Both the position numbers and the translations under genes were made by a program. 64,000 nucleotides of DNA from Winogradskyella schleiferi. GTDB taxonomy: Bacteria > Bacteroidota > Bacteroidia > Flavobacteriales > Flavobacteriaceae. Location of the stretch: NCBI RefSeq assembly GCF_013394655.1, contig NZ_CP053351.1:2200501-2264500 (forward strand), written 5' to 3'. The notes beneath the pieces were generated by a model, which had not been told where the DNA came from, made no database searches, and was given only the letters and a program-made list of their open reading frames with translations. Positions 1 through 64,000 of this stretch are shown in pieces. Positions within the stretch are counted from its first letter, which is position 1; the number at the start of each line of letters is the position of its first letter.

Positions 1-302
1 ATAGAAATTTTGGAGGGTTCATTCCATCGCTACAATATTGGGTCAAAGAGCGTTGGTGGATACATGGTGGAATTGGTTTAGCAATAGATTCGCCCGCACT
101 ATATGATATTAAAGACGACGTAAATGACGATTGGGACTTTGGTTGTGCTGTTATGGCAAGCACAGGTTACGAGATTTACAAAAAGAAAAATTTCGCGCTC
201 AATATTCAATCCAAATTAGTTTTGGGCAGTGTGTCTTTAGATGGAAATGCAGATAGAGATGCCTTAATCTTTAATGTAGGCTTAGGGTTTAGCTGGTTAT
301 AA
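1..302 (+). CDS. C-terminal end of an outer-membrane beta-barrel-like protein (partial)
   Basis: An open frame enters from the left edge and stops with TAA at 300-302, giving about 99 residues with no start in the window. The visible part alternates polar and hydrophobic residues in short strands rich in Gly, Trp, Tyr and Phe. It ends in a hydrophobic strand with a terminal aromatic pattern (GLGFSWL), as in small Bacteroidetes outer-membrane beta-barrel proteins. There is no catalytic motif. The family assignment is inferred from composition and C-terminal strand only; the N-terminus and signal peptide lie outside the window. Confidence 0.6.
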   Translation, partial: RNFGGFIPSLQYWVKERWWIHGGIGLAIDSPALYDIKDDVNDDWDFGCAVMASTGYEIYKKKNFALNIQSKLVLGSVSLDGNADRDALIFNVGLGFSWL

Positions 303-415
303 GGTTGAATATCACTAAAAATAATGATTGATAAATATATTATTTAGTTGGCAATAATTAGTAACAATGTTTAATTTAAGACTACTAACTAGTAATTGGT
401 CCTAAATAAAAAAAA

Positions 416-808
416 ATGAACACCAAAATATTAATGACCTCAAGTGCCTTATTTTTGGCCTTTATTGGAATCCTTCTTTCTTTTTTACCAAATGAAATGG
501 TGGAATATCTAAATGTCGAGCCAAATATTATTACTACACTCTTTTTGAAAATAATGAGTGCATTATACCTGGGTTTTGGAATTTTAAATTGGATGGCTAA
601 AGGAACGTTAATTGGAGGGATTTATAATAGACCTATTGCAATTGGAAATCTAATGCATTTTGGGGTTGGAGCAATTGCACTAGTTAAAATTGCTTCTAAA
701 ATTCAATCACATTCAGAAATTGTCATTTCTCTCACAGCAGTGTATGTGATTTTTGCAATACTTTTTGTCTATGTCTTTAGAACTAATCCGACAAAAACAC
801 AAAAGTAA
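416..808 (+). CDS. Small four-helix membrane protein, function unknown
   Basis: A 130-residue protein with four predicted membrane segments, roughly residues 7-25, 42-60, 68-90 and 101-121, a short polar N-terminus and a Lys/Thr-rich C-terminal tail. It has no signal peptide cleavage site and no recognisable catalytic motif. It stands alone, with about 110 bp before it and after it, in the same direction as the oxidoreductase that follows. The initiator is an ATG after an A-rich leader. I do not recognise the family beyond a generic small integral membrane protein. Confidence 0.7.
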   Translation: MNTKILMTSSALFLAFIGILLSFLPNEMVEYLNVEPNIITTLFLKIMSALYLGFGILNWMAKGTLIGGIYNRPIAIGNLMHFGVGAIALVKIASKIQSHSEIVISLTAVYVIFAILFVYVFRTNPTKTQK

Positions 809-924
809 AATAACCCTGACAATAAATTGGAGAAATTAATAAAATAATTGGATTTGTTCTGTTTTACAAATACGAACCTTTAATAGTTCTATTTGTATCA
901 ACTTTGTAGTAAAAAATTTTAATT

Positions 925-1857
925 ATGAAAGCAATAGAATGTCTAAAGTATGGCGATGTAGAAAATCTGGTGCTCAGTAATGTTAGAAAACCAATACCAA
1001 AATCTAATGAAGTACTTATAAAAATATGTGCTACTTCAGTAACTACAAGTGATGTTCTTATTCGGAGAATGAATGAACCCATGATTCCCAAATTTATACT
1101 TCAACTCATATTTGGTTTTGGAAAGCCAAGAAATCCAATTCTAGGAATGGTTTCATCAGGTGTTATAGAGGAAAAAGGCAAGGAAGTTACATCTTTTAAT
1201 TTAGGAGATGAAGTTTTCGCATATGGTTCCATCTCACCTACCAAACGCCGTTTTGGTTCTTATGCAGAATATATTTGTTTACCAGAAGATTGGAATCTTA
1301 CATTAAAACCTGTAAATCTTAGTTTTGCGGAAGCTGCAGCGATTCCTTATGGTGGTTTGCTTGCTTCTCATTTATTAAAAAAGACGAGTATAAACAAAGG
1401 CGACAATGTTTTAATTTATGGAGCGTCAGGAAGTATAGGCACAATGGTCATTCAATTGGCGAAGCATTTGGGTGCTCATGTCACTAGTGTTTGTAGTGGT
1501 AGAAACTTCGATTTAGTAAAATCTTTAGGTAGTGATGAGCTGATTGACTACACCTTAGAAAATGCTGAAAAACAATTAGAAATATATAAATATGTGATTG
1601 ATGCTGTAGGCCATTCGAAATCATCGATACTAAAAGAAAAGAGCAAAAAAGCATTGACTTCGAATGGCAAATATATATCCATCGATCATGGGACGCCATC
1701 AACGCCAAAAGAAGCTTTTTCTAATTTAAAAAGGTTAGCAGAACAAGAGAAACTTAGACCTGTTATTGATAGAGTATATTCTTTAGAAGAAATGGCCGAA
1801 GCTCATAGATATGTTGAGAAGGGTCATAAAAGAGGAAATGTGGTGATCACTATTTAG
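925..1857 (+). CDS. NAD(P)-dependent alcohol dehydrogenase / quinone-oxidoreductase-like protein (MDR family)
   Basis: A 310-residue medium-chain dehydrogenase/reductase. Residues 1-125 form the GroES-like fold, including the EVLIKI strand and the GDEVFAYG turn. The Rossmann domain begins near residue 158 with GDNVLIYGASGSIG, the NADPH-binding loop typical of quinone-oxidoreductase and zeta-crystallin-like members. Cysteine clusters for structural or catalytic zinc are absent, so it is probably a zinc-independent NADPH reductase acting in the cytosol on quinones, enones or similar carbonyl compounds. The substrate cannot be read from sequence. It is a single gene with its own leader; the next gene begins about 140 bp downstream. 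Length is normal for the family. Confidence 0.85.
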   Translation: MKAIECLKYGDVENLVLSNVRKPIPKSNEVLIKICATSVTTSDVLIRRMNEPMIPKFILQLIFGFGKPRNPILGMVSSGVIEEKGKEVTSFNLGDEVFAYGSISPTKRRFGSYAEYICLPEDWNLTLKPVNLSFAEAAAIPYGGLLASHLLKKTSINKGDNVLIYGASGSIGTMVIQLAKHLGAHVTSVCSGRNFDLVKSLGSDELIDYTLENAEKQLEIYKYVIDAVGHSKSSILKEKSKKALTSNGKYISIDHGTPSTPKEAFSNLKRLAEQEKLRPVIDRVYSLEEMAEAHRYVEKGHKRGNVVITI

Positions 1858-1997
1858 CTGGTTATGGATTTTATCAACTTATAAATAAATAAATTAGCTG
1901 CTGAATGGTCAGGTCAGTAAACGAACAAAAAATGTTTTTTAAATCACAACTACTACTTATTTTTAACTGATATAATCCGTTGTTTAAATTTATACAA

Positions 1998-3431
1998 ATG
2001 AAAATAGTAAAACGAATTTTAAAAATTGTCTTCGCTCTCATCGGCTTGCTTGTGCTAGTAGGAATCATTACACTTTGGATTGATTCATCAGGCACAAATT
2101 ATCTCGAGATTAATAAGAATGAATCAATATCTAGTAATTCTTATCTCATTAAGAACGTCAATGTGATTCCAATGAATCAGGACACTGTTTTAGTTGGTAA
2201 AATGGTGTACATAAAAGAAGGAATTATCGAAAAGATTGCAAACACTATTGAAGTCGAAGGCATCGAAATTATTGACGGAGACGATAAGTATCTCACCCCA
2301 GGACTTATCGATATGCACGTGCATGTGTGGGACAGATATGAACTCGGGCTTTACCTATCAAATGGTGTAACAGCCGTTCGAAATCTTTGGGGCATGCCGA
2401 TGCATTTAAGAATTAAAGAAGATGTAATGGAAGAAAATATTTTTTCACCAGCGTTTTTTACAACAGGACCAAAACTAACAGGCTCAGAATTCATTGGTGA
2501 TGACAACTTAAATCTAAATACTCCGAGTGAAGCTAAAGACAAGGTGATTTCATATAAAGACAGAGGTTACGATTTCATTAAAACCTATTATGGATTGGAT
2601 AAAGCAGTTTTTGATGCAGTGATTGAACAAGCCAAAATTTCTGAAATGGATATCGTTGCTCACCCTTCTCAAAAAGTACCATTTTCATATCATTTGAATT
2701 CACAGATCAAATCCATTGAACATGCCGAAGAAATTGTACAGCAACCTTTGCAGTTTGATTTAGATTCCATTAAGCTTCAATCTGTTGTTGATTCTATTTC
2801 AGAGTTTAAACACACAAGGTATTCCCCTACCCTTGTTGTATTCAACAATATCTATCAAATGATGATGAATGATTCAATTTTAGATTCAGATCCATTGAAT
2901 TATATGAATCCACTCATTAAAATGGACGATAGCAAAAAACAATTCGATCGGTGGTATAATGCCAAGAAAGAGGATCCTACAACTGTTGAAAGGATTAAAA
3001 GTCAGCATGACTTCCATGTAACTATTGTTAAAAAACTTCATGAAGCAGGAGTCCCTATAATTTGTGGAACTGATGCAGGAATTGGCGTTACGCTTCCAGG
3101 GTTTTCAATTCATAAAGAACTGGCCTTTTACAAAGAAGCTGGCCTTTCCAATTACGAAGTTTTGAAAACCGCTACTGTAAATGCTTCCCAAACGCACGCA
3201 ATGATGAACCAACTTGGAACTATTGAAGAAGGCAAGATGGCCAACTTGTTATTAGTGGATAAAAACCCACTTGTTTCATTGTCTGCACTTAAAAATCCCA
3301 CCTATGTTTTTGTAAAGGGCCGAAAATTAAATAGAGCGGCTTTAGATTCTTTTAATGAAAAAGCAAAAAATCGAAAGAATTTAATGGCTACTGCGCTTAG
3401 GTATTTGGAAAACTTAATCATTGAAAAATAA
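1998..3431 (+). CDS. Membrane-anchored amidohydrolase (metal-dependent hydrolase)
   Basis: Amidohydrolase-superfamily protein. The open frame extends to a TTG at 1980, but the ATG at 1998 puts a classic Lys-rich N-terminus directly before one hydrophobic segment (residues about 6-26), so I take 1998. The metal-binding HxH occurs in DMHVHVWD near residue 107, further histidines in VAHPS and SIEHAEE, and the metal Asp in CGTDAGIG near residue 359. The C-terminal beta-sandwich follows the pattern EEGKMANLLLVDKNP. It probably acts in the periplasm, anchored or exported. Relatives include imidazolonepropionase- and prolidase-like enzymes. The substrate is unknown, though the nearby hydrolases suggest scavenging or detoxification. 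Confidence 0.85.
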   Translation: MKIVKRILKIVFALIGLLVLVGIITLWIDSSGTNYLEINKNESISSNSYLIKNVNVIPMNQDTVLVGKMVYIKEGIIEKIANTIEVEGIEIIDGDDKYLTPGLIDMHVHVWDRYELGLYLSNGVTAVRNLWGMPMHLRIKEDVMEENIFSPAFFTTGPKLTGSEFIGDDNLNLNTPSEAKDKVISYKDRGYDFIKTYYGLDKAVFDAVIEQAKISEMDIVAHPSQKVPFSYHLNSQIKSIEHAEEIVQQPLQFDLDSIKLQSVVDSISEFKHTRYSPTLVVFNNIYQMMMNDSILDSDPLNYMNPLIKMDDSKKQFDRWYNAKKEDPTTVERIKSQHDFHVTIVKKLHEAGVPIICGTDAGIGVTLPGFSIHKELAFYKEAGLSNYEVLKTATVNASQTHAMMNQLGTIEEGKMANLLLVDKNPLVSLSALKNPTYVFVKGRKLNRAALDSFNEKAKNRKNLMATALRYLENLIIEK

Positions 3432-3654
3432 ACTACTGCTGAAAATGTATATGAAATCAGAAAAATTAAAATAAGAATTAATAGAAAGGCTTATTTGCAT
3501 CATAATTTATATAACTTCGTCATAATTTCCAATCTATCATCAAACTTTATACTTAAGGCTACATAAGGGTTTAGAAACGCATTGCTTCTTGATAGATCTT
3601 TGTAGAAGCAAAAAAAGTGTGCCATTAACGATAAAAATTAAAGTGTAATAAATC

Positions 3655-3723
3655 CCACTAACCGCTCATCATAATATTTTAAATACATCAATCATAATCA
3701 TCAATCAAAAAAACGAACAGTAT
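3655..3723 (+). promoter_or_regulatory. Leader and possible operator shared with the ABC transporter gene at 23221
   Basis: CACTAAC at 3656-3662 lies about 45 bp before a leader (TCAATCAAAAAAACGAACAG, 3701-3720, then TAT) that ends directly at the ATG at 3724. The ABC transporter start at 23221 has the same layout: CACTAAC at 23155-23161, then an almost identical leader at 23201-23220. The match suggests a duplicated control region or a shared regulator. No -33 or -7 box was assigned. Confidence 0.45.
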
Positions 3724-4587
3724 ATGTTTTTCAAATCAAAAGAAGGAAAAGAAAAAATCTTATCCCTGTACAATCAAAAGTTAAATGATCTGAATATCGA
3801 CTATTCAGAAGAATCGGTAGAAACAAAATTTGGAGCTACAAATGTTATTATTACGGGCAACACAAAAAACCCACCTCTACTCCTTATCCATGGCACTGGA
3901 GGGTGCGCACCTCTAATTTTAGAATCGTTCCCCAATTTATCTTCAAAATATTGTGTTTATGCAATTGACGTACTTGCCCAACCTAATAAAAGTGCTGAAA
4001 ATAGATTTGATATGAAGTCCCTAGAGTATGGAGAATGGTTAACAGAAGTTATAATTTTACTAGGGTTAAACGATGTTACTTTAGTAGGGTTTTCATTTGG
4101 AGGCCTTATTTCGCTAAAGACTTTAGAACTTAACGAAAGACTCATAAAACACGTTTATTTAATAGCGCCAGTTTACATCGTAAATGGTAACCCTCTTGTA
4201 GGATTGTTTAAGATGTTTATTCCTTTAAAGAAATTCATAAAAACGAATAATGATAACTATCTAAAAAAAGTCATTAAAGCTCTTTTTAGTGAGGCTGATG
4301 ATTTTGCCATCCAATTCATGGGGACTACTTTTCAAAATTGCAATATGGATTTTTCTCCTTTGCCAATTATCTCTAAGCAGTCAGCAAAATATATAACAAC
4401 TCCAATTACCATTATAGCAGCAGAAAAAGACATCATGTTTCCAGGCAGAAAAATGATAAAACGAGCTAAACGAATTTTTCCATCACTACATGACATCGTC
4501 TTGCTAGAAGATTCAAAACATGTTCCGAGTGATAAAAATTTTAAAACAATAGAGGATTTAATAATAGGTAAAAACAAAATAAAATGA
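3724..4587 (+). CDS. Alpha/beta hydrolase
   Basis: A 287-residue serine hydrolase fold. An oxyanion-hole HGTGG motif lies near residue 58, the nucleophile elbow GFSFGG near residue 121-126 (Ser 123), a probable acid in AEKDIMFPG and the catalytic His in DSKHVPS near the C-terminus. No signal peptide, so it should be cytosolic. Its stop overlaps the start of the next hydrolase by 4 bp (ATGA), so the two are cotranscribed and translationally coupled. The catalytic triad is complete. The substrate is unknown; esterase, lipase or C-C hydrolase activity are all possible. Confidence 0.85.
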   Translation: MFFKSKEGKEKILSLYNQKLNDLNIDYSEESVETKFGATNVIITGNTKNPPLLLIHGTGGCAPLILESFPNLSSKYCVYAIDVLAQPNKSAENRFDMKSLEYGEWLTEVIILLGLNDVTLVGFSFGGLISLKTLELNERLIKHVYLIAPVYIVNGNPLVGLFKMFIPLKKFIKTNNDNYLKKVIKALFSEADDFAIQFMGTTFQNCNMDFSPLPIISKQSAKYITTPITIIAAEKDIMFPGRKMIKRAKRIFPSLHDIVLLEDSKHVPSDKNFKTIEDLIIGKNKIK

Positions 4588-5534
4588 TCACAGAGATTAA
4601 ATCCTTAAAATTCCCCAAACCAAAGATAATTTCAATAAATGGAATTGAGTTAGAAGTATTTGAAGCAGGTAAAGAAAATATGGGCAATCCAATTGTTCTT
4701 TGTCATGGCTTTCCCGAACATGCTTTTTCATGGCGTTATCAAATCCCAGCGCTTGCTGAAGCTGGTTATCATGTCATTGTTCCAAATCAAAGAGGCTATG
4801 GTAATTCATCTTGCCCTAAAGAAGTAACAGCATATAATATAACAAATTTAACAGGTGATATGGTGGCTTTACTTGACTATTACAATTACAAAGATGCTGT
4901 TTTTGTGGGTCATGATTGGGGTGCAAATGTAGTTTGGAACCTTGCACTCTTACATCCAAAACGTGTCAATAAAATTATAAATCTTGCATTACCTTATCAA
5001 GAACGCGGTGAAAAACCATGGATTGAATTTATGGAAGCGTTTTTTGGAGACGATTTCTATTTTGTTCATTTTAATAAACACCCAGGAGTTGCAGATGCTG
5101 TATTAGAGAACCATACAGAAAATTTTCTTCGTAATTTATTTCGTAAGAATGTACCTCTTGCACCACCAGAACCAGGCATGTTAATGATGAACCTTGCAAA
5201 AGCAGAAAAGCCTTTTGGTGAGCCTATTATGAACGACGTTGAGTTGTCTGTATTTGTAACGGCCTTTAAAAATTCTGGGTTTAATGGCGCTATAAATTGG
5301 TATAGAAACCTCGACCGAAACTGGCACATATTAGCAGATATAGACTCAATCATCAAACAGCCTACTCTTATGATCTATGGCAACCTAGATATGATTCCAA
5401 AATTTGAAAGGCTACAGAGTTTTGTTCCGAATTTAGATGTGATTAGTTTAGATTGTGGCCATCACATTCAACAGGAATTAGCGCAAGAAACAAATGAATC
5501 GATTTTAAAATGGTTGGCAAAATTTAATGGTTAA
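4584..5534 (+). CDS. Epoxide hydrolase-like alpha/beta hydrolase
   Basis: A 316-residue protein with the hallmarks of epoxide hydrolases and haloalkane dehalogenases: HGFPEHAFSW around the oxyanion hole (near residue 42), an RGYG turn, and an aspartate nucleophile elbow GHDWGANV near residue 107-114. The acid is probably in the GNLDMIPK stretch and the base His in CGHHIQQE. HGFPE and GHDWG favour epoxide hydrolase over dehalogenase. It is coupled by a 4-bp overlap to the hydrolase upstream, which points to a two-step pathway. The substrate is not readable. Confidence 0.88.
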   Translation: MITEIKSLKFPKPKIISINGIELEVFEAGKENMGNPIVLCHGFPEHAFSWRYQIPALAEAGYHVIVPNQRGYGNSSCPKEVTAYNITNLTGDMVALLDYYNYKDAVFVGHDWGANVVWNLALLHPKRVNKIINLALPYQERGEKPWIEFMEAFFGDDFYFVHFNKHPGVADAVLENHTENFLRNLFRKNVPLAPPEPGMLMMNLAKAEKPFGEPIMNDVELSVFVTAFKNSGFNGAINWYRNLDRNWHILADIDSIIKQPTLMIYGNLDMIPKFERLQSFVPNLDVISLDCGHHIQQELAQETNESILKWLAKFNG

Positions 5535-5541
5535 AAAAGAA

Positions 5542-5613
5542 ATGGAAACAAGATTAGTAATTTATAGAGAGGGAGCAGAATTTGTTGAAGACTATAGACA
5601 AGCTAAATTTTGA
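5542..5613 (+). other. Very short ORF (23 codons), possibly a gene remnant
   Basis: ATG at 5542 opens a 23-residue frame that stops at 5613, just after the epoxide hydrolase-like gene and before the secreted esterase. The peptide is charged and shows no membrane segment. It may be a relic of a decayed gene or a chance frame; no family was recognised. Confidence 0.2.
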
Positions 5614-5646
5614 ATCCATTTAACAATTAATAATAAAAATAATAGA

Positions 5647-6900
5647 ATGACCAAAGGATTAAAAATAGTATTGACAATAGTACTCATAACTGTCTTTCAA
5701 GAAATATCGGCACAATCAAAGTTGAATCAATCGAGTGAATTTCAAACTGAAATTATTGATACCGTATATTCAGAGACATTGAAAGAAAATCGTGAGTTTT
5801 GGGTTAAACTCCCTAAGAATTATAACCCAAATGATAATGTAAAATATCCTGTTGTTTATTTGTTAGATGGATTTTCTCTGAAAAAAAATTTAGAAGCAGT
5901 TTATGACAATTATTGGGGACATTATTTGCCTCATATGATTCTAATTGGAATTTCTAACAAAACTGACAGAATACGGGACTTGACTACTTCACAGATTAAA
6001 ATGAGGCGTGGGCAGGCAATGAATGCAGCTACTGGTGGTGCTGAAAACTTTAGCCACTTTATTGAAAAAGAACTAATCCCATACATTGACAATAAATATC
6101 CAACCACGGCCTATCGTACCTTAATTGGGCATTCTTATGCCGGTTTGTTTACGGTAAATATGTTGGTTAATCATAAGCATCTCTTTCAAAACTATATAGC
6201 CATAGATCCAAGTTTGGATTGGGACGACCAAAAATTATTGAAGGAGGCAAAAGAAAAGCTGAGTTCAGAAAGTTATAAAGGTAAATCTCTTTATGTGTCT
6301 TTAGCAGCAGAACAGCTACACATGTGGGATGAAGAAATAACCATGGAGAATATTATGGACGACGCTTCAGAATTCACTTTGTTTGCACGTTCAATCGTTG
6401 ACTTTTCAACTTTTGCGACCTCTCAAAAACAGAGTGGATTAAATTTCTCATGGAAGGTGTACAATGAAGATTTACATGGTACTGTTCCGCTCCCAACGAT
6501 GAGAGATGGATTGATTTTTCTTTTTAAATGGTACCAGTTTAAATCTCCGCAAAAATATAATAATCCTGAAACGACAGTAGAAGAATTGGTTAAGCTATTG
6601 GAAAAACAAGAAGAAATCTATTCAACGCATTTCGGTTATCCCTTCCCTCCAATGATTGAGGAAATGTTTAGTGGCTATGGCTATATGAATTTAGAAATGG
6701 GGCAACCTGAAAAAGCATTTACGTTTTTCAAATCTAATATTGATTATTACCCCAACAGCGCAAGTGCCTATAATTCAATGGCAGACTATTATGAAGCTCA
6801 AAATGATATTACTAATGCCGTTAAATATGTAACTAAAGCTTTTGAAATAAGTGGTGACGATCTCTACAAGAAAAAAATCGAGGAACTTAAAAGAAAATAA
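5647..6900 (+). CDS. Secreted esterase (esterase D / enterochelin-esterase-like fold) with C-terminal TPR
   Basis: A 417-residue protein. A Sec signal peptide covers about residues 1-22 (hydrophobic core, cleavage after ISAQ). The esterase domain has YPVVYLLDG near residue 75, the nucleophile elbow GHSYAGL (Ser about 163), an IDPSLDWD stretch and a late His in EDLHGTVPLP. Residues from about 345 form two TPR-like helices pairs (YGYMNLEMGQPEKAF and SMADYYEAQNDI). Known members hydrolyse esters of siderophores or sugars in the periplasm. It is a paralogue of the esterase at 7720-8547, sharing GHS[YL]xGL and the EKEL[IV]PY stretch. It probably acts in the periplasm or at the outer surface. Confidence 0.87.
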   Translation: MTKGLKIVLTIVLITVFQEISAQSKLNQSSEFQTEIIDTVYSETLKENREFWVKLPKNYNPNDNVKYPVVYLLDGFSLKKNLEAVYDNYWGHYLPHMILIGISNKTDRIRDLTTSQIKMRRGQAMNAATGGAENFSHFIEKELIPYIDNKYPTTAYRTLIGHSYAGLFTVNMLVNHKHLFQNYIAIDPSLDWDDQKLLKEAKEKLSSESYKGKSLYVSLAAEQLHMWDEEITMENIMDDASEFTLFARSIVDFSTFATSQKQSGLNFSWKVYNEDLHGTVPLPTMRDGLIFLFKWYQFKSPQKYNNPETTVEELVKLLEKQEEIYSTHFGYPFPPMIEEMFSGYGYMNLEMGQPEKAFTFFKSNIDYYPNSASAYNSMADYYEAQNDITNAVKYVTKAFEISGDDLYKKKIEELKRK

Positions 6901-6918
6901 CAAAATCTAATTTTATAT

Positions 6919-6975
6919 GATTAGTGGTAGATTATAGGTCTTAAAGGAAACTACCAAGCAATCTGCCACTTAACA
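6919..6975 (+). repeat. Inverted repeat just left of the cassette-like array
   Basis: AGTGGTAGATT and AATCTGCCACT form arms that pair at 10 of 11 positions around a loop of about 30 bp. The element lies between the esterase stop at 6900 and the first cassette edge at 6987. It does not resemble the repeats between the units to its right, so it may mark the left boundary of the array. There is no T-run, so it is not a good terminator. Confidence 0.45.
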
Positions 6976-6986
6976 TAAAATTTATC

Positions 6987-6996
6987 GTTAGCACTT
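6987..6996 (+). repeat. Leading edge of cassette-like unit 1
   Basis: GTTAGCACTT is the exact reverse complement of AAGTGCTAAC at 7569-7578, which lies at the far end of the same unit. This is the relation expected between the R'' and R' core sites of a single attC split across the ends of an integrated cassette. Confidence 0.6.
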
Positions 6997-7011
6997 ATTT
7001 GAGAAAAAAAA

Positions 7012-7587
7012 ATGAAACGATTATTAAAATTCATAGATAAGAATATTTCGGGCAAAAGGGTTTTAGGACTTTTTATTTTGACCAATCTTGTTTACACTTT
7101 TATGCTGACTGTCACCATTCCCAAAACAATGGAATTCTCTAACGGTATGAAATTATTGGATATGATGCCCACAGGATATGATTTGAATTATGTAAGCGAA
7201 TTATTCACTTCGCTTGGAGAAAATGGACGTTTGACGTATCTGACCAATCAAATACCTGTGGATATGATTTACCCACTGCTATTTGGACTTTCTTACTGTC
7301 TGCTCTTGGGTTATTTCTTGAAAAAATTGAACAAATTAAATTCCGCATATAGTTATCTCTGCGTAATACCGATAATTTCTGGAATTGCAGATTATTTGGA
7401 AAATATCGGAATCATCACAATGCTTAAAAACTATCCCGAATTGAAAGAGACTGCAGTGCATACAACTAATATATTTTCAGTTATAAAGAGCATTTCAACA
7501 AGTATATTTTTTATTGCATTGATAGTAGTCTTAATAACACTTGGAATTAAAGTATTAAACAGAAAAAAAAGTGCTAACACCGTATAA
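7012..7587 (+). CDS. Four-helix membrane protein, cargo of cassette-like unit 1
   Basis: A 191-residue integral membrane protein with segments near residues 19-37, 83-101, 112-130 and 155-180 and a Lys-rich N-terminal cytoplasmic stretch. I do not recognise the family. Its last codons and its stop lie inside the flanking repeat: the reading frame runs through AAGTGCTAACACC and uses a TAA within the repeat. This shows the coding sequence and the repeat have been fitted together for some time. The unit has no other gene. Confidence 0.75.
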   Translation: MKRLLKFIDKNISGKRVLGLFILTNLVYTFMLTVTIPKTMEFSNGMKLLDMMPTGYDLNYVSELFTSLGENGRLTYLTNQIPVDMIYPLLFGLSYCLLLGYFLKKLNKLNSAYSYLCVIPIISGIADYLENIGIITMLKNYPELKETAVHTTNIFSVIKSISTSIFFIALIVVLITLGIKVLNRKKSANTV

Positions 7588-7705
7588 AATTAATTGCTTG
7601 TTTTAGCCAATTTACGAAAGTCCTCGATGACTTTCTATCTGTGATTTATTTGTTAAATCAGGTGCTTAAACACGCAACGAATATTATACATAACCGTTAC
7701 CAAAC
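7569..7705 (+). repeat. attC-like palindromic repeat R1
   Basis: Layout: outer box AAGTGCTAAC (7569-7578), spacer ACC, inner box GTATAA, variable centre with hairpin GAAAGTC/GACTTTC (7616-7635), inner box TTATAC (7685-7690), a 6-base spacer, then outer box GTTACCAAAC (7696-7705) that starts the next unit. The inner boxes are exact complements. The unequal spacers (3 and 6 bases) resemble the extrahelical bases of integron attC sites. R2 and R3 share this plan. Confidence 0.65.
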
Positions 7706-7719
7706 ATATAAAGCAAACT

Positions 7720-8547
7720 ATGAAAAATTTAACATTTGTAATTTTATATATTCTTCTTTCAGGAGTTCAAACCACATTTGGACAGAATGAAACAGATATT
7801 ATAGTAGGAAGTAAGTTCGTTATTAAATCTAATATTTTAGATGAAGAAAGAACCTGTTTAATAAGTCTTCCTGATTCATACAATAATTCATCTGAAGTTG
7901 ATAAAAAATATCCAGTTATCATATTATTGGATGGATATACTCATTTTAAAACAGCATCTGGAATAGTACATTTTATGAGTTCTAATAGGAATCGAAACAA
8001 TTTAATGCCTGAAAGTATTATTATAGCCATAGAGAATGTTGACCGAGAACGAGATTTTACAGTTACAAAAATTAAGACCAAACGACCGAATAATATGGGA
8101 GGTGGAAGAAATTTTTTGAATTTCATTGAGAAAGAACTAGTGCCTTATGTTGATAAAAAGTATAAGACAGAGCCGTTTAGAACTCTTGTTGGGCACTCTT
8201 TAGGAGGACTACTTACACTAAATTCCTATATGGATGAAAACAGCGTATTCAATGCTTACATTTCTATAGACCCAAGTATTTGGTGGAATGAGGAGATGAT
8301 GAAAAACAAAGTTGATTCTATTTCCTCAATATCATTAGATAAAAAACTTTATATCGCTACTGCCAATCAAGGAGAGGCTAATTACGAAAGGAATAAACAA
8401 AGACACGACTCTCTCTATACTTTAATAACAAAGAAATCGAATAAACCTCTAAATATCGAAATAGAATATTTTGAAAAAGAAAACCATCGCTCTGTACCAT
8501 TAGTAGCTTTATACGAAGGGTTAAAATATATTAATCAAGAGGAATGA
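7720..8547 (+). CDS. Secreted esterase (esterase D-like), cargo of cassette-like unit 2
   Basis: A 275-residue esterase with a Sec signal peptide (about residues 1-22, cleavage near TFGQ). It shows YPVIILLDG near residue 66, nucleophile elbow GHSLGGL (Ser about 159), IDPSIWWN, and a C-terminal His in KENHRSVP. It is a paralogue of the 5647-6900 protein but lacks the C-terminal TPR region. It probably acts on small esters in the periplasm. The gene fills the unit between the outer boxes at 7696-7705 and 8576-8585, and is likely transcribed from its own or an upstream promoter in the same direction as its neighbours. Confidence 0.87.
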   Translation: MKNLTFVILYILLSGVQTTFGQNETDIIVGSKFVIKSNILDEERTCLISLPDSYNNSSEVDKKYPVIILLDGYTHFKTASGIVHFMSSNRNRNNLMPESIIIAIENVDRERDFTVTKIKTKRPNNMGGGRNFLNFIEKELVPYVDKKYKTEPFRTLVGHSLGGLLTLNSYMDENSVFNAYISIDPSIWWNEEMMKNKVDSISSISLDKKLYIATANQGEANYERNKQRHDSLYTLITKKSNKPLNIEIEYFEKENHRSVPLVALYEGLKYINQEE

Positions 8548-8575
8548 TTTCGAAGCTAGTAATATCAACAAATAC

Positions 8576-8707
8576 GTTTGGCAACACCGTATATAATTTA
8601 TTGCTGGCTTTTTGCCTACTTGCGAAAGTTCTTGCGGACTTTCTTGGTCGGTAATTAGTTGCTTAAAACACGCTACAAACCATATACAATCACGTTGTGT
8701 GCCATTA
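8576..8707 (+). repeat. attC-like palindromic repeat R2
   Basis: Outer box GTTTGGCAAC (8576-8585) complements the leading edge of its own unit, GTTACCAAAC at 7696-7705, at 9 of 10 positions. Then come spacer ACC, inner box GTATAT, a centre with hairpin GAAAGT/ACTTTC (8624-8643), inner box ATATAC (8683-8688), a longer spacer, and GTTGTGTGCCATTA (8694-8707), which starts the next unit. Confidence 0.65.
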
Positions 8708-8776
8708 GGGCAAAACTGTAACAATTAATATTTTAAAGAGTCCGAATTGGTATAAAATAATAAAAATAAATCATCT

Positions 8777-9463
8777 ATGATTGCAAATACAGAACAGAAA
8801 AATTTAATTAAGACCGCTAGAATAACTGGCTTATGGTATTTAATGATGGCTATTACAGGAACTCTAGGGTTTATGGTCTTTCATTCTCAAATATTTGTGT
8901 CTGGTAATCCTGAACAAACGCTAACAAATTTAGTAGAATTAGAATCTACAGCAAGAATTAGGTTGCTATTAGAATTTGGTATAGTAATTTCTCAGGCTCT
9001 TACCGCAGTTTGGTTTTTCAAATTATTTAAAGATAATTATGAATGGGAAGCTTGGACTCTAGGTATATGGGGAATGGTAAATGCTTTAGCTATTATGATA
9101 AGTGCAATTTCAATGGCCTCAGCAATAGGCATTGTAAATTCTGATATAAGTGCTATGGAAAATAAAGTTTTACTAATTCAGGTTTTTCAACATATAATTT
9201 CTAATGCCTGGGGTATTGGTGGTCTTTTCTTTGGACTTTGGCTGTTTCCTATGGGATACATAGTTATCAAATCTAAAAGAATGCCCATCTGGTTGGGAAG
9301 AGTTATTGTTTTAGGTGGTATTGGCTATGTATTAAGTACCTTAATCCACTATGCAGGCATTGATTTTAGCTTCAATGAATATCTTACGCTACCGGCAACC
9401 ATTGGTGAATTTTGGATGATAGGTTATTTACTAATTTTTGGCATAAGACCTAGCTATAAGTAA
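8777..9463 (+). CDS. DUF4386-like membrane protein
   Basis: A 228-residue membrane protein with about six hydrophobic segments and the features I associate with DUF4386: an N-terminal ARITGLWYLMMAITG segment, a middle AWTLGIWGMVNA region and a conserved LFFGLWLFPMGY segment near residue 155. The function of that family is not established. It sits 13 bp upstream of the tryptophanyl-tRNA synthetase-like gene in the same direction, so the two are probably cotranscribed cargo of one unit. The family call comes from memory of sequence patterns. Confidence 0.75.
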   Translation: MIANTEQKNLIKTARITGLWYLMMAITGTLGFMVFHSQIFVSGNPEQTLTNLVELESTARIRLLLEFGIVISQALTAVWFFKLFKDNYEWEAWTLGIWGMVNALAIMISAISMASAIGIVNSDISAMENKVLLIQVFQHIISNAWGIGGLFFGLWLFPMGYIVIKSKRMPIWLGRVIVLGGIGYVLSTLIHYAGIDFSFNEYLTLPATIGEFWMIGYLLIFGIRPSYK

Positions 9464-9476
9464 AATTAAACAAAAA

Positions 9477-10538
9477 ATGTTAAATAAAAGTTTTGAAAAA
9501 GCAAAAGAGCAAAGCAAATTATTAGAAAATGATTTGTATAAGAATCCTCATAAGTATCGCGTATTAACGGGAGATAGACCTACAGGTAATTTGCATCTTG
9601 GACACTATTTTGGCTCAATTATAAACCGATTAAAATTACAAAGCTTAGGAATTGAGACTTATATTTTAATTGCAGATTATCAAGTGTTGACAGATAGAAA
9701 TGTTTTTAATGAAATTTCAAAATTCACCTATGAACTAACTTTGGACTATTTAGCCTGTGGATTAGACCCTGAAAATTATAAAACTCATATTTTTCCACAT
9801 AGTCATATTCCTGAACTAAATCAACTAACTATTCCATTTCTGACATTAGTTTCCAGTTCAGAATTAAACAAAAATCCAACTGTTAAAGAAGAAATTACTG
9901 CTTCAGGACTGAGTAATATTAATGCAGGAATGTATATCTATCCAGTTCACCAAGCTGCTGACATTTTGTTTTGTAAGAGTAATGTGGTCCCTGTTGGAAA
10001 GGATCAATTACCTCATATAGAATTAACTCGGAAAATCGCAAAGCGCTTTAATACCAAATTAAATAAGAATATTTTTACAGAACCAGTTGCACTTTTTACT
10101 GATACCCCTACTATTCTTGGGTTAGACGGTATTCAAAAAATGAGTAAAAGTCGCAACAATTCAATTATGATAAAGTCAACCGCTGATGAAACAGTAAAAC
10201 TAATAAAATCTGCCAAAACTGATTCAAGTCGTTACATATCTTACGACCCCGAAAACAGACCAGAGGTTTCCAACTTACTTAAGTTAGCTTCCTTATGTTC
10301 AGATATAAGTCCAACAGATATAGCTGATAAAATTGGCGACCAAGGTGCAGGAAAACTTAAACAGCTAACAGCAGAAGCTATAAACACATATTTTGAGTCT
10401 ATTCGAAAAAAAAGAATAGAGCTTGAAAAAAATAAAGACTATGTCAGAGATATTTTGCTTAAAGGTATAAGCAAAGCGAGAGAAACCGCTATTGAAACTT
10501 TAAGTGAAGTCACTGAAGCAATGAATATGAAGATATAA
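9477..10538 (+). CDS. trpS: Tryptophanyl-tRNA synthetase, second (auxiliary) type
   Basis: A 353-residue class I synthetase that would charge tRNA-Trp in the cytosol. The HIGH-type motif is HLGH (near residue 40, in GDRPTGNLHLGHYFGS) and KMSKS lies near residues 221-225. The wording VLTGDRPTG, the NPTVKEEI stretch and PVGKDQLPHIE resemble the second TrpRS type known from Deinococcus and from indolmycin-producing Streptomyces, not the GIQPTGN or GIQATGT form of housekeeping enzymes. It is therefore probably an additional enzyme, and drug tolerance is a fair guess. Its stop codon TAA is the first part of the unit end TAATGGCAC (10536-10544), so the gene is tailored to the cassette end. Confidence 0.85.
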   Translation: MLNKSFEKAKEQSKLLENDLYKNPHKYRVLTGDRPTGNLHLGHYFGSIINRLKLQSLGIETYILIADYQVLTDRNVFNEISKFTYELTLDYLACGLDPENYKTHIFPHSHIPELNQLTIPFLTLVSSSELNKNPTVKEEITASGLSNINAGMYIYPVHQAADILFCKSNVVPVGKDQLPHIELTRKIAKRFNTKLNKNIFTEPVALFTDTPTILGLDGIQKMSKSRNNSIMIKSTADETVKLIKSAKTDSSRYISYDPENRPEVSNLLKLASLCSDISPTDIADKIGDQGAGKLKQLTAEAINTYFESIRKKRIELEKNKDYVRDILLKGISKARETAIETLSEVTEAMNMKI

Positions 10539-10544
10539 TGGCAC
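10536..10544 (+). repeat. Trailing edge of cassette-like unit 3, repeat truncated
   Basis: TAATGGCAC is the exact reverse complement of GTGCCATTA at 8699-8707, the leading edge of the same unit. The following bases (TACCCACAATTTAAT) no longer match the rest of the repeat, so the palindrome has been deleted or eroded here. Confidence 0.5.
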
Positions 10545-10579
10545 TACCCACAATTTAATAACAAATAACTTATGAAATT

Positions 10580-11401
10580 TTGATAGTAAAAAAATTAGAG
10601 AATACAACATTTGATATAATCGTTGATTGTTTTTTAAGGTCTTTCGAGAATTACTATGTTAAAGTTCCAACTGACAAAAATTATTATAAAGAGAGATGGA
10701 AAATATCAAAAGTTGATTATGCTCTTTCTTATGGAATGTTTGATGGAGATAAATTAGTTGGATTTATAATTAACGCCATAGATAAACGTAATGGAGAAAA
10801 AATAGCCTTTAATACCGGAACAGGTGTACTTCCAGAATATAGAGGAAGAAGAATAGTTAAATCGATTTACGATTTTGCTATACTAGATTTAAAAATAAAT
10901 GGAGTTACAAAATGTTCATTAGAGGTAATCATTGAAAATACTAAAGCAATAAAATCTTATCAAAGAATTGGATTCGAAATTTGTAAAACATTTAATTGCT
11001 TCAGTGGAGAAATTAAATTAATCTCAAATGCTAAAATTGAGATGAATAAAGTTGACTATAATACTTTTGATTGGGGAAAATTACCTAATCAAAATTTATA
11101 TTCTTGGGATTTTAACTTAGAAGTAATTAAAAACGGAGATTACGATTACTATCAAATTACAAAGGATAATTTTCTTGAGTCTTTTTTTGTTGTAAACCCC
11201 AAAAATGAATATTTAGCACAATTTGAGATTTTAAAAGAAAGTGATGACTGTTGGAATAGATTATTTAAAGGGATAAAAGAAGTATCAAACTCAATAAAAA
11301 TAATAAATGTTGATACAAGATTAAACGAGAAAATAAATTTCATCAATTCAATTGGATTATCGAATACTGTTAATCAATATGAAATGGAAATGAATATATA
11401 A
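10580..11401 (+). CDS. GNAT-family N-acetyltransferase (start uncertain)
   Basis: A 273-residue protein. Residues about 35-130 form a GNAT domain with the acetyl-CoA loop in VLPEYRGRRIVKS near residue 95 and a following VIIENTKAIKSYQRIGF strand-helix typical of motif B. Residues 140-270 form a second, less conserved domain. The frame begins at a TTG at 10580. An ATG at 10572 lies in a different frame and meets a stop after three codons; one extra T in the T-run at 10577-10580 would join it in frame (MKFLIVKK). So either TTG is used or the 5' end carries a one-base shift. No leading edge matching its trailing box was found. The substrate is unknown. Confidence 0.75.
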   Translation: MIVKKLENTTFDIIVDCFLRSFENYYVKVPTDKNYYKERWKISKVDYALSYGMFDGDKLVGFIINAIDKRNGEKIAFNTGTGVLPEYRGRRIVKSIYDFAILDLKINGVTKCSLEVIIENTKAIKSYQRIGFEICKTFNCFSGEIKLISNAKIEMNKVDYNTFDWGKLPNQNLYSWDFNLEVIKNGDYDYYQITKDNFLESFFVVNPKNEYLAQFEILKESDDCWNRLFKGIKEVSNSIKIINVDTRLNEKINFINSIGLSNTVNQYEMEMNI

Positions 11402-11403
11402 AC

Positions 11404-11541
11404 TGTAGCCAACACCCTGCATAATTAATGGCTATTTAGAGGCTACTTACGAAAATCCTCACAGATTTTATATTCAGTTTTTATTTGCTAAATTAAGTGC
11501 TTAAACACGCCACTAATCATACACGAAAACCGTTGCCATTA
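11404..11541 (+). repeat. attC-like palindromic repeat R3
   Basis: Outer box TGTAGCCAAC (11404-11413), spacer ACCC, inner box TGCATAAT, hairpin GAAAATC/GATTTT (11451-11469), inner box ATCATACA (11516-11523, pairs with wobble), an 8-base spacer, and GTTGCCATTA (11532-11541), which starts the next unit. The plan matches R1 and R2, though the outer box at the 5' end has no partner upstream of the acetyltransferase gene. Confidence 0.6.
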
Positions 11542-11583
11542 ATTAAAAACTGCAACAGTTTAATTAATTTATAGTCTTTCAAT

Positions 11584-11647
11584 AAAATTTCAAAAATGAA
11601 TAGAATAAAAACTCTAAAATTTCAAAAATGAATACAATAAAAACTCT
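11584..11647 (+). repeat. 32-bp tandem duplication containing a start codon
   Basis: Bases 11584-11615 recur at 11616-11647 with one change (G or C after AATA). Each copy carries an A-rich leader and an ATG. The first ATG, at 11596, opens a frame of 11 codons that stops inside the second copy; the second, at 11628, opens the long reading frame. The duplication may create a short upstream ORF. Confidence 0.8.
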
Positions 11648-13055
11648 CTTTTTTCTAATATCAATAATCTTTTTCACAAACTGTCAAAACAAAAACAATC
11701 CGACGGTAAAGTATTTGTCTGAAACAACAATAAACCAAATAGACACATTGATGAAAGTGTCATTTGATCGTGGATTATTCAACGGGAATATCCTTATTGC
11801 AAAAGACAATAACATTATATATCAAAATGAATTTGGATATTCAGATGCCTCTAGATCAAAAAAACTTAGTAGAAACTCAATATTTAACATTGGTTCTATA
11901 GCAAAAGAATTCAACGCTGTTGCGATAATGATTTTAAAAGAAAGAGGGTTACTTAATTTGGATGATAAAATCTCAAATTTTGAATTGCAATTACCAGAAT
12001 GGTCAAATACCATTAGAATTAGGCATCTACTTCAATATACTAGTGGACTGCCAAGAATCAACTGGAACAATATTAAAAATGACAACGATATCTATAACGA
12101 ATTAAAAAATATTAAACATCTAAGTTTTAAACCTGGCACAGATTACTTGTACAGTAACAATAATGTTTTTCTACAAAGAAGAATTGTTGAACAAGTATCT
12201 GGAATGAGTTTTAATGATTTCATTAAAAAAAACCTACTTATTCCTGGTGGTATGACAAATACTATTATTGACGCGGATACTCAAAACCCTGAATTAGTAA
12301 CCGCATTTAATAATGCTTTTGTAAATGATAGAGCAATGGATATTGAATTCTCTGGATGGGTAAACCCTACTGCAAATGATATGTATAAATGGATAATCAA
12401 CTTACATTCAGGACAGTTTATATCTGATAAATCGTTAATTACTTTATTTGATTCGCATTCTAAGGAGAGTTCTTCTGCTTTAGGAATTGGTGTCATTGAG
12501 AATGACACTTTGCTAATTCATCAACATCATGGATCATCTTTCAATTATGAATCTTTTATCCATTATAATGTGAAAGAAGATTTATCAATCGTTTTAATGA
12601 CAAATAATAAAAACCGTAAGCTTCGAGAAATAACTGATGCAGTCGAAAATATTTTAAAAGGCAATTCCTTTTCAATACCACAGAAGTCTATTTATTTCGC
12701 AATTAGAGAAAAATGTTATGATAATGCTAATGAGGGAATTCAGTTATATAAAAACTTAAAAAAGCAAAATTTTTCTGAATTTAATTTTTCGGATGAAAAT
12801 GAATTAAATCAACTTGGCTATGATTTGATTAAGAAAGGTCAAATAGAAGAGGCTATTAGCATTTTTACATTACTTATCTCAGAATTCCCAAATTCATCAA
12901 ATGCATTTGATAGTATGGGCGAAAGTTATTTCTTAAATGACCAATTTGAATTATCAAAAATAAGCTATCAAAAATCTTTAGAACTCAATCCTGAAAATAC
13001 AAATGCAGAAGAAATGATAAACAGAATTGAAAAAATAAATGTAAAAACAAACTAA
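11628..13055 (+). CDS. Beta-lactamase-fold serine hydrolase lipoprotein with C-terminal TPR
   Basis: A 475-residue protein. The N-terminus has a lipobox ending in Cys near residue 19 (FFTNC), so it is a lipoprotein. The class C beta-lactamase / DD-peptidase fold follows: active-site SxxK as SIAK near residues 90-93, YSN near residue 176, and an HHG motif near residue 302 where KTG is usual. Residues from about 390 hold TPR repeats (LGYDLIKKGQIEEAI, SMGESYFLNDQFEL). Enzymes of this group include beta-lactamases, D-aminopeptidases and esterases, and the activity is not certain. Its stop TAA (13053-13055) is part of the cassette trailing edge TAATGGCAAC. It is the last unit of the array. Confidence 0.87.
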   Translation: MNTIKTLFFLISIIFFTNCQNKNNPTVKYLSETTINQIDTLMKVSFDRGLFNGNILIAKDNNIIYQNEFGYSDASRSKKLSRNSIFNIGSIAKEFNAVAIMILKERGLLNLDDKISNFELQLPEWSNTIRIRHLLQYTSGLPRINWNNIKNDNDIYNELKNIKHLSFKPGTDYLYSNNNVFLQRRIVEQVSGMSFNDFIKKNLLIPGGMTNTIIDADTQNPELVTAFNNAFVNDRAMDIEFSGWVNPTANDMYKWIINLHSGQFISDKSLITLFDSHSKESSSALGIGVIENDTLLIHQHHGSSFNYESFIHYNVKEDLSIVLMTNNKNRKLREITDAVENILKGNSFSIPQKSIYFAIREKCYDNANEGIQLYKNLKKQNFSEFNFSDENELNQLGYDLIKKGQIEEAISIFTLLISEFPNSSNAFDSMGESYFLNDQFELSKISYQKSLELNPENTNAEEMINRIEKINVKTN

Positions 13056-13062
13056 TGGCAAC
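13053..13062 (+). repeat. Trailing edge of cassette-like unit 4, right end of the array
   Basis: TAATGGCAAC is the exact reverse complement of GTTGCCATTA at 11532-11541, the leading edge of the same unit. No palindromic repeat follows, so the array ends here with a truncated site. Confidence 0.6.
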
Positions 13063-13221
13063 AAAGATGGATATAAAAAAAAGAGTAATCCTCTGCTGAG
13101 ACTATAATGATGAGAGACAATATTTAAGTCATAAATTCTCTTGTCTTCAATTAGTATTTTTTTTGCAATTAATCCAAGCCTTAAATATTTCATAGCTTAA
13201 ATTCTTAAAATTAATAACAAA

Positions 13222-13256
13222 CGCTTATCGCTTCTTATTCGCGCTCATGTATTTCT
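13222..13256 (+). promoter_or_regulatory. Promoter-region motif TTATTCGCGCTCATGTATTT upstream of a LytS gene
   Basis: The stretch 13235-13254 resembles TTATTTACGCTCATGTACTT at 15130-15149, upstream of the lipoprotein gene. CGCTTATCG at 13222 and CGCTCATGT at 13242 may be a spaced pair. The same core (TTACGCTCATGT) occurs on the minus strand at 27404-27415. Because the ATG at 13247 sits inside this motif, it is unlikely to be the start of translation. Confidence 0.4.
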
Positions 13257-13297
13257 TTTTTCTATTTTTAAAGAAAATACGTTGCTTTGTTATTCAT

Positions 13298-14383
13298 ATG
13301 AGTTTAAGTTATATCAAGAAAATATCAAAAACCCGTTTGTATTGGCTTTGCCAATTGATGGGCTGGTGCTTGGTGTCAACTTATTGGGCATACACCGTAT
13401 ATACCAGAGATAATTATGGAATTTTATATACATTTTTAAATTATGTTTTAGATGTGGCAATTGGAATTTTCTTAACACATGTGTATAGAATATATGCATT
13501 AAAAGCTAACTGGAGTCAATTGCCAATTAAAAAGTTACTTATTCGTGTTATTCCAAGTATCCTTTTGTTAGCGCTTCTATACGTGTTAATAAACAACTTA
13601 AAATGGTATACGTATTGGACTTTTATTGCAGGCGAGGATAAAAATTTCTTTGAAGCCATCATGTACTGGGATCCAATTTTACTTACAGGACTTAGACTAA
13701 TGTCTATTTGGATATTGGCCTATCACTTGTATCATTACTATCAAAAAGAAGTGGTTACGGCAAGAGAGAATGCGCAACTTTCCTTAATCGCAAAACAAGC
13801 CCAGTTAGATAATTTATCAGCGCAATTAAATCCACATTTCTTATTCAATTCTTTAAATTCTATTAAATCATTAGTCATCGAAAACCCTAACGTTGCCAGA
13901 AGAGCTATTGATTTATTATCAGATTTATTGCGGTCATCCTTATATGAAAAAGACAAAGATCTAATTAACATTGAAAATGAATTGGCTTTAGTTTATGATT
14001 ACATTGAATTAGAAAAGCTGCGTTATGAAGAACGACTGCAACTCAAAACGAATATTGATGAAAGCCTTATTAATTATAAGATTCCCACCTTAAGTATTCA
14101 GTTGTTAATCGAAAACGCCATTAAACATGGCATCGATTTAAAAGTTGATGGTGGCGTTATTAACTTAAAAATTAAAAAGAAGGATAGTCATATTCATATT
14201 ACGGTTGAGAATCCTGGTGTACTTAATGAAAACAAAAGTGGTGGCTTAGGTTTAGAAAACTTAAAAAAACGCTTAGAAATTCAATATAAAGGTCAAGCTA
14301 ATTTGAGTTTAACAGCGACTGAAAGTAATCAGGTCTGCGCAGAACTAATAATTCCAATGCATATAAACGATGAAAAGATTTAA
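13298..14383 (+). CDS. LytS-type sensor histidine kinase
   Basis: A histidine kinase of the LytS/YehU type (His_kinase PF06580). The N-terminal part has about four membrane segments (near residues 13-130 of this start); a coiled linker leads to the phospho-acceptor region NPHFLFNSLNS, then the ATPase with the N box ENAIKHGI and G box GGLGLENLKKRL. An ATG at 13247 would add 17 residues, but it lies in a promoter-like motif, so I take the ATG at 13298. The gene overlaps the LytTR regulator by 14 bp, giving a standard two-gene operon. The input signal is not readable. Length is about 361 residues, normal for this group. Confidence 0.88.
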   Translation: MSLSYIKKISKTRLYWLCQLMGWCLVSTYWAYTVYTRDNYGILYTFLNYVLDVAIGIFLTHVYRIYALKANWSQLPIKKLLIRVIPSILLLALLYVLINNLKWYTYWTFIAGEDKNFFEAIMYWDPILLTGLRLMSIWILAYHLYHYYQKEVVTARENAQLSLIAKQAQLDNLSAQLNPHFLFNSLNSIKSLVIENPNVARRAIDLLSDLLRSSLYEKDKDLINIENELALVYDYIELEKLRYEERLQLKTNIDESLINYKIPTLSIQLLIENAIKHGIDLKVDGGVINLKIKKKDSHIHITVENPGVLNENKSGGLGLENLKKRLEIQYKGQANLSLTATESNQVCAELIIPMHINDEKI

Positions 14384-15092
14384 AACCATAATCATTGATG
14401 ATGAACGTTTAGCAAGAGAAGAAGTAAAACGTGCATTAGAAAAACATAAAGAGTTTGAAATTATAGGCGAAGCCAGTCATGTAGATGAAGCCATAACTTT
14501 AATTGAAGACTTACAACCAGACCTGTTGTTTTTAGATATTCATATGCCTGGGAAATCTGGGTTTGATTTACTGGAAGAACTAACAAATGTGCCTGACGTT
14601 GTTTTTACAACGGCCTATGATCAATATGCTGTAAAAGCGTTTGAGATGAACGCTTTAGACTATTTGGTAAAGCCTTTAAGAGATGAACGTTTTTCTAAAA
14701 CTATTGAAAAGGTAAAGGAAGAATTGTCGCATAGGGTAAAATTAGAGCCTATCACCTTACCGATGCATCAAAAGATATTTATAAAAGATGGTGAAAAATG
14801 CCATTTTATTCCACTAACAGATATTTATTTTATTGAATCATTAGAAAATTATGCACGACTTTATTTTGGTTCGGATAAAGCAATGATAAAGCGTTCTTTA
14901 AATTTATTAGCAGAAAAATTAGACCCTAAAGTCTTTTTCCGTGTGAATCGTAGTCAAATGATTAACATACATTACATCAAAGAGATTCACCCCTACTTCA
15001 ATAATAAATTACAAATTATATTAACTACTGGTGAAAAAGTAGAAGTGTCTAGCAGGCAGTCCGTTAAGTTTAAAAACTGGAATAGTTTATAA
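14370..15092 (+). CDS. LytTR-family response regulator
   Basis: A 240-residue response regulator. A receiver domain fills residues 1-120: the acidic IIIDDE at the N-terminus, phospho-acceptor Asp near residue 55 in LLFLDIHMPG, the Thr in TTAYDQYA and Lys in YLVKPLRDERF. Residues about 135-238 form the LytTR DNA-binding domain (ESLENYARLYF, NRSQMINIHYIKEI). It is the partner of the upstream kinase and is likely to activate nearby genes such as the lipoprotein and X-Pro-peptidase-like pair, whose promoter shares a motif with the operon's own promoter. Target identity is inferred. Confidence 0.92.
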   Translation: MKRFKTIIIDDERLAREEVKRALEKHKEFEIIGEASHVDEAITLIEDLQPDLLFLDIHMPGKSGFDLLEELTNVPDVVFTTAYDQYAVKAFEMNALDYLVKPLRDERFSKTIEKVKEELSHRVKLEPITLPMHQKIFIKDGEKCHFIPLTDIYFIESLENYARLYFGSDKAMIKRSLNLLAEKLDPKVFFRVNRSQMINIHYIKEIHPYFNNKLQIILTTGEKVEVSSRQSVKFKNWNSL

Positions 15093-15111
15093 AGAGAAAA
15101 TCGCTAAGCTT

Positions 15112-15151
15112 TCTAACGTTCATTGACATTTATTTACGCTCATGTACTTTT
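15112..15151 (+). promoter_or_regulatory. Control region upstream of the lipoprotein/hydrolase pair
   Basis: TCTAACGTT (15112-15120) lies about 20 bp before TTACGCTC (15134-15141), and the 15130-15149 stretch repeats the motif seen at 13235-13254 in front of the LytS operon. The two promoters may be controlled by the same LytTR regulator. No direct binding evidence is available. Confidence 0.35.
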
Positions 15152-15211
15152 GCTTTTTTGATAGAATTAGATGCCTTTACTTTGTACTATTATTAATTTA
15201 AAAGTCTTATT

Positions 15212-15832
15212 ATGAAGTATTTAAAAGTAGTATTTGAAATAGTAAAAATCGTATATCTAGTGCTGATTTCAGTGTTAATATCTTGTAATGAAAATACAGT
15301 TTCAGTAGCAGAACAACCAACCTTAACCGATTATAGTGTTGGAGAACAATGGACTTGGAAATATAAAGGCGTAACCACTGAAGGCGAAGTACGTTCAGAA
15401 GGCGAAGACAAAAGGGAAATAGTTAATATGGATGGTGACTTAGGTATGGTCATTGCAAAAGACACGATTCCAGTTTCAGACATTGTAAAGCCAGAAGAAA
15501 GCGAAACACCAAGATATAAATGGCCTTTAGAAGTCGGTAAAACATGGCGATATGAAAAAAACTGGACAAGTCAAGATGGTACCACAGGAACACAAAGTCA
15601 AGATGCAAAAGTGTTATCCTACAAAGAAGAAACAGTAGACGCTGGAACCTTTATGGCTTATACCATAGAATACAAGGGAACGGTTTCTAATTCTAGAGGA
15701 TACAACGCACAAACTGATGAAGTTTGGTTGTATGCACCAGAACTAAAAAACTTTATTAAAATGACGCAAACTCAAGACGGCTTTTTGTACAATGAAGAGT
15801 TAATCCAGTACATAGACCCAAATAGGAAATAG
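15212..15832 (+). CDS. Lipoprotein of unknown function
   Basis: A 206-residue protein with a signal sequence (residues about 1-25, lipobox LISC at Cys 25) followed by a soluble domain. The domain repeats WxW and KxGKTWR-like stretches (EQWTWKYKG, GKTWRYEKNW). The composition resembles small DUF-type lipoproteins in Bacteroidetes, but I cannot name the family. It lies 32 bp upstream of the CocE-like hydrolase in the same direction, so the two probably form an operon in the periplasm or at the outer membrane. Confidence 0.7.
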   Translation: MKYLKVVFEIVKIVYLVLISVLISCNENTVSVAEQPTLTDYSVGEQWTWKYKGVTTEGEVRSEGEDKREIVNMDGDLGMVIAKDTIPVSDIVKPEESETPRYKWPLEVGKTWRYEKNWTSQDGTTGTQSQDAKVLSYKEETVDAGTFMAYTIEYKGTVSNSRGYNAQTDEVWLYAPELKNFIKMTQTQDGFLYNEELIQYIDPNRK

Positions 15833-15864
15833 TTAGTTTTTTATCAATTTTCAAACGTAAAACA

Positions 15865-18099
15865 ATGAAAAAATTAGTCCTGATATTATTTTTATTCGCA
15901 ATTAGCGTTACTTCTTTTGCACAAGAATTGCCATTTAAAAAGGTGAAACTATCAGATTCAGTAGCGCTTGAAAACCAAATGCAGCAATTAGCAAGACAAT
16001 GTGACATTCAAAATTTATCAGCAATAGACCAGTTTAAGTTCCAGGTAATAAGAGGTGAATATAAAAACGCATTAACTTCAATAAAAAAAAGAATAGCAGA
16101 AACACCAAGAGATCAACGACAGTATTTAGATGTATACGTGCATTATGTAGAGGCAAAGCTTTATAAGAATTTTAAAGATGCGTTTAAAAACTCTTACAGA
16201 AAATACGTAAAGAATTCTGATGACATACAAGTTATTAATTTAAACAAATTCCTTATAGTTAGAGACCCAACTGATTATTACGTTAGTAATTTTAATACCA
16301 CGTATACTAGTATTGAATCTGAAAAGATATCCCAGGCTACTGCTATAGATGTAGTAAAAAAGTACTTTTTAAAAACAGTCTTTTCAGAAACTAGAGCAAT
16401 ATACTTTAGTGAAATTAAACAAGATCATAAACGTAGATATGTCATAAATGATAGTATCGTCATTCCTATGAAAGATGGTGCCGAAGTTTCAATTGTAGTA
16501 GTTCAACAAAAGGGGAATTCAACAACTAAAAAATCAGCCATATTAGTGTCTTCCATTTACGCAGGAACCAATGAAGCTGCCGCTATGTTATCAGCATCAA
16601 AAGGCTATATAGGCGTTATTACCAATACAAGAGGAAAGAGATTGAGTCATAGCGACATCAAACCTCTTGAATATGAGCATACTGATGTTTATGAAGTCAT
16701 TGATTGGATTAGTAAGCAATCCTGGTCCAATCAAAAGGTAGCCATGTTTGGAGGTAGTTACAATGGTTTTACACAATGGGCTTCTATGAAACACAAGGTG
16801 CATCCTGCTTTAAAAACCATTGTGCCCATGGTGGCTATTGCACCAGGAATTGATTACCCGATGGAGAATAATATACTGCATAATTACTCATATTCCTGGA
16901 ATTTTTATGTAACCAATAACAAATTTTTAGATTTTGAAGCTTCAAATGATTTTAAGCGTTGGAATACATTAAAAAACACCTGGTACAAAACAGGAGTAGC
17001 ATTTAACAAGTTAGATAGTTTAGATGGACAGACAAATACATTATGGAATACGTATATGCAACATACTAGTTATGATGAGTATTGGAAGAACATGATTCCA
17101 TATAAGCAAGAGTTTGCAAAAATTGACATTCCTGTTTTAACCATTACTGGTTATTATGATGACTCACAACGAGGCGCCATGTATTATTACAATCAACATC
17201 ATGAATATGCTAAAAATCCAAATCATTATTTGTTAGTTGGGCCTTATGACCATTGGACTGCACAAACGAAACCTGAAGAAAGTCTAAGAAATTACAAATT
17301 AGACAAAGCGGCTTTAATAAACATTGAAGAAAATGTTATTTATCAATGGTTTGATTACATTTTAAACGGAAAAGCAAAACCGAGTATTTTAAAAGATAAA
17401 GTCAACTTTCAGGTAATGGATACAAATACTTGGATGCACAAACCAAGTTTAAGCGCTATGACAAATGATACTTTACAGTTTTATTTAAGTGCTGATAAAA
17501 CCAACGATTTTTATGCTTTAAAACCGAAAGCAAATAATTCAGAGATTCAAATGTCTATTGATTTTAAGGATCGAAAAAGTATGACTAACACAGACTATTA
17601 TCCTTGGCCATTAAAAAAGGAGAATATCAATTTAAAAGATGGTTTAATTTTTAAATCTGAACCTTTAAAAGAAGATGTAATCATTAACGGTTCTTTTTTC
17701 GGGAATCTTGAATTTTCAATAAATAAAAAAGATGTTGATTATTCTGTAATCGTATATGAATTGACACCAGAAGGGAACTATTTTCATTTAAGTTATTATA
17801 TTGGAAGAGGGAGCTATGCTAAAGATCGAGAACAAAGAAATTTATTGATGCCGAATCAAAAGACGCGAGTGTCTTTCGACAATTCGAAACTAATCAGTAA
17901 AAAATTAGAAAAAGGGAGTCGCATTGTAGTGGTGGTTAATGTCAATAAAAACAATAATGCTCAAATTAATTATGGTACAGGAAAGGATGTGAATAAAGAA
18001 AGTATTAAAGATGCTGAAGTACCATTAGACATAACTTTTACAGGACAAAGTAGCATTTCCCTACCAATATATAAATATAGCCAAACGAAGCTTGATTAA
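15865..18099 (+). CDS. CocE/NonD-family hydrolase (X-Pro dipeptidyl-peptidase-like), secreted
   Basis: A 744-residue protein with a Sec signal peptide (about residues 1-19, cleavage after SFAQ). The alpha/beta hydrolase domain has nucleophile elbow GGSYNGF (Ser near residue 298), an acid in TGYYDDSQRG and His in GPYDHW near residue 474. A C-terminal jelly-roll domain follows. This is the layout of CocE/X-Pro dipeptidyl-peptidases (S15) and glutaryl-7-ACA acylase relatives. A region of about 200 residues before the hydrolase domain is specific to some Bacteroidetes members. The likely role is peptide or ester hydrolysis in the periplasm or outside; the substrate cannot be told from sequence. 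Confidence 0.85.
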   Translation: MKKLVLILFLFAISVTSFAQELPFKKVKLSDSVALENQMQQLARQCDIQNLSAIDQFKFQVIRGEYKNALTSIKKRIAETPRDQRQYLDVYVHYVEAKLYKNFKDAFKNSYRKYVKNSDDIQVINLNKFLIVRDPTDYYVSNFNTTYTSIESEKISQATAIDVVKKYFLKTVFSETRAIYFSEIKQDHKRRYVINDSIVIPMKDGAEVSIVVVQQKGNSTTKKSAILVSSIYAGTNEAAAMLSASKGYIGVITNTRGKRLSHSDIKPLEYEHTDVYEVIDWISKQSWSNQKVAMFGGSYNGFTQWASMKHKVHPALKTIVPMVAIAPGIDYPMENNILHNYSYSWNFYVTNNKFLDFEASNDFKRWNTLKNTWYKTGVAFNKLDSLDGQTNTLWNTYMQHTSYDEYWKNMIPYKQEFAKIDIPVLTITGYYDDSQRGAMYYYNQHHEYAKNPNHYLLVGPYDHWTAQTKPEESLRNYKLDKAALINIEENVIYQWFDYILNGKAKPSILKDKVNFQVMDTNTWMHKPSLSAMTNDTLQFYLSADKTNDFYALKPKANNSEIQMSIDFKDRKSMTNTDYYPWPLKKENINLKDGLIFKSEPLKEDVIINGSFFGNLEFSINKKDVDYSVIVYELTPEGNYFHLSYYIGRGSYAKDREQRNLLMPNQKTRVSFDNSKLISKKLEKGSRIVVVVNVNKNNNAQINYGTGKDVNKESIKDAEVPLDITFTGQSSISLPIYKYSQTKLD

Positions 18100-18114
18100 A
18101 TTGATACCTTAATA

Positions 18115-18135
18115 GCTCTCAAAAGAGGTTTTTTT
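18115..18135 (+). terminator. Weak rho-independent terminator
   Basis: A short stem CTCT/AGAG with a CAAA loop, followed by a run of seven T at 18129-18135. The stem is only four pairs, so termination may be partial. It lies after the CocE-like gene and before the ECF sigma promoter. Confidence 0.4.
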
Positions 18136-18154
18136 ATAATTTTTCTAATTACCC

Positions 18155-18184
18155 TGTAATAATTCTTAATTTAAGACACTAATC
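18155..18184 (+). promoter_or_regulatory. Probable promoter of the ECF sigma gene
   Basis: TGTAATA (18155-18161) and CACTAATC (18177-18184), separated by 15 bp, lie just upstream of the sigma gene. A region at 19387-19416, upstream of another gene, matches 23 of 30 positions including both boxes. This would fit an autoregulated ECF promoter; it is inferred from the match only. Confidence 0.4.
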
Positions 18185-18200
18185 AACAAAAACAGCACTA

Positions 18201-18692
18201 TTGAGTAGCGATTTTTATAAATCATCCATTTTACCTTTTGCTGGAATAATTATCAAATTATGTCGAGCGTATACTAACTCGCAAGAAGATTTTGAAGATT
18301 ATTACCAAGAAGTGTGTTTACAAATCTGGAGAAGTAAAGACAATTTCCGTGAAGAATCGCAATGGAGTACTTGGGTATATCGTATTTCATTAAACGTTTG
18401 TTTAACCTTACTCAAGAAAAAGAAAAATAATGTTCAGCATTTTGTGTCTGATTCTATAACTGTTGAAGAAACCGAAGACAATTACGCGTTTTCAGACGAA
18501 TCTCTAAATTTATTATATGATGCCATAAGAAAACTATCGGAAATAGATAGAGCCGTTATCATGCTTTATTTGGAAGAAAAATCGCAAAAGGAAATCGCTG
18601 AAATTATAGGAACGAACCCAAATAATATTGGTGTACGTGTTAAAAGAATTAAAACTAGATTAAAAAAATTATTAGATGGAAAAATCAATTGA
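18201..18692 (+). CDS. ECF RNA polymerase sigma factor (TTG start)
   Basis: A 163-residue sigma-70 family protein. Region 2 spans residues about 20-75 (EVCLQIWRSKDNFREES, WSTWVYRISLNVCL) and region 4 residues about 105-160, with the helix-turn-helix in EKSQKEIAEIIGTNPNNIGVRV truncated here to EIAEIIGTNPNNIGV. There is no region 1 or 3, which is the ECF pattern. The frame begins with TTG at 18201 and no nearer ATG is in frame. The gene overlaps the following membrane protein by 17 bp, so the two are translationally coupled; the partner may be a regulator of the sigma factor. The target genes are unknown. Confidence 0.88.
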   Translation: MSSDFYKSSILPFAGIIIKLCRAYTNSQEDFEDYYQEVCLQIWRSKDNFREESQWSTWVYRISLNVCLTLLKKKKNNVQHFVSDSITVEETEDNYAFSDESLNLLYDAIRKLSEIDRAVIMLYLEEKSQKEIAEIIGTNPNNIGVRVKRIKTRLKKLLDGKIN

Positions 18693-19332
18693 AAACATTT
18701 GGAAAGAAGGTTTTCTCAAGAGCGACGCACTAGTAGCACCAAAAATAAACAATCTTTACAACCAAAAATCAATTCATATCATTGATAAATTTAAAAGAAT
18801 GTTTAAAATAAATTTGATTGCCATTGTGGCATTCTCGTTTGCTTTTTTAGTCGTCTCTTTCATTATAGGAATTCCAATAACAGGTATCATATTTTTTGTT
18901 ACTCTTTCAGTTCTTGTTTTTATTAATAAGAGGTTATTAAACGATTTAGAGAAAATCGATATAGGTATAAGCAGTTATCAATACTTAAAAGCATTTAACC
19001 AATGGATAAACAAACAGGTATCCATCAACAAGAGATTTTCAAGGTTTTTGTATCCAATTATATTCATGTCATTGGTTTTAGGCTTTTGGTTTAAAGATGC
19101 CGAAGGCATGCCTTTGGGTGAAAGACTTGTAGATGAAATACTTGTTGGTTTTCCAGACACCTATTTAATATTTGGAATCCCACTCATCGGAATTGTTATC
19201 GTGGCATTCATCTTGGTTTTGCTATTCCTTGTTGGAGGTCGAATTTATAAATGGGATTTAAACATTGTTTATGGAAGACTATTCAAAAAACTAGAAGAAC
19301 TGATGACAGACATAGAAAGCTTAAGAAGTTAA
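18676..19332 (+). CDS. Membrane protein coupled to the ECF sigma factor, possible regulator
   Basis: A 218-residue protein with a short cytoplasmic N-terminus (residues 1-45) and four membrane segments near residues 46-64, 66-84, 118-136 and 165-188. A soluble loop and C-terminal tail contain charged helices. It overlaps the sigma gene by 17 bp and so is probably expressed with it. Genes in this position are often anti-sigma factors or sensors. No zinc-binding anti-sigma motif is present, so the role is inferred from position only. Confidence 0.7.
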   Translation: MEKSIENIWKEGFLKSDALVAPKINNLYNQKSIHIIDKFKRMFKINLIAIVAFSFAFLVVSFIIGIPITGIIFFVTLSVLVFINKRLLNDLEKIDIGISSYQYLKAFNQWINKQVSINKRFSRFLYPIIFMSLVLGFWFKDAEGMPLGERLVDEILVGFPDTYLIFGIPLIGIVIVAFILVLLFLVGGRIYKWDLNIVYGRLFKKLEELMTDIESLRS

Positions 19333-19386
19333 ACAATTGATAATAAGGTGTTTTGTTGTGGTTTTTTAAAATAAATAAATTTTAGG

Positions 19387-19416
19387 TGTAATATTTTTTG
19401 ATTTGGGCCACTAACC
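19387..19416 (+). promoter_or_regulatory. Promoter-like region shared with the ECF sigma gene
   Basis: TGTAATA (19387-19393) and CACTAACC (19409-19416) match the layout upstream of the sigma gene (23 of 30 positions). If this is the ECF promoter, the gene at 19435 is in its regulon. Confidence 0.4.
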
Positions 19417-19434
19417 AAGAAAACAGTAAAAATT

Positions 19435-19887
19435 ATGACACTATTAAATGCAATTAACTTTTTTGAAAGTTTAAAAACTGAATCCTCTAAAAAATCTGAA
19501 ATCAAGATTTATACACAATTTATTGATATTCTTAAAAAATTAGAAAATAGAGCATTCACCAATGATGACATTCAATCTATAGAAATAGAACTGGATAGCT
19601 TAAAACTAAACTCAAATCCAGACAACAGAAAACAATTCTTTAAAAACGCACTGAGTAAATTTGAGACCTATTTAAAGGACACCTTTTCTTTGACTTCCCA
19701 AGGATACTATACAAACCTGAGTGTAACTTTAGGAATGTTATTCGGAGTTGTAGCTGGAATTCTAATAGGTGAGCGTTTTGAAAGGTCTTTAGGGATTTCC
19801 TTTGGCATTTGTATGGGACTATTTATTGGCGCATTTATAGGTCGCCGTAAGGACGCTCAAGCTAAAGAAGCTGGACACATGCTCTAA
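19435..19887 (+). CDS. Protein with soluble N-terminus and glycine-rich membrane tail
   Basis: A 150-residue protein. Residues 1-85 are helical and charged. Residues about 98-138 form two membrane segments rich in Gly with small-residue spacing (LGMLFGVVAGILIGE and ISFGICMGLFIGAFIG), as in glycine-zipper membrane proteins. It follows the sigma factor operon by about 100 bp and its promoter region resembles that of the sigma gene. No family was recognised. Confidence 0.65.
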   Translation: MTLLNAINFFESLKTESSKKSEIKIYTQFIDILKKLENRAFTNDDIQSIEIELDSLKLNSNPDNRKQFFKNALSKFETYLKDTFSLTSQGYYTNLSVTLGMLFGVVAGILIGERFERSLGISFGICMGLFIGAFIGRRKDAQAKEAGHML

Positions 19888-20008
19888 TGTAAATCTAACT
19901 AAATCCCTCTTCAAATATCTTCGATTACTAAATTAGTAATACTATTTTTTAATACCACAAGGCTAACGAAAATTTGGTCTAGACATCATCAATCAAAATT
20001 TAACGGAC

Positions 20009-21406
20009 ATGAAAACAATAACAATTACCATACTTTTAATTTTACTCGCCATTACTACTGCACGTTCTCAAGATATTTCAGGACATTGGAACGGAACAAC
20101 CAAAAGAGGCGATAAAGAAATCACCTTTGTTTTTAATATAAAACCAGAAAACGCTACGTATTCAACTTCTATGGATATTCCCACGTTTAGAATTGCTGGA
20201 ATCAAACCATCAGCTACAACTTTTACAAATGGAAAGCTAATTATTGATGGCTCTAATGTTGGAATGAACTATACAGGAGTTTTTAATACTGAAGCACAAC
20301 AATTTGAAGGCACTTACAAGGAAGGTGGCATAGAAATGGTCCTAAACTTAAAAAAAGGAACTATAAAAATAGAAGACTCTAGACGGCCGCAGGAACCTGT
20401 AAAACCCTACCCTTATTATGAAGAAGAAGTCGTTTTTAAAAATAATGAAGCGAACATATCATTAGCAGGTACTTTAACCTTACCCCATAAAAACGGAAAA
20501 TTTCCAGTAGTTATTTTAATCAGTGGAAGTGGTCCACAAGACAGAGATGAAAGTTTTATGGGACACAAACCGTTTTTAGTGTTGTCAGATTATTTAACAA
20601 GACAAGGCATTGGTGTATTGCGTTTTGATGATCGTGGAGTTGGAGAATCTACAGGAAATTTTGGTAACGCAACCACGGAAGATTTTTCTAAAGACGTTTT
20701 AAGTGCCATCGCATACTTAAAAACTAGAAACGATGTAGATTTTAAAAATATAGGTTTGATGGGTCATAGTGAAGGTGGTATTATCGCTCCTTTAGCGGCT
20801 AATAACTCTAAAGATGTTGCTTTTATGGTGTTATTAGCTTCTACCGGAATTTCGGGAACAGAACTATCTGTAATGCAATCTAAAACATTGAGAGAATTTC
20901 CTGTCAAAGATGAGTTGGCTTATGAAAAAAACACCAGAAAAGCGATTGCAATTGTAACCTCTAATAAGGGCAAAACAGAAATTCAAAAAGAATTAACTAA
21001 ACATTATAATGATTTTTTAAGACCCATTTTAACATCATTAAACGTACCAGAAAAGAATATCAATGCATTTATAGAAAGCCAACTTAAAACAAGTTTACAA
21101 CCTTGGTCACGCTATTTTTTACAATACAACCCTGCTGATGAAATTGAAAAATTACAAATCCCAGTGTTGTCATTAAATGGCAGTAAAGACACGCAAGTAA
21201 ATGCAAAAATTAATCAAGAAGCTATAAGGCAAGCACTAATCAAAGGCAAGAATAAAGATTATAAAATAGTAGAATTGGAAAACTTAAACCACTTCTTTCA
21301 GGAGTGTGAAACTGGAAAGATGGATGAATATAGAAAAATAGAACAAACATTTTCCCCAACAGCATTGAACGAAATAAAAAAATGGGTAAGAGAACATCTG
21401 AAATAA
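20009..21406 (+). CDS. Secreted alpha/beta hydrolase with N-terminal beta domain
   Basis: A 465-residue protein with a signal peptide (about residues 1-20, cleavage near ARSQ). Residues 20-125 form a beta-rich domain (SGHWNGTTKRGD, a DUF3887-like or lipocalin-like fold). The hydrolase domain begins near residue 150 with SGSGPQDRDE; the nucleophile elbow GHSEGG lies near residue 253, the acid in LNGSKDTQV and the His in LNHFFQEC near residue 432. The triad is complete. Proteins of this type act on esters or peptides in the periplasm. A degenerate attC-like repeat follows the stop codon. Confidence 0.85.
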   Translation: MKTITITILLILLAITTARSQDISGHWNGTTKRGDKEITFVFNIKPENATYSTSMDIPTFRIAGIKPSATTFTNGKLIIDGSNVGMNYTGVFNTEAQQFEGTYKEGGIEMVLNLKKGTIKIEDSRRPQEPVKPYPYYEEEVVFKNNEANISLAGTLTLPHKNGKFPVVILISGSGPQDRDESFMGHKPFLVLSDYLTRQGIGVLRFDDRGVGESTGNFGNATTEDFSKDVLSAIAYLKTRNDVDFKNIGLMGHSEGGIIAPLAANNSKDVAFMVLLASTGISGTELSVMQSKTLREFPVKDELAYEKNTRKAIAIVTSNKGKTEIQKELTKHYNDFLRPILTSLNVPEKNINAFIESQLKTSLQPWSRYFLQYNPADEIEKLQIPVLSLNGSKDTQVNAKINQEAIRQALIKGKNKDYKIVELENLNHFFQECETGKMDEYRKIEQTFSPTALNEIKKWVREHLK

Positions 21407-21420
21407 GATATAAAATACTT

Positions 21421-21500
21421 GTAGTAATCTCGTGAATAATTCATTACTAGTACTCACCTACTCATGAAAATCCTCACGAATTTTCAGACTAGATTATATA
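21421..21500 (+). repeat. Degenerate attC-like repeat R4
   Basis: The stretch CGTGAATAATTCATTACTAG followed by CTACTCATGAAAATCCTCAC keeps the order of elements seen in R1-R3: a CGT(G)(A/T)ATAATT-like box, a TTGCT-like box, CTACT, and the hairpin GAAAAT/ATTTTC (21466-21485). The outer boxes are no longer recognisable. It lies between the hydrolase at 20009-21406 and the LytTR gene. Confidence 0.45.
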
Positions 21501-21519
21501 TTGATATGGCAATAGCAAT

Positions 21520-22221
21520 TTATTTCAATAACTGATTAATATTTGTTTTATATAGTTTACCAACAGGTACAACATGATCGCCAATATAAATTCTATTACC
21601 TTCTACTCTAGCGATGTGCTTTTTTGCAACGGCAAATGATTTATGAACTTGTATGAAATCATTATCAGAAAGCAATTGGATGGTATCCGAAATCTTTTCA
21701 CGAATGCTTATCGTATTAGTACTCGTAACAACTTTGGTATAATTACCTGAGGCTTCGACAAATAGAATATCATCTAAATCTACCTGAATATGGCTATTAT
21801 TTTGCTTTAAAAAAATATGTTGTCCTTCAGGCTTTATAGTCTCTTTACTTTCTTTTCTTATTCCACTAGTATTAGAAGAGGTTACTTTATTAATGGCTCT
21901 TAAAAAGCGTTCAAAACCAAACGGTTTTAACAAGTAGTCTACAACGTTTAATTCGTAGCCTTCAATGGCAAATTCACTATAGGCAGTCGTTACAATAACT
22001 TTTGGTGGAGATGATAAGGTTTTTAAAAATTGAAATCCTTTTAATTTGGGCATGTTCAAATCTAAAAAAATGAGATCTATCTCATGTTTGCTTAAGTAGT
22101 CAATAGCTTCTATAGCATCATAACAATTGGCTTTGAATTCTAAATTTGGTAACATATCACAATAGCCTTTTATAATATCGTGTGCAATATGTTCGTCGTC
22201 TATAATGATATATGTCATCAT
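21520..22221 (-). CDS. LytTR-family response regulator
   Basis: A 233-residue response regulator. The receiver domain has acidic YIIIDDE at the N-terminus, the phospho-acceptor Asp near residue 55 in LIFLDLNMPK, TTAYSEFA, and Lys in YLLKPFGFERF. Residues about 130-232 form the LytTR domain (VEASGNYTKVV, FIQVHKSFAVAKKHI). It overlaps the kinase gene upstream by 4 bp. It is transcribed away from the ABC transporter operon, whose promoter region holds spaced direct repeats of the kind LytTR proteins bind; control of that operon is inferred. Confidence 0.92.
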   Translation of the reverse strand: MMTYIIIDDEHIAHDIIKGYCDMLPNLEFKANCYDAIEAIDYLSKHEIDLIFLDLNMPKLKGFQFLKTLSSPPKVIVTTAYSEFAIEGYELNVVDYLLKPFGFERFLRAINKVTSSNTSGIRKESKETIKPEGQHIFLKQNNSHIQVDLDDILFVEASGNYTKVVTSTNTISIREKISDTIQLLSDNDFIQVHKSFAVAKKHIARVEGNRIYIGDHVVPVGKLYKTNINQLLK

Positions 22222-23012
22222 AAGCCATTAATATTTAATGTAGCGGTATAAATGGTATCTGTTTTAGATAGTGTTAACGTATGGTTTTTTGGGTATACCA
22301 GTTCTAATCGCCGTTTTAGGTTTTTTAATCCAATTCCTGTTTCAGGATTATCCTGTGTTTCATCAAAATTATTTTCTATTTCAAAGGTCACTTCATTATT
22401 GTGCGCTACTAAATTAATATGAACATAAGCATGTTCTCTTAAATTTTCAACACCATGTTTAAAGGCATTTTCTAAAAGAATAATAAACAGGAGCGGCATT
22501 AGTTCATAATCAGTGTCGTTTGTTTCAATGTTGAATTGAATATCAATCGCTTTATGATAACGCATTTTATGAAGTTCGATATAATTCTCGAGATAGGTAA
22601 TTTCTTCAGACAGCAAAACCGTGTCTTTTTCGCCATCATAAATACTATAACGCATCATATCAGAAAGCTTTAAGATGAGCTCTTGAGCTTTTTTAGAATC
22701 TTTATCAACTAAACCATATAAGTTATTAAGCATATTAAAAAAGAAATGTGGATTCACTTGACTTTTTAAATGCATTAATTCTGTTTTTGCTTTTTCATTC
22801 TTTAATCGGATAAGTGATTTGATTTGTTTAAATAGCCAATGTGCAATGGTAATAAACACAAGGATAAAGTACAATGCAATAAATTCTACAAACCCTTCTA
22901 ATTTGCCAAAAGTATCATTAAAAACGACAATAACTACACCTATAATTATGAGTGCTATATTATAAAAGCGCTTTATAAGTTTCCTTTTTCTATCGGTTAT
23001 TTTAAAATTCAT
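22218..23012 (-). CDS. LytS-type sensor histidine kinase
   Basis: A 264-residue kinase. Two membrane segments (about residues 15-32 and 40-60) are followed by a charged linker and the His_kinase domain: NPHFFFNMLNNLYG around the phospho-acceptor His, N box ENAFKHGV and G box GIGLKNLKRRL. It has no large sensor domain, so it probably senses through the membrane or a partner. The 4-bp overlap with the regulator shows tight coupling. Its promoter must lie in the 200-bp divergent region shared with the ABC transporter. Confidence 0.9.
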   Translation of the reverse strand: MNFKITDRKRKLIKRFYNIALIIIGVVIVVFNDTFGKLEGFVEFIALYFILVFITIAHWLFKQIKSLIRLKNEKAKTELMHLKSQVNPHFFFNMLNNLYGLVDKDSKKAQELILKLSDMMRYSIYDGEKDTVLLSEEITYLENYIELHKMRYHKAIDIQFNIETNDTDYELMPLLFIILLENAFKHGVENLREHAYVHINLVAHNNEVTFEIENNFDETQDNPETGIGLKNLKRRLELVYPKNHTLTLSKTDTIYTATLNINGL

Positions 23013-23053
23013 ATTTCAATATTAATTAAATAAAACACGGCTTACAAATAAGT

Positions 23054-23083
23054 TGACAAACAGTGTGTAATCAGTGACAAACA
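23054..23083. promoter_or_regulatory. Paired direct repeats, possible LytTR operator (kinase side)
   Basis: TGACAAACA occurs at 23054-23062 and 23075-23083, start to start 21 bp, that is two helical turns. LytTR regulators are known to bind pairs of short imperfect direct repeats with about this spacing. The pair lies about 40 bp upstream of the kinase start on the minus strand. Confidence 0.5.
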
Positions 23084-23132
23084 ATCATAAATGTGTTTTG
23101 AGCTGTCTTTATAACTACATATCATGAGTTTA

Positions 23133-23161
23133 TCACTAATACATGTGTTTGTGTCACTAAC
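23133..23161. promoter_or_regulatory. Paired direct repeats, possible LytTR operator (ABC side)
   Basis: TCACTAAT (23133-23140) and TCACTAAC (23154-23161) are again 21 bp apart. Read on the minus strand the second is GTTAGTGA, close to the GTT-centred half-sites known for LytTR domains. The pair lies 60-90 bp before the ABC transporter start. Confidence 0.5.
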
Positions 23162-23220
23162 GCTTTTTAATGGCTGAAAACGCTTATAAGTTTGTCTCAA
23201 TCAATCAAAAAACGAACAGT

Positions 23221-24108
23221 ATGGAACTTAGAATTGACAATCTATCAAAGACGTATTCAAACGGGATTAAAGCTTTGCAAAACATTTCATTAGACATACC
23301 AAAAGGGATGTTTGGTCTATTGGGACCTAATGGTGCAGGCAAGTCTACGTTAATGCGAACTATTGCAACACTGCAAGAAGCCGATTCTGGTTCCATTGTT
23401 CTTGGAGACATCGATGTATTGAAACAAAAAAATGAATTGCGGCAGGTATTAGGGTATTTGCCTCAACAATTTGGCTTGTATCCAAAGATATCTGCCGAAG
23501 TATTACTCAATCATTTTGCAGTGCTTAAAGGCATCACTCATAAAAATGAACGTAAAGAATTAGTGAAAGCGCTTTTGTATAAAACCAATTTATACGACGT
23601 ACGACAACAAAATCTTAAAGGGTTTTCTGGTGGGATGAAGCAACGTTTTGGCATTGCACAAGCGTTGCTTAATAATCCGAAATTACTTATTGTAGATGAA
23701 CCAACAGCAGGATTGGATCCTGTAGAACGCAATCGGTTTTACAATGTGTTAAGTGAGCTCGGAGAACATACCGTGGTCATTTTATCGACACACATTGTTG
23801 ACGATGTCAAAGAACTCTGCACAAATATGGCCATTATTAATCAAGGTCAAGTATGCTTACAAGGTAAACCGATGCAAATACTAGAAGGCCTAAAAGACAA
23901 AGTCTATAAAAAAACAATCGAAAAATCAGAATTACCCATTTACAAGGAAAATTATCAGGTCATCAGTGAACGATTATTTCTTGGTAAACCAACCATTCAT
24001 ATCGTGAGTGACACGAATCCAGGAGACGGCTTTTCGCTTATTAATGCCGAATTAGAGGATGTCTATTTCTCGGAAATATTCAATAATACTAACCTTAAAT
24101 CTAATTAG
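23221..24108 (+). CDS. ABC transporter ATP-binding protein
   Basis: An ATPase of about 295 residues. Walker A GPNGAGKST, Q-loop in YLPQQFG, signature FSGGMKQR, Walker B LLIVDEPTAGLDP and the switch His in STHIVDD are all present. The frame extends to ATG 23170, but 23221 puts the start right after the leader that also precedes the gene at 3724, and gives the usual beginning MELRIDNLSKTY. It lies 2 bp before the permease/peptidase gene, so the two form an ABC exporter-type complex. It is divergent from the LytTR/LytS pair, which probably regulates it. Confidence 0.92.
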   Translation: MELRIDNLSKTYSNGIKALQNISLDIPKGMFGLLGPNGAGKSTLMRTIATLQEADSGSIVLGDIDVLKQKNELRQVLGYLPQQFGLYPKISAEVLLNHFAVLKGITHKNERKELVKALLYKTNLYDVRQQNLKGFSGGMKQRFGIAQALLNNPKLLIVDEPTAGLDPVERNRFYNVLSELGEHTVVILSTHIVDDVKELCTNMAIINQGQVCLQGKPMQILEGLKDKVYKKTIEKSELPIYKENYQVISERLFLGKPTIHIVSDTNPGDGFSLINAELEDVYFSEIFNNTNLKSN

Positions 24109-24110
24109 TT

Positions 24111-27100
24111 ATGTGGTATACTATTTTTAAGTTCGAAATACAATACCGAATTAAACGACTGGACACCTATGTATTCTTCCTTTTTCTATTTCTATTTTCA
24201 ATTGTTGGTGTTGACTTTATTTTTCAAGGTTCAGACATGGGGTTGATGAAAAATAATTCACCCATAGTGATTGCAAAAACTATGGGAGCCATTACCGGTA
24301 TATTTATGATTTTAGCGTCAATGATTATGGGCGTTTCCGTACTAAGGGATTTTGAATACAATATAGAATCATTGCTGTTTTCTGCACCAATCAACAAAAG
24401 AGATTATTTACTAGGTCGATTTTTAGGATCGTTTGCAGTTTTGCTATTTGCATTTACAGGTATTTTATTTGGCATGATGCTAAGCGAATTTATGCCATGG
24501 CATAATCCAGAAGATCTATTAGGGTTTAATGCCATTGTTTATATAAAGACATTTTTAGTGGTAACGCTGCCAACGTTATTTTTTGGAGCTTCGTTATTTT
24601 TTGTTACAGGTGCTTTAAGCAGAAACCTGGTGGTAGTCTATACACAGGGTATTATTTTATTTGTGGTTTTTATGCTAACCAAAGCTATCACAAATCAATT
24701 TAGGCAAGCCATTCTAGATCCATTTTCGCTAACAACAACCACTTTTGCTACAAAGTCTTGGTCAGCGTTAGAAAAAAGTACCCAAGAGCTTCCTTTTGTT
24801 GGAGCATTGCTGTATAACAAACTATTTTGGATGTCTCTAGGAATACTGGCACTAATCTATGGGTATAAAAAATTCAATTTTAATGTTGTTAAAGAAAAGC
24901 AATCAAAGAGAAAGCAAGTTGAAAAATTAGTTGGTAAAAGCACTAGTGTTTTTAGTGATATAGAAATTCCTGAAGCTACAAAGCAATATGGATTACTTTC
25001 AAAATGGAATCAATTAAAACAATTTTCTTGGTTTTACTTTATCAGTATTTGCAAGCAAGCATCATTTTGGGGAATTGTTATTTGTGGGATGATTATCATT
25101 CTCATTAATTCCGTAAATCTTGGAACTGTATATGGTGTGGATAGCTATCCAGCAACCTATTTTATTGTTGAAGAACTCAAAGAAACATCTATTTATTTCT
25201 TCATAATAATTTTAGTGTTTTATTCAGGTGAATTGGTATGGAAAGAGCGAGGTGCTAAATTAGATTTGATCTATGACGCAACACCAATGTCTAGTTTTAT
25301 AAAACTAATGGGTAAATACATTGGATTAAACGTAGTGTATGTAGTATTAATGCTCGCACTAATTGGTTCAGGAATTCTATTTCAAACATTAAGTGGGTAT
25401 TACAAATATGAATTCCAAGTCTATTTTTATGGTTTCTTCTTAGAGATTTTACCGTTTTTAGCACTGTATACATGCATTGCATTTTTTATTCAATCTGTGG
25501 TAAACCATAAGTTTGTAGGCATAATGTTGGTGATTATATTTTTTATAGCCAATGTTGCTTTAGGTTTATTCGGGTTTGATCACGATTTATATTTTTTTGG
25601 AGGAAGCGCTTTAGGTACGTATTCTGATATGAATGGTTATGGTCATTTTTTAAAACCCTATCTGTTAATTAAATTGTATTGGTTTCTCTTAGGAATACTA
25701 TTACTAATTATTGGGTCTTTAGTAAACGTAAGAGGTACTGAAACCAATTTAATGCAACGCATAAGAGCTAGCAAAAACAGATTGAGCAAGCCGCTTTTTA
25801 AAGTTGGTTCTATGGTCTTTTTAGTATTTATACTAGTGGGAAGTTTAATCTTTTACAATACGAATATTTTAAACACCTATTGGACCAATACTAAAGCAAC
25901 TGAATTTAGAGTTGCTTATGAAAAAGAACTCAAACAGTTTGAATATATACCACAGCCCAAAATAGTAGATGTGAATTTAAAAGTGGAATTGTATCCTTCA
26001 TCAAGAGATTATACTGCGGAAGGGTATTATATATTAAAAAACACCAACGCGCAACCCATTAATGAGATTCATATTCAGAAACTAATTGAAGAGAATATCA
26101 CATTAGATGCTGTCACTTTTGATGGAGGCGCAACAGAAAATAATACATACGCTACTTATGATTATACCATCTATCAGTTGCATAGCCCTTTGAATCCTGA
26201 AGATTCAATTAAAATGAACTTTAAGCAATCATTCACTACGAATGGATTTGAAGCAGGTAATTCAAATGCTAATATTGTTGAAAATGGAACATTTTTTAAC
26301 AATAAAGACTTTCCAACAATAGGTTACAACAAAAAATATGAGCTAAGTGATAGGGATGAACGTTCAGAATATAATTTACCTGAAAGAATCAATAGAGCTA
26401 ATAGAAATGACCCTAAAGAATTAGTTAATGCAAGATCTGGTAGTGATTCTGATGGTATTAATTTTGAAATGATTATAGGAACAGACATTGGCCAAACAGC
26501 ATTAGTTCCTGGGAATTTATTGAAAGAATGGACAGAAAATAATCGTAATTATTTTCATTATAAAATGGAAATTCCAATGATTGATTTTTACTCAATTGTT
26601 TCAGCAAAATATGACATAAAAAAAGACCAATGGATTTCAAAATCTGATGCTATTTCGAAACAAGTAGATTTAGAAATTTACTATCATAAAGGTCATGAGT
26701 ATAACATAGATAGAATGATGATGGCTATGAAAGCGTCATTGGATTACTATAGCACAAATTTCAGTCCGTATCAATATGAACAATTGCGTATTATGGAATT
26801 TCCACGTTATGCGCAATTCGCACAATCATTTCCAGGCACTGTTCCATTCTCAGAATCTATAGGTTTTGTTTTAGATATTGATGATGAAACCGATGTAGAT
26901 ATGGCATTTTATGTAACTGCACACGAAATTGCCCACCAATGGTTTGCTATGCAAGTAGAAGCCGCAAATGTAAAAGGGCAATACTTTATTTTGGAAACAC
27001 TTTCTCAATATGCTGCCATGATGGTTCTACAAGCGCACTATCCAAAAGAAAAGGTTCAGCAATTTTTAGAGTTGCAATTAGAGAAATACGAGGAAGGCAA

Positions 27101-27404
27101 ACTCAGAGAATCTGGAGTAGAACCGACTTTAGCTTTAGTAGATAATCAAGACTATATTTATTATGCTAAAGGTGCCATTAACATGTGCAAACTTCAGGAA
27201 ACTATTGGAGAAGCAAAGGTAAATGCTGCTTTAAAGCGATTTCTTGAAGATTGGAATACCGCTAATGGTAAGTTAAAAACTAAAACAAAAAGGTACGCAA
27301 CGAGTAAAGACTTACTTAATTATTTTAAAGAAGTTACACCAGGCAATCAACAGCACATCATCAAGGAACTTTTTGAATCTGTAGGTGAATTAGAAATTAA
27401 TTAA
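24111..27404 (+). CDS. ABC-2-type permease fused to an M1 family metallopeptidase
   Basis: A 1097-residue protein. Residues 1-270 and about 305-560 each carry about six membrane segments of the ABC-2 permease type; one further segment near residue 580 leads to a large periplasmic part. From about residue 625 it matches M1 aminopeptidases: a beta domain, a PFSESIGF motif in place of GAMEN, and the zinc motif HEIAHQW near residue 939, with the second Glu in LETLSQ 19 residues further on. The fusion family is known in Bacteroidetes. It should work with the ATPase at 23221. The peptide or protein handled is unknown. Confidence 0.88.
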   Translation: MWYTIFKFEIQYRIKRLDTYVFFLFLFLFSIVGVDFIFQGSDMGLMKNNSPIVIAKTMGAITGIFMILASMIMGVSVLRDFEYNIESLLFSAPINKRDYLLGRFLGSFAVLLFAFTGILFGMMLSEFMPWHNPEDLLGFNAIVYIKTFLVVTLPTLFFGASLFFVTGALSRNLVVVYTQGIILFVVFMLTKAITNQFRQAILDPFSLTTTTFATKSWSALEKSTQELPFVGALLYNKLFWMSLGILALIYGYKKFNFNVVKEKQSKRKQVEKLVGKSTSVFSDIEIPEATKQYGLLSKWNQLKQFSWFYFISICKQASFWGIVICGMIIILINSVNLGTVYGVDSYPATYFIVEELKETSIYFFIIILVFYSGELVWKERGAKLDLIYDATPMSSFIKLMGKYIGLNVVYVVLMLALIGSGILFQTLSGYYKYEFQVYFYGFFLEILPFLALYTCIAFFIQSVVNHKFVGIMLVIIFFIANVALGLFGFDHDLYFFGGSALGTYSDMNGYGHFLKPYLLIKLYWFLLGILLLIIGSLVNVRGTETNLMQRIRASKNRLSKPLFKVGSMVFLVFILVGSLIFYNTNILNTYWTNTKATEFRVAYEKELKQFEYIPQPKIVDVNLKVELYPSSRDYTAEGYYILKNTNAQPINEIHIQKLIEENITLDAVTFDGGATENNTYATYDYTIYQLHSPLNPEDSIKMNFKQSFTTNGFEAGNSNANIVENGTFFNNKDFPTIGYNKKYELSDRDERSEYNLPERINRANRNDPKELVNARSGSDSDGINFEMIIGTDIGQTALVPGNLLKEWTENNRNYFHYKMEIPMIDFYSIVSAKYDIKKDQWISKSDAISKQVDLEIYYHKGHEYNIDRMMMAMKASLDYYSTNFSPYQYEQLRIMEFPRYAQFAQSFPGTVPFSESIGFVLDIDDETDVDMAFYVTAHEIAHQWFAMQVEAANVKGQYFILETLSQYAAMMVLQAHYPKEKVQQFLELQLEKYEEGKLRESGVEPTLALVDNQDYIYYAKGAINMCKLQETIGEAKVNAALKRFLEDWNTANGKLKTKTKRYATSKDLLNYFKEVTPGNQQHIIKELFESVGELEIN

Positions 27405-27415
27405 CATGAGCGTAA
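27404..27415 (-). promoter_or_regulatory. Third copy of the TTACGCTCATGT motif
   Basis: The minus strand reads TTACGCTCATGT, identical to 15134-15145 and nearly identical to the motif at 13239-13250. It overlaps the stop of the ABC/M1 gene. A role as a regulator site is only a suggestion. Confidence 0.3.
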
Positions 27416-27812
27416 TTTTATCCAGAAATTAAGACAACTCATCCATTATCCTTGCGCCAATTCAATTTAGGAGTAACTTCTATCAAGAATAATCAAAATT
27501 AATACTTAATTTTTTTTAGTAATACTTTTGACTTATCTAATAAAATCTATCACCATTATTATTTGAAATAGCTTTCTTTTATGACTTTATTGTTGATTCT
27601 ATTGTAACATTTTAATTGAATGGTCGTCTTACAACTATAACAACATTAATCAATTAACAACTAAAATCAAAAATCATGACAGCATCAAACGCTAATCAAT
27701 TCAAAGGAACTTTAAACAAAACAAAAAGCAATTTTTGGAACAGTAAAAGGCGTTATAGATAGTTAGCGCTTCTTGAATTAAAAAAATCATCAATCAATTA
27801 AATCAAAAATCA
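27405..27812 (+). other. Intergenic stretch with a possible small, frameshifted ORF
   Basis: About 400 bp without a clear gene. An ATG at 27675 after an AAAATCAAAAATC leader opens a 28-codon frame that ends in TAG at 27761. Read one frame over, the end continues as FGTVKGVIDS before TAG at 27771, so a small protein with a one-base shift is possible. The same type of leader (ATCAATCAAATCAAAAATC) precedes the next gene. Confidence 0.3.
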
Positions 27813-28157
27813 ATGAAAACAATTAAAACATTAGTGTTAGTTACGCTAATATCATTTAGCACTCACATATCTGCATTCACAGCAAATTCTTCTGACGACA
27901 TACAATCCGTATCAAAACAAATCCAGAGGTTTCTTAATATAGACTCAGAATTGCGAATTTATGATGAAACCATTGTTACGGTAAAATTCAAATTAAATGC
28001 GAATAACGAAATTATTATAATCTCGGATGATTCGGGTAATCATGACATTACAAAATTCATTAGAACAAGTTTGAATCTAAAAGAACTTACTATGGATAAG
28101 GATAGTAACAACAAGATTTACTATGTTCCTGTTCGGTTTTTACCAACTGTAGATTAG
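27813..28157 (+). CDS. Small exported protein, TonB-C-terminus-like
   Basis: A 114-residue protein with a signal peptide (about residues 1-23, cleavage near AFTA). The mature part has a beta-alpha-beta pattern (TVKFKLNANNEIII, then an amphipathic helix with FIRTSLNL, then KIYYVPVRF) that resembles the TonB C-terminal domain used by small flavobacterial energy-transducer-like proteins. There is no anchor or proline-rich spacer, so it is not a full TonB. It probably lies free in the periplasm. A strong terminator follows. Confidence 0.65.
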   Translation: MKTIKTLVLVTLISFSTHISAFTANSSDDIQSVSKQIQRFLNIDSELRIYDETIVTVKFKLNANNEIIIISDDSGNHDITKFIRTSLNLKELTMDKDSNNKIYYVPVRFLPTVD

Positions 28158-28194
28158 CTATAACTTTAATTACGGTAAAAACCTCAAATAAAAT

Positions 28195-28227
28195 AAAAGA
28201 CGTTACATTTAAATAACGTCTTTTTTT
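28195..28227. terminator. Bidirectional rho-independent terminator
   Basis: Stem AAAGACGTTA/TAACGTCTTT around a loop CATTTAAA, with seven T after it on the plus strand and A-rich bases before it on the same strand. It ends the 27813 gene on the plus strand and mnmE on the minus strand, which stops at 28235. Confidence 0.85.
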
Positions 28228-28234
28228 GTGTTAT

Positions 28235-29647
28235 TTATTTCCCGATACAAAAATTAGCAAAAATATTACCCAACAAATCATCATTGGTAATTTCACCAGT
28301 GATTTCCCCAAAGTGATATAGAGCCTGTTTAATATCTATAGCTAACAAATCGCCAGATAAATCGGTTTCCAGTCCGTATTGCACCTTCTGTATCTCCTCA
28401 AAAGCTTTCAACAGTGCATCATAGTGACGGGAATTGGTAACTATGGTTTCATTATTACGTAAAGCGCCTGTATTAATTAAATTGAGCAGTTTATTAGTTA
28501 ATTGCTCGACGCCAAAACCAGTTTTAGCAGAAATAGGAATCAGATTTTCAGTGTGTGACCCAAGGCTTGTAGTCAGTTCTGCTAAATCTGAATCCGTAAT
28601 TTGGTCTATTTTATTTAAGATCACCAACAACTGCTTTTGCGGAAACTTATTCTTTATTTTTTCTATTTCAATTTTAAAAGATTCAACCGCACTACTGCCA
28701 ACTGCCAACTGCGGACTGCCAACTAAAAGTAAGACGACTTGCGCTTGCTCAATCTTTTCAAATGTTTTTTTAATCCCAATACTCTCCACCACATCTTTAG
28801 TGTCACGAATACCTGCAGTATCAATAAACCGAAACCCAATACCACCAATCGATATTTCATCTTCAATCGTATCTCTTGTGGTGCCTGCAATTTCAGATAC
28901 TATCGCCCTGTCTTCATTTAGTAAAGCATTCAATAAGGTTGATTTTCCAACATTAGGCTCGCCGACAATGGCTACAGGAATACCGTTTTTTATCACGTTT
29001 CCTACCGAAAAGGAATCAATCAAACGTTTCAAAACAAAATTGATGCGTTCAATCAATTGTTTAAATTGTGTGCGGTCGGCAAATTCCACATCTTCCTCTG
29101 CAAAGTCGAGCTCCAGTTCAATCAAAGAAGCAAAGTTGAGCAGTTCTTCGCGTAGCTTGGCAATTTCAGAAGAAAAACCGCCACGCATCTGTTGCATCGC
29201 AATTTGATGGGATGCTTCATTATCACTACTTATTAAATCGGCTACAGCTTCCGCCTGACTCAAATCTAGTTTTCCATTTAAAAATGCACGAAGTGTAAAC
29301 TCACCCGCTGATGCCATTCGACAGCCATTTCTTAAAAACAATTGAATAATTTCTTGTTGGATATAAGACGAACCATGACATGAGATCTCTACCACATTTT
29401 CCCCTGTATAAGAATTTGGATCTTTAAATACAGACACTAAAACCTCATCTATAGTTCGGCTTCCATCAACAATATGACCTAAGTGAATGGTATGGGTCGC
29501 CTGTTGTGCTAAATCCTTATTGGAAACCGATTTAAAACATTTTGAAGCTATAGAGATCGCTTCTTGTCCTGATAAGCGGATAACCGCAATGGCGCCACTT
29601 CCAGAGGGCGTCGCCAAAGCTACAATAGTATCGTTATGCATCTTCAA
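28235..29647 (-). CDS. mnmE: tRNA uridine-5-carboxymethylaminomethyl modification GTPase MnmE
   Basis: A 470-residue GTPase that, with MnmG, modifies U34 of tRNAs reading split codon boxes. The N-terminal tetrahydrofolate domain starts with DTIVALATP and the G domain has GEPNVGKST, GTTRDTIED, DTAGIRDT and NKID; the C-terminus ends FCIGK with the conserved Cys. An unusual insert lies in the G domain between QVVLLLVG and the next helix: SPQLAVGSSAV is encoded by four copies of a heptanucleotide (28694-28721). Two ATGs (29647 and 29641) could start; the first was kept. A minus-strand -7 box is at 29658-29665. Confidence 0.95.
   Translation of the reverse strand: MKMHNDTIVALATPSGSGAIAVIRLSGQEAISIASKCFKSVSNKDLAQQATHTIHLGHIVDGSRTIDEVLVSVFKDPNSYTGENVVEISCHGSSYIQQEIIQLFLRNGCRMASAGEFTLRAFLNGKLDLSQAEAVADLISSDNEASHQIAMQQMRGGFSSEIAKLREELLNFASLIELELDFAEEDVEFADRTQFKQLIERINFVLKRLIDSFSVGNVIKNGIPVAIVGEPNVGKSTLLNALLNEDRAIVSEIAGTTRDTIEDEISIGGIGFRFIDTAGIRDTKDVVESIGIKKTFEKIEQAQVVLLLVGSPQLAVGSSAVESFKIEIEKIKNKFPQKQLLVILNKIDQITDSDLAELTTSLGSHTENLIPISAKTGFGVEQLTNKLLNLINTGALRNNETIVTNSRHYDALLKAFEEIQKVQYGLETDLSGDLLAIDIKQALYHFGEITGEITNDDLLGNIFANFCIGK
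28694..28721 (+). repeat. Heptanucleotide repeat (ACTGCCA x4) inside mnmE
   Basis: Plus-strand units ACTGCCA, ACTGCCA, ACTGCGG, ACTGCCA follow without gaps. They encode the unusual SPQLAVGSS stretch in the G domain of MnmE. Heptanucleotide arrays also occur in the fad operon and at 37890-37910. Confidence 0.85.
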
Positions 29648-29657
29648 TTATTTGTTG

Positions 29658-29665
29658 CAAAAGTA
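29658..29665 (-). promoter_or_regulatory. -7 box for mnmE
   Basis: The minus strand reads TACTTTTG, matching the Bacteroidetes -7 consensus TAnnTTTG, about 10-17 bp before the mnmE start codons. No -33 TTG was found at the expected place. Confidence 0.5.
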
Positions 29666-29728
29666 TTGTAAATTATGGGATTCTTTAAATATTATAATAC
29701 GCAACTTGAAGAGATTCATTTTATATAT

Positions 29729-29757
29729 TTGCTTTTAAAGCTTTGTTTTTATATTTG
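29729..29757 (+). promoter_or_regulatory. Bacteroidetes promoter for the TlpA-like gene
   Basis: TTG at 29729-29731 and TATATTTG at 29750-29757, separated by 18 bp, match the flavobacterial -33/-7 consensus. They lie 39 bp upstream of the start codon at 29796. Confidence 0.65.
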
Positions 29758-29795
29758 TAACACTCTAAATTCAGAATACTATTACCAAGTTAATT

Positions 29796-30950
29796 ATGAA
29801 AAAACTAGTCATTTACACAATCGTAAGTCTTTTATTTTTTAGTTGTAAACAAGAACCAAAACGCACCAATTATATTATCAATGGTACGGCCAAGGGTGTT
29901 TATAATGGTGTAAGGGTACATTTAAATGAAACAGATGAAAAAGGAAGGGATAAGGCGGTTGATACCAAAATGGTGGTGAACGAGCAGTTTACGTTTGAAG
30001 GCAAAATGGACACGCCAACCTTATATCACATTACGGTAAACAGTGTTCCCGGAAAACTACCCATAATGGTAGAAAACAGCGCAATAAATGTTGAGATCAA
30101 TAAAGCGAAAATATCAGAGTCGAAAATAACAGGTTCTAAATCCCAAAATATATATGAAACCTATCAAAACGGCTTAAAGGATATAGAAAAAGAAATAGCA
30201 CAACTTAATTCTGAAATGCGAAGAGCAAGGTCTCAAAGGGATATGGCAAAACAAGAAGTACTGACCAAACAAATCGAGGCCATAAAAAATAAAAAAACAG
30301 AATTTACCGTTGATTATATAAATGAGCACAACGATGATTTTTTTAGTTTATATCTTATTCAAGACGCATTAAAAGACCCTAATTTAGATGTCGAAAAATA
30401 TAGGGCAGCCTTCAATAATTTAGATGCAACATTAAAATCATCCAAAGTTGGCGCAGAAATTAAACTAAGATTAGATAACCTCTACAACATCCAAATGAAA
30501 ACAGCCAATTTGGAAGTTGGGAAAGTAGCGCCTAATTTTAAAGCACCTACACCAGATGACAAAATGGTCTCGCTTAATGACCTTTTGGGAAAAGTCACCA
30601 TTATCGATTTTTGGGCAGCTTGGTGTGGCCCTTGCCGAAGGGAAAACCCAAATGTGGTTAAAGTATACAATGAATTTCATGACCAAGGATTAGAAATAAT
30701 CGGTGTGTCCTTAGATGGTTCACGTGGACAAAAAGATCCAAAAAAAGCATGGTTGGATGCGGTTGAAAAAGATCAACTTAAATGGACTCAGGTGTCTTAT
30801 TTAAAATATTTCAATGATCCAGTGGCGCAACTTTATAATATTAAGTCCATTCCAGCAACCTACATTCTTGACAAAGACGGAAAAATCGTTGCCAAAAATC
30901 TTCGAGGAAACGCTCTAAGACAAAAAGTAGAAGAATTGTTAAAAAACTAA
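29796..30950 (+). CDS. TlpA-like thioredoxin lipoprotein
   Basis: A 384-residue protein. The N-terminus is a lipoprotein signal with lipobox LFFSC (Cys near residue 16). Residues about 25-130 form a DUF4369-type beta domain. A helical region (130-235, with repeated charged residues, IEKEIAQLNSEMRR) follows, then a thioredoxin-fold domain (AhpC/TSA-like) with the redox site WCGPC in DFWAAWCGPCRRE near residue 274. Proteins of this group reduce disulfides of exported proteins or cytochrome precursors in the periplasm. Length is typical for Bacteroidetes TlpA-like lipoproteins. A good promoter lies upstream. Confidence 0.87.
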   Translation: MKKLVIYTIVSLLFFSCKQEPKRTNYIINGTAKGVYNGVRVHLNETDEKGRDKAVDTKMVVNEQFTFEGKMDTPTLYHITVNSVPGKLPIMVENSAINVEINKAKISESKITGSKSQNIYETYQNGLKDIEKEIAQLNSEMRRARSQRDMAKQEVLTKQIEAIKNKKTEFTVDYINEHNDDFFSLYLIQDALKDPNLDVEKYRAAFNNLDATLKSSKVGAEIKLRLDNLYNIQMKTANLEVGKVAPNFKAPTPDDKMVSLNDLLGKVTIIDFWAAWCGPCRRENPNVVKVYNEFHDQGLEIIGVSLDGSRGQKDPKKAWLDAVEKDQLKWTQVSYLKYFNDPVAQLYNIKSIPATYILDKDGKIVAKNLRGNALRQKVEELLKN

Positions 30951-30963
30951 ATTATCAATACCT

Positions 30964-31623
30964 TTAATTCAACTTTCCCGTTTTATGTAAAACAAAAAGT
31001 ATAATAATCGGTATGGCCAACAAACCTATATACAATAAGTCAGTTCTAAATAAACTTGGCATTAATATTAAAGTAATAACATAACCTCCAATAGCACCAC
31101 CAAAATGCGCATCGTGACCAATATTGCCAATTCTTTTTTTCATGCCATAAATGGAGTACAATAAATAGCCAATACCAAACACATAGCCTGGAATTGGAAT
31201 GGGTACAAAGAACATATACAAACTCATGCCAGGATTTAGGAGGATTGCCGAGTATAGAACTCCTGTTACGGCACCACTCGCGCCAATAGCACTGTACCAA
31301 TAGTCGTTTTTATGAAAATAAAGTGAAAGCAAATTCCCAAATATCAAACTAGCGAAATAAATAATGAGAAAATTAAAAGAGCCAAGCGGCCTGATTACGG
31401 CCTCTGCGAAAAAGTATAGGGTAAACATATTAAACAAAAAATGGGTAATATCCGCATGAAGAAATCCAGAACTTAACATTCTAATTTGCTCGCCTCGTCT
31501 TATGCTACCAACATTAAACTTATACTTTTCAAAAAAACTGCGATCATTAAATCCCTTAAATGATAGGATTCCGTTGGCTGCGATAATTACAATCGTGACT
31601 ATGCTTATTCCCAAATTGTCCAT
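30964..31623 (-). CDS. Rhomboid-family intramembrane serine protease
   Basis: A 219-residue membrane protein with six or so segments. The catalytic Ser lies in IGASGAVTG (GxSG) near residue 115 and the His in DAHFGGAIGG near residue 178; the Asn-containing loop HFLFNMFTL is also present. This is a complete rhomboid dyad. Rhomboids cleave membrane proteins within the bilayer, and the substrate here is unknown. It is convergent with the TlpA-like gene (13 bp apart) and divergent from the acyltransferase. Confidence 0.92.
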   Translation of the reverse strand: MDNLGISIVTIVIIAANGILSFKGFNDRSFFEKYKFNVGSIRRGEQIRMLSSGFLHADITHFLFNMFTLYFFAEAVIRPLGSFNFLIIYFASLIFGNLLSLYFHKNDYWYSAIGASGAVTGVLYSAILLNPGMSLYMFFVPIPIPGYVFGIGYLLYSIYGMKKRIGNIGHDAHFGGAIGGYVITLILMPSLFRTDLLYIGLLAIPIIILFVLHKTGKLN

Positions 31624-31651
31624 AAAATCTAAATCTTATAAATCAAATATA

Positions 31652-31659
31652 TATATTTG
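31652..31659 (+). promoter_or_regulatory. -7 box for the acyltransferase gene
   Basis: TATATTTG matches TAnnTTTG. It overlaps the GTG at 31659 that would otherwise start the frame, so translation must begin at the ATG at 31683. Confidence 0.5.
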
Positions 31660-31682
31660 TGCTTAAATGCAATCATACTTTA

Positions 31683-32573
31683 ATGCAACTTATTGCTTAT
31701 ATCTTAGTTTACCCTATTCTTTGGCTAATTTCAATCTTACCGTTTAGATTACTTTATGGCCTTTCTGATATCGTTTGTTTTTTTATTTTCAGAGTTTTTG
31801 GTTATAGAAAATCGGTTGTAAAAGAGAACCTTAGATTAGTTTTTCCTGATAAACCTGAACACGAAATTGCTACAATTACCAAACAATTCTATCATCACTT
31901 TTGTGACATGATGGTGGAAGCCATTAAATCCTTGACGATTTCTGAAGCGCAAATAAAAAAGCGGTTTAAGTTTACCAATGTTGAATTACTCAATGATTTA
32001 GAAGCCAAGAATAGAAGTATTATTTTAATGAGTGGGCATTACGGCAGTTGGGAATGGATTTTTATTTTACAGACCTACTTAAAACACAAAGGTTTTGCTG
32101 TTTACAAACGCTTAAACAATAAATATTTTGACAAACTGGTAAAACGCCTCAGGGCCAAATATAATTCACATCTTATTACGACTAAAGAAACCTTTAATGT
32201 TCTGCTAAAAAGTAAACGAAAAGGTGAATTAACCATTAACGGTTTTGTATCTGACCAAACGCCAAAAGCGCATAAAGCATTCCACTGGAACGAATTTATG
32301 GGCATCAAAGTACCTATGTATACAGGTGCTGAAATATTGGCAAAAAAATTGGATATGGCTGTGGTGTTTTTTAGTGTGAAACGTCTAAAACGCGGTTATT
32401 ACGAAACCTCCTTTAAGACCATTTCAGAACATCCAAAAGAATTTGAAGATTACGAAATTACAGATATATTTTTCAAACTACTGGAAGAACAGATTATAGA
32501 AGCACCTCAGTATTATCTTTGGACACATAGACGCTGGAAGCATAGAGACAAGGTGCCACCCGAATTCCTTTGA
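31683..32573 (+). CDS. Lipid A biosynthesis (lysophospholipid) acyltransferase, LpxL/HtrB-like
   Basis: A 296-residue protein with an N-terminal membrane anchor (about residues 1-22) and an LpxL-type acyltransferase domain. The catalytic HX4E motif is GHYGSWEW near residue 120, and the basic patch YRKSVVKENLRLVFPD follows the anchor, as in LpxL/LpxM. It should add a secondary acyl chain to lipid A in the inner membrane. The frame extends to a GTG at 31659, but that codon lies in the -7 box, so I take the ATG at 31683. A terminator follows at 32580-32605. Confidence 0.87.
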   Translation: MQLIAYILVYPILWLISILPFRLLYGLSDIVCFFIFRVFGYRKSVVKENLRLVFPDKPEHEIATITKQFYHHFCDMMVEAIKSLTISEAQIKKRFKFTNVELLNDLEAKNRSIILMSGHYGSWEWIFILQTYLKHKGFAVYKRLNNKYFDKLVKRLRAKYNSHLITTKETFNVLLKSKRKGELTINGFVSDQTPKAHKAFHWNEFMGIKVPMYTGAEILAKKLDMAVVFFSVKRLKRGYYETSFKTISEHPKEFEDYEITDIFFKLLEEQIIEAPQYYLWTHRRWKHRDKVPPEFL

Positions 32574-32579
32574 ACACAA

Positions 32580-32605
32580 ATTCCTTTGAAAAAAGGAATC
32601 TTTTG
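32580..32605 (+). terminator. Rho-independent terminator with GAAA loop
   Basis: ATTCCTTT (32580-32587), loop GAAA, AAAGGAAT (32592-32599), then CTTTTG. The stem has eight pairs, but the T-run is short. It lies just after the acyltransferase stop. Confidence 0.6.
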
Positions 32606-32816
32606 AGGTGGATTAAAAAATTGTTTTAATGTTTACAACTGAAAATTTACAGCAAAATTCTAACGATATCTTACCTGTGCTGCTTCAAGATAATATTAAA
32701 AACTTCTATTGATATGAAGCTCCGCTGGAGTTTTAAAATGGAAGTAAATAAATTGCACAACCCTCGCAATACACATCTAATAAAGTGAAAACCCAGCGAA
32801 TCACAGGAGATTCTTT

Positions 32817-34421
32817 TTACATCTCAAACCAAACATCCACATCTAATTCAGACCCTTCGCTTTCAATTAGCGATTTATGAATAAACTCATTATTAGACTT
32901 GGAATAGTCATAATCTTTAGACCATGTTTTATGATTTTTGGATAATTCAACAATACTGTCACAAACAAATTTTATTTCAGCATTTGTGGTTGTTGGATGA
33001 ATAGACATACGAATCCAACCTGGCTTACGCACTAACTCTCCGATGGAAATTTCATTCGTTAATTCATGAGACATTTGCTGATCTACATGCAACAAAAAAT
33101 GCCCGTAAGTACCCGCACAACTGCAACCACCACGTGTTTGAATCCCGAATTTATCATTCAACAGTTTCACAGCAAGATTAAAATGCAAGTCGTCGATATA
33201 AAAAGAAATCACACCTAACCGATCTTTATGCTGACCTGCGAGAATATTTATGTTAGGAATATTTCCAAGTTTCTCAAAGATGATCGCTACAAGTTCATGT
33301 TCCCGCTTCAGCATATTAGCCACTCCCATTTGTTCTTTTAAACGAATAGACAAAGCTGTTTTTATAGTTTGAAGAAATCCTGGTGTACCACCATCTTCTC
33401 GATCTTCAATATTATCAATATATTTGTGTTCGCCCCAAGGATTCGTCCAACTTACCGTACCGCCTCCTGGACAATCTGGCACCATATTTTTATACAATTT
33501 CTTATTGAAAACCAAAACACCAGAAGAGCCAGGTCCACCCAAAAACTTATGAGGCGAAAAGAATATGGCATCTAATTGAGCATCTTTATCAATTGGATGC
33601 ATATCAATAGCTACGTAAGGTGCAGAACAGGCAAAATCCACAAAACAAACCCCTCCATGTTTATGCATCAATTTAGCAACCTCATGATGTGGAATCTGAA
33701 TTCCTGTAACATTAGAACCGTCTATTATAGATGCAATTTTAATGGTACAATCTTTATATTGATGCAATAAAGTCTCTAAATTCTTCAGGCAAAATAAACC
33801 CTCTTCATTAGGCGGCACTACCTCAACTTTTGCCATAGTTTCTAGCCAGGTAGTTTGGTTAGAATGATGTTCCATATGTGAAATAAAAACTACAGGTCGC
33901 ATTTCATCTGGAACCTTAGTAAAGGCTTTTAAATTCTCAGGAATTTTTAAGCCTAAAATACGTTGGAATTTATTGACCACTCCTGTCATTCCATTACCTG
34001 AAACGATAAGGATATCGTCGTCATTGGCATTGACATGGTCTTTAATAATATGCCTTGCTTTATGGTAAGCTTTGGTCATAGCCGTACCAGAAACAGTTGT
34101 TTCCGTATGTGTGTTCGCTACAAACGGTCCAAAATCATTCGTCAGTTTTTCTTCAATAGGTCGATATAAACGACCAGAAGCAGTCCAATCCGTATAGATG
34201 ATTTTTTGTTCGCCATAAGGCGACACAAAGGATTGTTCTTGACCAATAATATGCTTTCTGAACTGATTGAAATAGGTTTCTAAATCAGTTACCATATCTT
34301 GCCTTTTAGTTTCAGAAATCAAAGTCATAACATTATTATTTTCAGATCCCATTATAAAAAAGGAATCAATTCGAAATTCAAAACTCATTTCCCCTAAGGG
34401 TTCATGAGTTCTAGATTTCAT
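32817..34421 (-). CDS. Aminotransferase class V, cysteine desulfurase-like (SufS-type)
   Basis: A PLP enzyme of up to 534 residues. The Schiff-base Lys is in FFSPHKFLGG and the Cys-rich loop TRGGCSCAGTYGH near residue 430 suggests cysteine desulfurase or related activity. Other conserved stretches are SGNGMTGVVNKFQ, SHMEHHSN and CFVDFACSAPYVA. The first 42 residues are not typical of the family; MGSENN (34352), MTLISE (34328) or MVTDLE (34295) are likelier starts. It follows glmM in the same direction (10 bp apart) and is probably cotranscribed. No suf or isc partners are nearby, so its sulfur acceptor is unknown. Confidence 0.82.
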   Translation of the reverse strand: MKSRTHEPLGEMSFEFRIDSFFIMGSENNNVMTLISETKRQDMVTDLETYFNQFRKHIIGQEQSFVSPYGEQKIIYTDWTASGRLYRPIEEKLTNDFGPFVANTHTETTVSGTAMTKAYHKARHIIKDHVNANDDDILIVSGNGMTGVVNKFQRILGLKIPENLKAFTKVPDEMRPVVFISHMEHHSNQTTWLETMAKVEVVPPNEEGLFCLKNLETLLHQYKDCTIKIASIIDGSNVTGIQIPHHEVAKLMHKHGGVCFVDFACSAPYVAIDMHPIDKDAQLDAIFFSPHKFLGGPGSSGVLVFNKKLYKNMVPDCPGGGTVSWTNPWGEHKYIDNIEDREDGGTPGFLQTIKTALSIRLKEQMGVANMLKREHELVAIIFEKLGNIPNINILAGQHKDRLGVISFYIDDLHFNLAVKLLNDKFGIQTRGGCSCAGTYGHFLLHVDQQMSHELTNEISIGELVRKPGWIRMSIHPTTTNAEIKFVCDSIVELSKNHKTWSKDYDYSKSNNEFIHKSLIESEGSELDVDVWFEM

Positions 34422-34430
34422 TTAAAGATA

Positions 34431-35819
34431 CTAAATATTAGCAATAGCCTTAATTTCTGCAATAAAACGATCTGCCAAAGTATCGGCAGCGTCTTGCGAA
34501 GGTGCTTCAGTATAGATTCTAATGATCGGCTCGGTATTGCTCTTACGTAGATGCACCCAACTATCTGCAAAATCAATTTTTACACCATCGATGGTCGTTA
34601 ATTTTTCATGACTATAATTGGATTCCATGGTTTTCAGAATACCATCGACATCTAATCCAGGTGTCAATTGAATTTTCTTCTTACTCATATAATAATTAGG
34701 ATATGTGGCCCTAAGTTCGCTTACCTTCATTTGTTTTTCAGCCAATAAGCTTAAGAACAGCGCAACGCCAACCAAAGCATCACGACCATAATGTGATTCT
34801 GGATAAATTATACCACCATTTCCTTCACCTCCAATGACGACCTTGTTTTTTTTCATTAAAGCTACCACGTTTACTTCGCCCACAGCACTAGCTTCATACG
34901 TTCCTCCATGTTTTTCGGTAATATCTCTAAGTGCGCGCGTAGAACTCATATTACTAACGGTATTTCCAGGGTTTTTGCTCAACACGTAATCTGCACAAGC
35001 AACCAAAGTGTATTCTTCGCCAAACATTTCGCCGGTTTCATCCATAAATGCCAAACGATCAACATCTGGATCAACTACAATTCCGAAATCAGCATGCTCC
35101 TTTACAACCGCTTTTGCCAAATCGCCTAAATGTTCTTTTAAAGGTTCTGGATTATGAGGAAAATGACCCGTTGGATCACAATATAATTTTACAGGCTCCA
35201 CACCTAAACGTTCTAACAATAAAGGAATAGCGATTCCTCCTGTAGAATTCACACCATCGACAACCACTGTAAAATTTGCTTTTTCAATGGCCTTTTTATT
35301 GACTAATGGTAATGCTAAAACTTCAACAATATGTAAATCAATATAGGCATCGTTGATGGTTATTTTCCCCAAGTCATCAACTTCTGCAAAATTCATTGTA
35401 TTGGAATCCGCAATCTCCAATATTTTCTGTCCTTCTTCACCATTTAAAAACTCACCTTTAGCATTTAATAGCTTTAAGGCGTTCCATTGTTTTGGATTAT
35501 GGCTTGCCGTTAAAATAATACCACCATCGGCATGTTCCATTGGCACCGCAACCTCAACCGTTGGTGTTGTGGATAAGCCTAAATCAATCACGTGAATCCC
35601 TAAACCAACTAAAGTATTCATGACCAAATTCTGAATCATCTCTCCAGAAATTCTAGCATCACGCCCAACAACGACTCTATAGTTGTCTTTATTACGCTGT
35701 TGCTTTAACCATGTACCATAAGCGGCTGCGAATTTAACGGCATCTATTGGTGTTAGGTTTTCATCTACTGGTCCGCCAATAGTGCCACGAATTCCTGAAA
35801 TTGATTTTATTAATGTCAT
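34431..35819 (-). CDS. glmM: Phosphoglucosamine mutase-like phosphohexomutase
   Basis: A 462-residue alpha-D-phosphohexomutase. The phosphoserine loop is TASHNPKQWNALK near residue 103, the metal loop DPDVDRLAF near residue 246 and the sugar-binding GEGNGG near residue 333; the C-terminal phosphate loop is RKSNTEPIIRIY. In this group the enzyme converts glucosamine-6-phosphate to glucosamine-1-phosphate for peptidoglycan and LPS synthesis, though phosphomannomutase activity is hard to exclude. It lies 10 bp upstream of the SufS-like gene and starts next to a region with two inverted-repeat elements. Confidence 0.88.
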   Translation of the reverse strand: MTLIKSISGIRGTIGGPVDENLTPIDAVKFAAAYGTWLKQQRNKDNYRVVVGRDARISGEMIQNLVMNTLVGLGIHVIDLGLSTTPTVEVAVPMEHADGGIILTASHNPKQWNALKLLNAKGEFLNGEEGQKILEIADSNTMNFAEVDDLGKITINDAYIDLHIVEVLALPLVNKKAIEKANFTVVVDGVNSTGGIAIPLLLERLGVEPVKLYCDPTGHFPHNPEPLKEHLGDLAKAVVKEHADFGIVVDPDVDRLAFMDETGEMFGEEYTLVACADYVLSKNPGNTVSNMSSTRALRDITEKHGGTYEASAVGEVNVVALMKKNKVVIGGEGNGGIIYPESHYGRDALVGVALFLSLLAEKQMKVSELRATYPNYYMSKKKIQLTPGLDVDGILKTMESNYSHEKLTTIDGVKIDFADSWVHLRKSNTEPIIRIYTEAPSQDAADTLADRFIAEIKAIANI

Positions 35820-35866
35820 AAATTTTTGATTTTCAGCAAATATAAATAGATATACCGTTTTATACT

Positions 35867-36031
35867 AGAAGTGGTTTAAACTTTTAGAATTGAAGCGGAA
35901 ATTAATCATTTTGTGGATAGTTGAAGGTATTTTTTGCTTGCATAGCATCACTAAGGAAAGAAAAAACGACAAAAAATATTTCCAAAAGGACATTTTTTTT
36001 TGAGCCCGTTAAAAAAGCTTAAACCACTTCT
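35867..36031. repeat. Inverted-repeat element A (about 165 bp)
   Basis: Left arm 35867-35885 and right arm 36013-36031, 19 bp each, match at 18 positions after inversion. The element contains no ORF and lies right upstream of glmM. The size and terminal inverted repeats resemble a small non-autonomous element (MITE) or a large hairpin; no target duplication was seen. Confidence 0.55.
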
Positions 36032-36094
36032 TTAATTTATTATCAATTTTAGCTATTAAGTCCAAATACATGACAAAAATAAAAGCAATTGATT

Positions 36095-36248
36095 TTTTGC
36101 CACGAATACACGAATCTTATATTTGCGATAAATGAAAGTCTATAAATCTTTGGAACAGACCTTAGGTCTGTATCATTTGTGAAATAGATAGTCAATTATT
36201 TTATTTGATATTATAGAAAACCTGTAAATTCGTGTATTCGTGGCAAAA
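36095..36248. repeat. Inverted-repeat element B (about 154 bp, 21-bp perfect arms)
   Basis: Arms 36095-36115 and 36228-36248 pair at all 21 positions (left arm starts TTTTGCCACGAATACACG). Inside lies a small palindrome, CAGACCTTAGGTCTG (36156-36170). Similar ACGAAT/ATTCGT repeats are common in Bacteroidetes genomes. No ORF. Confidence 0.65.
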
Positions 36249-36416
36249 TTTATAGAGATTAAAAATTAAGGCCTTATAATAAACTCCCAAACAATGCATT
36301 AGAAATGAATTTATTAACACAAATTCTTGTCCCATCGGGAAATTGAATATATACGTACTGACAATTTTTATTATGTACTAAACTATTATGTGATCATGAA
36401 TTTGTAATTTCGACCG

Positions 36417-37019
36417 ATGAATTTCTTGGCTCATATTTACCTTTCTGGAGACAACGAACTCATTACCATAGGAAACTTTGTTGGTGATGGAGTTAGGGGG
36501 AATAAATACAAATTGTATCCTGTTGAAATTCAAATAGGCATTAAACTGCATCGCCATATTGATACCTTTACGGATGCACATCCTATTTTTAGACGATGTA
36601 CCAAAAGATTGCATAAAGGTTATAGTCATTACAGTGGTGTGATTGTAGATATATTTTACGATCATTTTTTGGCTAAAAACTGGAAGAACTATTCAGATAT
36701 TCCACTAGATATTTACATCGCAGACTTTTATAAAAGCTTAATAAACAACATGGCTATTCTTCCACCACGTTTTCAAAAATTGACTCCAATTATGATTGAA
36801 GGGAATTGGTTAATCAGTTATGCAACGGTTGAAGGTATTCAGTTGGTTCTGAATGGTATGAACCGCAGAACAAAAGGGCGTTCTAAAATGAACGAAGCTA
36901 CTAAGGAACTTAGAACACATTATGATGCTTTTGAAAAAGATTTTACTGATTTTTTTGAAGAATTAATGGTTTTCAGTGCTGAAAAACGAATAGAGATAGA
37001 ACGAGATTTTAAGTTCTAA
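36417..37019 (+). CDS. Acyl carrier protein phosphodiesterase-like protein (DUF479/AcpH)
   Basis: A 200-residue protein that begins MNFLAHIYLSG and contains FVGDGVRG, an IKLHRHIDTFTDAHP stretch and a VIVDIFYDHFLA stretch, all typical of AcpH/DUF479 members of the HD-like superfamily. Known members remove 4'-phosphopantetheine from acyl carrier protein in the cytosol. The metal-binding His/Asp residues appear intact. It is a single gene, following the region with inverted repeats. Length matches the family. Confidence 0.87.
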   Translation: MNFLAHIYLSGDNELITIGNFVGDGVRGNKYKLYPVEIQIGIKLHRHIDTFTDAHPIFRRCTKRLHKGYSHYSGVIVDIFYDHFLAKNWKNYSDIPLDIYIADFYKSLINNMAILPPRFQKLTPIMIEGNWLISYATVEGIQLVLNGMNRRTKGRSKMNEATKELRTHYDAFEKDFTDFFEELMVFSAEKRIEIERDFKF

Positions 37020-37062
37020 GGTTTTTATTGGAATATGAAATAAAAATTATAGAACGCTCTGT

Positions 37063-37070
37063 TATCTTTG
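37063..37070 (+). promoter_or_regulatory. -7 box for the gene at 37118
   Basis: TATCTTTG matches TAnnTTTG. It leaves no room for a leader before the ATG at 37079, so the ATG at 37118 is the likely start. Confidence 0.5.
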
Positions 37071-37117
37071 AATAATAAATGATTCCTGAATTTCTCAAAA
37101 AACAATCGATACCGATA

Positions 37118-37852
37118 ATGACAAAGAAACCATTTAAATTTAAAAAAGCATTAAAAATAATTGGAAGCGTTATCATCTTCTTTACTTTACCGACAGTCCT
37201 ACTCTTTGGGTTTATGTATTTAAAATTCGATGAAGACTTACCAACGGGACAACAAGGCGCCAATGCCGATCAACTAGCAAACAAAATGCTCGAAGCTTTG
37301 GATGAGGAGGCCTATCTCAATACCGATTATTTGGAATGGACGTTTAAGGGCAGACACCACTATAAATGGTATAAATCGGACAAAACGTGTGAAGTCTACT
37401 GGGATCATTTAACCGTTATTCTAGATCTGGAAAATCGAAATAATTCAAAAGTCTTTGTAGCCGAACAAGAATACAATGGCGCAGAAAAGCAAGATTATAT
37501 CCGTAAAGCTGAAAGCTATTTTAACAACGATTCCTTTTGGTTAGTGGCACCTTACAAAGTGTTTGATCCAGGTGTAGAACGTCGATTGGTAAAAACCGAA
37601 TCGAATAAAGAGGCGCTTTTGGTCACCTATACTTCCGGAGGAACAACACCAGGAGATTCTTATTTATGGCATTTAGATGCCAATGGAAAACCTAAAAGCT
37701 TTCAAATGTGGGTTCATATTCTACCTATTGAGGGTTTAGAAGCCACATGGGAAAACTGGATAACTACCGAAAGTGGAGCCCAGTTGCCTACGTTCCATAA
37801 GTTTTTGGTGTTTGGTTTGGAGATCAGTGAGGTTAAGGGTTTGAGATTATAA
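37118..37852 (+). CDS. Membrane-anchored protein of unknown function
   Basis: A 244-residue protein with one N-terminal membrane segment (about residues 10-30) after a Lys-rich start. The rest is a soluble domain with many aromatic residues (YLEWTFKGRHHYKWYKSDKT, HLTVILD, SYLWHLDANGKP), predicted to face the periplasm. I do not recognise the family. An ATG at 37079 would add 13 residues, but the promoter -7 box argues against it. It is convergent with the gene at 37940-38464. Confidence 0.65.
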   Translation: MTKKPFKFKKALKIIGSVIIFFTLPTVLLFGFMYLKFDEDLPTGQQGANADQLANKMLEALDEEAYLNTDYLEWTFKGRHHYKWYKSDKTCEVYWDHLTVILDLENRNNSKVFVAEQEYNGAEKQDYIRKAESYFNNDSFWLVAPYKVFDPGVERRLVKTESNKEALLVTYTSGGTTPGDSYLWHLDANGKPKSFQMWVHILPIEGLEATWENWITTESGAQLPTFHKFLVFGLEISEVKGLRL

Positions 37853-37889
37853 ATTATCCCATTTTTTGAAGTTAACTTGTAATCTTTAC

Positions 37890-37910
37890 ACTTTTCACTT
37901 TTCACTTTTC
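37890..37910 (+). repeat. Heptanucleotide repeat (ACTTTTC x3)
   Basis: Three exact units of ACTTTTC lie between the convergent genes at 37118-37852 and 37940-38464. It is one of three heptanucleotide arrays in the window. Confidence 0.85.
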
Positions 37911-37939
37911 ACCACCAACATAGGACTGTCATCTGTGAA

Positions 37940-38464
37940 CTATTTACGCCGCTGCCCTACAAACTGTTGACTCTTCAGCTTGAACAACACATTAAAACTC
38001 GTTAAACTGCCATAACTTCTTGTAATATATTGTTGAAGGTCTATCTTTTCCTGCTCTTCCAGATTACTGGAATTTATCTTTTGCTCCATAACACGTAAGC
38101 GATCGCGAACCATAGTGATTTTATGAAAGAATTTATCAATCGGCAACTCTGTGGATTTTAAGTTAGTGTCTCCTGGTTGTATAATGAGTTTTCCGCCCTT
38201 CCATTTATCTGCTATACTAATGACTTCGGAAACATCGGACCATTTTTTTAGTATGGACTTTAAACTGCGTTCTACTTCATAAAAACTGATGGTATCCACT
38301 TCGTCTTCGGCGGCTTCAATAACTTCAAATTCCGAATCCAGATCTATGGTTTCCAATCCGTTTTCTATAAATGTGACCCAATAGTGTTTTGACGTGACGT
38401 TGGTAACCACTCCTTTTCCGTATTCGTTATGGTTGATTCTTGATCCTATGCCTGGTAATTTCAT
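37940..38464 (-). CDS. Conserved flavobacterial protein with tudor/CarD-like N-terminus
   Basis: A 174-residue soluble protein. Residues 1-45 form a small beta domain with GSRINHNEYGKGVVTNV, like the tudor/CarD-like modules found at the ends of UvrD helicases and in CarD. The remainder is helical, with an extended coiled-coil-like stretch (ITMVRDRLRVMEQKINSS). The N-terminal fold suggests contact with nucleic acid or RNA polymerase, but this is an inference. No signal peptide. It is convergent with the gene to its left. Confidence 0.6.
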   Translation of the reverse strand: MKLPGIGSRINHNEYGKGVVTNVTSKHYWVTFIENGLETIDLDSEFEVIEAAEDEVDTISFYEVERSLKSILKKWSDVSEVISIADKWKGGKLIIQPGDTNLKSTELPIDKFFHKITMVRDRLRVMEQKINSSNLEEQEKIDLQQYITRSYGSLTSFNVLFKLKSQQFVGQRRK

Positions 38465-38627
38465 CTTTCTGTAAAATTAATTTGATTAAATAATAGAACT
38501 AAAATTCGTAAAATTAAAATTTTAAATATCAATGCTTTTCGCATTTGTTAAGGTATCTCTAAAGTTCTTGTAAAACCACTTAAATTTAAATATTATTGCA
38601 TTATTACTAATTTAAACAACTATAATT

Positions 38628-38978
38628 ATGAAAAAACTACTTTTTACCCTATTTTTTTTCGGATACTGTTTTATGGTTAGTGCACAAAGTGAACCAAAAG
38701 TTGGTGATGAACTTATAATTAAAGCACCTCTGTCACAATCATATCACTATATCAAATTTCCAAAACCCAACATTTTAATAAAACGAGGTACAGTGACCCG
38801 TTATAAAAGTGTCTATGGAAATGAGGTGGTCATTAATGATGTTATGACCAAAGCTAATGGCGACGTCCATGTGGAACTAAAGAAAAAAGACGGCAGCAAG
38901 TTTTTTGGTTTTTTGAGTAAAGTAAAAGCCAACTATACTAAAGCCATTGAAGCTGAAGAAATGATTACAGCTCCTTAA
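38628..38978 (+). CDS. Small exported protein of unknown function
   Basis: A 116-residue protein with a signal peptide (about residues 1-20, cleavage near VSAQ) and a beta-rich mature domain of about 95 residues. It contains repeated Lys/Val strands (VTRYKSVYGNEVVINDV, VHVELKKKDGS). I do not recognise the family. A good terminator follows at 39003-39035. It is likely a periplasmic protein. Confidence 0.65.
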   Translation: MKKLLFTLFFFGYCFMVSAQSEPKVGDELIIKAPLSQSYHYIKFPKPNILIKRGTVTRYKSVYGNEVVINDVMTKANGDVHVELKKKDGSKFFGFLSKVKANYTKAIEAEEMITAP

Positions 38979-39002
38979 ATCTTATATAAATACTACACAG
39001 AT

Positions 39003-39035
39003 AAAGTGCTTTGGTAATTCCAGAGCACTTTTTTT
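39003..39035 (+). terminator. Rho-independent terminator
   Basis: AAAGTGCT and AGCACTTT pair with inner TGG/CCA pairs around a TAATT loop, followed by about seven T at 39029-39035. It ends the gene at 38628-38978. Confidence 0.8.
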
Positions 39036-39064
39036 ATACCAATTATTTTGAGGGATAAAGGGTA

Positions 39065-40111
39065 TTACTCCCTAAACGTCAATTTACTAATCCTACCCTT
39101 ACCTGCTGCATAAGCCACAGAATCATTTAAAAACCGAATGGTATAATAACCTTCATCGCTTAAATGCTTCCATGAATCTCCTGCATCATTACTATAATCA
39201 ATACCTTTAAATCCAATAACAACTAGCTCTTTTCCGTCACTATTTGGAACATACTGGATACAGCTTCGATAACCAGGACCTTTTCCATTAGCCACAACTT
39301 GCCAAGTTTTTCCAGCGTCATTGGTTCTTATTTTGTTGTTCAATGTATCGTTTGGTTTGGTATAATCGCCACCAATGGCGAATCCGTTTTTTTCATCATA
39401 AAAATCCATGGAATAAATACCCGTCGTTTCTTTGCCTTGAATAATTGGTGTGTCGTAAACGTCCCAGATTTTACCTTTATCTGGTGAGTATAGTATTCTA
39501 CTTGCTTTTCCACCTGTGGCTACCCAAGTATGGTCTCCAATTATAGCAATATTAGTGTCACTTGCTGCAAAGGCAGCTTCGCCTGCTTTCGCTTTTGGTA
39601 AATCGTCACAAGATATTTTTGTCCAAGAGTCTCCACCATCTCTGGTTATGATAACACTCATACAATCGTTTGTTGGATCTCCGATGGCGATGCCTTCTTG
39701 ATCGTTCCAGAAGTCCATAGAATCATAGAAGGCTTTTGGGTTTGCTTCATAGTAAACCAATGAACCATCTTGAAATAGTTTAGCTGGATTTCCAATTGAT
39801 AGGGTAAAAGTATAATCACCTTGAAAAGCTATTGCTCTAAAATTGCTTGGTATTAATGAATCCTCTGTTGACAACCAATAATTCCCCTCTTCAAAATCTT
39901 GCATATAAGACAAAACACTTCTTAGAATTTTACCTGAAGATGTAGCCGCTACAACTCTTCCTTCGTTTATTTCCAAAGCTCTTACATTCAACAAAGAATC
40001 TTGCAGCAACGTTTCAATTTCTACTTTCGTAAAATTTCTAGATTTTACTAATTCATCATGTTTACAAGAATATAATCCTACTAACAACAGAACAAATATT
40101 AAAACACGCAT
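39065..40111 (-). CDS. BNR/Ycf48-like beta-propeller lipoprotein
   Basis: A protein of about 348 residues with lipobox LYSC at Cys 16 when started at 40111. The open frame reaches 40138, but the start at 40111 gives a standard lipoprotein signal (MRVLIFVLLLVGLYSC). The rest is a beta propeller with Asp-box-like repeats (TRDGGDSWTKIS, SPDKGKIWDVY, TNDAGKTWQVV, SNDAGDSWKHLS), as in sialidase/BNR repeats or Ycf48/HCF136. It is probably periplasmic or on the cell surface. No catalytic residue set of a sialidase was seen. The function is unknown. Confidence 0.82.
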   Translation of the reverse strand: MRVLIFVLLLVGLYSCKHDELVKSRNFTKVEIETLLQDSLLNVRALEINEGRVVAATSSGKILRSVLSYMQDFEEGNYWLSTEDSLIPSNFRAIAFQGDYTFTLSIGNPAKLFQDGSLVYYEANPKAFYDSMDFWNDQEGIAIGDPTNDCMSVIITRDGGDSWTKISCDDLPKAKAGEAAFAASDTNIAIIGDHTWVATGGKASRILYSPDKGKIWDVYDTPIIQGKETTGIYSMDFYDEKNGFAIGGDYTKPNDTLNNKIRTNDAGKTWQVVANGKGPGYRSCIQYVPNSDGKELVVIGFKGIDYSNDAGDSWKHLSDEGYYTIRFLNDSVAYAAGKGRISKLTFRE

Positions 40112-40185
40112 ACTCCTAATTTTTCCTAAAAATAACAAAGCTTTATAATTTGAAAGTTAATTAGCCCAACAATTAAACAAATGTG

Positions 40186-40193
40186 TACCTTTG
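40186..40193 (+). promoter_or_regulatory. -7 box for the RsmB-like gene
   Basis: TACCTTTG matches TAnnTTTG and is a common form in flavobacteria. It lies 62 bp before the ATG at 40255 and overlaps the upstream GTG at 40183, which is therefore not the start. Confidence 0.5.
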
Positions 40194-40254
40194 CACGTCC
40201 TTTTTTGCAGAACTATTCAACAGCAAAAGAAGACTGAAAAATTCAATACCGATT

Positions 40255-41466
40255 ATGAGATTACACAGAAACTTATGCTTTGCCGTAATAGATGGTTTAC
40301 ACCTTATTTTTAATGAAGGGGAATATGCCGATAAAGTGATTCAACAATTACTAAAACGAGATAAACGTTGGGGAAGTCGCGATAGAGGTTTCGTAGCAGA
40401 AACGGTTTACACTATTGTGCGCTACCAAAGACTATATGCTGAAATCGCAGATGTAAAAGCACCATACCACAGAGACAACCTTTGGCGAATGTTTGCTGTT
40501 TGGGCCACGCTAAAAGGCATTAAATTACCAGACTGGAAATACTTTACAGACACACCTACCCGAAAAATAAAGGGCCGATTTGACGAACTATCCAAAATCA
40601 GAAAATACAAAGAATCCATTCCTGATTGGATGGATGAATTGGGTGTTGCTGAGTTAGGCGAAGCAGAATGGACCAAAGAAATAGCCATGCAAAACGAGCA
40701 AGCTGATGTTATTCTTAGAGTCAACACACTTAAAACCAATAAAAATGATTTACAACTCAAACTACAATCCGAGGATATAGAAACCGAGTTTTTACCAAAT
40801 CATCCTTATGCCTTAAAGTTAACGGAACGTGCAAACGTATTTGTGACTGAAGCTTTTAAAGAGGGTTGGTTCGAAGTTCAAGATGCGTCTTCCCAATTAG
40901 TAGCTGATTATTTAGACGTGAAACCTGGTATGAAGGTTGTGGATGTTTGTGCAGGTGCAGGTGGAAAATCCTTGCATTTAGCGGCTTTGATGGAAAACAA
41001 AGGCCAGGTTATCTCTATGGATATTTACGAAAGTAAACTGAAAAAATTAAAGGTTAGAGCTCGTAGAAATGGGGTTCACAATATTGAGATGAAAGTCATA
41101 GATTCTACAAAACCGATTAAAAAATTACATGGCAAAGCTGACCGTTTATTAATTGATGCGCCATGTTCTGGGTTAGGTGTATTACGACGAAATCCGGATG
41201 CGAAATGGAAACTACAACCAGAGTTTATAGAAAGTATCAAACAAACGCAATTGGAAGTTTTAGAACAATATTCTAAAATGGTAAAGTCTGGCGGTAAAAT
41301 GGTTTATGCCACCTGTTCTGTTTTACCTTCCGAAAATCAAAAACAAGTTGACAAATTTTTAACATCTGAAGCCGGAAAAGATTTTACTTTTGTCAAAGAC
41401 AAAAAAGTATTGGCCTACAAATCTGGCTTTGATGGATTTTACATGGCACTTTTAGAAAAAAAATAA
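40255..41466 (+). CDS. rsmB: RsmB/NOP-family RNA m5C methyltransferase
   Basis: A 403-residue protein. The start at 40255 (MRLHRNLCFAVIDGL) follows the promoter; the frame could reach a GTG at 40183. The N-terminal helical domain is NusB-like. The SAM-binding region has VVDVCAGAGGKSLHLA near residue 229 and the two catalytic Cys lie in DAPCSGLGVLRRN and YATCSVLPSENQ. It should methylate cytosine in 16S rRNA. Length and motifs fit RsmB/RsmF-type enzymes; RsmB is the best match but the exact target base is not certain. Confidence 0.88.
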   Translation: MRLHRNLCFAVIDGLHLIFNEGEYADKVIQQLLKRDKRWGSRDRGFVAETVYTIVRYQRLYAEIADVKAPYHRDNLWRMFAVWATLKGIKLPDWKYFTDTPTRKIKGRFDELSKIRKYKESIPDWMDELGVAELGEAEWTKEIAMQNEQADVILRVNTLKTNKNDLQLKLQSEDIETEFLPNHPYALKLTERANVFVTEAFKEGWFEVQDASSQLVADYLDVKPGMKVVDVCAGAGGKSLHLAALMENKGQVISMDIYESKLKKLKVRARRNGVHNIEMKVIDSTKPIKKLHGKADRLLIDAPCSGLGVLRRNPDAKWKLQPEFIESIKQTQLEVLEQYSKMVKSGGKMVYATCSVLPSENQKQVDKFLTSEAGKDFTFVKDKKVLAYKSGFDGFYMALLEKK

Positions 41467-41494
41467 CCCAAATAACAATTGAACGATTTTAAAT

Positions 41495-43282
41495 ATGAAG
41501 CATCTTTACCTATTATTTATTTTTATTACTAGCATTGGTTTTGCGCAAATTCCTACAAACTATTACGACAGTGCAAATGGCTTATCAGGTTTTGCCTTAA
41601 AAACCCAATTAAAAACCATTATTTCTAATGGACATATTGATCAAGGTTACGGTAGCTTATATGATGGTTACGTAACTACACATACCGATAATATTGCCGA
41701 AAGTGGTTACGAAAATGATGGTACTATACTATTGTATTATACGGAAAACCCAAACGGAACAGATCCTTACACGTTTAATCATGGCTCTAACCAATGTGGA
41801 AATTATAACGCAGAAGGTGTATGTTACAATCGTGAGCATACCATTCCGCAATCGTCTTTTGGAAGTGCCTCTCCAATGCAAAACGACATACATCATGTAG
41901 TTCCTAGCGATGGTTTTGCGAATGGACAAAGAGGTAGTTTACCTTTTGGAACTGTTGGTTCTGCAAGCTGGACTTCTTTAAACGGTTCTAAACGTGGCAA
42001 TAGCAATGTGCTTGGATATTCCGGAAATGTTTTCGAGCCTATAGACGAATTTAAAGGCGATATTGCAAGATCAATTCTATATTTTGTAACACGTTACGAA
42101 GATACGGTTGATGGTTATACAAGTTTTGATATGTTTAACGGCACAGAAAACCAAGCTTTAGAAGATTGGGCTGTTGATATGTTATTGGATTGGCATTACA
42201 ATATAGATCCTGTGGACCAAAGAGAAATCAATAGAAATAACGCAGCTTATAACTATCAAGGCAATGCAAATCCTTTTGTAGATCACCCAGAATATGCCAA
42301 CTTAATTTGGAATCCGACTCCAGATACGGAAGCGCCTTCAGACCCGACAAATTTAGTAGCGTCTAACCCAACTGATAACTCTATTGTTTTGAGTTGGACG
42401 GCTTCTACAGATAATATCGGAGTTGCTTCCTATGATGTCTATATTGACGGAGCTTATACCTTCAGTTCTGCAAATACAACAGCAATGGCAACTGGTTTAG
42501 CACCTGATACAATTTATTGCTTTACTGTAAAAGCAAAAGATGCAGCTGGCAATGAATCTAGTTTTAGTAATCAGGATTGTGAATCAACTACTAATAGTGG
42601 AACTGGAAGTCCTGATTGCTTAACCGAGACTTTCACGAATTTAGATACTTCTATTAGCTCATATTCAGATGTCAATTGGACAGGAGACGAAGGTGGGATT
42701 TGGAGCGCTACAGATGCTAGAACCGATCAAGATCTTAACGGAACTTCTGCTATTACAGTTAGAAACGGTGCTTTAAATTTACCATCAACTTCTGGTGGTA
42801 TCGGAATCCTAACAGTAACCACAAAACGCGTATTTAGTGGTTCTTCTGGAACTTTTAATCTTAACGTCAATGGGAATTTGATAGGCACTATACCTTATGA
42901 TGATACCTCTCAAACTATTGTAATACCAAATATCAATGTAGAAAATAATGTTTCTGTTGTCATTGACGGTAATAGTGGATCAGGTAATAGAGTTGTCTTT
43001 GATGACCTTTCTTACACCTGCTATTCTTCTTTGAGCACAGATGAGTTTAATGCATCAAACATAAAACTGTATCCAAATCCTGTTAATAACAATTTAACTT
43101 TAGATTTAAAATCTAATGTGGATACTAGCATAGAGATTTATGATATTTTAGGAAAACGTGTTCTTAAAAACACAATCAATAAAACAAGTGCTTTAAATCT
43201 CCAAGCCTTAAAATCTGGAATTTACATCGTGAAAATCACACAAGGTAATTCTACCATAACTAAGAAGTTGGTAAAGCAATAA
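41495..43282 (+). CDS. Secreted endonuclease I with fibronectin type III domain and T9SS sorting tail
   Basis: A 595-residue protein. After a signal peptide (about residues 1-17) comes an endonuclease I (EndA/Vvn-type) domain with the active-site region NREHTIPQSSFG, the HHVVPSDGFANGQRG stretch and metal-binding residues, to about residue 275. A fibronectin type III domain (SDPTNLVASNPTDNSIVLSW truncated to PTNLVASNPTDNSIVLSW) spans about 285-365, then a beta domain, and finally a C-terminal type IX sorting domain (YPNPVNNNLTL ... GIYIVKIT) at 520-595. It should degrade DNA outside the cell. A terminator follows. Confidence 0.92.
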   Translation: MKHLYLLFIFITSIGFAQIPTNYYDSANGLSGFALKTQLKTIISNGHIDQGYGSLYDGYVTTHTDNIAESGYENDGTILLYYTENPNGTDPYTFNHGSNQCGNYNAEGVCYNREHTIPQSSFGSASPMQNDIHHVVPSDGFANGQRGSLPFGTVGSASWTSLNGSKRGNSNVLGYSGNVFEPIDEFKGDIARSILYFVTRYEDTVDGYTSFDMFNGTENQALEDWAVDMLLDWHYNIDPVDQREINRNNAAYNYQGNANPFVDHPEYANLIWNPTPDTEAPSDPTNLVASNPTDNSIVLSWTASTDNIGVASYDVYIDGAYTFSSANTTAMATGLAPDTIYCFTVKAKDAAGNESSFSNQDCESTTNSGTGSPDCLTETFTNLDTSISSYSDVNWTGDEGGIWSATDARTDQDLNGTSAITVRNGALNLPSTSGGIGILTVTTKRVFSGSSGTFNLNVNGNLIGTIPYDDTSQTIVIPNINVENNVSVVIDGNSGSGNRVVFDDLSYTCYSSLSTDEFNASNIKLYPNPVNNNLTLDLKSNVDTSIEIYDILGKRVLKNTINKTSALNLQALKSGIYIVKITQGNSTITKKLVKQ

Positions 43283-43302
43283 ATAAAATAATCACAACAA
43301 TG

Positions 43303-43348
43303 AAAAGCAGCTGCACTTGGATTACGCTAAGTGACAAGCTGCTTTTTT
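43303..43348 (+). terminator. Rho-independent terminator
   Basis: AAAAGCAGCT (43303-43312) pairs with AGCTGCTTTT, with an inner CACTT/AAGTG stem, and six T follow. It ends the endonuclease gene. A spacing of 110 bp separates it from purL. Confidence 0.8.
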
Positions 43349-43415
43349 GTTTAAAACTTGTTGAATACTTCATTATTTGAAATTCAATTCTTATGAAGTT
43401 TATCGTAAAATGAAC

Positions 43416-43423
43416 TAACTTTG
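43416..43423 (+). promoter_or_regulatory. -7 box for purL
   Basis: TAACTTTG matches TAnnTTTG and lies 35 bp before the purL start. The -33 TTG was not found at the expected distance. Confidence 0.5.
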
Positions 43424-43457
43424 TAATAAATATTTTTCACGTTAAAAACAACATTAA

Positions 43458-46400
43458 ATGATCCACTTCTTTGGAAACGAAAACAGTAAGGTATTTGCTG
43501 TTCAAACAGCAGAAGAATTATCAACCGAAACCGTTTCTAAATTGATATGGTTATTCGGCAACCAACCTAAAATAGAACAAGCATCAATTGATGCTTTTTT
43601 TGTTGGACCAAGAGCTGCAATGATTACGCCTTGGAGTACAAATGCCGTTGAGATTACCCAAAACATGGGAGTTTCTGATATTATTAGAATTGAAGAATTT
43701 ACTGCTGTCCCTGAAGATTATAAGGACTTTGATCCTATGATCTCTGAAAAATATCAAAGTTTGAATCAAGAGATATTCAACATTGATATTCAACCAGAAT
43801 CGATTCAGAATATCGAAAATATTTCCGAATACAATCAACAAGAAGGTTTATCACTTAGCGACGAAGAAGTCGATTATCTTGAAAGTGTTTCAAAAAAAAT
43901 AGGACGACCATTAACCGACTCTGAAGTATTTGGATTCTCTCAAGTGAATTCTGAGCATTGTCGTCATAAAATATTCAATGGTACGTTTGTTATTGATGGT
44001 GAAGAAAAAGAAACGTCATTATTCAAACTTATTAAAGAAACCTCAAAACAAAATCCGAACGATATAGTTTCAGCATATAAAGATAATGTTGCTTTTATAA
44101 AAGGACCAGTCGTAGAGCAATTTGCACCAAAACGTGCTGATATTCCTGATTTTTACAATACCCAAGATTTTGAATCCGTCATTTCCCTAAAAGCAGAAAC
44201 ACACAATTTCCCAACAACGGTTGAACCTTTTAATGGCGCAGCAACAGGTTCTGGTGGTGAAATCAGGGATAGATTGGCTGGCGGAAAAGGCTCTTTACCG
44301 TTAGCAGGAACAGCAGTTTACATGACCTCTTACTCACGTCTGGAGGAAGGAAGGCTTTGGGAAAAAGCATTCCCTGAACGCAAATGGCTGTACCAAACAC
44401 CAATGGACATTTTAATCAAAGCGAGTAATGGCGCTTCCGATTTTGGAAACAAATTTGGACAACCGTTAATCTGTGGCTCGGTTTTAACTTTTGAACATAT
44501 CGAGAGTTCTAGCTCTTCACCAATGGGGAAGTTGGATGGGGCTTTAGCTTACGACAAAGTCATAATGCAAGCTGGAGGCATCGGTTACGGAAAGGCTAAC
44601 CAAGCTTTAAAAGATATGCCAAAAGAAGGCGACAAAATCGTTATCCTTGGTGGAGACAATTATAGAATCGGAATGGGAGGTGCTGCGGTTTCATCTGCTG
44701 ACACAGGTGCTTTGGCTTCTGGTATCGAATTAAATGCTGTGCAACGTTCTAATCCTGAAATGCAAAAACGTGCAGCCAATGCTGTTCGTGGCATGGTGGA
44801 AAGTGATGAAAATTTTATCGTTTCCATTCACGATCATGGTGCAGGTGGACATCTGAATTGTTTATCGGAATTGGTTGAAGATACTGGTGGAAAAATAGAC
44901 TTAGACAAACTTCCTGTTGGAGACCCAACATTGTCTGCTAAAGAAATTATAGGTAACGAATCCCAAGAACGAATGGGATTGGTAATTGCTGATAAACATT
45001 TAGAAACATTACATAACATTGCGGATAGAGAACGCTCACCAATTTATGATGTTGGTGAAGTGACAGGTAAACACCGATTTACTTTTGAGTCTAAAACATC
45101 TGGTGAAAAACCAATGGATTTAGCCTTAGAAGATATGTTTGGAAGTTCTCCTAAAACTGTGATGAGTGACATTACAGTTGAAAAGCAGTATAGTGGTATT
45201 TCTTATGATACCAATAAATTCTACGATTATTTAGACCAAGTTCTACAGCTTGAAGCTGTGGCCTGTAAAGATTGGTTAACTAATAAAGTTGACCGTTGTG
45301 TTGGTGGAAAAGTAGCGAAACAACAATGTGCTGGGCCCTTACAATTGCCATTAAATAATGTCGGCGTTATGGCTCTTGATTTTAAAGGTAAAGAAGGCAT
45401 AGCAACATCGATTGGCCACGCTCCTATTTCTGGATTAATCAATCCTGTGGCAGGAAGCAGAAATTCAATTACTGAAGCATTGACCAATATGATTTGGGCA
45501 CCGCTTAAAGACGGATTAAAAAGTGTGTCATTGTCAGCAAACTGGATGTGGCCATGTAAAAATGAAGGCGAAGATGCACGTTTGTATGAAGCTGTAAAAG
45601 CGATTTCAGAATTTTCAATTGATTTAGGCATCAACGTTCCAACAGGAAAGGATTCGCTTTCCATGAAACAAAAATATCCTGAAGGCGATGTTATTTCTCC
45701 CGGAACGGTTATTATTTCTGCAGCAGCCAATTGTAATGATATTACTAAGGTGGTTGAACCCGTTTTTCAAAAAGGAAAAGGATCAATTTATTATGTTAAT
45801 ATCTCTCAGGACTCTTATGAATTAGGTGGAAGTTCATTCGCTCAAATCAATAATAAAATTGGAAATACCACGCCATCTATTAAAAGTGCAGATTATGTTA
45901 CGACGGTTTTCAACACCATTCAAAGTTTAATAAAAGACAATCAAATTGTTGCAGGACATGATGTAGCTTCTGGAGGCTTAATTACCACTTTATTAGAAAT
46001 GTGTTTTGCTGATAATAATTTAGGAGCAGAATTAAATATCACAGAAATCAATGAAAAAGATGCGTTCAAAGTGTTATTTGCAGAAAATGCAGGAATCGTT
46101 TTTCAGTCTGAGGATGATACGGTTGAAGATGTATTAGCAAATGCAAATATTGAATTCCACAAATTAGGACGTGTTATGGAAAGTGATATCTTGGGTATCA
46201 CCAATGGCGACCAAGTATTTAGCATGACGATTTCAAGATTACGGGATATGTGGTTTAAAACCTCTTATCTTCTAGATCAGAAGCAAACCGCAAACGGGTT
46301 GGCAAAGGAAAGATTTGATAATTATAAAATTCAGGCCTTAAATTATTCATTCCCGAATCATTTTTCAGGAAATCTTCCGCAAATTAATTCGAATCAAACA

Positions 46401-47156
46401 CGCCCAAAAGCTGCAATTTTAAGAGAAAAAGGAAGTAATTCTGAACGTGAAATGGCAAATGCCATGTATTTAGCTGGATTCGACGTAAAGGATGTGCATA
46501 TGACCGATTTAATTTCTGGTCGTGAAAACTTAGAAGATATTCAGTTTTTAGGCGCTGTTGGCGGTTTTAGTAATTCTGATGTTTTAGGTTCCGCCAAAGG
46601 TTGGGCAGGCGCGATAAAATATAACGAGAAAGCGAATAAAGTGATTAAAAACTTCTTCAAACGAGAAGATACGCTTTCTGTTGGCATCTGTAATGGTTGC
46701 CAGTTATGGATGGAATTAGATTTGGTGAATCCTGAACATGAGGATCACGGAAAAATGACTTATAACCATTCCAAAAAGCACGAAAGCGGCTTTACGTCTG
46801 TAAAAATTCAAGAGAATAATTCCGTAATGCTTTCTAGTTTAGCAGGAAGTACTTTAGGGGTTTGGATTTCTCATGGCGAAGGAAAATTCAAATTACCCTA
46901 TTCAGAAGACAAATACCATATTGTCGCCAAATATGGTTACGCTGACTATCCTGCCAATCCAAATGGTTCAGATTTTAATACAGCCATGCTTTGCGATAAA
47001 ACAGGACGACATTTAGTAACTATGCCTCATATTGAGCGCTCTACATTTCCATGGAATTGGGCAAATTATCCAGAAGGAAGAAAGGATGAAGTTTCGCCTT
47101 GGTTGGAAGCTTTTGTGAATGCTAGGTTATGGATTGAAGCTAATAACAATAGTTAA
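43458..47156 (+). CDS. purL: Phosphoribosylformylglycinamidine synthase (single-chain PurL)
   Basis: A 1232-residue enzyme of purine synthesis that converts FGAR, glutamine and ATP to FGAM. The N-terminal PurS-like part (about 1-150) is followed by two AIRS-type halves (SQVNSEHCRHKIF, SLKAETHNFPTTVEPFNGAATGSGGEIRD with its glycine loop) and by a C-terminal glutaminase with the nucleophile Cys in GICNGCQLWMELDL and downstream His/Glu in ISHGEGKF and the final segment. All parts of the large bacterial PurL are present. It is a single gene with its own promoter. Confidence 0.96.
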   Translation: MIHFFGNENSKVFAVQTAEELSTETVSKLIWLFGNQPKIEQASIDAFFVGPRAAMITPWSTNAVEITQNMGVSDIIRIEEFTAVPEDYKDFDPMISEKYQSLNQEIFNIDIQPESIQNIENISEYNQQEGLSLSDEEVDYLESVSKKIGRPLTDSEVFGFSQVNSEHCRHKIFNGTFVIDGEEKETSLFKLIKETSKQNPNDIVSAYKDNVAFIKGPVVEQFAPKRADIPDFYNTQDFESVISLKAETHNFPTTVEPFNGAATGSGGEIRDRLAGGKGSLPLAGTAVYMTSYSRLEEGRLWEKAFPERKWLYQTPMDILIKASNGASDFGNKFGQPLICGSVLTFEHIESSSSSPMGKLDGALAYDKVIMQAGGIGYGKANQALKDMPKEGDKIVILGGDNYRIGMGGAAVSSADTGALASGIELNAVQRSNPEMQKRAANAVRGMVESDENFIVSIHDHGAGGHLNCLSELVEDTGGKIDLDKLPVGDPTLSAKEIIGNESQERMGLVIADKHLETLHNIADRERSPIYDVGEVTGKHRFTFESKTSGEKPMDLALEDMFGSSPKTVMSDITVEKQYSGISYDTNKFYDYLDQVLQLEAVACKDWLTNKVDRCVGGKVAKQQCAGPLQLPLNNVGVMALDFKGKEGIATSIGHAPISGLINPVAGSRNSITEALTNMIWAPLKDGLKSVSLSANWMWPCKNEGEDARLYEAVKAISEFSIDLGINVPTGKDSLSMKQKYPEGDVISPGTVIISAAANCNDITKVVEPVFQKGKGSIYYVNISQDSYELGGSSFAQINNKIGNTTPSIKSADYVTTVFNTIQSLIKDNQIVAGHDVASGGLITTLLEMCFADNNLGAELNITEINEKDAFKVLFAENAGIVFQSEDDTVEDVLANANIEFHKLGRVMESDILGITNGDQVFSMTISRLRDMWFKTSYLLDQKQTANGLAKERFDNYKIQALNYSFPNHFSGNLPQINSNQTRPKAAILREKGSNSEREMANAMYLAGFDVKDVHMTDLISGRENLEDIQFLGAVGGFSNSDVLGSAKGWAGAIKYNEKANKVIKNFFKREDTLSVGICNGCQLWMELDLVNPEHEDHGKMTYNHSKKHESGFTSVKIQENNSVMLSSLAGSTLGVWISHGEGKFKLPYSEDKYHIVAKYGYADYPANPNGSDFNTAMLCDKTGRHLVTMPHIERSTFPWNWANYPEGRKDEVSPWLEAFVNARLWIEANNNS

Positions 47157-47508
47157 AATTTATGTAGTCGAAAATTAAAATGGACGAACCTATTCTTAGG
47201 ATTTATTTAATTTTCTATTCTGAATATATACGAGCTTATTTACACCGCTTTATTTATTTTTTTCAAAACGACGGTTTTATCATTAATGGTAATAGAGTAA
47301 TACCATCCAATTTTTTAAGCTATTAAAATGTAATATCTTTAGTTATTTTAAAACTTAAACCTAACTATTATAAGAAGTTATAGGCACTAAACATTTTCTT
47401 TAGAATATTATTGAATAAAATTTTTATTCTTCTTCATTTTCATAATATTTAATTTTATAACTTTAAAATCGATATTTTCGCAATATCCCTTACTAATTTT
47501 TGCTAAAA
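47157..47508 (+). other. AT-rich intergenic stretch of about 350 bp
   Basis: No clear gene. An ATG at 47180 opens a 48-codon frame to TAA at 47326 without a convincing ribosome binding site or family match. The rest is AT-rich and presumably contains the promoter of the acyl-CoA ligase gene. Confidence 0.4.
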
Positions 47509-49287
47509 ATGAACATGACAGACGTAACACGCCTTTTCGATTTTCCATATTACCAACTAAAACACAAACCAAACGATAGCGCTTTGGTTACCAAATACAA
47601 TGGTAAATGGGAAGCCATATCGACGCAAGAATATATAGATAAATCAAATGCTATGAGCAGGGCTTTGTTGCGTTTGGGCATTCAAAAAAACGATAAAATT
47701 GCAGTTATTTCCACAACCAACAGAACGGAATGGAACATAATGGATATTGGCATTCTTCAATTGGGCGCACAAAATATTCCGATTTATCCTACGATTAGTG
47801 CTGAGGATTACGAATATGTTTTAAACCACAGCGAATCTATTTATTGCTTCGTTTCAGATACAGAAGTATTAGAAAAAGTAAGGAAAATTCAAAATAAAAC
47901 GAAAATAAAGGAGGTATATTCCTTTGATCATATTGAAGGTTGCAAACACTATTCTGAATTATTCGAATTAGGTAAAGACGAGAGCAATCAACCAGAAGTC
48001 GAAGCCCGAAAAGATGCCGTAAAACCTGAAGATTTAGCTACCATAATTTATACATCCGGCACAACAGGAAGACCAAAAGGTGTCATGCTTTCGCATTGGA
48101 ATATAACCAGTAACGCTTTAGACAGTTCGCCAAGGGTTCCTTTAAAGGAAGGTGAAACTCGTATATTGAGCTTCTTACCTATTTGTCATATTTTTGAACG
48201 TGTTTTAATTTATGTATATCAATATGCTGGGACATCCATTTATTTCGCTGAAGCCATTGATAAAATTGGAGATAATGCCAAAGAAGTTAAACCGAATTTA
48301 ATGAGTGTTGTTCCTCGACTTCTTGAAAAAGTCTTTGATAAAATTATGCTAAAAGGCGAAGAACTAACAGGAATTAAAAAAGGCTTGTTCTTTTGGGCCG
48401 TAAGATTGGGAGAACGCTGGGAACCGTATGGTGCCAATGGAGCTTGGTATGAGTTTCAACTAAAAATAGCCAATAAACTTATATTCAGTAAATGGCGCGA
48501 AGCCCTTGGTGGCGAATTAGGCACTATGGTTTCCGGGAGTGCCGCATTGCAACCACGATTAGCAAGAATGTTTGGAGCGGCCAAGATGCGCGTTATGGAA
48601 GGTTATGGTTTAACTGAAACCTCTCCTGTTGTAGCCGTAGGTTTATATAAAGACCATAATTATAGAGTCGGAACAGTTGGAAAACCAATTGATAATGTAG
48701 AAGTTAAAATTGCAGAGGACGGCGAAGTTCTAGTAAAAGGTCCTAATGTCATGTTAGGGTATTATAAAGATCCTGAAAAAACAGCTAGTGTAATGACAGG
48801 AGATTATTTCCATACAGGAGATAAAGGAGAAATTGATGCAGATGGTTTCTTAAAAATTACAGGTCGTAAAAAGGAAATGTTTAAAACCTCAGGTGGAAAA
48901 TATGTGATTCCGCCACTCCTAGAAAACGACATGAAGCAATCCCTTTTTATTGAACAAATAATGGTGGTTGGTGAAGGCGAAAAAATGCCGGCAGCGCTAA
49001 TTCAGCCAAATTTTGATTTTATACGCGATTGGATAGACCATAAACAAAATGGCGTTGGAAAAACGGAAACTGAAATTGCTAATTCCGAAATCGTAATTAA
49101 TCGCATTCAACGAGAAATAGACAAATACAATAAACACTTTGGAAAATGGGAACAAATCAAACGATTTGAACTCACGCCAGATGTGTGGTCTATTGATGGA
49201 GGACATCTTACGCCTACCATGAAAATGAAACGCGCTATTATTAAGGATATTTATCAAGATCTTTATGATAAAATTTATCGTGCTTAA
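47509..49287 (+). CDS. Long-chain acyl-CoA synthetase (AMP-binding)
   Basis: A 592-residue AMP-binding enzyme that activates fatty acids as CoA thioesters. The P-loop-like motif is TIIYTSGTTGRPKGVMLSH near residue 190, with MEGYGLTETSP near residue 365 and the hinge/Lys region GRKKEMFKTSGGKY near residue 470. The TTG at 47500 is the frame limit; 47509 or 47515 (ATG) are better starts. It is the first gene of a cluster of fatty acid genes (MarR regulator, beta-oxidation enzymes), which fits a role in feeding beta-oxidation. Related long-chain synthetases are peripheral membrane proteins. Confidence 0.92.
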   Translation: MNMTDVTRLFDFPYYQLKHKPNDSALVTKYNGKWEAISTQEYIDKSNAMSRALLRLGIQKNDKIAVISTTNRTEWNIMDIGILQLGAQNIPIYPTISAEDYEYVLNHSESIYCFVSDTEVLEKVRKIQNKTKIKEVYSFDHIEGCKHYSELFELGKDESNQPEVEARKDAVKPEDLATIIYTSGTTGRPKGVMLSHWNITSNALDSSPRVPLKEGETRILSFLPICHIFERVLIYVYQYAGTSIYFAEAIDKIGDNAKEVKPNLMSVVPRLLEKVFDKIMLKGEELTGIKKGLFFWAVRLGERWEPYGANGAWYEFQLKIANKLIFSKWREALGGELGTMVSGSAALQPRLARMFGAAKMRVMEGYGLTETSPVVAVGLYKDHNYRVGTVGKPIDNVEVKIAEDGEVLVKGPNVMLGYYKDPEKTASVMTGDYFHTGDKGEIDADGFLKITGRKKEMFKTSGGKYVIPPLLENDMKQSLFIEQIMVVGEGEKMPAALIQPNFDFIRDWIDHKQNGVGKTETEIANSEIVINRIQREIDKYNKHFGKWEQIKRFELTPDVWSIDGGHLTPTMKMKRAIIKDIYQDLYDKIYRA

Positions 49288-49429
49288 GACCGAAATAAAT
49301 TAAAATATTTATTAGCAGATATGACTATTTTTAGATATTAATCTAATTTCTACGTTATTAATCGTTGATAACAAACATTTTACGCCAAATATCATATCTT
49401 AGGTAGTCATAACCGCTAAATCCTAACAT

Positions 49430-49822
49430 ATGAAAACTAAAACATTTATCATTGCTGGTATTTGTGGAGGTATTGTGAACTGGCTTCTCGGTTGGTTGGG
49501 TTATGGTATTATTCTTGCCGACTACTTTCCACAACCCAACGAAGACACAAGATCAATGACATTTATTTTTTTGGGATGTTTATCTATAGGATTCTTTTTG
49601 TCTTATTTTTATAATCGTTGGGCACAAATTGCTACAATCTCTACAGGTGCTAGAGCCGGAGCATTCTTCGGGTTATTCTTCGCGTTATTTAATGGTTTTT
49701 TTAATATGGCTATTGATGGTACAATAACTACCGAATTATTCACGCTGGATATCGCTATTTCTATAGGCATTACCGCAGCGACTGGAGCAATCGTCGGATT
49801 TATTAATGGCAAATTTAAATAA
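49430..49822 (+). CDS. Small membrane protein of unknown function
   Basis: A 130-residue membrane protein with four segments near residues 5-25, 45-62, 76-95 and 103-124, joined by short loops. A conserved GIVNWLLGWLGYG motif begins it and GFINGK ends it. It stands between the acyl-CoA ligase and the MarR regulator with about 140 bp on each side. I do not recognise the family. Confidence 0.7.
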   Translation: MKTKTFIIAGICGGIVNWLLGWLGYGIILADYFPQPNEDTRSMTFIFLGCLSIGFFLSYFYNRWAQIATISTGARAGAFFGLFFALFNGFFNMAIDGTITTELFTLDIAISIGITAATGAIVGFINGKFK

Positions 49823-49922
49823 AAGCGAGGAAAGCTTTCAAACACAAACTTCTCAAAATAATAGCTTCAAATTATTAATATAAAATTTTGGCAATTTATT
49901 ATGCATGCATAGTATTTTTTAT

Positions 49923-49930
49923 TATCTTTG
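49923..49930 (+). promoter_or_regulatory. -7 box for the MarR gene and beta-oxidation operon
   Basis: TATCTTTG matches TAnnTTTG, 19 bp before the ATG at 49949. It makes the TTG at 49928 an unlikely start. Confidence 0.5.
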
Positions 49931-49948
49931 GTTTCCAATTTCAGTTTT

Positions 49949-50404
49949 ATGAAAGACAAAACAATAGATTATATTCTGAGAACCACTTGGTTGGCAGTTA
50001 ATAAAATGTATAACGAAGAAGCCTCTCAATTTGGGACAACAATGGCTACCGGTTTTGCCTTATTAAGTATTGATCCTGAAAAGGGAACACCTTCAACATC
50101 TTTAGGCCCTAAAATGGGAATGGAAGCCACTAGTCTTTCCCGAACTTTAAAAACTATGGAAGCCAATGGTTTAATTGAGCGCAAACCAAACCCAGAAGAT
50201 GGACGTGGCGTCTTAATTTTCTTGACAGATTTTGGAAGAGAAAAAAGAGCATTATCAAAAGATAAAGTACTAACATTTAACGAAACTATTAAAGCAAATG
50301 TTTCCGCAGAAGAATTAGCAAACTTTACGAAAGTAGCCGAAGTCATTAATAATATGATTTCCAATAAACAGATATACAACAAAAAAGAACACATTTTAAA
50401 ATAA
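49949..50404 (+). CDS. MarR-family transcriptional regulator
   Basis: A 151-residue winged-helix protein. The recognition region GPKMGMEATSLSRTLKTMEA lies near residue 55-75 and the wing has KPNPEDGRGVLIFLTDFG. The helical dimer arms lie at both ends. It begins one base before the fad gene cluster continues (FadJ-like gene at 50406), so it is the first gene of that operon. It is likely a repressor or sensor of fatty acids or acyl-CoA that controls the operon; the ligand is inferred from context. Confidence 0.9.
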   Translation: MKDKTIDYILRTTWLAVNKMYNEEASQFGTTMATGFALLSIDPEKGTPSTSLGPKMGMEATSLSRTLKTMEANGLIERKPNPEDGRGVLIFLTDFGREKRALSKDKVLTFNETIKANVSAEELANFTKVAEVINNMISNKQIYNKKEHILK

Positions 50405-50405
50405 G

Positions 50406-52814
50406 ATGAGTAAACGAAGAATTAAAAAAATAGCAATTATTGGATCGGGAATCATGGGAAGCGGAATCGCTTGTCATTTCGCCAATATTGGTGTCGACGT
50501 TTTACTTTTGGACATTGTTCCAAGAGAATTAAACGACAAAGAAAAGGCAAAAGGCTTAACCTTAGAAGACAAGGCTGTTAGAAACAGATTGGTAAATGAT
50601 GCATTGGCTGCCTCCATAAAATCAAAGCCTGCACCACTCTATCATCGATCATTCGCAAGCCGAATCACCACAGGAAACTTAGAAGATGATATCTCTAAAG
50701 TGGCCGATGTCGATTGGATTATGGAAGTCGTAGTTGAAAGGCTAGACATCAAAAAGCAAGTGTTTGAAAACCTTGAAAAACATAGAACGCCAGGCACCTT
50801 AATTACATCAAACACCTCTGGTATTCCAATTAAGTTTATGAGTGAAGGTCGTAGCGACGATTTCCGGAAGCATTTCTGCGGAACACATTTCTTTAATCCT
50901 GCACGTTACTTAAAATTATTCGAAATTATTCCTGGTCCAGAAACAGACCAAGCCGTTTTGGATTTCTTAAATGACTATGGGGAAAAATTCTTAGGTAAAA
51001 CATCTGTAATTGCAAAAGATACGCCTGCTTTCATCGGGAACAGAATCGGGATTTTTAGTATACAGAGTTTATTTCATGCGGTCAAAGATTTAGATTTAAC
51101 GGTTGAGGAAGTTGATAAATTATCAGGTCCAGTCATTGGTCGTCCAAAATCGGCTACCTTCAGAACGGTTGATGTGGTTGGCTTAGATACCTTGGTGCAC
51201 GTCGCTAACGGCATTTATGAAAACTGTCCTGATGACGAACGAAGAGAACTTTTCAAATTACCAGATTTCATCGATACTATGATGGAAAACAAATGGTTAG
51301 GAAGTAAAACAGGACAAGGCTTTTATAAAAAAGTCAAAAAAGACGATGGGTCTTCAGAGATTCTAGCCCTCGATTTAAACACTCTTGAATACAGATCTTC
51401 TAAAAAAGCTAAATTCGCTACTTTAGAAATGACCAAGACGGTCGATAAAGTTGTTGACCGTTTCAAAATATTAGTAAAAGGAAAAGATAAAGCGGGAGAA
51501 TTCTACCGTAAAAGCTTTACGGCCTTGTTCGCTTATGTGTCTAACCGAATTCCTGAGATTTCAGATGAGCTTTACAAGATCGATGATGCCATGAAAGCTG
51601 GTTTTGGATGGGAACATGGTCCTTTCCAAATTTGGGATGCTATAGGCGTTGAAAAAGGAATCGAATTGATGAAAGCCGAAGGTTTAGAACCTGCTGCTTG
51701 GGTTAATGAGATGATCGCTTCTGGTAACAAATCTTTTTATACAGTTAAAGATGGCGCTTCCTACTATTACGATATACCTTCAAAATCACAAACAAAAATT
51801 CCTGGTCAAGATAGTTTCATCATCTTGAATAATATCAGAAAAACGAACGAAGTCTTTAAAAACTCAGGAGTTGTTATTGAAGATCTAGGTGACGGCATCC
51901 TTAACTGTGAGTTCCAATCTAAAATGAATACCATTGGTGGCGACGTTTTAGCTGGATTAAATAAAGCAATTGATTTAGCCGAAAAAGATTTTGCAGGATT
52001 GGTCGTTGGTAATCAAGCTGCCAACTTCTCTGTTGGTGCAAACATCGGCATGATTTTTATGATGGCTGCAGAACAAGAATATGACGAACTGAATGCTGCT
52101 ATAAAATATTTCCAAGACACCATGATGCGTATGCGTTATTCTGCAATTCCAACGATTTCTGCACCTCATGGTATGGCTTTAGGAGGTGGTTGTGAATTAT
52201 CATTACACGCAGATAAGGTTGTAGCAGCAGCAGAAACATACATGGGACTTGTAGAGTTCGGTGTTGGTGTGATTCCTGGTGGTGGAGGTTCTAAAGAAAT
52301 GGCTTTAAGAGCACAAGACTTGTTCCAAAAAGGAGACGTTCAATTAAATGTGTTACAGGAATATTTCTTAACCATTGGTATGGCCAAAGTATCAACGTCT
52401 GCTTATGAGGCTTTCGACTTAGGTTTACTTCAAAAAGGAAAAGATGTTGTCGTCGTAAATAAAGACCGACAAATAGCTGTAGCCAAACAACACGCAAAAT
52501 TAATGGCAGATGCTGGGTATACGCAACCAGTAAAAAGAGATGATGTGTTAGTCCTAGGAAAACAAGCGTTAGGTATGTTCTTAGTTGGCACAGACGCTAT
52601 GGAAGACTCTAATTACATTTCTGAACACGACATGAAAATCGCCAACAAATTAGCCTACGTTATGGCTGGAGGCGATTTATCTGAACCAACCAAAGTAACA
52701 GAACAATATTTATTGGATTTAGAACGTGAAGCATTTTTGTCACTTTGTACTGAACGTAAAACATTGGAGAGAATTCAGCATATGTTAACAAAGGGTAAGC
52801 CACTTAGAAATTAG
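50406..52814 (+). CDS. 3-Hydroxyacyl-CoA dehydrogenase / enoyl-CoA hydratase
   Basis: An 802-residue bifunctional beta-oxidation enzyme. The NAD-binding fold is at the N-terminus (KIAIIGSGIMGSGIACHFA near residue 6-25), followed by the 3HCDH C-terminal domains (to about residue 410), then the crotonase/enoyl-CoA hydratase domain with SAPHGMALGGGCELSLHAD near residue 580. This order is the reverse of E. coli FadB and FadJ, where the hydratase is first, but is common in Bacteroidetes and other bacteria. It is in an operon with the MarR gene, thiolase and acyl-CoA dehydrogenase; a four-helix-bundle ORF follows. Confidence 0.93.
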   Translation: MSKRRIKKIAIIGSGIMGSGIACHFANIGVDVLLLDIVPRELNDKEKAKGLTLEDKAVRNRLVNDALAASIKSKPAPLYHRSFASRITTGNLEDDISKVADVDWIMEVVVERLDIKKQVFENLEKHRTPGTLITSNTSGIPIKFMSEGRSDDFRKHFCGTHFFNPARYLKLFEIIPGPETDQAVLDFLNDYGEKFLGKTSVIAKDTPAFIGNRIGIFSIQSLFHAVKDLDLTVEEVDKLSGPVIGRPKSATFRTVDVVGLDTLVHVANGIYENCPDDERRELFKLPDFIDTMMENKWLGSKTGQGFYKKVKKDDGSSEILALDLNTLEYRSSKKAKFATLEMTKTVDKVVDRFKILVKGKDKAGEFYRKSFTALFAYVSNRIPEISDELYKIDDAMKAGFGWEHGPFQIWDAIGVEKGIELMKAEGLEPAAWVNEMIASGNKSFYTVKDGASYYYDIPSKSQTKIPGQDSFIILNNIRKTNEVFKNSGVVIEDLGDGILNCEFQSKMNTIGGDVLAGLNKAIDLAEKDFAGLVVGNQAANFSVGANIGMIFMMAAEQEYDELNAAIKYFQDTMMRMRYSAIPTISAPHGMALGGGCELSLHADKVVAAAETYMGLVEFGVGVIPGGGGSKEMALRAQDLFQKGDVQLNVLQEYFLTIGMAKVSTSAYEAFDLGLLQKGKDVVVVNKDRQIAVAKQHAKLMADAGYTQPVKRDDVLVLGKQALGMFLVGTDAMEDSNYISEHDMKIANKLAYVMAGGDLSEPTKVTEQYLLDLEREAFLSLCTERKTLERIQHMLTKGKPLRN

Positions 52815-52847
52815 ACGTTAGACAACTAGAATCTAGATTATAGACTA
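52811..52847 (+). repeat. Heptanucleotide array and left flank of the four-helix-bundle gene
   Basis: TTAGACG, TTAGACA, ACTAGAA, TCTAGAT and TATAGAC follow one another with period 7 from 52811. The last 14 bases (52834-52847) are the inverted partner of 53204-53217 (12 of 14 match), and they run into the start codon of the ORF. Confidence 0.75.
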
Positions 52848-53206
52848 TGGGACGACATAATTTTAAAATATTGAAAGTTTGGCAAGATGGAATTAATTTA
52901 GTTCAAGAGAACTATAAATTAACTCGAAATTTTCCTGACTTTGAAAGGTTTAATCTTGTTAGTCAAATGAATAGATGCGCAGTTTCTATTCCTTCTAATA
53001 TTTCGGAAGGCTCCAGTAAAAGTAAAGATAGACACTTTAAGAAATATCTTGAAAATAGTTTGGGTTCAGCTTTCGAGTGGGAAACGCAATTAATTGTTTC
53101 TTATAATGAAGAGTATTTAGATAAAAATCAATTTGAAGAATTAGAAAACAAAATATTACAAATTCAAAAAATGTTAGGAAAGTTTATTGATAACCTTGGT
53201 GATTAG
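52847..53206 (+). CDS. Four-helix bundle protein (23S rRNA intervening sequence protein family)
   Basis: A 119-residue protein of the S23/four-helix-bundle family: helices with LKVWQDGINLVQENYKL, the conserved VSQMNRCAVSIPSNISEGSSK turn and a long amphipathic C-terminal helix (EELENKILQIQKML). Known members occur as ORFs within or between other genes and as partners of diversity-generating retroelements; their function is unclear. Here it lies inside the beta-oxidation operon, and its start and stop codons fall within inverted repeats, which suggests that the ORF and its flanks form a mobile or formerly mobile unit. Confidence 0.9.
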   Translation: MGRHNFKILKVWQDGINLVQENYKLTRNFPDFERFNLVSQMNRCAVSIPSNISEGSSKSKDRHFKKYLENSLGSAFEWETQLIVSYNEEYLDKNQFEELENKILQIQKMLGKFIDNLGD

Positions 53207-53242
53207 TCTATTTTCTAATCGTCTAGCTTCTAGACTCTCTTT
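53204..53242 (+). repeat. Heptanucleotide array and right flank of the four-helix-bundle gene
   Basis: TAGTCTATTTTCTA (53204-53217) is the inverted partner of 52834-52847. It contains the stop codon TAG and runs into TCTAGCT and TCTAGAC units of the heptanucleotide array. The array ends near 53242. Confidence 0.75.
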
Positions 53243-53262
53243 TCAATTTAATAAATAAAACT

Positions 53263-54456
53263 ATGAATAAGACCGCATATATAGTAAAAGCATACAGAAC
53301 TGCCGTTGGTAAAGCACCAAAAGGTGTGTTCCGTTTTAAAAGAACAGATGAATTAGCTGCTGAAACCATTCAGCATATGATGAAGGAGCTGCCAAATTTA
53401 GATAAAAAACGTATTGACGATGTTATCGTTGGTAACGCCATGCCAGAAGGTTCGCAAGGACTTAACATGGCACGATTTATCTCATTAATTGGGTTAGATA
53501 GTGTAGATGTTCCTGGAGTTACCGTCAACCGCTTTTGTGCCTCTGGTATTGAAACCATCGGAATTGCAGCGGCCAAAATTCAGTCTGGAATGGCAGATTG
53601 CATCATTGCAGGTGGCGCAGAAAGCATGAGTAGTGTTCCAATGACAGGTTTTAAACCAGAATTAAATTACGATACCGTAAAAGCTGGGCATGAGGACTAT
53701 TATTGGGGAATGGGAAATACGGCTGAAGCGGTTGCAAAACAATTCAATGTATCTCGTGAAGACCAGGATGAGTTTGCCTACAATTCACATATGAAAGCCT
53801 TAAAAGCACAAGCTGAAAACCGTTTCCAAGATCAAATTGTTCCGATAGACGTTGAGCAAACATACATTGACGACAACGGCAAGAAAGCAACAAAATCTTA
53901 CACAGTCACTAAAGACGAAGGTCCTCGTGCAGGTACAAGTTTAAAGGCTTTAGCAAAATTACGACCTGTATTTGCGGCGAACGGAAGTGTAACAGCTGGT
54001 AACTCATCGCAAATGAGTGATGGCGCAGCTTTCGTAATGATTATGAGTGAAGAGATGGTAAAAGAATTGAATCTGGAACCTATCGCAAGACTTGTAAATT
54101 ATGCTGCTGCTGGTGTTGAACCACGAATTATGGGAATCGGACCAGTAAAAGCCATTCCAAAGGCATTAAAACAAGGCGGTTTAAAACAAGATGATCTAGC
54201 GTTAATTGAGTTAAACGAAGCCTTCGCTTCACAATCAATTGCTGTGATTAGAGAATTAGACCTCAATCCAGATATCATAAATGTTAATGGTGGTGCCATT
54301 GCGTTAGGTCATCCATTAGGATGTACTGGAACAAAATTATCGGTACAACTATTTGATGAAATGCGTAAGCAAAACATGAAAGGCAAATATGGCGCTGTAA
54401 CGATGTGCGTTGGTACAGGTCAAGGTGCTTGTGGGATATTTGAGTTTTTAAATTAG
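53263..54456 (+). CDS. Acetyl-CoA C-acyltransferase (3-ketoacyl-CoA thiolase)
   Basis: A 397-residue thiolase. The active-site Cys is in VNRFCASGIETI near residue 91, the His in GGAIALGHPLGCTG near residue 352 and the second Cys in VGTGQGACGIFE near residue 385. It should cleave 3-ketoacyl-CoA in the last step of beta-oxidation; a biosynthetic direction is less likely given the neighbours. It is separated from the hydroxyacyl-CoA dehydrogenase by the four-helix-bundle ORF and from the acyl-CoA dehydrogenase by a heptanucleotide-repeat stretch. Confidence 0.93.
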   Translation: MNKTAYIVKAYRTAVGKAPKGVFRFKRTDELAAETIQHMMKELPNLDKKRIDDVIVGNAMPEGSQGLNMARFISLIGLDSVDVPGVTVNRFCASGIETIGIAAAKIQSGMADCIIAGGAESMSSVPMTGFKPELNYDTVKAGHEDYYWGMGNTAEAVAKQFNVSREDQDEFAYNSHMKALKAQAENRFQDQIVPIDVEQTYIDDNGKKATKSYTVTKDEGPRAGTSLKALAKLRPVFAANGSVTAGNSSQMSDGAAFVMIMSEEMVKELNLEPIARLVNYAAAGVEPRIMGIGPVKAIPKALKQGGLKQDDLALIELNEAFASQSIAVIRELDLNPDIINVNGGAIALGHPLGCTGTKLSVQLFDEMRKQNMKGKYGAVTMCVGTGQGACGIFEFLN

Positions 54457-54459
54457 AAC

Positions 54460-54556
54460 ATAGACGAATAGAGTCTAGCATCTAGACTTAAAAATTATAC
54501 ATCAAATTAACAAAGTGCAGTCTAGAATCTAGTATCTAGCTGTCTAGAATCTAAAT
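54460..54556 (+). repeat. Heptanucleotide repeats without an ORF
   Basis: ATAGACG, AATAGAG, TCTAGCA, TCTAGAC (54460-54487) and, after 33 bp, TCTAGAA, TCTAGTA, TCTAGCTG, TCTAGAA, TCTAAAT (54521-54556). This is the same TCTAGAN unit as around the four-helix-bundle gene, but no ORF lies between the two blocks. It may be a solo copy or the relic of an excised unit. Confidence 0.75.
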
Positions 54557-54562
54557 AAAAAA

Positions 54563-56371
54563 ATGGAAACAACAGAAAAAGACATACTAAGAGGCGGTCA
54601 ATTCCTCGTTAAAGAAACAGACTGCCAAGACATTTTTACTCCTGAAGACTTTTCAGAAGAGCAACAAATGATGAAAGAGTCCGTAATGGAATTCAACGAA
54701 CGTGAAATCATCGCTCACAAACCACGCTTTGAAGCAAAAGATTTTGCCCTCACCGAAGAAGTGATGCGTAAAGCTGGAGAAATGGGCTTTTTAGGTGTCG
54801 CTGTTCCTGAAGCTTATGACGGTTTAGGAATGGGATTTGTTTCCACATGTTTAACATGTGATTATATTTCATCAGGAACTGGTTCATTCAGTACAGCATT
54901 TGGTGCTCACACAGGAATCGGCACTATGCCAATTACCTTATACGGCACAGAAGAGCAAAAGCAAAAATATGTACCAAAATTAGCAACAGGTGAATGGTTT
55001 GGAGCCTATTGTTTGACAGAACCTGGAGCAGGTTCAGATGCGAATTCAGGTAAAACAACTGCCGAATTATCTCCAGATGGCAAATCATACAAAATCAACG
55101 GTCAAAAAATGTGGATTTCAAATGCAGGTTTTTGTAGTTTGATGATTGTCTTTGCTCGTATTGAAGATGATAAAAATATTACGGGTTTCATCGTTGAATA
55201 CGATAAAGACAACCCAAATGGCATTGTTTTAGGTGAGGAAGAACATAAATTAGGTATTCGTGCAAGTTCTACACGTCAGGTATTTTTTAACGATACCGTT
55301 GTGTCTGTCGAAAATATGTTAGCAGGTCGTGGTGAAGGATTTAAAATCGCCATGAATGCACTTAATGTTGGACGTATTAAATTAGCCGCAGCTTGTTTAG
55401 ATTCTCAAAGACGCATTTTAACGACTGCCGTACAGTATGCTAATGAACGTAAACAGTTTAAAACACCAATTGCAGATTTTGGAGCTATAAAAACCAAATT
55501 AGCTGAAATGGCAGCAAGTGCCTATGCTGGAGAATCTGCGACATATAGAGCTGCAAAAAACATTGAAGATCGGATTGCGATGCGCGAAGCGGCCGGAAAT
55601 TCTCATCAAGAGGCAGAACTTAAAGGTGTGGAAGAATATGCCATTGAATGTTCTATCTTAAAAGTGGCAGTTTCTGAAGATGTACAAAATTCGGCAGATG
55701 AAGGTATCCAAATTTTTGGAGGCATGGGCTTCTCTGAAGAAACACCGATGGAAGCGGCTTGGAGAGATGCTAGAATTGCTCGTATTTATGAAGGCACCAA
55801 CGAAATTAACAGAATGTTAGTCGTTGGGATGTTGGTTAAGAAAGCAATGAAAGGTCATGTGGATTTATTAGGGCCTGCACAAAAAGTCCAGGAAGAATTA
55901 ATGGGCATTCCATCGTTTGAAACCCCAGATTATTCTGAATTGTTTTCAGAAGAAAAAGAAATGATCAAAAAGTTAAAGAAAACCTTTTTGATGGTGGCTG
56001 GTGGAGCAGTTCAAAAATTTGGACCGCAACTCGAAGAACACCAACAATTATTGATTGCTGCTGCAGATATCTTAATTGAAATCTACATGGCAGAATCCGC
56101 AATCTTAAGAACCGAAAAGAATGCCAAACGTTTTGGCGAAGAGACACAATCGGCCCAAATCGCCATGGCAAAATTATATCTATATCATGCGGTGGATATC
56201 GTGGAAGAAAAAGGAAAAGAAAGTATTATTTCATTTGCTGAAGGTGACGAGCAACGTATGTTATTAATGGGACTGAAACGTTTCACTAAGTATCAAAATT
56301 ATCCTGATATTGTTGATTTACGGATTGAAATAGCAGAAAAAGTAAAAGCAGAAAACAAATACTGCTTCTAA
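54563..56371 (+). CDS. Acyl-CoA dehydrogenase (FAD-dependent)
   Basis: A 602-residue acyl-CoA dehydrogenase, first step of beta-oxidation. The acyl-CoA dehydrogenase fold is in the first 400 residues (AYCLTEPGAGSDANSGKT near residue 155, KMWISNAGF, and RIYEGTNEINRMLV near residue 412 with the conserved Glu). A C-terminal extension of about 190 residues makes it resemble the very-long-chain or ACAD9-type enzymes. The stop is followed by a strong terminator. It is the last gene of the fad operon. Confidence 0.92.
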   Translation: METTEKDILRGGQFLVKETDCQDIFTPEDFSEEQQMMKESVMEFNEREIIAHKPRFEAKDFALTEEVMRKAGEMGFLGVAVPEAYDGLGMGFVSTCLTCDYISSGTGSFSTAFGAHTGIGTMPITLYGTEEQKQKYVPKLATGEWFGAYCLTEPGAGSDANSGKTTAELSPDGKSYKINGQKMWISNAGFCSLMIVFARIEDDKNITGFIVEYDKDNPNGIVLGEEEHKLGIRASSTRQVFFNDTVVSVENMLAGRGEGFKIAMNALNVGRIKLAAACLDSQRRILTTAVQYANERKQFKTPIADFGAIKTKLAEMAASAYAGESATYRAAKNIEDRIAMREAAGNSHQEAELKGVEEYAIECSILKVAVSEDVQNSADEGIQIFGGMGFSEETPMEAAWRDARIARIYEGTNEINRMLVVGMLVKKAMKGHVDLLGPAQKVQEELMGIPSFETPDYSELFSEEKEMIKKLKKTFLMVAGGAVQKFGPQLEEHQQLLIAAADILIEIYMAESAILRTEKNAKRFGEETQSAQIAMAKLYLYHAVDIVEEKGKESIISFAEGDEQRMLLMGLKRFTKYQNYPDIVDLRIEIAEKVKAENKYCF

Positions 56372-56410
56372 TAATTCAATAATTAGACTAACTCAAATAA
56401 TTCTAATTAT

Positions 56411-56455
56411 AAAGCCAATTCTTCCTATATAAATTTGGATTGAATTGGCTTTTTT
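56411..56455 (+). terminator. Rho-independent terminator
   Basis: AAAGCCAATTC (56411-56421) pairs with GAATTGGCTTT (56442-56452), followed by T residues to 56455. It ends the beta-oxidation operon. Confidence 0.85.
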
Positions 56456-56466
56456 CATTCCAAAGC

Positions 56467-56495
56467 AAAAAACCATCTATCACTAGATGGTTTTT
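56467..56495. terminator. Bidirectional rho-independent terminator, likely of rnpB
   Basis: ACCATCTA and TAGATGGT pair around a TCAC loop, with A-run on the left and T-run on the right. Read on the minus strand it lies just after the 3' end of RNase P RNA and ends with a T-run. Confidence 0.75.
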
Positions 56496-56503
56496 GTATG
56501 TTT

Positions 56504-56820
56504 AAGCAAATCTATAAGCCGAATTCTGTACTCTAAAAGAGTCCTTATCATTTATCTACGTTTACTGTTACCAGCAAACTTTAGCTGTCTACCCTCTAGT
56601 ATCGCGCGTGTACGCTCTCCCGATAGTTATCAGAGCACTAGTTTACATGACATTGCACCACATAGAGTTTACCTGGTTTCACTACAGCATGACCTGTACA
56701 TACTTTCTGTTGCACTTTTCCTCACCTTTCGGTGGATGGCTGTTAGCCACTATGATTACACTTTGGTGTTCGGACTTTCCTTACTGATATTTATAATCAG
56801 TACGATAAGGCGATCTGCTT
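56504..56820 (-). ncRNA. rnpB: RNase P RNA (class A)
   Basis: About 317 nt on the minus strand. The 5' end AAGCAGATC and the 3' end GATTTGCTT pair over nine bases as helix P1. Read on the minus strand, conserved parts are AAGGAAAGTCCGAACACC early in the molecule, the CACCGAAAGGTG hairpin, GGTAAACTC in the middle and ACAGAATTCGGCTTATAGA near the 3' end. This RNA is the catalytic part of RNase P, which matures the 5' ends of tRNAs. A minus-strand -7 box lies just upstream. A frame open on the plus strand across this region is not a gene. Ends were set by P1 and may be off by a few bases. Confidence 0.93.
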
Positions 56821-56824
56821 GGCG

Positions 56825-56832
56825 CAAAAGTA
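56825..56832 (-). promoter_or_regulatory. -7 box for rnpB
   Basis: The minus strand reads TACTTTTG, matching TAnnTTTG, five bases before the deduced RNA 5' end at 56820. Confidence 0.6.
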
Positions 56833-56942
56833 CATAAATTGTTAATAACTCATATTAAATTTAAGTTCTTATAAATCGCTATTAAGTGGTTATTCTTAAA
56901 TTTGTAATTCGGATTCTTAATTTAATTCAAGAGCATCGAAAG

Positions 56943-58688
56943 ATGCCAAAACTAGTTCAGCAAACCTTGGAACACTTTGTAGTATCAGCCCGTAAATACA
57001 GACCACAGACCTTTAAGGATGTTGTGGGTCAGCAGGCCATTACCAATACGTTGCTGAATGCCATTGAAAACAATCACTTAGCACAAGCTCTATTGTTTAC
57101 AGGACCTCGAGGTGTAGGTAAAACCACTTGTGCGCGTATCCTTGCTAAGATGATTAATAGTGATGGTAACACAAGCGAAGACGAAGATTTTGCCTTTAAT
57201 ATTTTTGAACTCGATGCGGCATCCAATAACTCTGTTGATGATATTAGAAACTTAACCGACCAGGTTCGGATTCCTCCACAAGTTGGAAAATACAAGGTTT
57301 ATATCATTGATGAGGTGCACATGTTATCCCAAGCGGCTTTTAATGCGTTTTTGAAGACTTTAGAAGAACCGCCAAAACATTGTATTTTCATTTTAGCGAC
57401 CACTGAAAAACATAAAATTATTCCAACGATATTATCGCGTTGTCAGATTTTCGATTTTAAACGAATTACGGTTTCAGACGCAAAGGAATACTTAAAATAT
57501 ATTGCCAAAGAACAAGGCATTACCGCTGAAGATGATGCGCTCCATATCATTGCCCAAAAAGCAGATGGTGCGATGCGAGATGCGCTGTCTATTTTTGACC
57601 GCGTCGTCAGTTTTTCGGGTAAGAATTTAACTAGACAGGCCGTTACTGAGAATTTGAATGTTCTCGATTATGAAACTTACTTTACAAGTACAGATTTAAT
57701 TTTAGAAAATAAAATTCCAGATTTACTGGTACAGTTCAACAGCATTCTGTCCAAAGGATTTGATGGTCATCACTATATCGCAGGCTTGGCGTCTCATTTT
57801 AGGGATTTAATGGTCTGCAAGAATCCAGCAACTATTCCATTGCTTGAAGTTGGTGAAGATACAAGTCTGAAATACCAAGAACAATCACAGAAAACATCGC
57901 ATAGTTTTCTAATGGAAGGGATTCGGTTGGCCAATGACTGTGATCTGAAATATAAGTCCAGTAAAAATCAACGTTTGCTCGTTGAATTAACGCTTATGCA
58001 ACTTGCCTCTATCACTTTTGATGGAGAAAAAAAAAATCTTAAGCACTTCATAATTCCGCCTTCCTATTTTAAAGCGAGAGGCATCACTCCTATTCGGGTT
58101 ACAAAACCTAAAGCCGAAGTTAAAGTTCCAGAAAAAACTACTATTTCCCAGGAAAAACCAAAAGAATTAGTTTCCGAAGTCGCTGAACCTGTTGTGGACA
58201 TTCCTAAGATTTCCATAAACAAACCAAAATCATCAACCTCTGGTTTATCATTAAAAAGTATTCGGGAAAAGAAAGAACATCAGTTACGCCAAATGGATGT
58301 AGTGATTGATGAAGACGATCTACCAAAAGAACCTGTAACACAGGAAGCCTTAAACGACGCTTGGAAAACCTACACTGCTAGAATGGATAAAAAAGGTGAA
58401 AAAATTATGGCTTCTATTTTACAAATGGATCAGCCAAAATTAAAGGACACAACCATTTATTTAACTTATTCCAACAATACCAATAAAATAGAATTGGAAC
58501 GTGCCGAGTTTCCGCTGATGTCCTTTCTAAAGAAAAAATTACGGAATTACGATTTAAAATTGGATATTACGGTTAATGAGGAAATCGCCAAAAAATATGC
58601 TTTCACACCATTAGAGAAATACGAAAAGCTAAAAGAGAAAAATCCTAATATTGAGGTGTTGCGACAGACTTTCGGATTAGATATTTAA
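56943..58688 (+). CDS. dnaX: DNA polymerase III subunit gamma/tau
   Basis: A 581-residue clamp-loader ATPase. Walker A is GPRGVGKTT near residue 48, Walker B DEVHMLS, sensor regions LATTEKHKI and SRCQIFDFKR. The four-Cys zinc module found in many DnaX proteins between Walker A and the AAASNNSVDD region is absent, as in other flavobacterial versions. The frame reaches a GTG at 56886, but the ATG at 56943 or the TTG at 56967 (which gives MEHFVVSARKYRP) are better starts. A proline/lysine-rich tail precedes the C-terminal domain IV-V region. It works with the delta subunits. Confidence 0.92.
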   Translation: MPKLVQQTLEHFVVSARKYRPQTFKDVVGQQAITNTLLNAIENNHLAQALLFTGPRGVGKTTCARILAKMINSDGNTSEDEDFAFNIFELDAASNNSVDDIRNLTDQVRIPPQVGKYKVYIIDEVHMLSQAAFNAFLKTLEEPPKHCIFILATTEKHKIIPTILSRCQIFDFKRITVSDAKEYLKYIAKEQGITAEDDALHIIAQKADGAMRDALSIFDRVVSFSGKNLTRQAVTENLNVLDYETYFTSTDLILENKIPDLLVQFNSILSKGFDGHHYIAGLASHFRDLMVCKNPATIPLLEVGEDTSLKYQEQSQKTSHSFLMEGIRLANDCDLKYKSSKNQRLLVELTLMQLASITFDGEKKNLKHFIIPPSYFKARGITPIRVTKPKAEVKVPEKTTISQEKPKELVSEVAEPVVDIPKISINKPKSSTSGLSLKSIREKKEHQLRQMDVVIDEDDLPKEPVTQEALNDAWKTYTARMDKKGEKIMASILQMDQPKLKDTTIYLTYSNNTNKIELERAEFPLMSFLKKKLRNYDLKLDITVNEEIAKKYAFTPLEKYEKLKEKNPNIEVLRQTFGLDI

Positions 58689-58691
58689 GAT

Positions 58692-59273
58692 ATGAAACAT
58701 TTACTCGGACTTCTATTACTACTTACGGCTTTCACAAGTTGCGAAGGAAGAAAAACACAACGCCAAGCCTTGTCGGAAAGCATTGAAGAGTTCAAAAAAG
58801 CAGTCAATATTGAAACCATTGTTTATATTCCTGAAACTTATATTGAACAAGACGTAGATACCTTAATGAGCAATGGTTTTCGTGTAAAAATAAAGACCTA
58901 TGCGGATATGTCTAACGCTGTCCGTTTTTCAAATATAAAAGACACCATTAATTACCAGACGTATTATAGAAACTTCAAATTTGATATAAACGTAACTAAA
59001 GACGATAAGGTAATTTACAACAAGAGTTTCAATAAGAAAAAAGTGAATAAAGCCTTTAAATACAAAGGAAATTTAGTTTCGGGTTCAGATTTGTATAACT
59101 TTGATACGCTTGCGGTTTTAAAATCGATTCAAGTTAATGACGATCCCAGTTACACAAATATGGTTTTGATAGATATTATGTATGCTATTCCAGAAACTGA
59201 TAGATTTGCATCGCATCGCCTATTTATTGATGAAAAAGGTAAATCTCATATTGTACAATTAGGTGAAAAATAA
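58692..59273 (+). CDS. Lipoprotein of unknown function
   Basis: A 193-residue protein with a lipoprotein signal (lipobox AFTSC, Cys near residue 17) and a soluble mixed alpha/beta domain. It starts 3 bp after dnaX and is likely cotranscribed with it. It contains no catalytic motif that I recognise. Its neighbours dnaX and miaE do not suggest a role. Confidence 0.7.
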   Translation: MKHLLGLLLLLTAFTSCEGRKTQRQALSESIEEFKKAVNIETIVYIPETYIEQDVDTLMSNGFRVKIKTYADMSNAVRFSNIKDTINYQTYYRNFKFDINVTKDDKVIYNKSFNKKKVNKAFKYKGNLVSGSDLYNFDTLAVLKSIQVNDDPSYTNMVLIDIMYAIPETDRFASHRLFIDEKGKSHIVQLGEK

Positions 59274-59350
59274 ACGATTTAAATACACTACCACGCTGTG
59301 GCTTTACCACAATATTTGTGTTTAAAATCTCAGTAATTAATAACTCAAAC

Positions 59351-59932
59351 ATGTTAGGACTAAAATTACCGACCGATCCAAGATGGGTGAATATCGTTGA
59401 AAAGAATATTGAAGATATTCTGACCGATCATGCCTATTGCGAACAGAAAGCAGCGAGCACAGCTATTTCATTAATTGTAAGCTTTCCTGAATATACGGAG
59501 TTGGTGCAGGAAATGATTGATCTGGTAGAAGAAGAAATGAGCCATTTTAAAATGGTACACGATAGAATTTTAGAAAACGGCTGGACACTTGGTAGAGATA
59601 GAAAGGATGACTATGTGATTGCACTCCTTAAATTTTTCTCCAAAGGTGGCAGCCGAACCACACAATTAGTCCACAGATTACTATATGCCGCATTAATTGA
59701 AGCTCGTAGCTGTGAACGATTTCGCTTATTATCCGAACAGTTAGAAGATAAAAAACTCGCTAAATTCTATCGAAAACTCATGATTAGTGAAGCTGGTCAC
59801 TATACCATGTTTTTAAATTTTGCCCGTAAATATGGCGACAGAAAAGAAGTCGATGAAAAATGGGAAGCATTATTGGATTATGAAGCAGAAATCATAAAAA
59901 ATTTAGGGAATAAGGAATCGATTCATGGGTGA
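59351..59932 (+). CDS. miaE: tRNA-(ms2io6A) hydroxylase MiaE
   Basis: A 193-residue di-iron monooxygenase that hydroxylates the isopentenyl group of ms2i6A37 in tRNAs. The ferritin-like four-helix core has the metal ligands in CEQKAAS, EEEMSHFKMV, EARSCERF and EAGHYTMF. The frame reaches 59318, but MLGLKLPTDPRW at 59351 matches the family start. Length is typical. It stands alone between the lipoprotein gene and the secreted protein gene. Confidence 0.92.
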   Translation: MLGLKLPTDPRWVNIVEKNIEDILTDHAYCEQKAASTAISLIVSFPEYTELVQEMIDLVEEEMSHFKMVHDRILENGWTLGRDRKDDYVIALLKFFSKGGSRTTQLVHRLLYAALIEARSCERFRLLSEQLEDKKLAKFYRKLMISEAGHYTMFLNFARKYGDRKEVDEKWEALLDYEAEIIKNLGNKESIHG

Positions 59933-59965
59933 TTTCGTAACTTTATTGTAAATACTTTAAATCTT

Positions 59966-61093
59966 ATGAACAAATTCTACTCTATTCTTACTGTTTTTCT
60001 TTGCTCATATATTGGCTTTTCCCAAAATGAATTAGTTGGGGAATGGTATCTAGATTCATTTAGTATTGATAATGCTACTTATAATAATGTTTATGCTTAT
60101 GTTAATACAATAGATTTTACCGAAGATATTATATTTGAAAACTATTTGGAATATAGTGGTTCTTCTTCCTGTAACTATTTTTTTGGCGAGTATACCTCTA
60201 CAAATAATAGTATCATATTTAATGGCTTTGGCAGTTCACTTATTGATTGCTATAATGAACCAAGAGGTACATTTGAAAACATGTACTTTTCATTGCTATA
60301 TAATAATTCTACGGGTTCTAGTGAGTTTAGCTATGATATCACAGGTGAAGGAGAAGCACAAATCTTAACATTAACAAATTCTAATAACAGTAGCATCTTT
60401 TATAGTAAAACAAATCCAAATTCCATACTTCATAGTACTTGGTATTTAGAAACCGTAATTGAAGGTGGTATCACATATAATGTAACTTCAGGCTCTCCTA
60501 GCCTAACGCTTCAGGCTAATCCACATCCTTTCTTTGGCACTATGACGTTTGCTGGCGAAGGTGTTTGCAATGACTATGTTGGCGAATATGGTATGTATTA
60601 TGGTCATGGAGATGAATTGAGAATTACGAGTATCGCACCTAATACTGTTACGTGTGAGCCTCCTAGTGCCATTGAGACTGCCTATTTTTCAGTTTTAGGC
60701 GATACCTCAGCTAATGTATTTAGATTTGAAATTATTAATAATGGAGCAAATCTAGTTCTGACAAGTGTATCTGACCCCTTAGACCGTTCCGTTAATGCTC
60801 TAGGCGACATCTTAATTTTTGGAACGGAACCGCTTTCTATTCATGATTTTGACTATAATGAAATAACTCTCTTTAAAAATCCCATTCAGGATCAACTAGA
60901 ATTAAATATAGCTGATGAATTATTATTTCAAAACCTCAACTATTCCATTTATAGTCTAGAGGGTAAGTTGATGTCAAAATCGAAACTCAACACTATAAAC
61001 ATAGAGGTCAGCCGCTTTGCAACTGGACTTTATTTTATAAATATTGAAAATAAAGACAAGGTCGTGTTTTCTTTAAAATTCTTAAAAGAATAA
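59966..61093 (+). CDS. Secreted protein with two lipocalin/META-like repeats and T9SS sorting tail
   Basis: A 375-residue protein with a signal peptide (about residues 1-19, cleavage near GFSQ). Two repeats of about 130 residues each start with GEWYLDSF and STWYLETV and share a Cys pair, indicating a META- or lipocalin-like fold. Residues about 300-375 form a type IX secretion sorting region (LFKNPIQDQLELNI and GLYFINIEN). It is likely exported to the cell surface or medium. The function is unknown; similar small proteins are often found as flavobacterial cargo. Confidence 0.82.
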   Translation: MNKFYSILTVFLCSYIGFSQNELVGEWYLDSFSIDNATYNNVYAYVNTIDFTEDIIFENYLEYSGSSSCNYFFGEYTSTNNSIIFNGFGSSLIDCYNEPRGTFENMYFSLLYNNSTGSSEFSYDITGEGEAQILTLTNSNNSSIFYSKTNPNSILHSTWYLETVIEGGITYNVTSGSPSLTLQANPHPFFGTMTFAGEGVCNDYVGEYGMYYGHGDELRITSIAPNTVTCEPPSAIETAYFSVLGDTSANVFRFEIINNGANLVLTSVSDPLDRSVNALGDILIFGTEPLSIHDFDYNEITLFKNPIQDQLELNIADELLFQNLNYSIYSLEGKLMSKSKLNTINIEVSRFATGLYFINIENKDKVVFSLKFLKE

Positions 61094-61197
61094 GCTCTAG
61101 AGACTGAGATTATCATTTATAATGATCGTAGTGAAAAATAGATGGTACAACCCTTAGGGAGGGCATGTAAAAATTCAGAGTATACTCGCTTTAATAT

Positions 61198-62151
61198 CTA
61201 AAATAAACTCTCAATAATCTTCTCGTCCGTAATACCCTCGGCTTCCGCTTTATAGTTTTTGATAATTCGATGTCTTAGGATTCCTGTAGCAACAGCTTGT
61301 ATATTTTCAATATCTGGCGAGAATTTCCCAGTAGTAGCTGCATGAGTTTTTGCTGCCAATATTAAATTCTGGGAGGCTCTTGGTCCTGCGCCCCAATCCA
61401 CAAATTCTTTTACAATATCAGCCGCTGTATCTGCATTTGGTCTGGTCTTAGCGACTAAAGAAACCGCGTATTCTATCACATTATCCGCCACAGGAATACG
61501 ACGAATTACATTCTGAAAATCTATAATCTCCTGAGCCGTAAATAAGGCATTAACCGACAATTGAATGTCCGTTGTGGTTGCTTTTACCACATCTACTTCT
61601 TCTTGAAACGAAGGGTATTCTAAGTTTATGGCAAACATAAAACGGTCCAATTGCGCTTCTGGTAGCGGATAAGTTCCTTCTTGCTCAATTGGGTTTTGTG
61701 TAGCTAACACAAAATAAGGTAAGTTTAATTTATACTGATGACCAGCTACAGTAACTGCGCGTTCTTGCATCGCTTCCAACAATGCCGCTTGCGTTTTTGG
61801 AGGTGTTCTATTGATCTCATCTGCCAAAATAATATTGGCAAAAATTGGGCCTTTTATAAATTTAAAATGTCGGTTCTCATCTAATATTTCGCTACCCAGA
61901 ATATCACTTGGCATTAAATCTGGCGTAAACTGAATCCGCTTAAAATCCAATCCTAAGGCTTGTGCAATAGTATTGACCATTAAGGTTTTTGCCAAACCAG
62001 GAACACCAACTAAAAGCGAGTGACCACCAGAAAAAATAGAAATCAATACCTGATTAACAACATCGTCTTGACCAATAATAACTTTAGCAACTTCTTGCTT
62101 TAACGCAGCATACTTCTTAACAAAATTTTCAATTTTAGCAACATCAGACAT
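61198..62151 (-). CDS. MoxR-family AAA+ ATPase
   Basis: A 317-residue AAA+ ATPase. Walker A GVPGLAKTL near residue 42, Walker B LADEINRTPPKTQ near residue 112, sensor LATQNPIEQEGTYPLP and the arginine finger region. It probably acts as a chaperone that assembles or activates a partner, often a VWA-domain protein. The stop is close to the SurA-like gene's end (7 bp between start and the next stop), so the genes are cotranscribed on the minus strand. The VWA partner is not in view on this side. Confidence 0.9.
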   Translation of the reverse strand: MSDVAKIENFVKKYAALKQEVAKVIIGQDDVVNQVLISIFSGGHSLLVGVPGLAKTLMVNTIAQALGLDFKRIQFTPDLMPSDILGSEILDENRHFKFIKGPIFANIILADEINRTPPKTQAALLEAMQERAVTVAGHQYKLNLPYFVLATQNPIEQEGTYPLPEAQLDRFMFAINLEYPSFQEEVDVVKATTTDIQLSVNALFTAQEIIDFQNVIRRIPVADNVIEYAVSLVAKTRPNADTAADIVKEFVDWGAGPRASQNLILAAKTHAATTGKFSPDIENIQAVATGILRHRIIKNYKAEAEGITDEKIIESLF

Positions 62152-62157
62152 ATACGC

Positions 62158-63615
62158 TTATTTTTTTAACCAATTACTTTGAAAATCACAATCCCTGTAC
62201 TCACCGTTGATTTTAATGTAAGTATCTTTAATGGTTTCCGTTTGCCATTTTTCAACAGCTCTAATTTGTTTGTCTTGTAAAGCTAAATTTTTAATCTTAA
62301 GATAATCCTTAGCAAAGTCTGCTTCGTGATCATCAATACGATCTGTAACGGTTAATATTTTAAATTTTATTCTATTAATTCGATCTTCATCTTGAAAAAC
62401 CTCACTGACTTCTCCATCCTTCAAATCCTGAATTTGGGAATACAATTCTGGATCCATTCTAGTTAATTCAAAATTGAAATCTTGTGTGGTGGGATTGGTC
62501 ATTTGTCCGCCTTCATATTTAGTTTCTTTTTCGTCACTAAATTCTCTTGCCGCTTGGGCAAACGTCAAAGTACCATCAACGATTTTTGCTCGCACCTCTT
62601 CAATTTGATCCTTAGCTTTTTTTATAGCTTCTTGTGTTAATTCTGGACGTAATAAAATGTGTCTCACATCGTATTCTTGACCTCTAATTTTCTCTAAAAG
62701 TATGATGTGGTAACCAAAATCCGTTTCAAAAGGTTCTGAAATTTCCCCTTCTTGCATGGAGAAAGCAACATCCCTGAACTCCTTTACCATTCTTGGTTGT
62801 TTTCTGTTTAGGGTATATTTTCCACCTGTTGATTTAGATCCAGAATCTTCTGTATAAAACAATACCTTGGTCGTAAAACTAGAACCATTTTCTTCCACAT
62901 CTCTCTTAAAACCTTTTAGTCTATCAACGACATCTTGTTTTGCTTCCTCTGTGACTTCTGGGATAATTACGATTTGCGCCAACTTTAATTCGGTACCAAA
63001 GGTTGGTCGCTCGTCTTTTGGAATATCGTTAAAAAAAGTTCTCACCTCTTCCGGAGTTACTTCAATATCTCCTGTCACCTTAGCTTGCATTTCCTGTGCG
63101 AGATAACCATTTTTATTAATCTCATACATCTCTTCTCTCAATGCTTGTTCGGAATCTTTTTTGTAATATTTAAGCATTTGATCCATATCGCCATTCATCT
63201 GAGCCAAAATACCTTGTATTTGTTGATCTACACGCGATTTTATCTGTAGTTCATTGACAATAACACTATCTTGAATAGCTTGGTGTGAGTACAGTTTACT
63301 TTCTAATAGACTTCCAAAAAGTTCACATCTTGTCAAGCCTTTTAAATCTGCTCCTTGCGCTTCTAACTGCGCTATTTCCCGATCTAAATCAGATTCCAGA
63401 AGAATAAAATCGCCAACCACAGCGGCTACGCCATCGGCTTTGATACGTGTTTTATTAATCACACTATCCTTTGGTTTTTCCAATGGTGCTGGTTTTTCAT
63501 CATCAATGATTTCTTGGGCATTGCTGAAATTGAAAGACATAAAGCCAACTAAAATGACGGCTTTAATTATAAATTTGGAACTTATTGTTTTTAATGGCAT
63601 CTTTTGTAATATCAT
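62158..63615 (-). CDS. SurA-like periplasmic peptidyl-prolyl isomerase
   Basis: A 485-residue protein with a signal peptide (about residues 1-34, cleavage near SNAQ). An N-terminal SurA domain precedes two parvulin domains: one around LAQIVIIPEVTEEAK to GYHIILLEK (about 205-315) and one around DVRHILLRPELTQ to the end (about 320-420). It should help outer-membrane proteins fold in the periplasm. Two starts are possible, 63615 and 63600 (MPLKTISSKF); both overlap the upstream gene, so the two are coupled. It is followed by the MoxR gene. Confidence 0.9.
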   Translation of the reverse strand: MILQKMPLKTISSKFIIKAVILVGFMSFNFSNAQEIIDDEKPAPLEKPKDSVINKTRIKADGVAAVVGDFILLESDLDREIAQLEAQGADLKGLTRCELFGSLLESKLYSHQAIQDSVIVNELQIKSRVDQQIQGILAQMNGDMDQMLKYYKKDSEQALREEMYEINKNGYLAQEMQAKVTGDIEVTPEEVRTFFNDIPKDERPTFGTELKLAQIVIIPEVTEEAKQDVVDRLKGFKRDVEENGSSFTTKVLFYTEDSGSKSTGGKYTLNRKQPRMVKEFRDVAFSMQEGEISEPFETDFGYHIILLEKIRGQEYDVRHILLRPELTQEAIKKAKDQIEEVRAKIVDGTLTFAQAAREFSDEKETKYEGGQMTNPTTQDFNFELTRMDPELYSQIQDLKDGEVSEVFQDEDRINRIKFKILTVTDRIDDHEADFAKDYLKIKNLALQDKQIRAVEKWQTETIKDTYIKINGEYRDCDFQSNWLKK

Positions 63616-64000
63616 TTTCGAGTTGCTTGATGAGCTCTAATTTTCTCTTGTTTATAACAATTTTGTTGATCGACGTATTCACATAATCCAAAGGTGCATA
63701 GTCGTTTTGAAGGCGTACGTCATTAACTTGCATCAAATATAGGTTTAATGAATCTTTGAGTTGTAAGAAATTAGTTTTTTTTAACAGTTGATTTTTATTT
63801 GAATCGTTTATAATCGGAATTTTTTCTGCTACACGATTCAACTTGATCCAAATAGAATCGTTTAATGAGAAGGATCTAAATTGTACAGAAATAGAATCTA
63901 AATACGCTTTGTCCCTGGCTTTGAATCGTTTAAAACGGTTCTTTATGGTATCTAAATTAATAGGATTAAGCGGTAAACTTATATATCTAAATTGAACCAA
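63563..64000 (-). CDS. C-terminal end of a protein, possibly SurA-related chaperone (partial)
   Basis: A frame of 145 codons enters from the right edge on the minus strand and stops at 63563, overlapping the SurA-like gene by about 50 bp. The visible sequence is helical and charged with no membrane segment. In flavobacteria a gene for a periplasmic SurA-related or PPIase-like protein often precedes this isomerase, but I cannot confirm that here. The start lies outside the window. Confidence 0.6.
   Translation of the reverse strand: MVQFRYISLPLNPINLDTIKNRFKRFKARDKAYLDSISVQFRSFSLNDSIWIKLNRVAEKIPIINDSNKNQLLKKTNFLQLKDSLNLYLMQVNDVRLQNDYAPLDYVNTSINKIVINKRKLELIKQLENDITKDAIKNNKFQIYN

Follow-up and report, generated by a model that had tools for sequence, protein, structure and literature searches.

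In passages of two integron surveys (PMC9668308, PMC2426708), the integrase is defined by means of an IntI-specific domain, so that a platform of the flavobacterial type described below would be missed. The joint origin of the I2 region and of the extrahelical bases of the recombination sites is termed a chicken-egg paradox in the part of PMC4792948 that deals with it, where CTXphi, which is not a complete system, is named as the nearest reaction: like the flavobacterial system, CTXphi/XerCD combines a folded single-strand site without extrahelical bases with an enzyme without I2, but CTXphi has neither an integrase of its own nor cassettes. With the IntI integrons, the flavobacterial system shares cassette arrays in one orientation, an attI-like junction beside the integrase, the crossover point G|TT and a hairpin with R and L stems, an asymmetric spacer, a variable top and a better fold of the bottom strand. 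In contrast to them, its integrase lacks the IntI insertion and mostly points in the same direction as the cassettes, its sites lack extrahelical bases, its outer stem extends over about 14 positions, one of them a constant mismatch, and its right box consists of GTTR followed by free sequence instead of GTTRRRY. CALINs, finally, are defined as clusters in which two or more attC sites lie within less than 4 kb of each other and no integrase is close by.

The locus considered here lies in a window of 64,000 nucleotides (the whole stretch of DNA that was analysed) from the chromosome of Winogradskyella schleiferi. It resembles a CALIN in that three sites, R1 to R3, follow each other at distances below 4 kb between 7569 and 11541 with no integrase nearby, and it differs from one in that its likely platform is of a XerA-like, non-IntI kind. 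On sequence grounds, it is very probably an integrase-less cassette cluster, in agreement with the original prediction, and would be served by a platform elsewhere on the chromosome that works on the folded bottom strand; the system as a whole is read as an integron-like platform without the IntI insertion and without extrahelical bases.

R1 (7569-7705), R2 (8576-8707) and R3 (11404-11541) are indeed related repeats, R1 and R3 sharing 72% identity across 117 nt. A covariance model that was built with all three included scores them at 118.8, 103.0 and 113.1 bits, respectively (E of 4.1e-17 or better), and an nhmmer model made from sites picked by regular expression likewise ranks them top (93.4, 87.9 and 82.6 bits). 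The next-best covariance-model match in the window, with 28.8 bits (E 0.0022), is a solitary degenerate site on the + strand at 21433-21522, outside the array, which follows the gene at 20009-21406. In the own genome the strict pattern recovers R1 and R2 only, and an Rfam search at the gathering cut-off returned RNase P only.

The genes predicted at 7012, 7720, 8777, 9477, 10580 and 11628 are all found on the + strand, as are all other features of the array. If a cassette is taken as the span between two successive G|TT points, the left array end would be the first R' box, GTTAGCACTT (6987-6996), with the crossover at 6987/6988. Cassette 1 (6988-7696) encodes a 191-aa protein (7012-7587) without a Pfam match, membrane-like by eye, and ends within R1 (R'' 7569-7578, core 7576-7696, R' from 7696); cassette 2 (7697-8694) carries a putative esterase (PF00756) at 7720-8547 and R2 (R'' 8576-8585, core 8583-8694, R' from 8694). 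Cassettes 3 and 4 form one unit (8695-10553) and comprise a DUF4386 gene (8777-9463) and an extra TrpRS gene (9477-10538). Units of one or two genes had been predicted, and the two-gene unit is there, but it arose through the loss of a site that relatives have kept: a Maribacter locus (L086) and the congener G441 retain about 137 bp between the two genes, and in G441 this stretch scores as a site with 35 bits. A probable scar, CTACCCACAA (10544-10553), may represent the R'' box of the TrpRS cassette, the remainder of the site having been lost; it complements, except at position 8, the R' box GTTGTGGGTAA preceding TrpRS in G441 and L086, and is not present at the corresponding place in either of them. 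Cassette 5 (10554-11532), for which no R' box of its own was found, codes for a GNAT acetyltransferase (10580-11401) and ends within R3 (R'' 11404-11413, core 11411-11532, R' from 11532), and cassette 6 (11533-13062) codes for a beta-lactamase-fold protein with TPRs (11628-13055) and ends in the R'' box TAATGGCAAC (13053-13062). In the alignment, the sequence shared with G441 restarts at the CAAC of this last box, the array end being at 13059-13066. The predicted repeat remnants at both ends are real, as GTTAGCACTT matches the left box of R1 and TAATGGCAAC the right box of R3 at 7/7 positions each; together with 6/7 between the right box of R1 and the left box of R2 (and 3/7 between R2 and R3), three of the four box pairs match (P = 0.0004, given a chance rate of 4.7%).

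With respect to movement, Maribacter and Tamlana also contain window cassettes, with a DNA identity of 95-98%, compared to 73-77% for the housekeeping trpS, the contrast being smaller in the congener G441 (96% vs 86%), and the homology stops at the repeat boxes. The gene and site of cassette 1 recur in another genome (G108, locus L040) with 92.2% identity from 7008, next to a different right neighbour and a different left box; cassette 2 recurs in the Maribacter locus L086, where identity begins at CCG|TT; and cassette 5 is also found in Tamlana (L058), where the sequence after the left box differs. A crossover point G|TT with complementary cassette ends, as in integrons, is observed, a few breakpoints lying at the left AAC instead. 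Of 20 relatives, three contain the gene flanking the cluster downstream, and in the congener the same locus carries different cargo, contradicting the random palindromes with unchanging cargo that had been named as grounds for abandoning the prediction. Two of the three relatives with the flanking gene, L356 and L357, were rejected as clean empty sites: they have no site nearby, but their upstream flank is unmatched.

Across loci, the right variable box of a repeat matches the left box of the next repeat at 6-7 of 7 positions in 104/144 consecutive pairs (65/105 after dropping repeated boxes; 5 of 7 or fewer in the other 40), compared to 4/144 for the box of its own repeat and a random rate of 4.7%, and a single strand is used in all 61 loci that have at least two sites. 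The repeats are real markers of a cassette array, with ends paired as in integron cassettes; of the box plan originally proposed, the repeats hold up, while the outer boxes pair with those of the neighbouring repeat and not with each other. Single-strand folding had also been suggested, and with the repeats folded as they stand it is clearly seen in R1 (z -3.95 and -3.62) but not in R2 and R3 (R3 bottom strand -1.97, the other three folds -0.81 to 0.07). Since the two halves of a repeat belong to different cassettes, the cassette-circular forms were folded, and here the bottom strand is more stable than the top strand in 60/60 sampled sites (mean z -4.8). The inner stem, to which the TTGC/GCAA pairs missed by RNAalifold had been added by hand, is 92.8% paired and shows covariation of 0.387 vs 0.113 when shuffled. 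Of 42 sites, 38 have L-stem arms of equal length (12/12 nt) and hence lack the extrahelical bases of the attC L arm; the right arm has 13 nt in three others and 11 nt in one. Among 152 sites, selected from 188 for box pairing, the right box reads GTTR in all and has C or T at the second variable position in 86, which does not follow the R' consensus GTTRRRY of IntI integrons; outer position 8 is C.A in 126 and G.A in 23, the latter therefore having no wobble.

Contrary to the prediction of a genome without a visible integrase, one is present. A platform 1.07 Mb from the window comprises a recombinase gene at genome positions 3288073-3289200, an attI-like junction and 16 or more repeats. The pairing rule holds there for 11 of 14 consecutive pairs (a fifteenth is omitted, as one site has no visible right box), and the sequence of the junction, GTTGTACATA (9243), fits that of the left box near 11901, TATGTACAAC. 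This array also holds several defence systems. None of the 11 recombinase matches in the own genome lies within the window. Forty integrase loci have a site in the same orientation within 4.5 kb, and all but three of them (L179, L194 and L289) contain an R' box fitting the first site (shuffled control 2/61); in 21 of these 37 the box is no farther than 150 bp from the integrase stop. In a stricter attI-type test 18/19 fit (control 1.1%). Judged by sequence, an attI-like site stands beside the integrase, as in integrons. Sites downstream of the long-form recombinases have the same orientation in 95/95 of those listed (up to four per locus), and a recognised site lies within 5 kb of 23 of the 50 long forms that have 5 kb downstream. 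Within 1.6 kb, sites are found downstream of 19/67 but upstream of 3/80; 35 of 82 long forms have no listed site on either side, many of them at contig ends.

The array-linked recombinase is a XerA-like tyrosine recombinase that is extended at its N-terminus by about 100 residues and, judged by the following comparisons, is not IntI, contrary to the IntI type originally envisaged. The 38-residue IntI insertion region holds 37-38 residues in 22/22 IntI and 0-1 in 82/82 long forms, all seven enzymes scanned fall below the TIGR02249 (IntI) cut-off of 265 with 190.8-202.5 bits, no match in the own genome reaches this cut-off, and the IntI sequences form one clade (SH-aLRT 100). Against NF040815 (XerA, cut-off 220) the seven enzymes score 242.2, 230.8, 215.4, 214.1, 211.6, 203.4 and 196.2, five being below the cut-off, and they differ from XerA recombinases (NF040815; PDB 5hxy, 4a8e) in the N-terminal extra part and in adjoining cassette arrays.

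In a model search of the family, as had been suggested, sites are present in 128 of 149 Flavobacteriaceae genomes, one per genus (E 0.001, with at most the best 23 sites scored per genome), compared to 37/149 by the strict pattern. Integrase relatives occur in 102/149 (E 1e-40, short forms included), namely in 96/128 genomes with and 6/21 without sites (p = 6e-5, short forms counted and genome size ignored).

In the proposed platform, the tyrosine recombinase gene precedes the attI-like junction, behind which a long array of cassettes extends. Owing to the complementary cassette ends, the site of a free circle would fold into an R stem, an asymmetric spacer of 3 x 6 nt, an L stem (12 nt per arm) and a top that varies, and the recombinase would insert and excise cassettes via this folded bottom strand, the choice of strand possibly being aided by positions that are A.C in the top and G.T in the bottom strand and would replace the extrahelical bases. 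The window cluster would then either need the integrase to act in trans or have become a fossil.

That the repeats are REP-type dispersed palindromes adjoining genes by chance would fit their being intergenic hairpins with a solitary degenerate copy at 21433-21522, but this reading is contradicted by the pairing rule (104/144 with the next repeat, 4/144 with the own), by the single orientation in 61/61 loci and by genes travelling with their repeats, and is hardly credible. A dead remnant, whose cargo differences arose by ordinary homologous recombination, is a possibility of some weight, though well short of even odds, and is compatible with the proposed system: sites were lost or shortened near 9463, 10544 and 13053, and the window contains no recombinase match. 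However, the identity with Maribacter sets in at CCG|TT, and the site that precedes it is of a different type, which leaves little homology for recombination, and the pairing of cassette ends would go unexplained.

The sites might also be genuine attC sites that a true IntI of other bacteria or the housekeeping XerC/XerD moves, in which case the XerA-like recombinase beside them would be incidental. IntI exceeds the cut-off in 84/296 Bacteroidota genomes and, as read from two lists, in 16 of the 28 genomes outside the family that have sites (model, E 1e-4), and in G212 the IntI gene and such a site (L358, 62 bits by nhmmer) are about 1 kb apart, so that IntI may use these sites there; in addition, Polaribacter phage P12002L carries sites of the window's family, and according to a passage of PMC9892861, which does not state which site, IntI1 uses the bottom strand of a P12002L attC and gave no top-strand recombinants. 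On the other hand, none of the 85 genomes with an IntI match belongs to the window's family, 20 loci around true IntI genes contain no site of the window type (best 9.7 bits), and the XerA-like gene adjoins the attI-like junction with downstream sites sharing its orientation, making this explanation improbable. The preference for a platform with its own XerA-like enzyme is nevertheless tempered because genomes outside the family hold both sites and IntI.

Slightly better than evenly balanced is the further proposal that the Flavobacteriaceae harbour a separate integron lineage without I2 or extrahelical bases, which would recombine attC sites in folded single-stranded form, would select the strand by A.C/G.T positions and might be either a survivor from before I2 or an independent invention. 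As a candidate that brings along an integrase, an attI-like junction and arrays of its own, the system makes the paradox testable in culture, and it may bear on the origin of gene-capturing integrons. In the titles and abstract beginnings of the open PMC literature, no flavobacterial integrons with an I2-less integrase were found. Finally, a scan of genome contigs gave at least 118 stretches, some of them chance matches in other phyla, and a scan of viral contigs gave 38.

The repeats R1 (7569-7705), R2 (8576-8707) and R3 (11404-11541) of the original prediction are found at these coordinates as the top three matches of the window, and the genes at 7012, 7720, 8777, 9477, 10580 and 11628, taken to share one direction, indeed all lie on the + strand. 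In this order they code for a protein without Pfam match, an esterase, a DUF4386 protein, a TrpRS, a GNAT protein and a beta-lactamase-fold protein. The array is limited by GTTAGCACTT, the first right box, and TAATGGCAAC, the last left box (span 6987-13062), each of which pairs with the nearest repeat. The cassette TrpRS gene (9477-10538) is a second copy, 34% identical to the other one at G000:C1:4250867-4251811, and such a spare TrpRS could confer tolerance of a TrpRS inhibitor. A tandem duplication of 32 bp (97% alike) at 11583-11646 overlaps the beginning of the 11628 gene.

By comparing 159 loci with 268 well-delimited sites, most of the loci being found by a strict pattern and the window and eight recombinase loci being among them, it is evident that the bases which follow the GTT of a repeat's right end complement those preceding AAC in the next repeat. 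At least 6 of 7 positions agree with this rule in 104 of 144 consecutive pairs (some loci overlap) and in 65 of 105 distinct box pairs, boxes of the same repeat pairing in only 4 of 144 (random expectation 4.7%), and one strand carries all sites in 61/61 loci with two or more sites. Since the boxes are complementary to those of the next repeat, the unit extends from G|TT to the next G|TT and has complementary ends, which makes it an integron-type cassette. Homologous cassettes were compared in 20 rows, of which 19 are distinct because one locus occurs twice. Mean identity is 0.94 in the first 10 bases past the left G|TT, and at the right end it falls from 0.80 in the last 10 bases before G|TT to 0.61, 0.40 and 0.26-0.39 beyond. 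Outside the left boundary it is 0.7-0.8 for 30 bases and then about 0.4-0.6, persisting there because the sites resemble one another. In one clear pair, loci L024 and L126, the break is at the left AAC (gene end 0.98, left box the same, site body 0.63).

Cassettes 2-4 of the window are found again in Maribacter sedimenticola (95.4 and 96.7% identity), cassettes 2-5 in Tamlana sedimentorum (97.7%, with a contig end at 7954) and cassette 1 in genome G108 (92.2% from 7008). As these values are far above those of the housekeeping gene trpS (73%, 77% and 74%, respectively), the shared cassettes were transferred. The identity with Maribacter starts at CCG|TT, the site upstream being unrelated; cassette 1 in G108 has a different right neighbour and also a different left box, and cassette 5 in Tamlana has an identical left box followed by different sequence. 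The congener G441 (trpS 86%) shares this locus, including cassettes 1-4 at 94.9 and 96.0%, and retains the site between DUF4386 and TrpRS which the window has lost; other genes replace cassettes 5-6, the common flank starting again at the last box's AAC. Truncated or exchanged sites (window 10544-10553 and 13053-13062, and the Tamlana locus) retain the left box as far as AA(C) but differ thereafter, as if the left box were also cut. Homology breakpoints record history and not which enzyme acted.

Of 188 sites, 152 were picked for their box pairing, and 60 drawn from these were circularised for folding. In all 60 the bottom strand gives the better fold (mean z -4.8 versus shuffles), and in 58/60 the circular form folds better than the integrated form. 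The inner stem covaries, the L-stem arms are 12/12 nt without extrahelical base in 38/42 sites, and the spacer has 3 nt on the left in 42/42 and 6 nt on the right in 39/42. Unpaired top-strand L-stem positions are mostly A.C (41/41, 38/42 and 18/42, 22 being paired at the last), as is outer position 8 (A.C in 126/152 sites, G.A in 23), and no top-strand G.T occurs at these four A.C-rich positions of the sites examined. On the bottom strand, a top-strand A.C becomes a G.T wobble. Whereas extrahelical bases choose the strand in classic sites, according to PMC2727003, the sites described here lack them, and the A.C positions may help in this choice instead. In classic sites without extrahelical bases, top-strand recombination moves to the left box (PMC2727003), which the left-AAC breakpoints fit.

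Contrary to the original prediction of a genome without visible integrase, a recombinase gene is present at 3288073-3289197. The closest named integrase is 88% identical to its product and points to Winogradskyella as the probable host genus. The attI-like junction of this gene lies 42 bp past the stop (locus L187), and its box fits TATGTACAAC, the left box near position 11901 of L187, where a first cassette, which carries a restriction-modification pair, ends. The array of this platform lies wholly on the + strand. In it nhmmer gives 16 matches scoring 18 bits or more. The model, applied to two fetched stretches with E values up to 1, gives 22 different matches (23 rows, as the stretches share one site), and at least one further site lies beyond them. 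Its defence genes (L187 9454-11795 and L307 1572-10948) code for HpaII-type R-M, an OLD-like ATPase (AAA_15), a TIR-Mrr protein and SIR2-HerA. Among the matches in 15 genomes rich in sites, none reached the IntI cut-off, but a recombinase adjoined arrays.

From 100 fetched loci, 98 recombinase rows were obtained, including 82 long forms (at least 345 aa), i.e., XerA-like candidate integrases with an extra N-terminal part. With at most four sites listed per locus, all 95 that lie downstream have the orientation of the long-form gene, and sites within 1.6 kb are found downstream in 19/67 but upstream in only 3/80. A recognised site follows in 23 of the 50 long forms with 5 kb of downstream sequence, and for 35/82 no site is listed upstream or downstream. 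In 37/40 loci there is a right box that fits the first site, in 21 of them within 150 bp of the stop (control 2/61), and in 18/19 for first sites with exact AACAC. Among 149 genomes, an integrase is found in 96/128 with sites versus 6/21 without (p = 6e-5, genome size uncontrolled; one genome absent from both lists is counted as lacking both). Loci L197, L272, L276 and L287 form a separate clade of long integrases with sites on the gene's other side, pointing away, which is the layout of classic integrons. Sites of a different type, whose inner boxes resemble CGGCTATAG/CCATAGCC, occur in arrays of the same kind in L117, L181, L277 and L279; they are poorly detected by the site models, and other site types are undercounted because these models were built from the R1-R3 family's own sites.

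For Bacteroidetes proper, PMC9024848 reports one complete integron, in Salinibacter ruber M1; IntI exceeds the cut-off in 84/296 Bacteroidota genomes outside the family of the window, more than this single integron would suggest, and occurs in 16 of the 28 such genomes with R1-R3-type sites. The I2 insertion is incompletely conserved in an integron-like subgroup described in PMC8138268. In the Polaribacter phage P12002L, attC sites have been reported, and for one of them IntI1 yielded recombinants from the bottom strand but none from the top strand (PMC9892861). This phage (locus L416; 14505-14624 and 39123-39242) carries several sites of the R1-R3 family, some very short, close to methyltransferase genes, although the attC assayed need not be one of these. 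R1-R3-type sites also occur on plasmids of Tenacibaculum, Persicobacter and Flagellimonas (H42-H46) and in the Tenacibaculum phage JQ (H41), which are possible vehicles of the sites.
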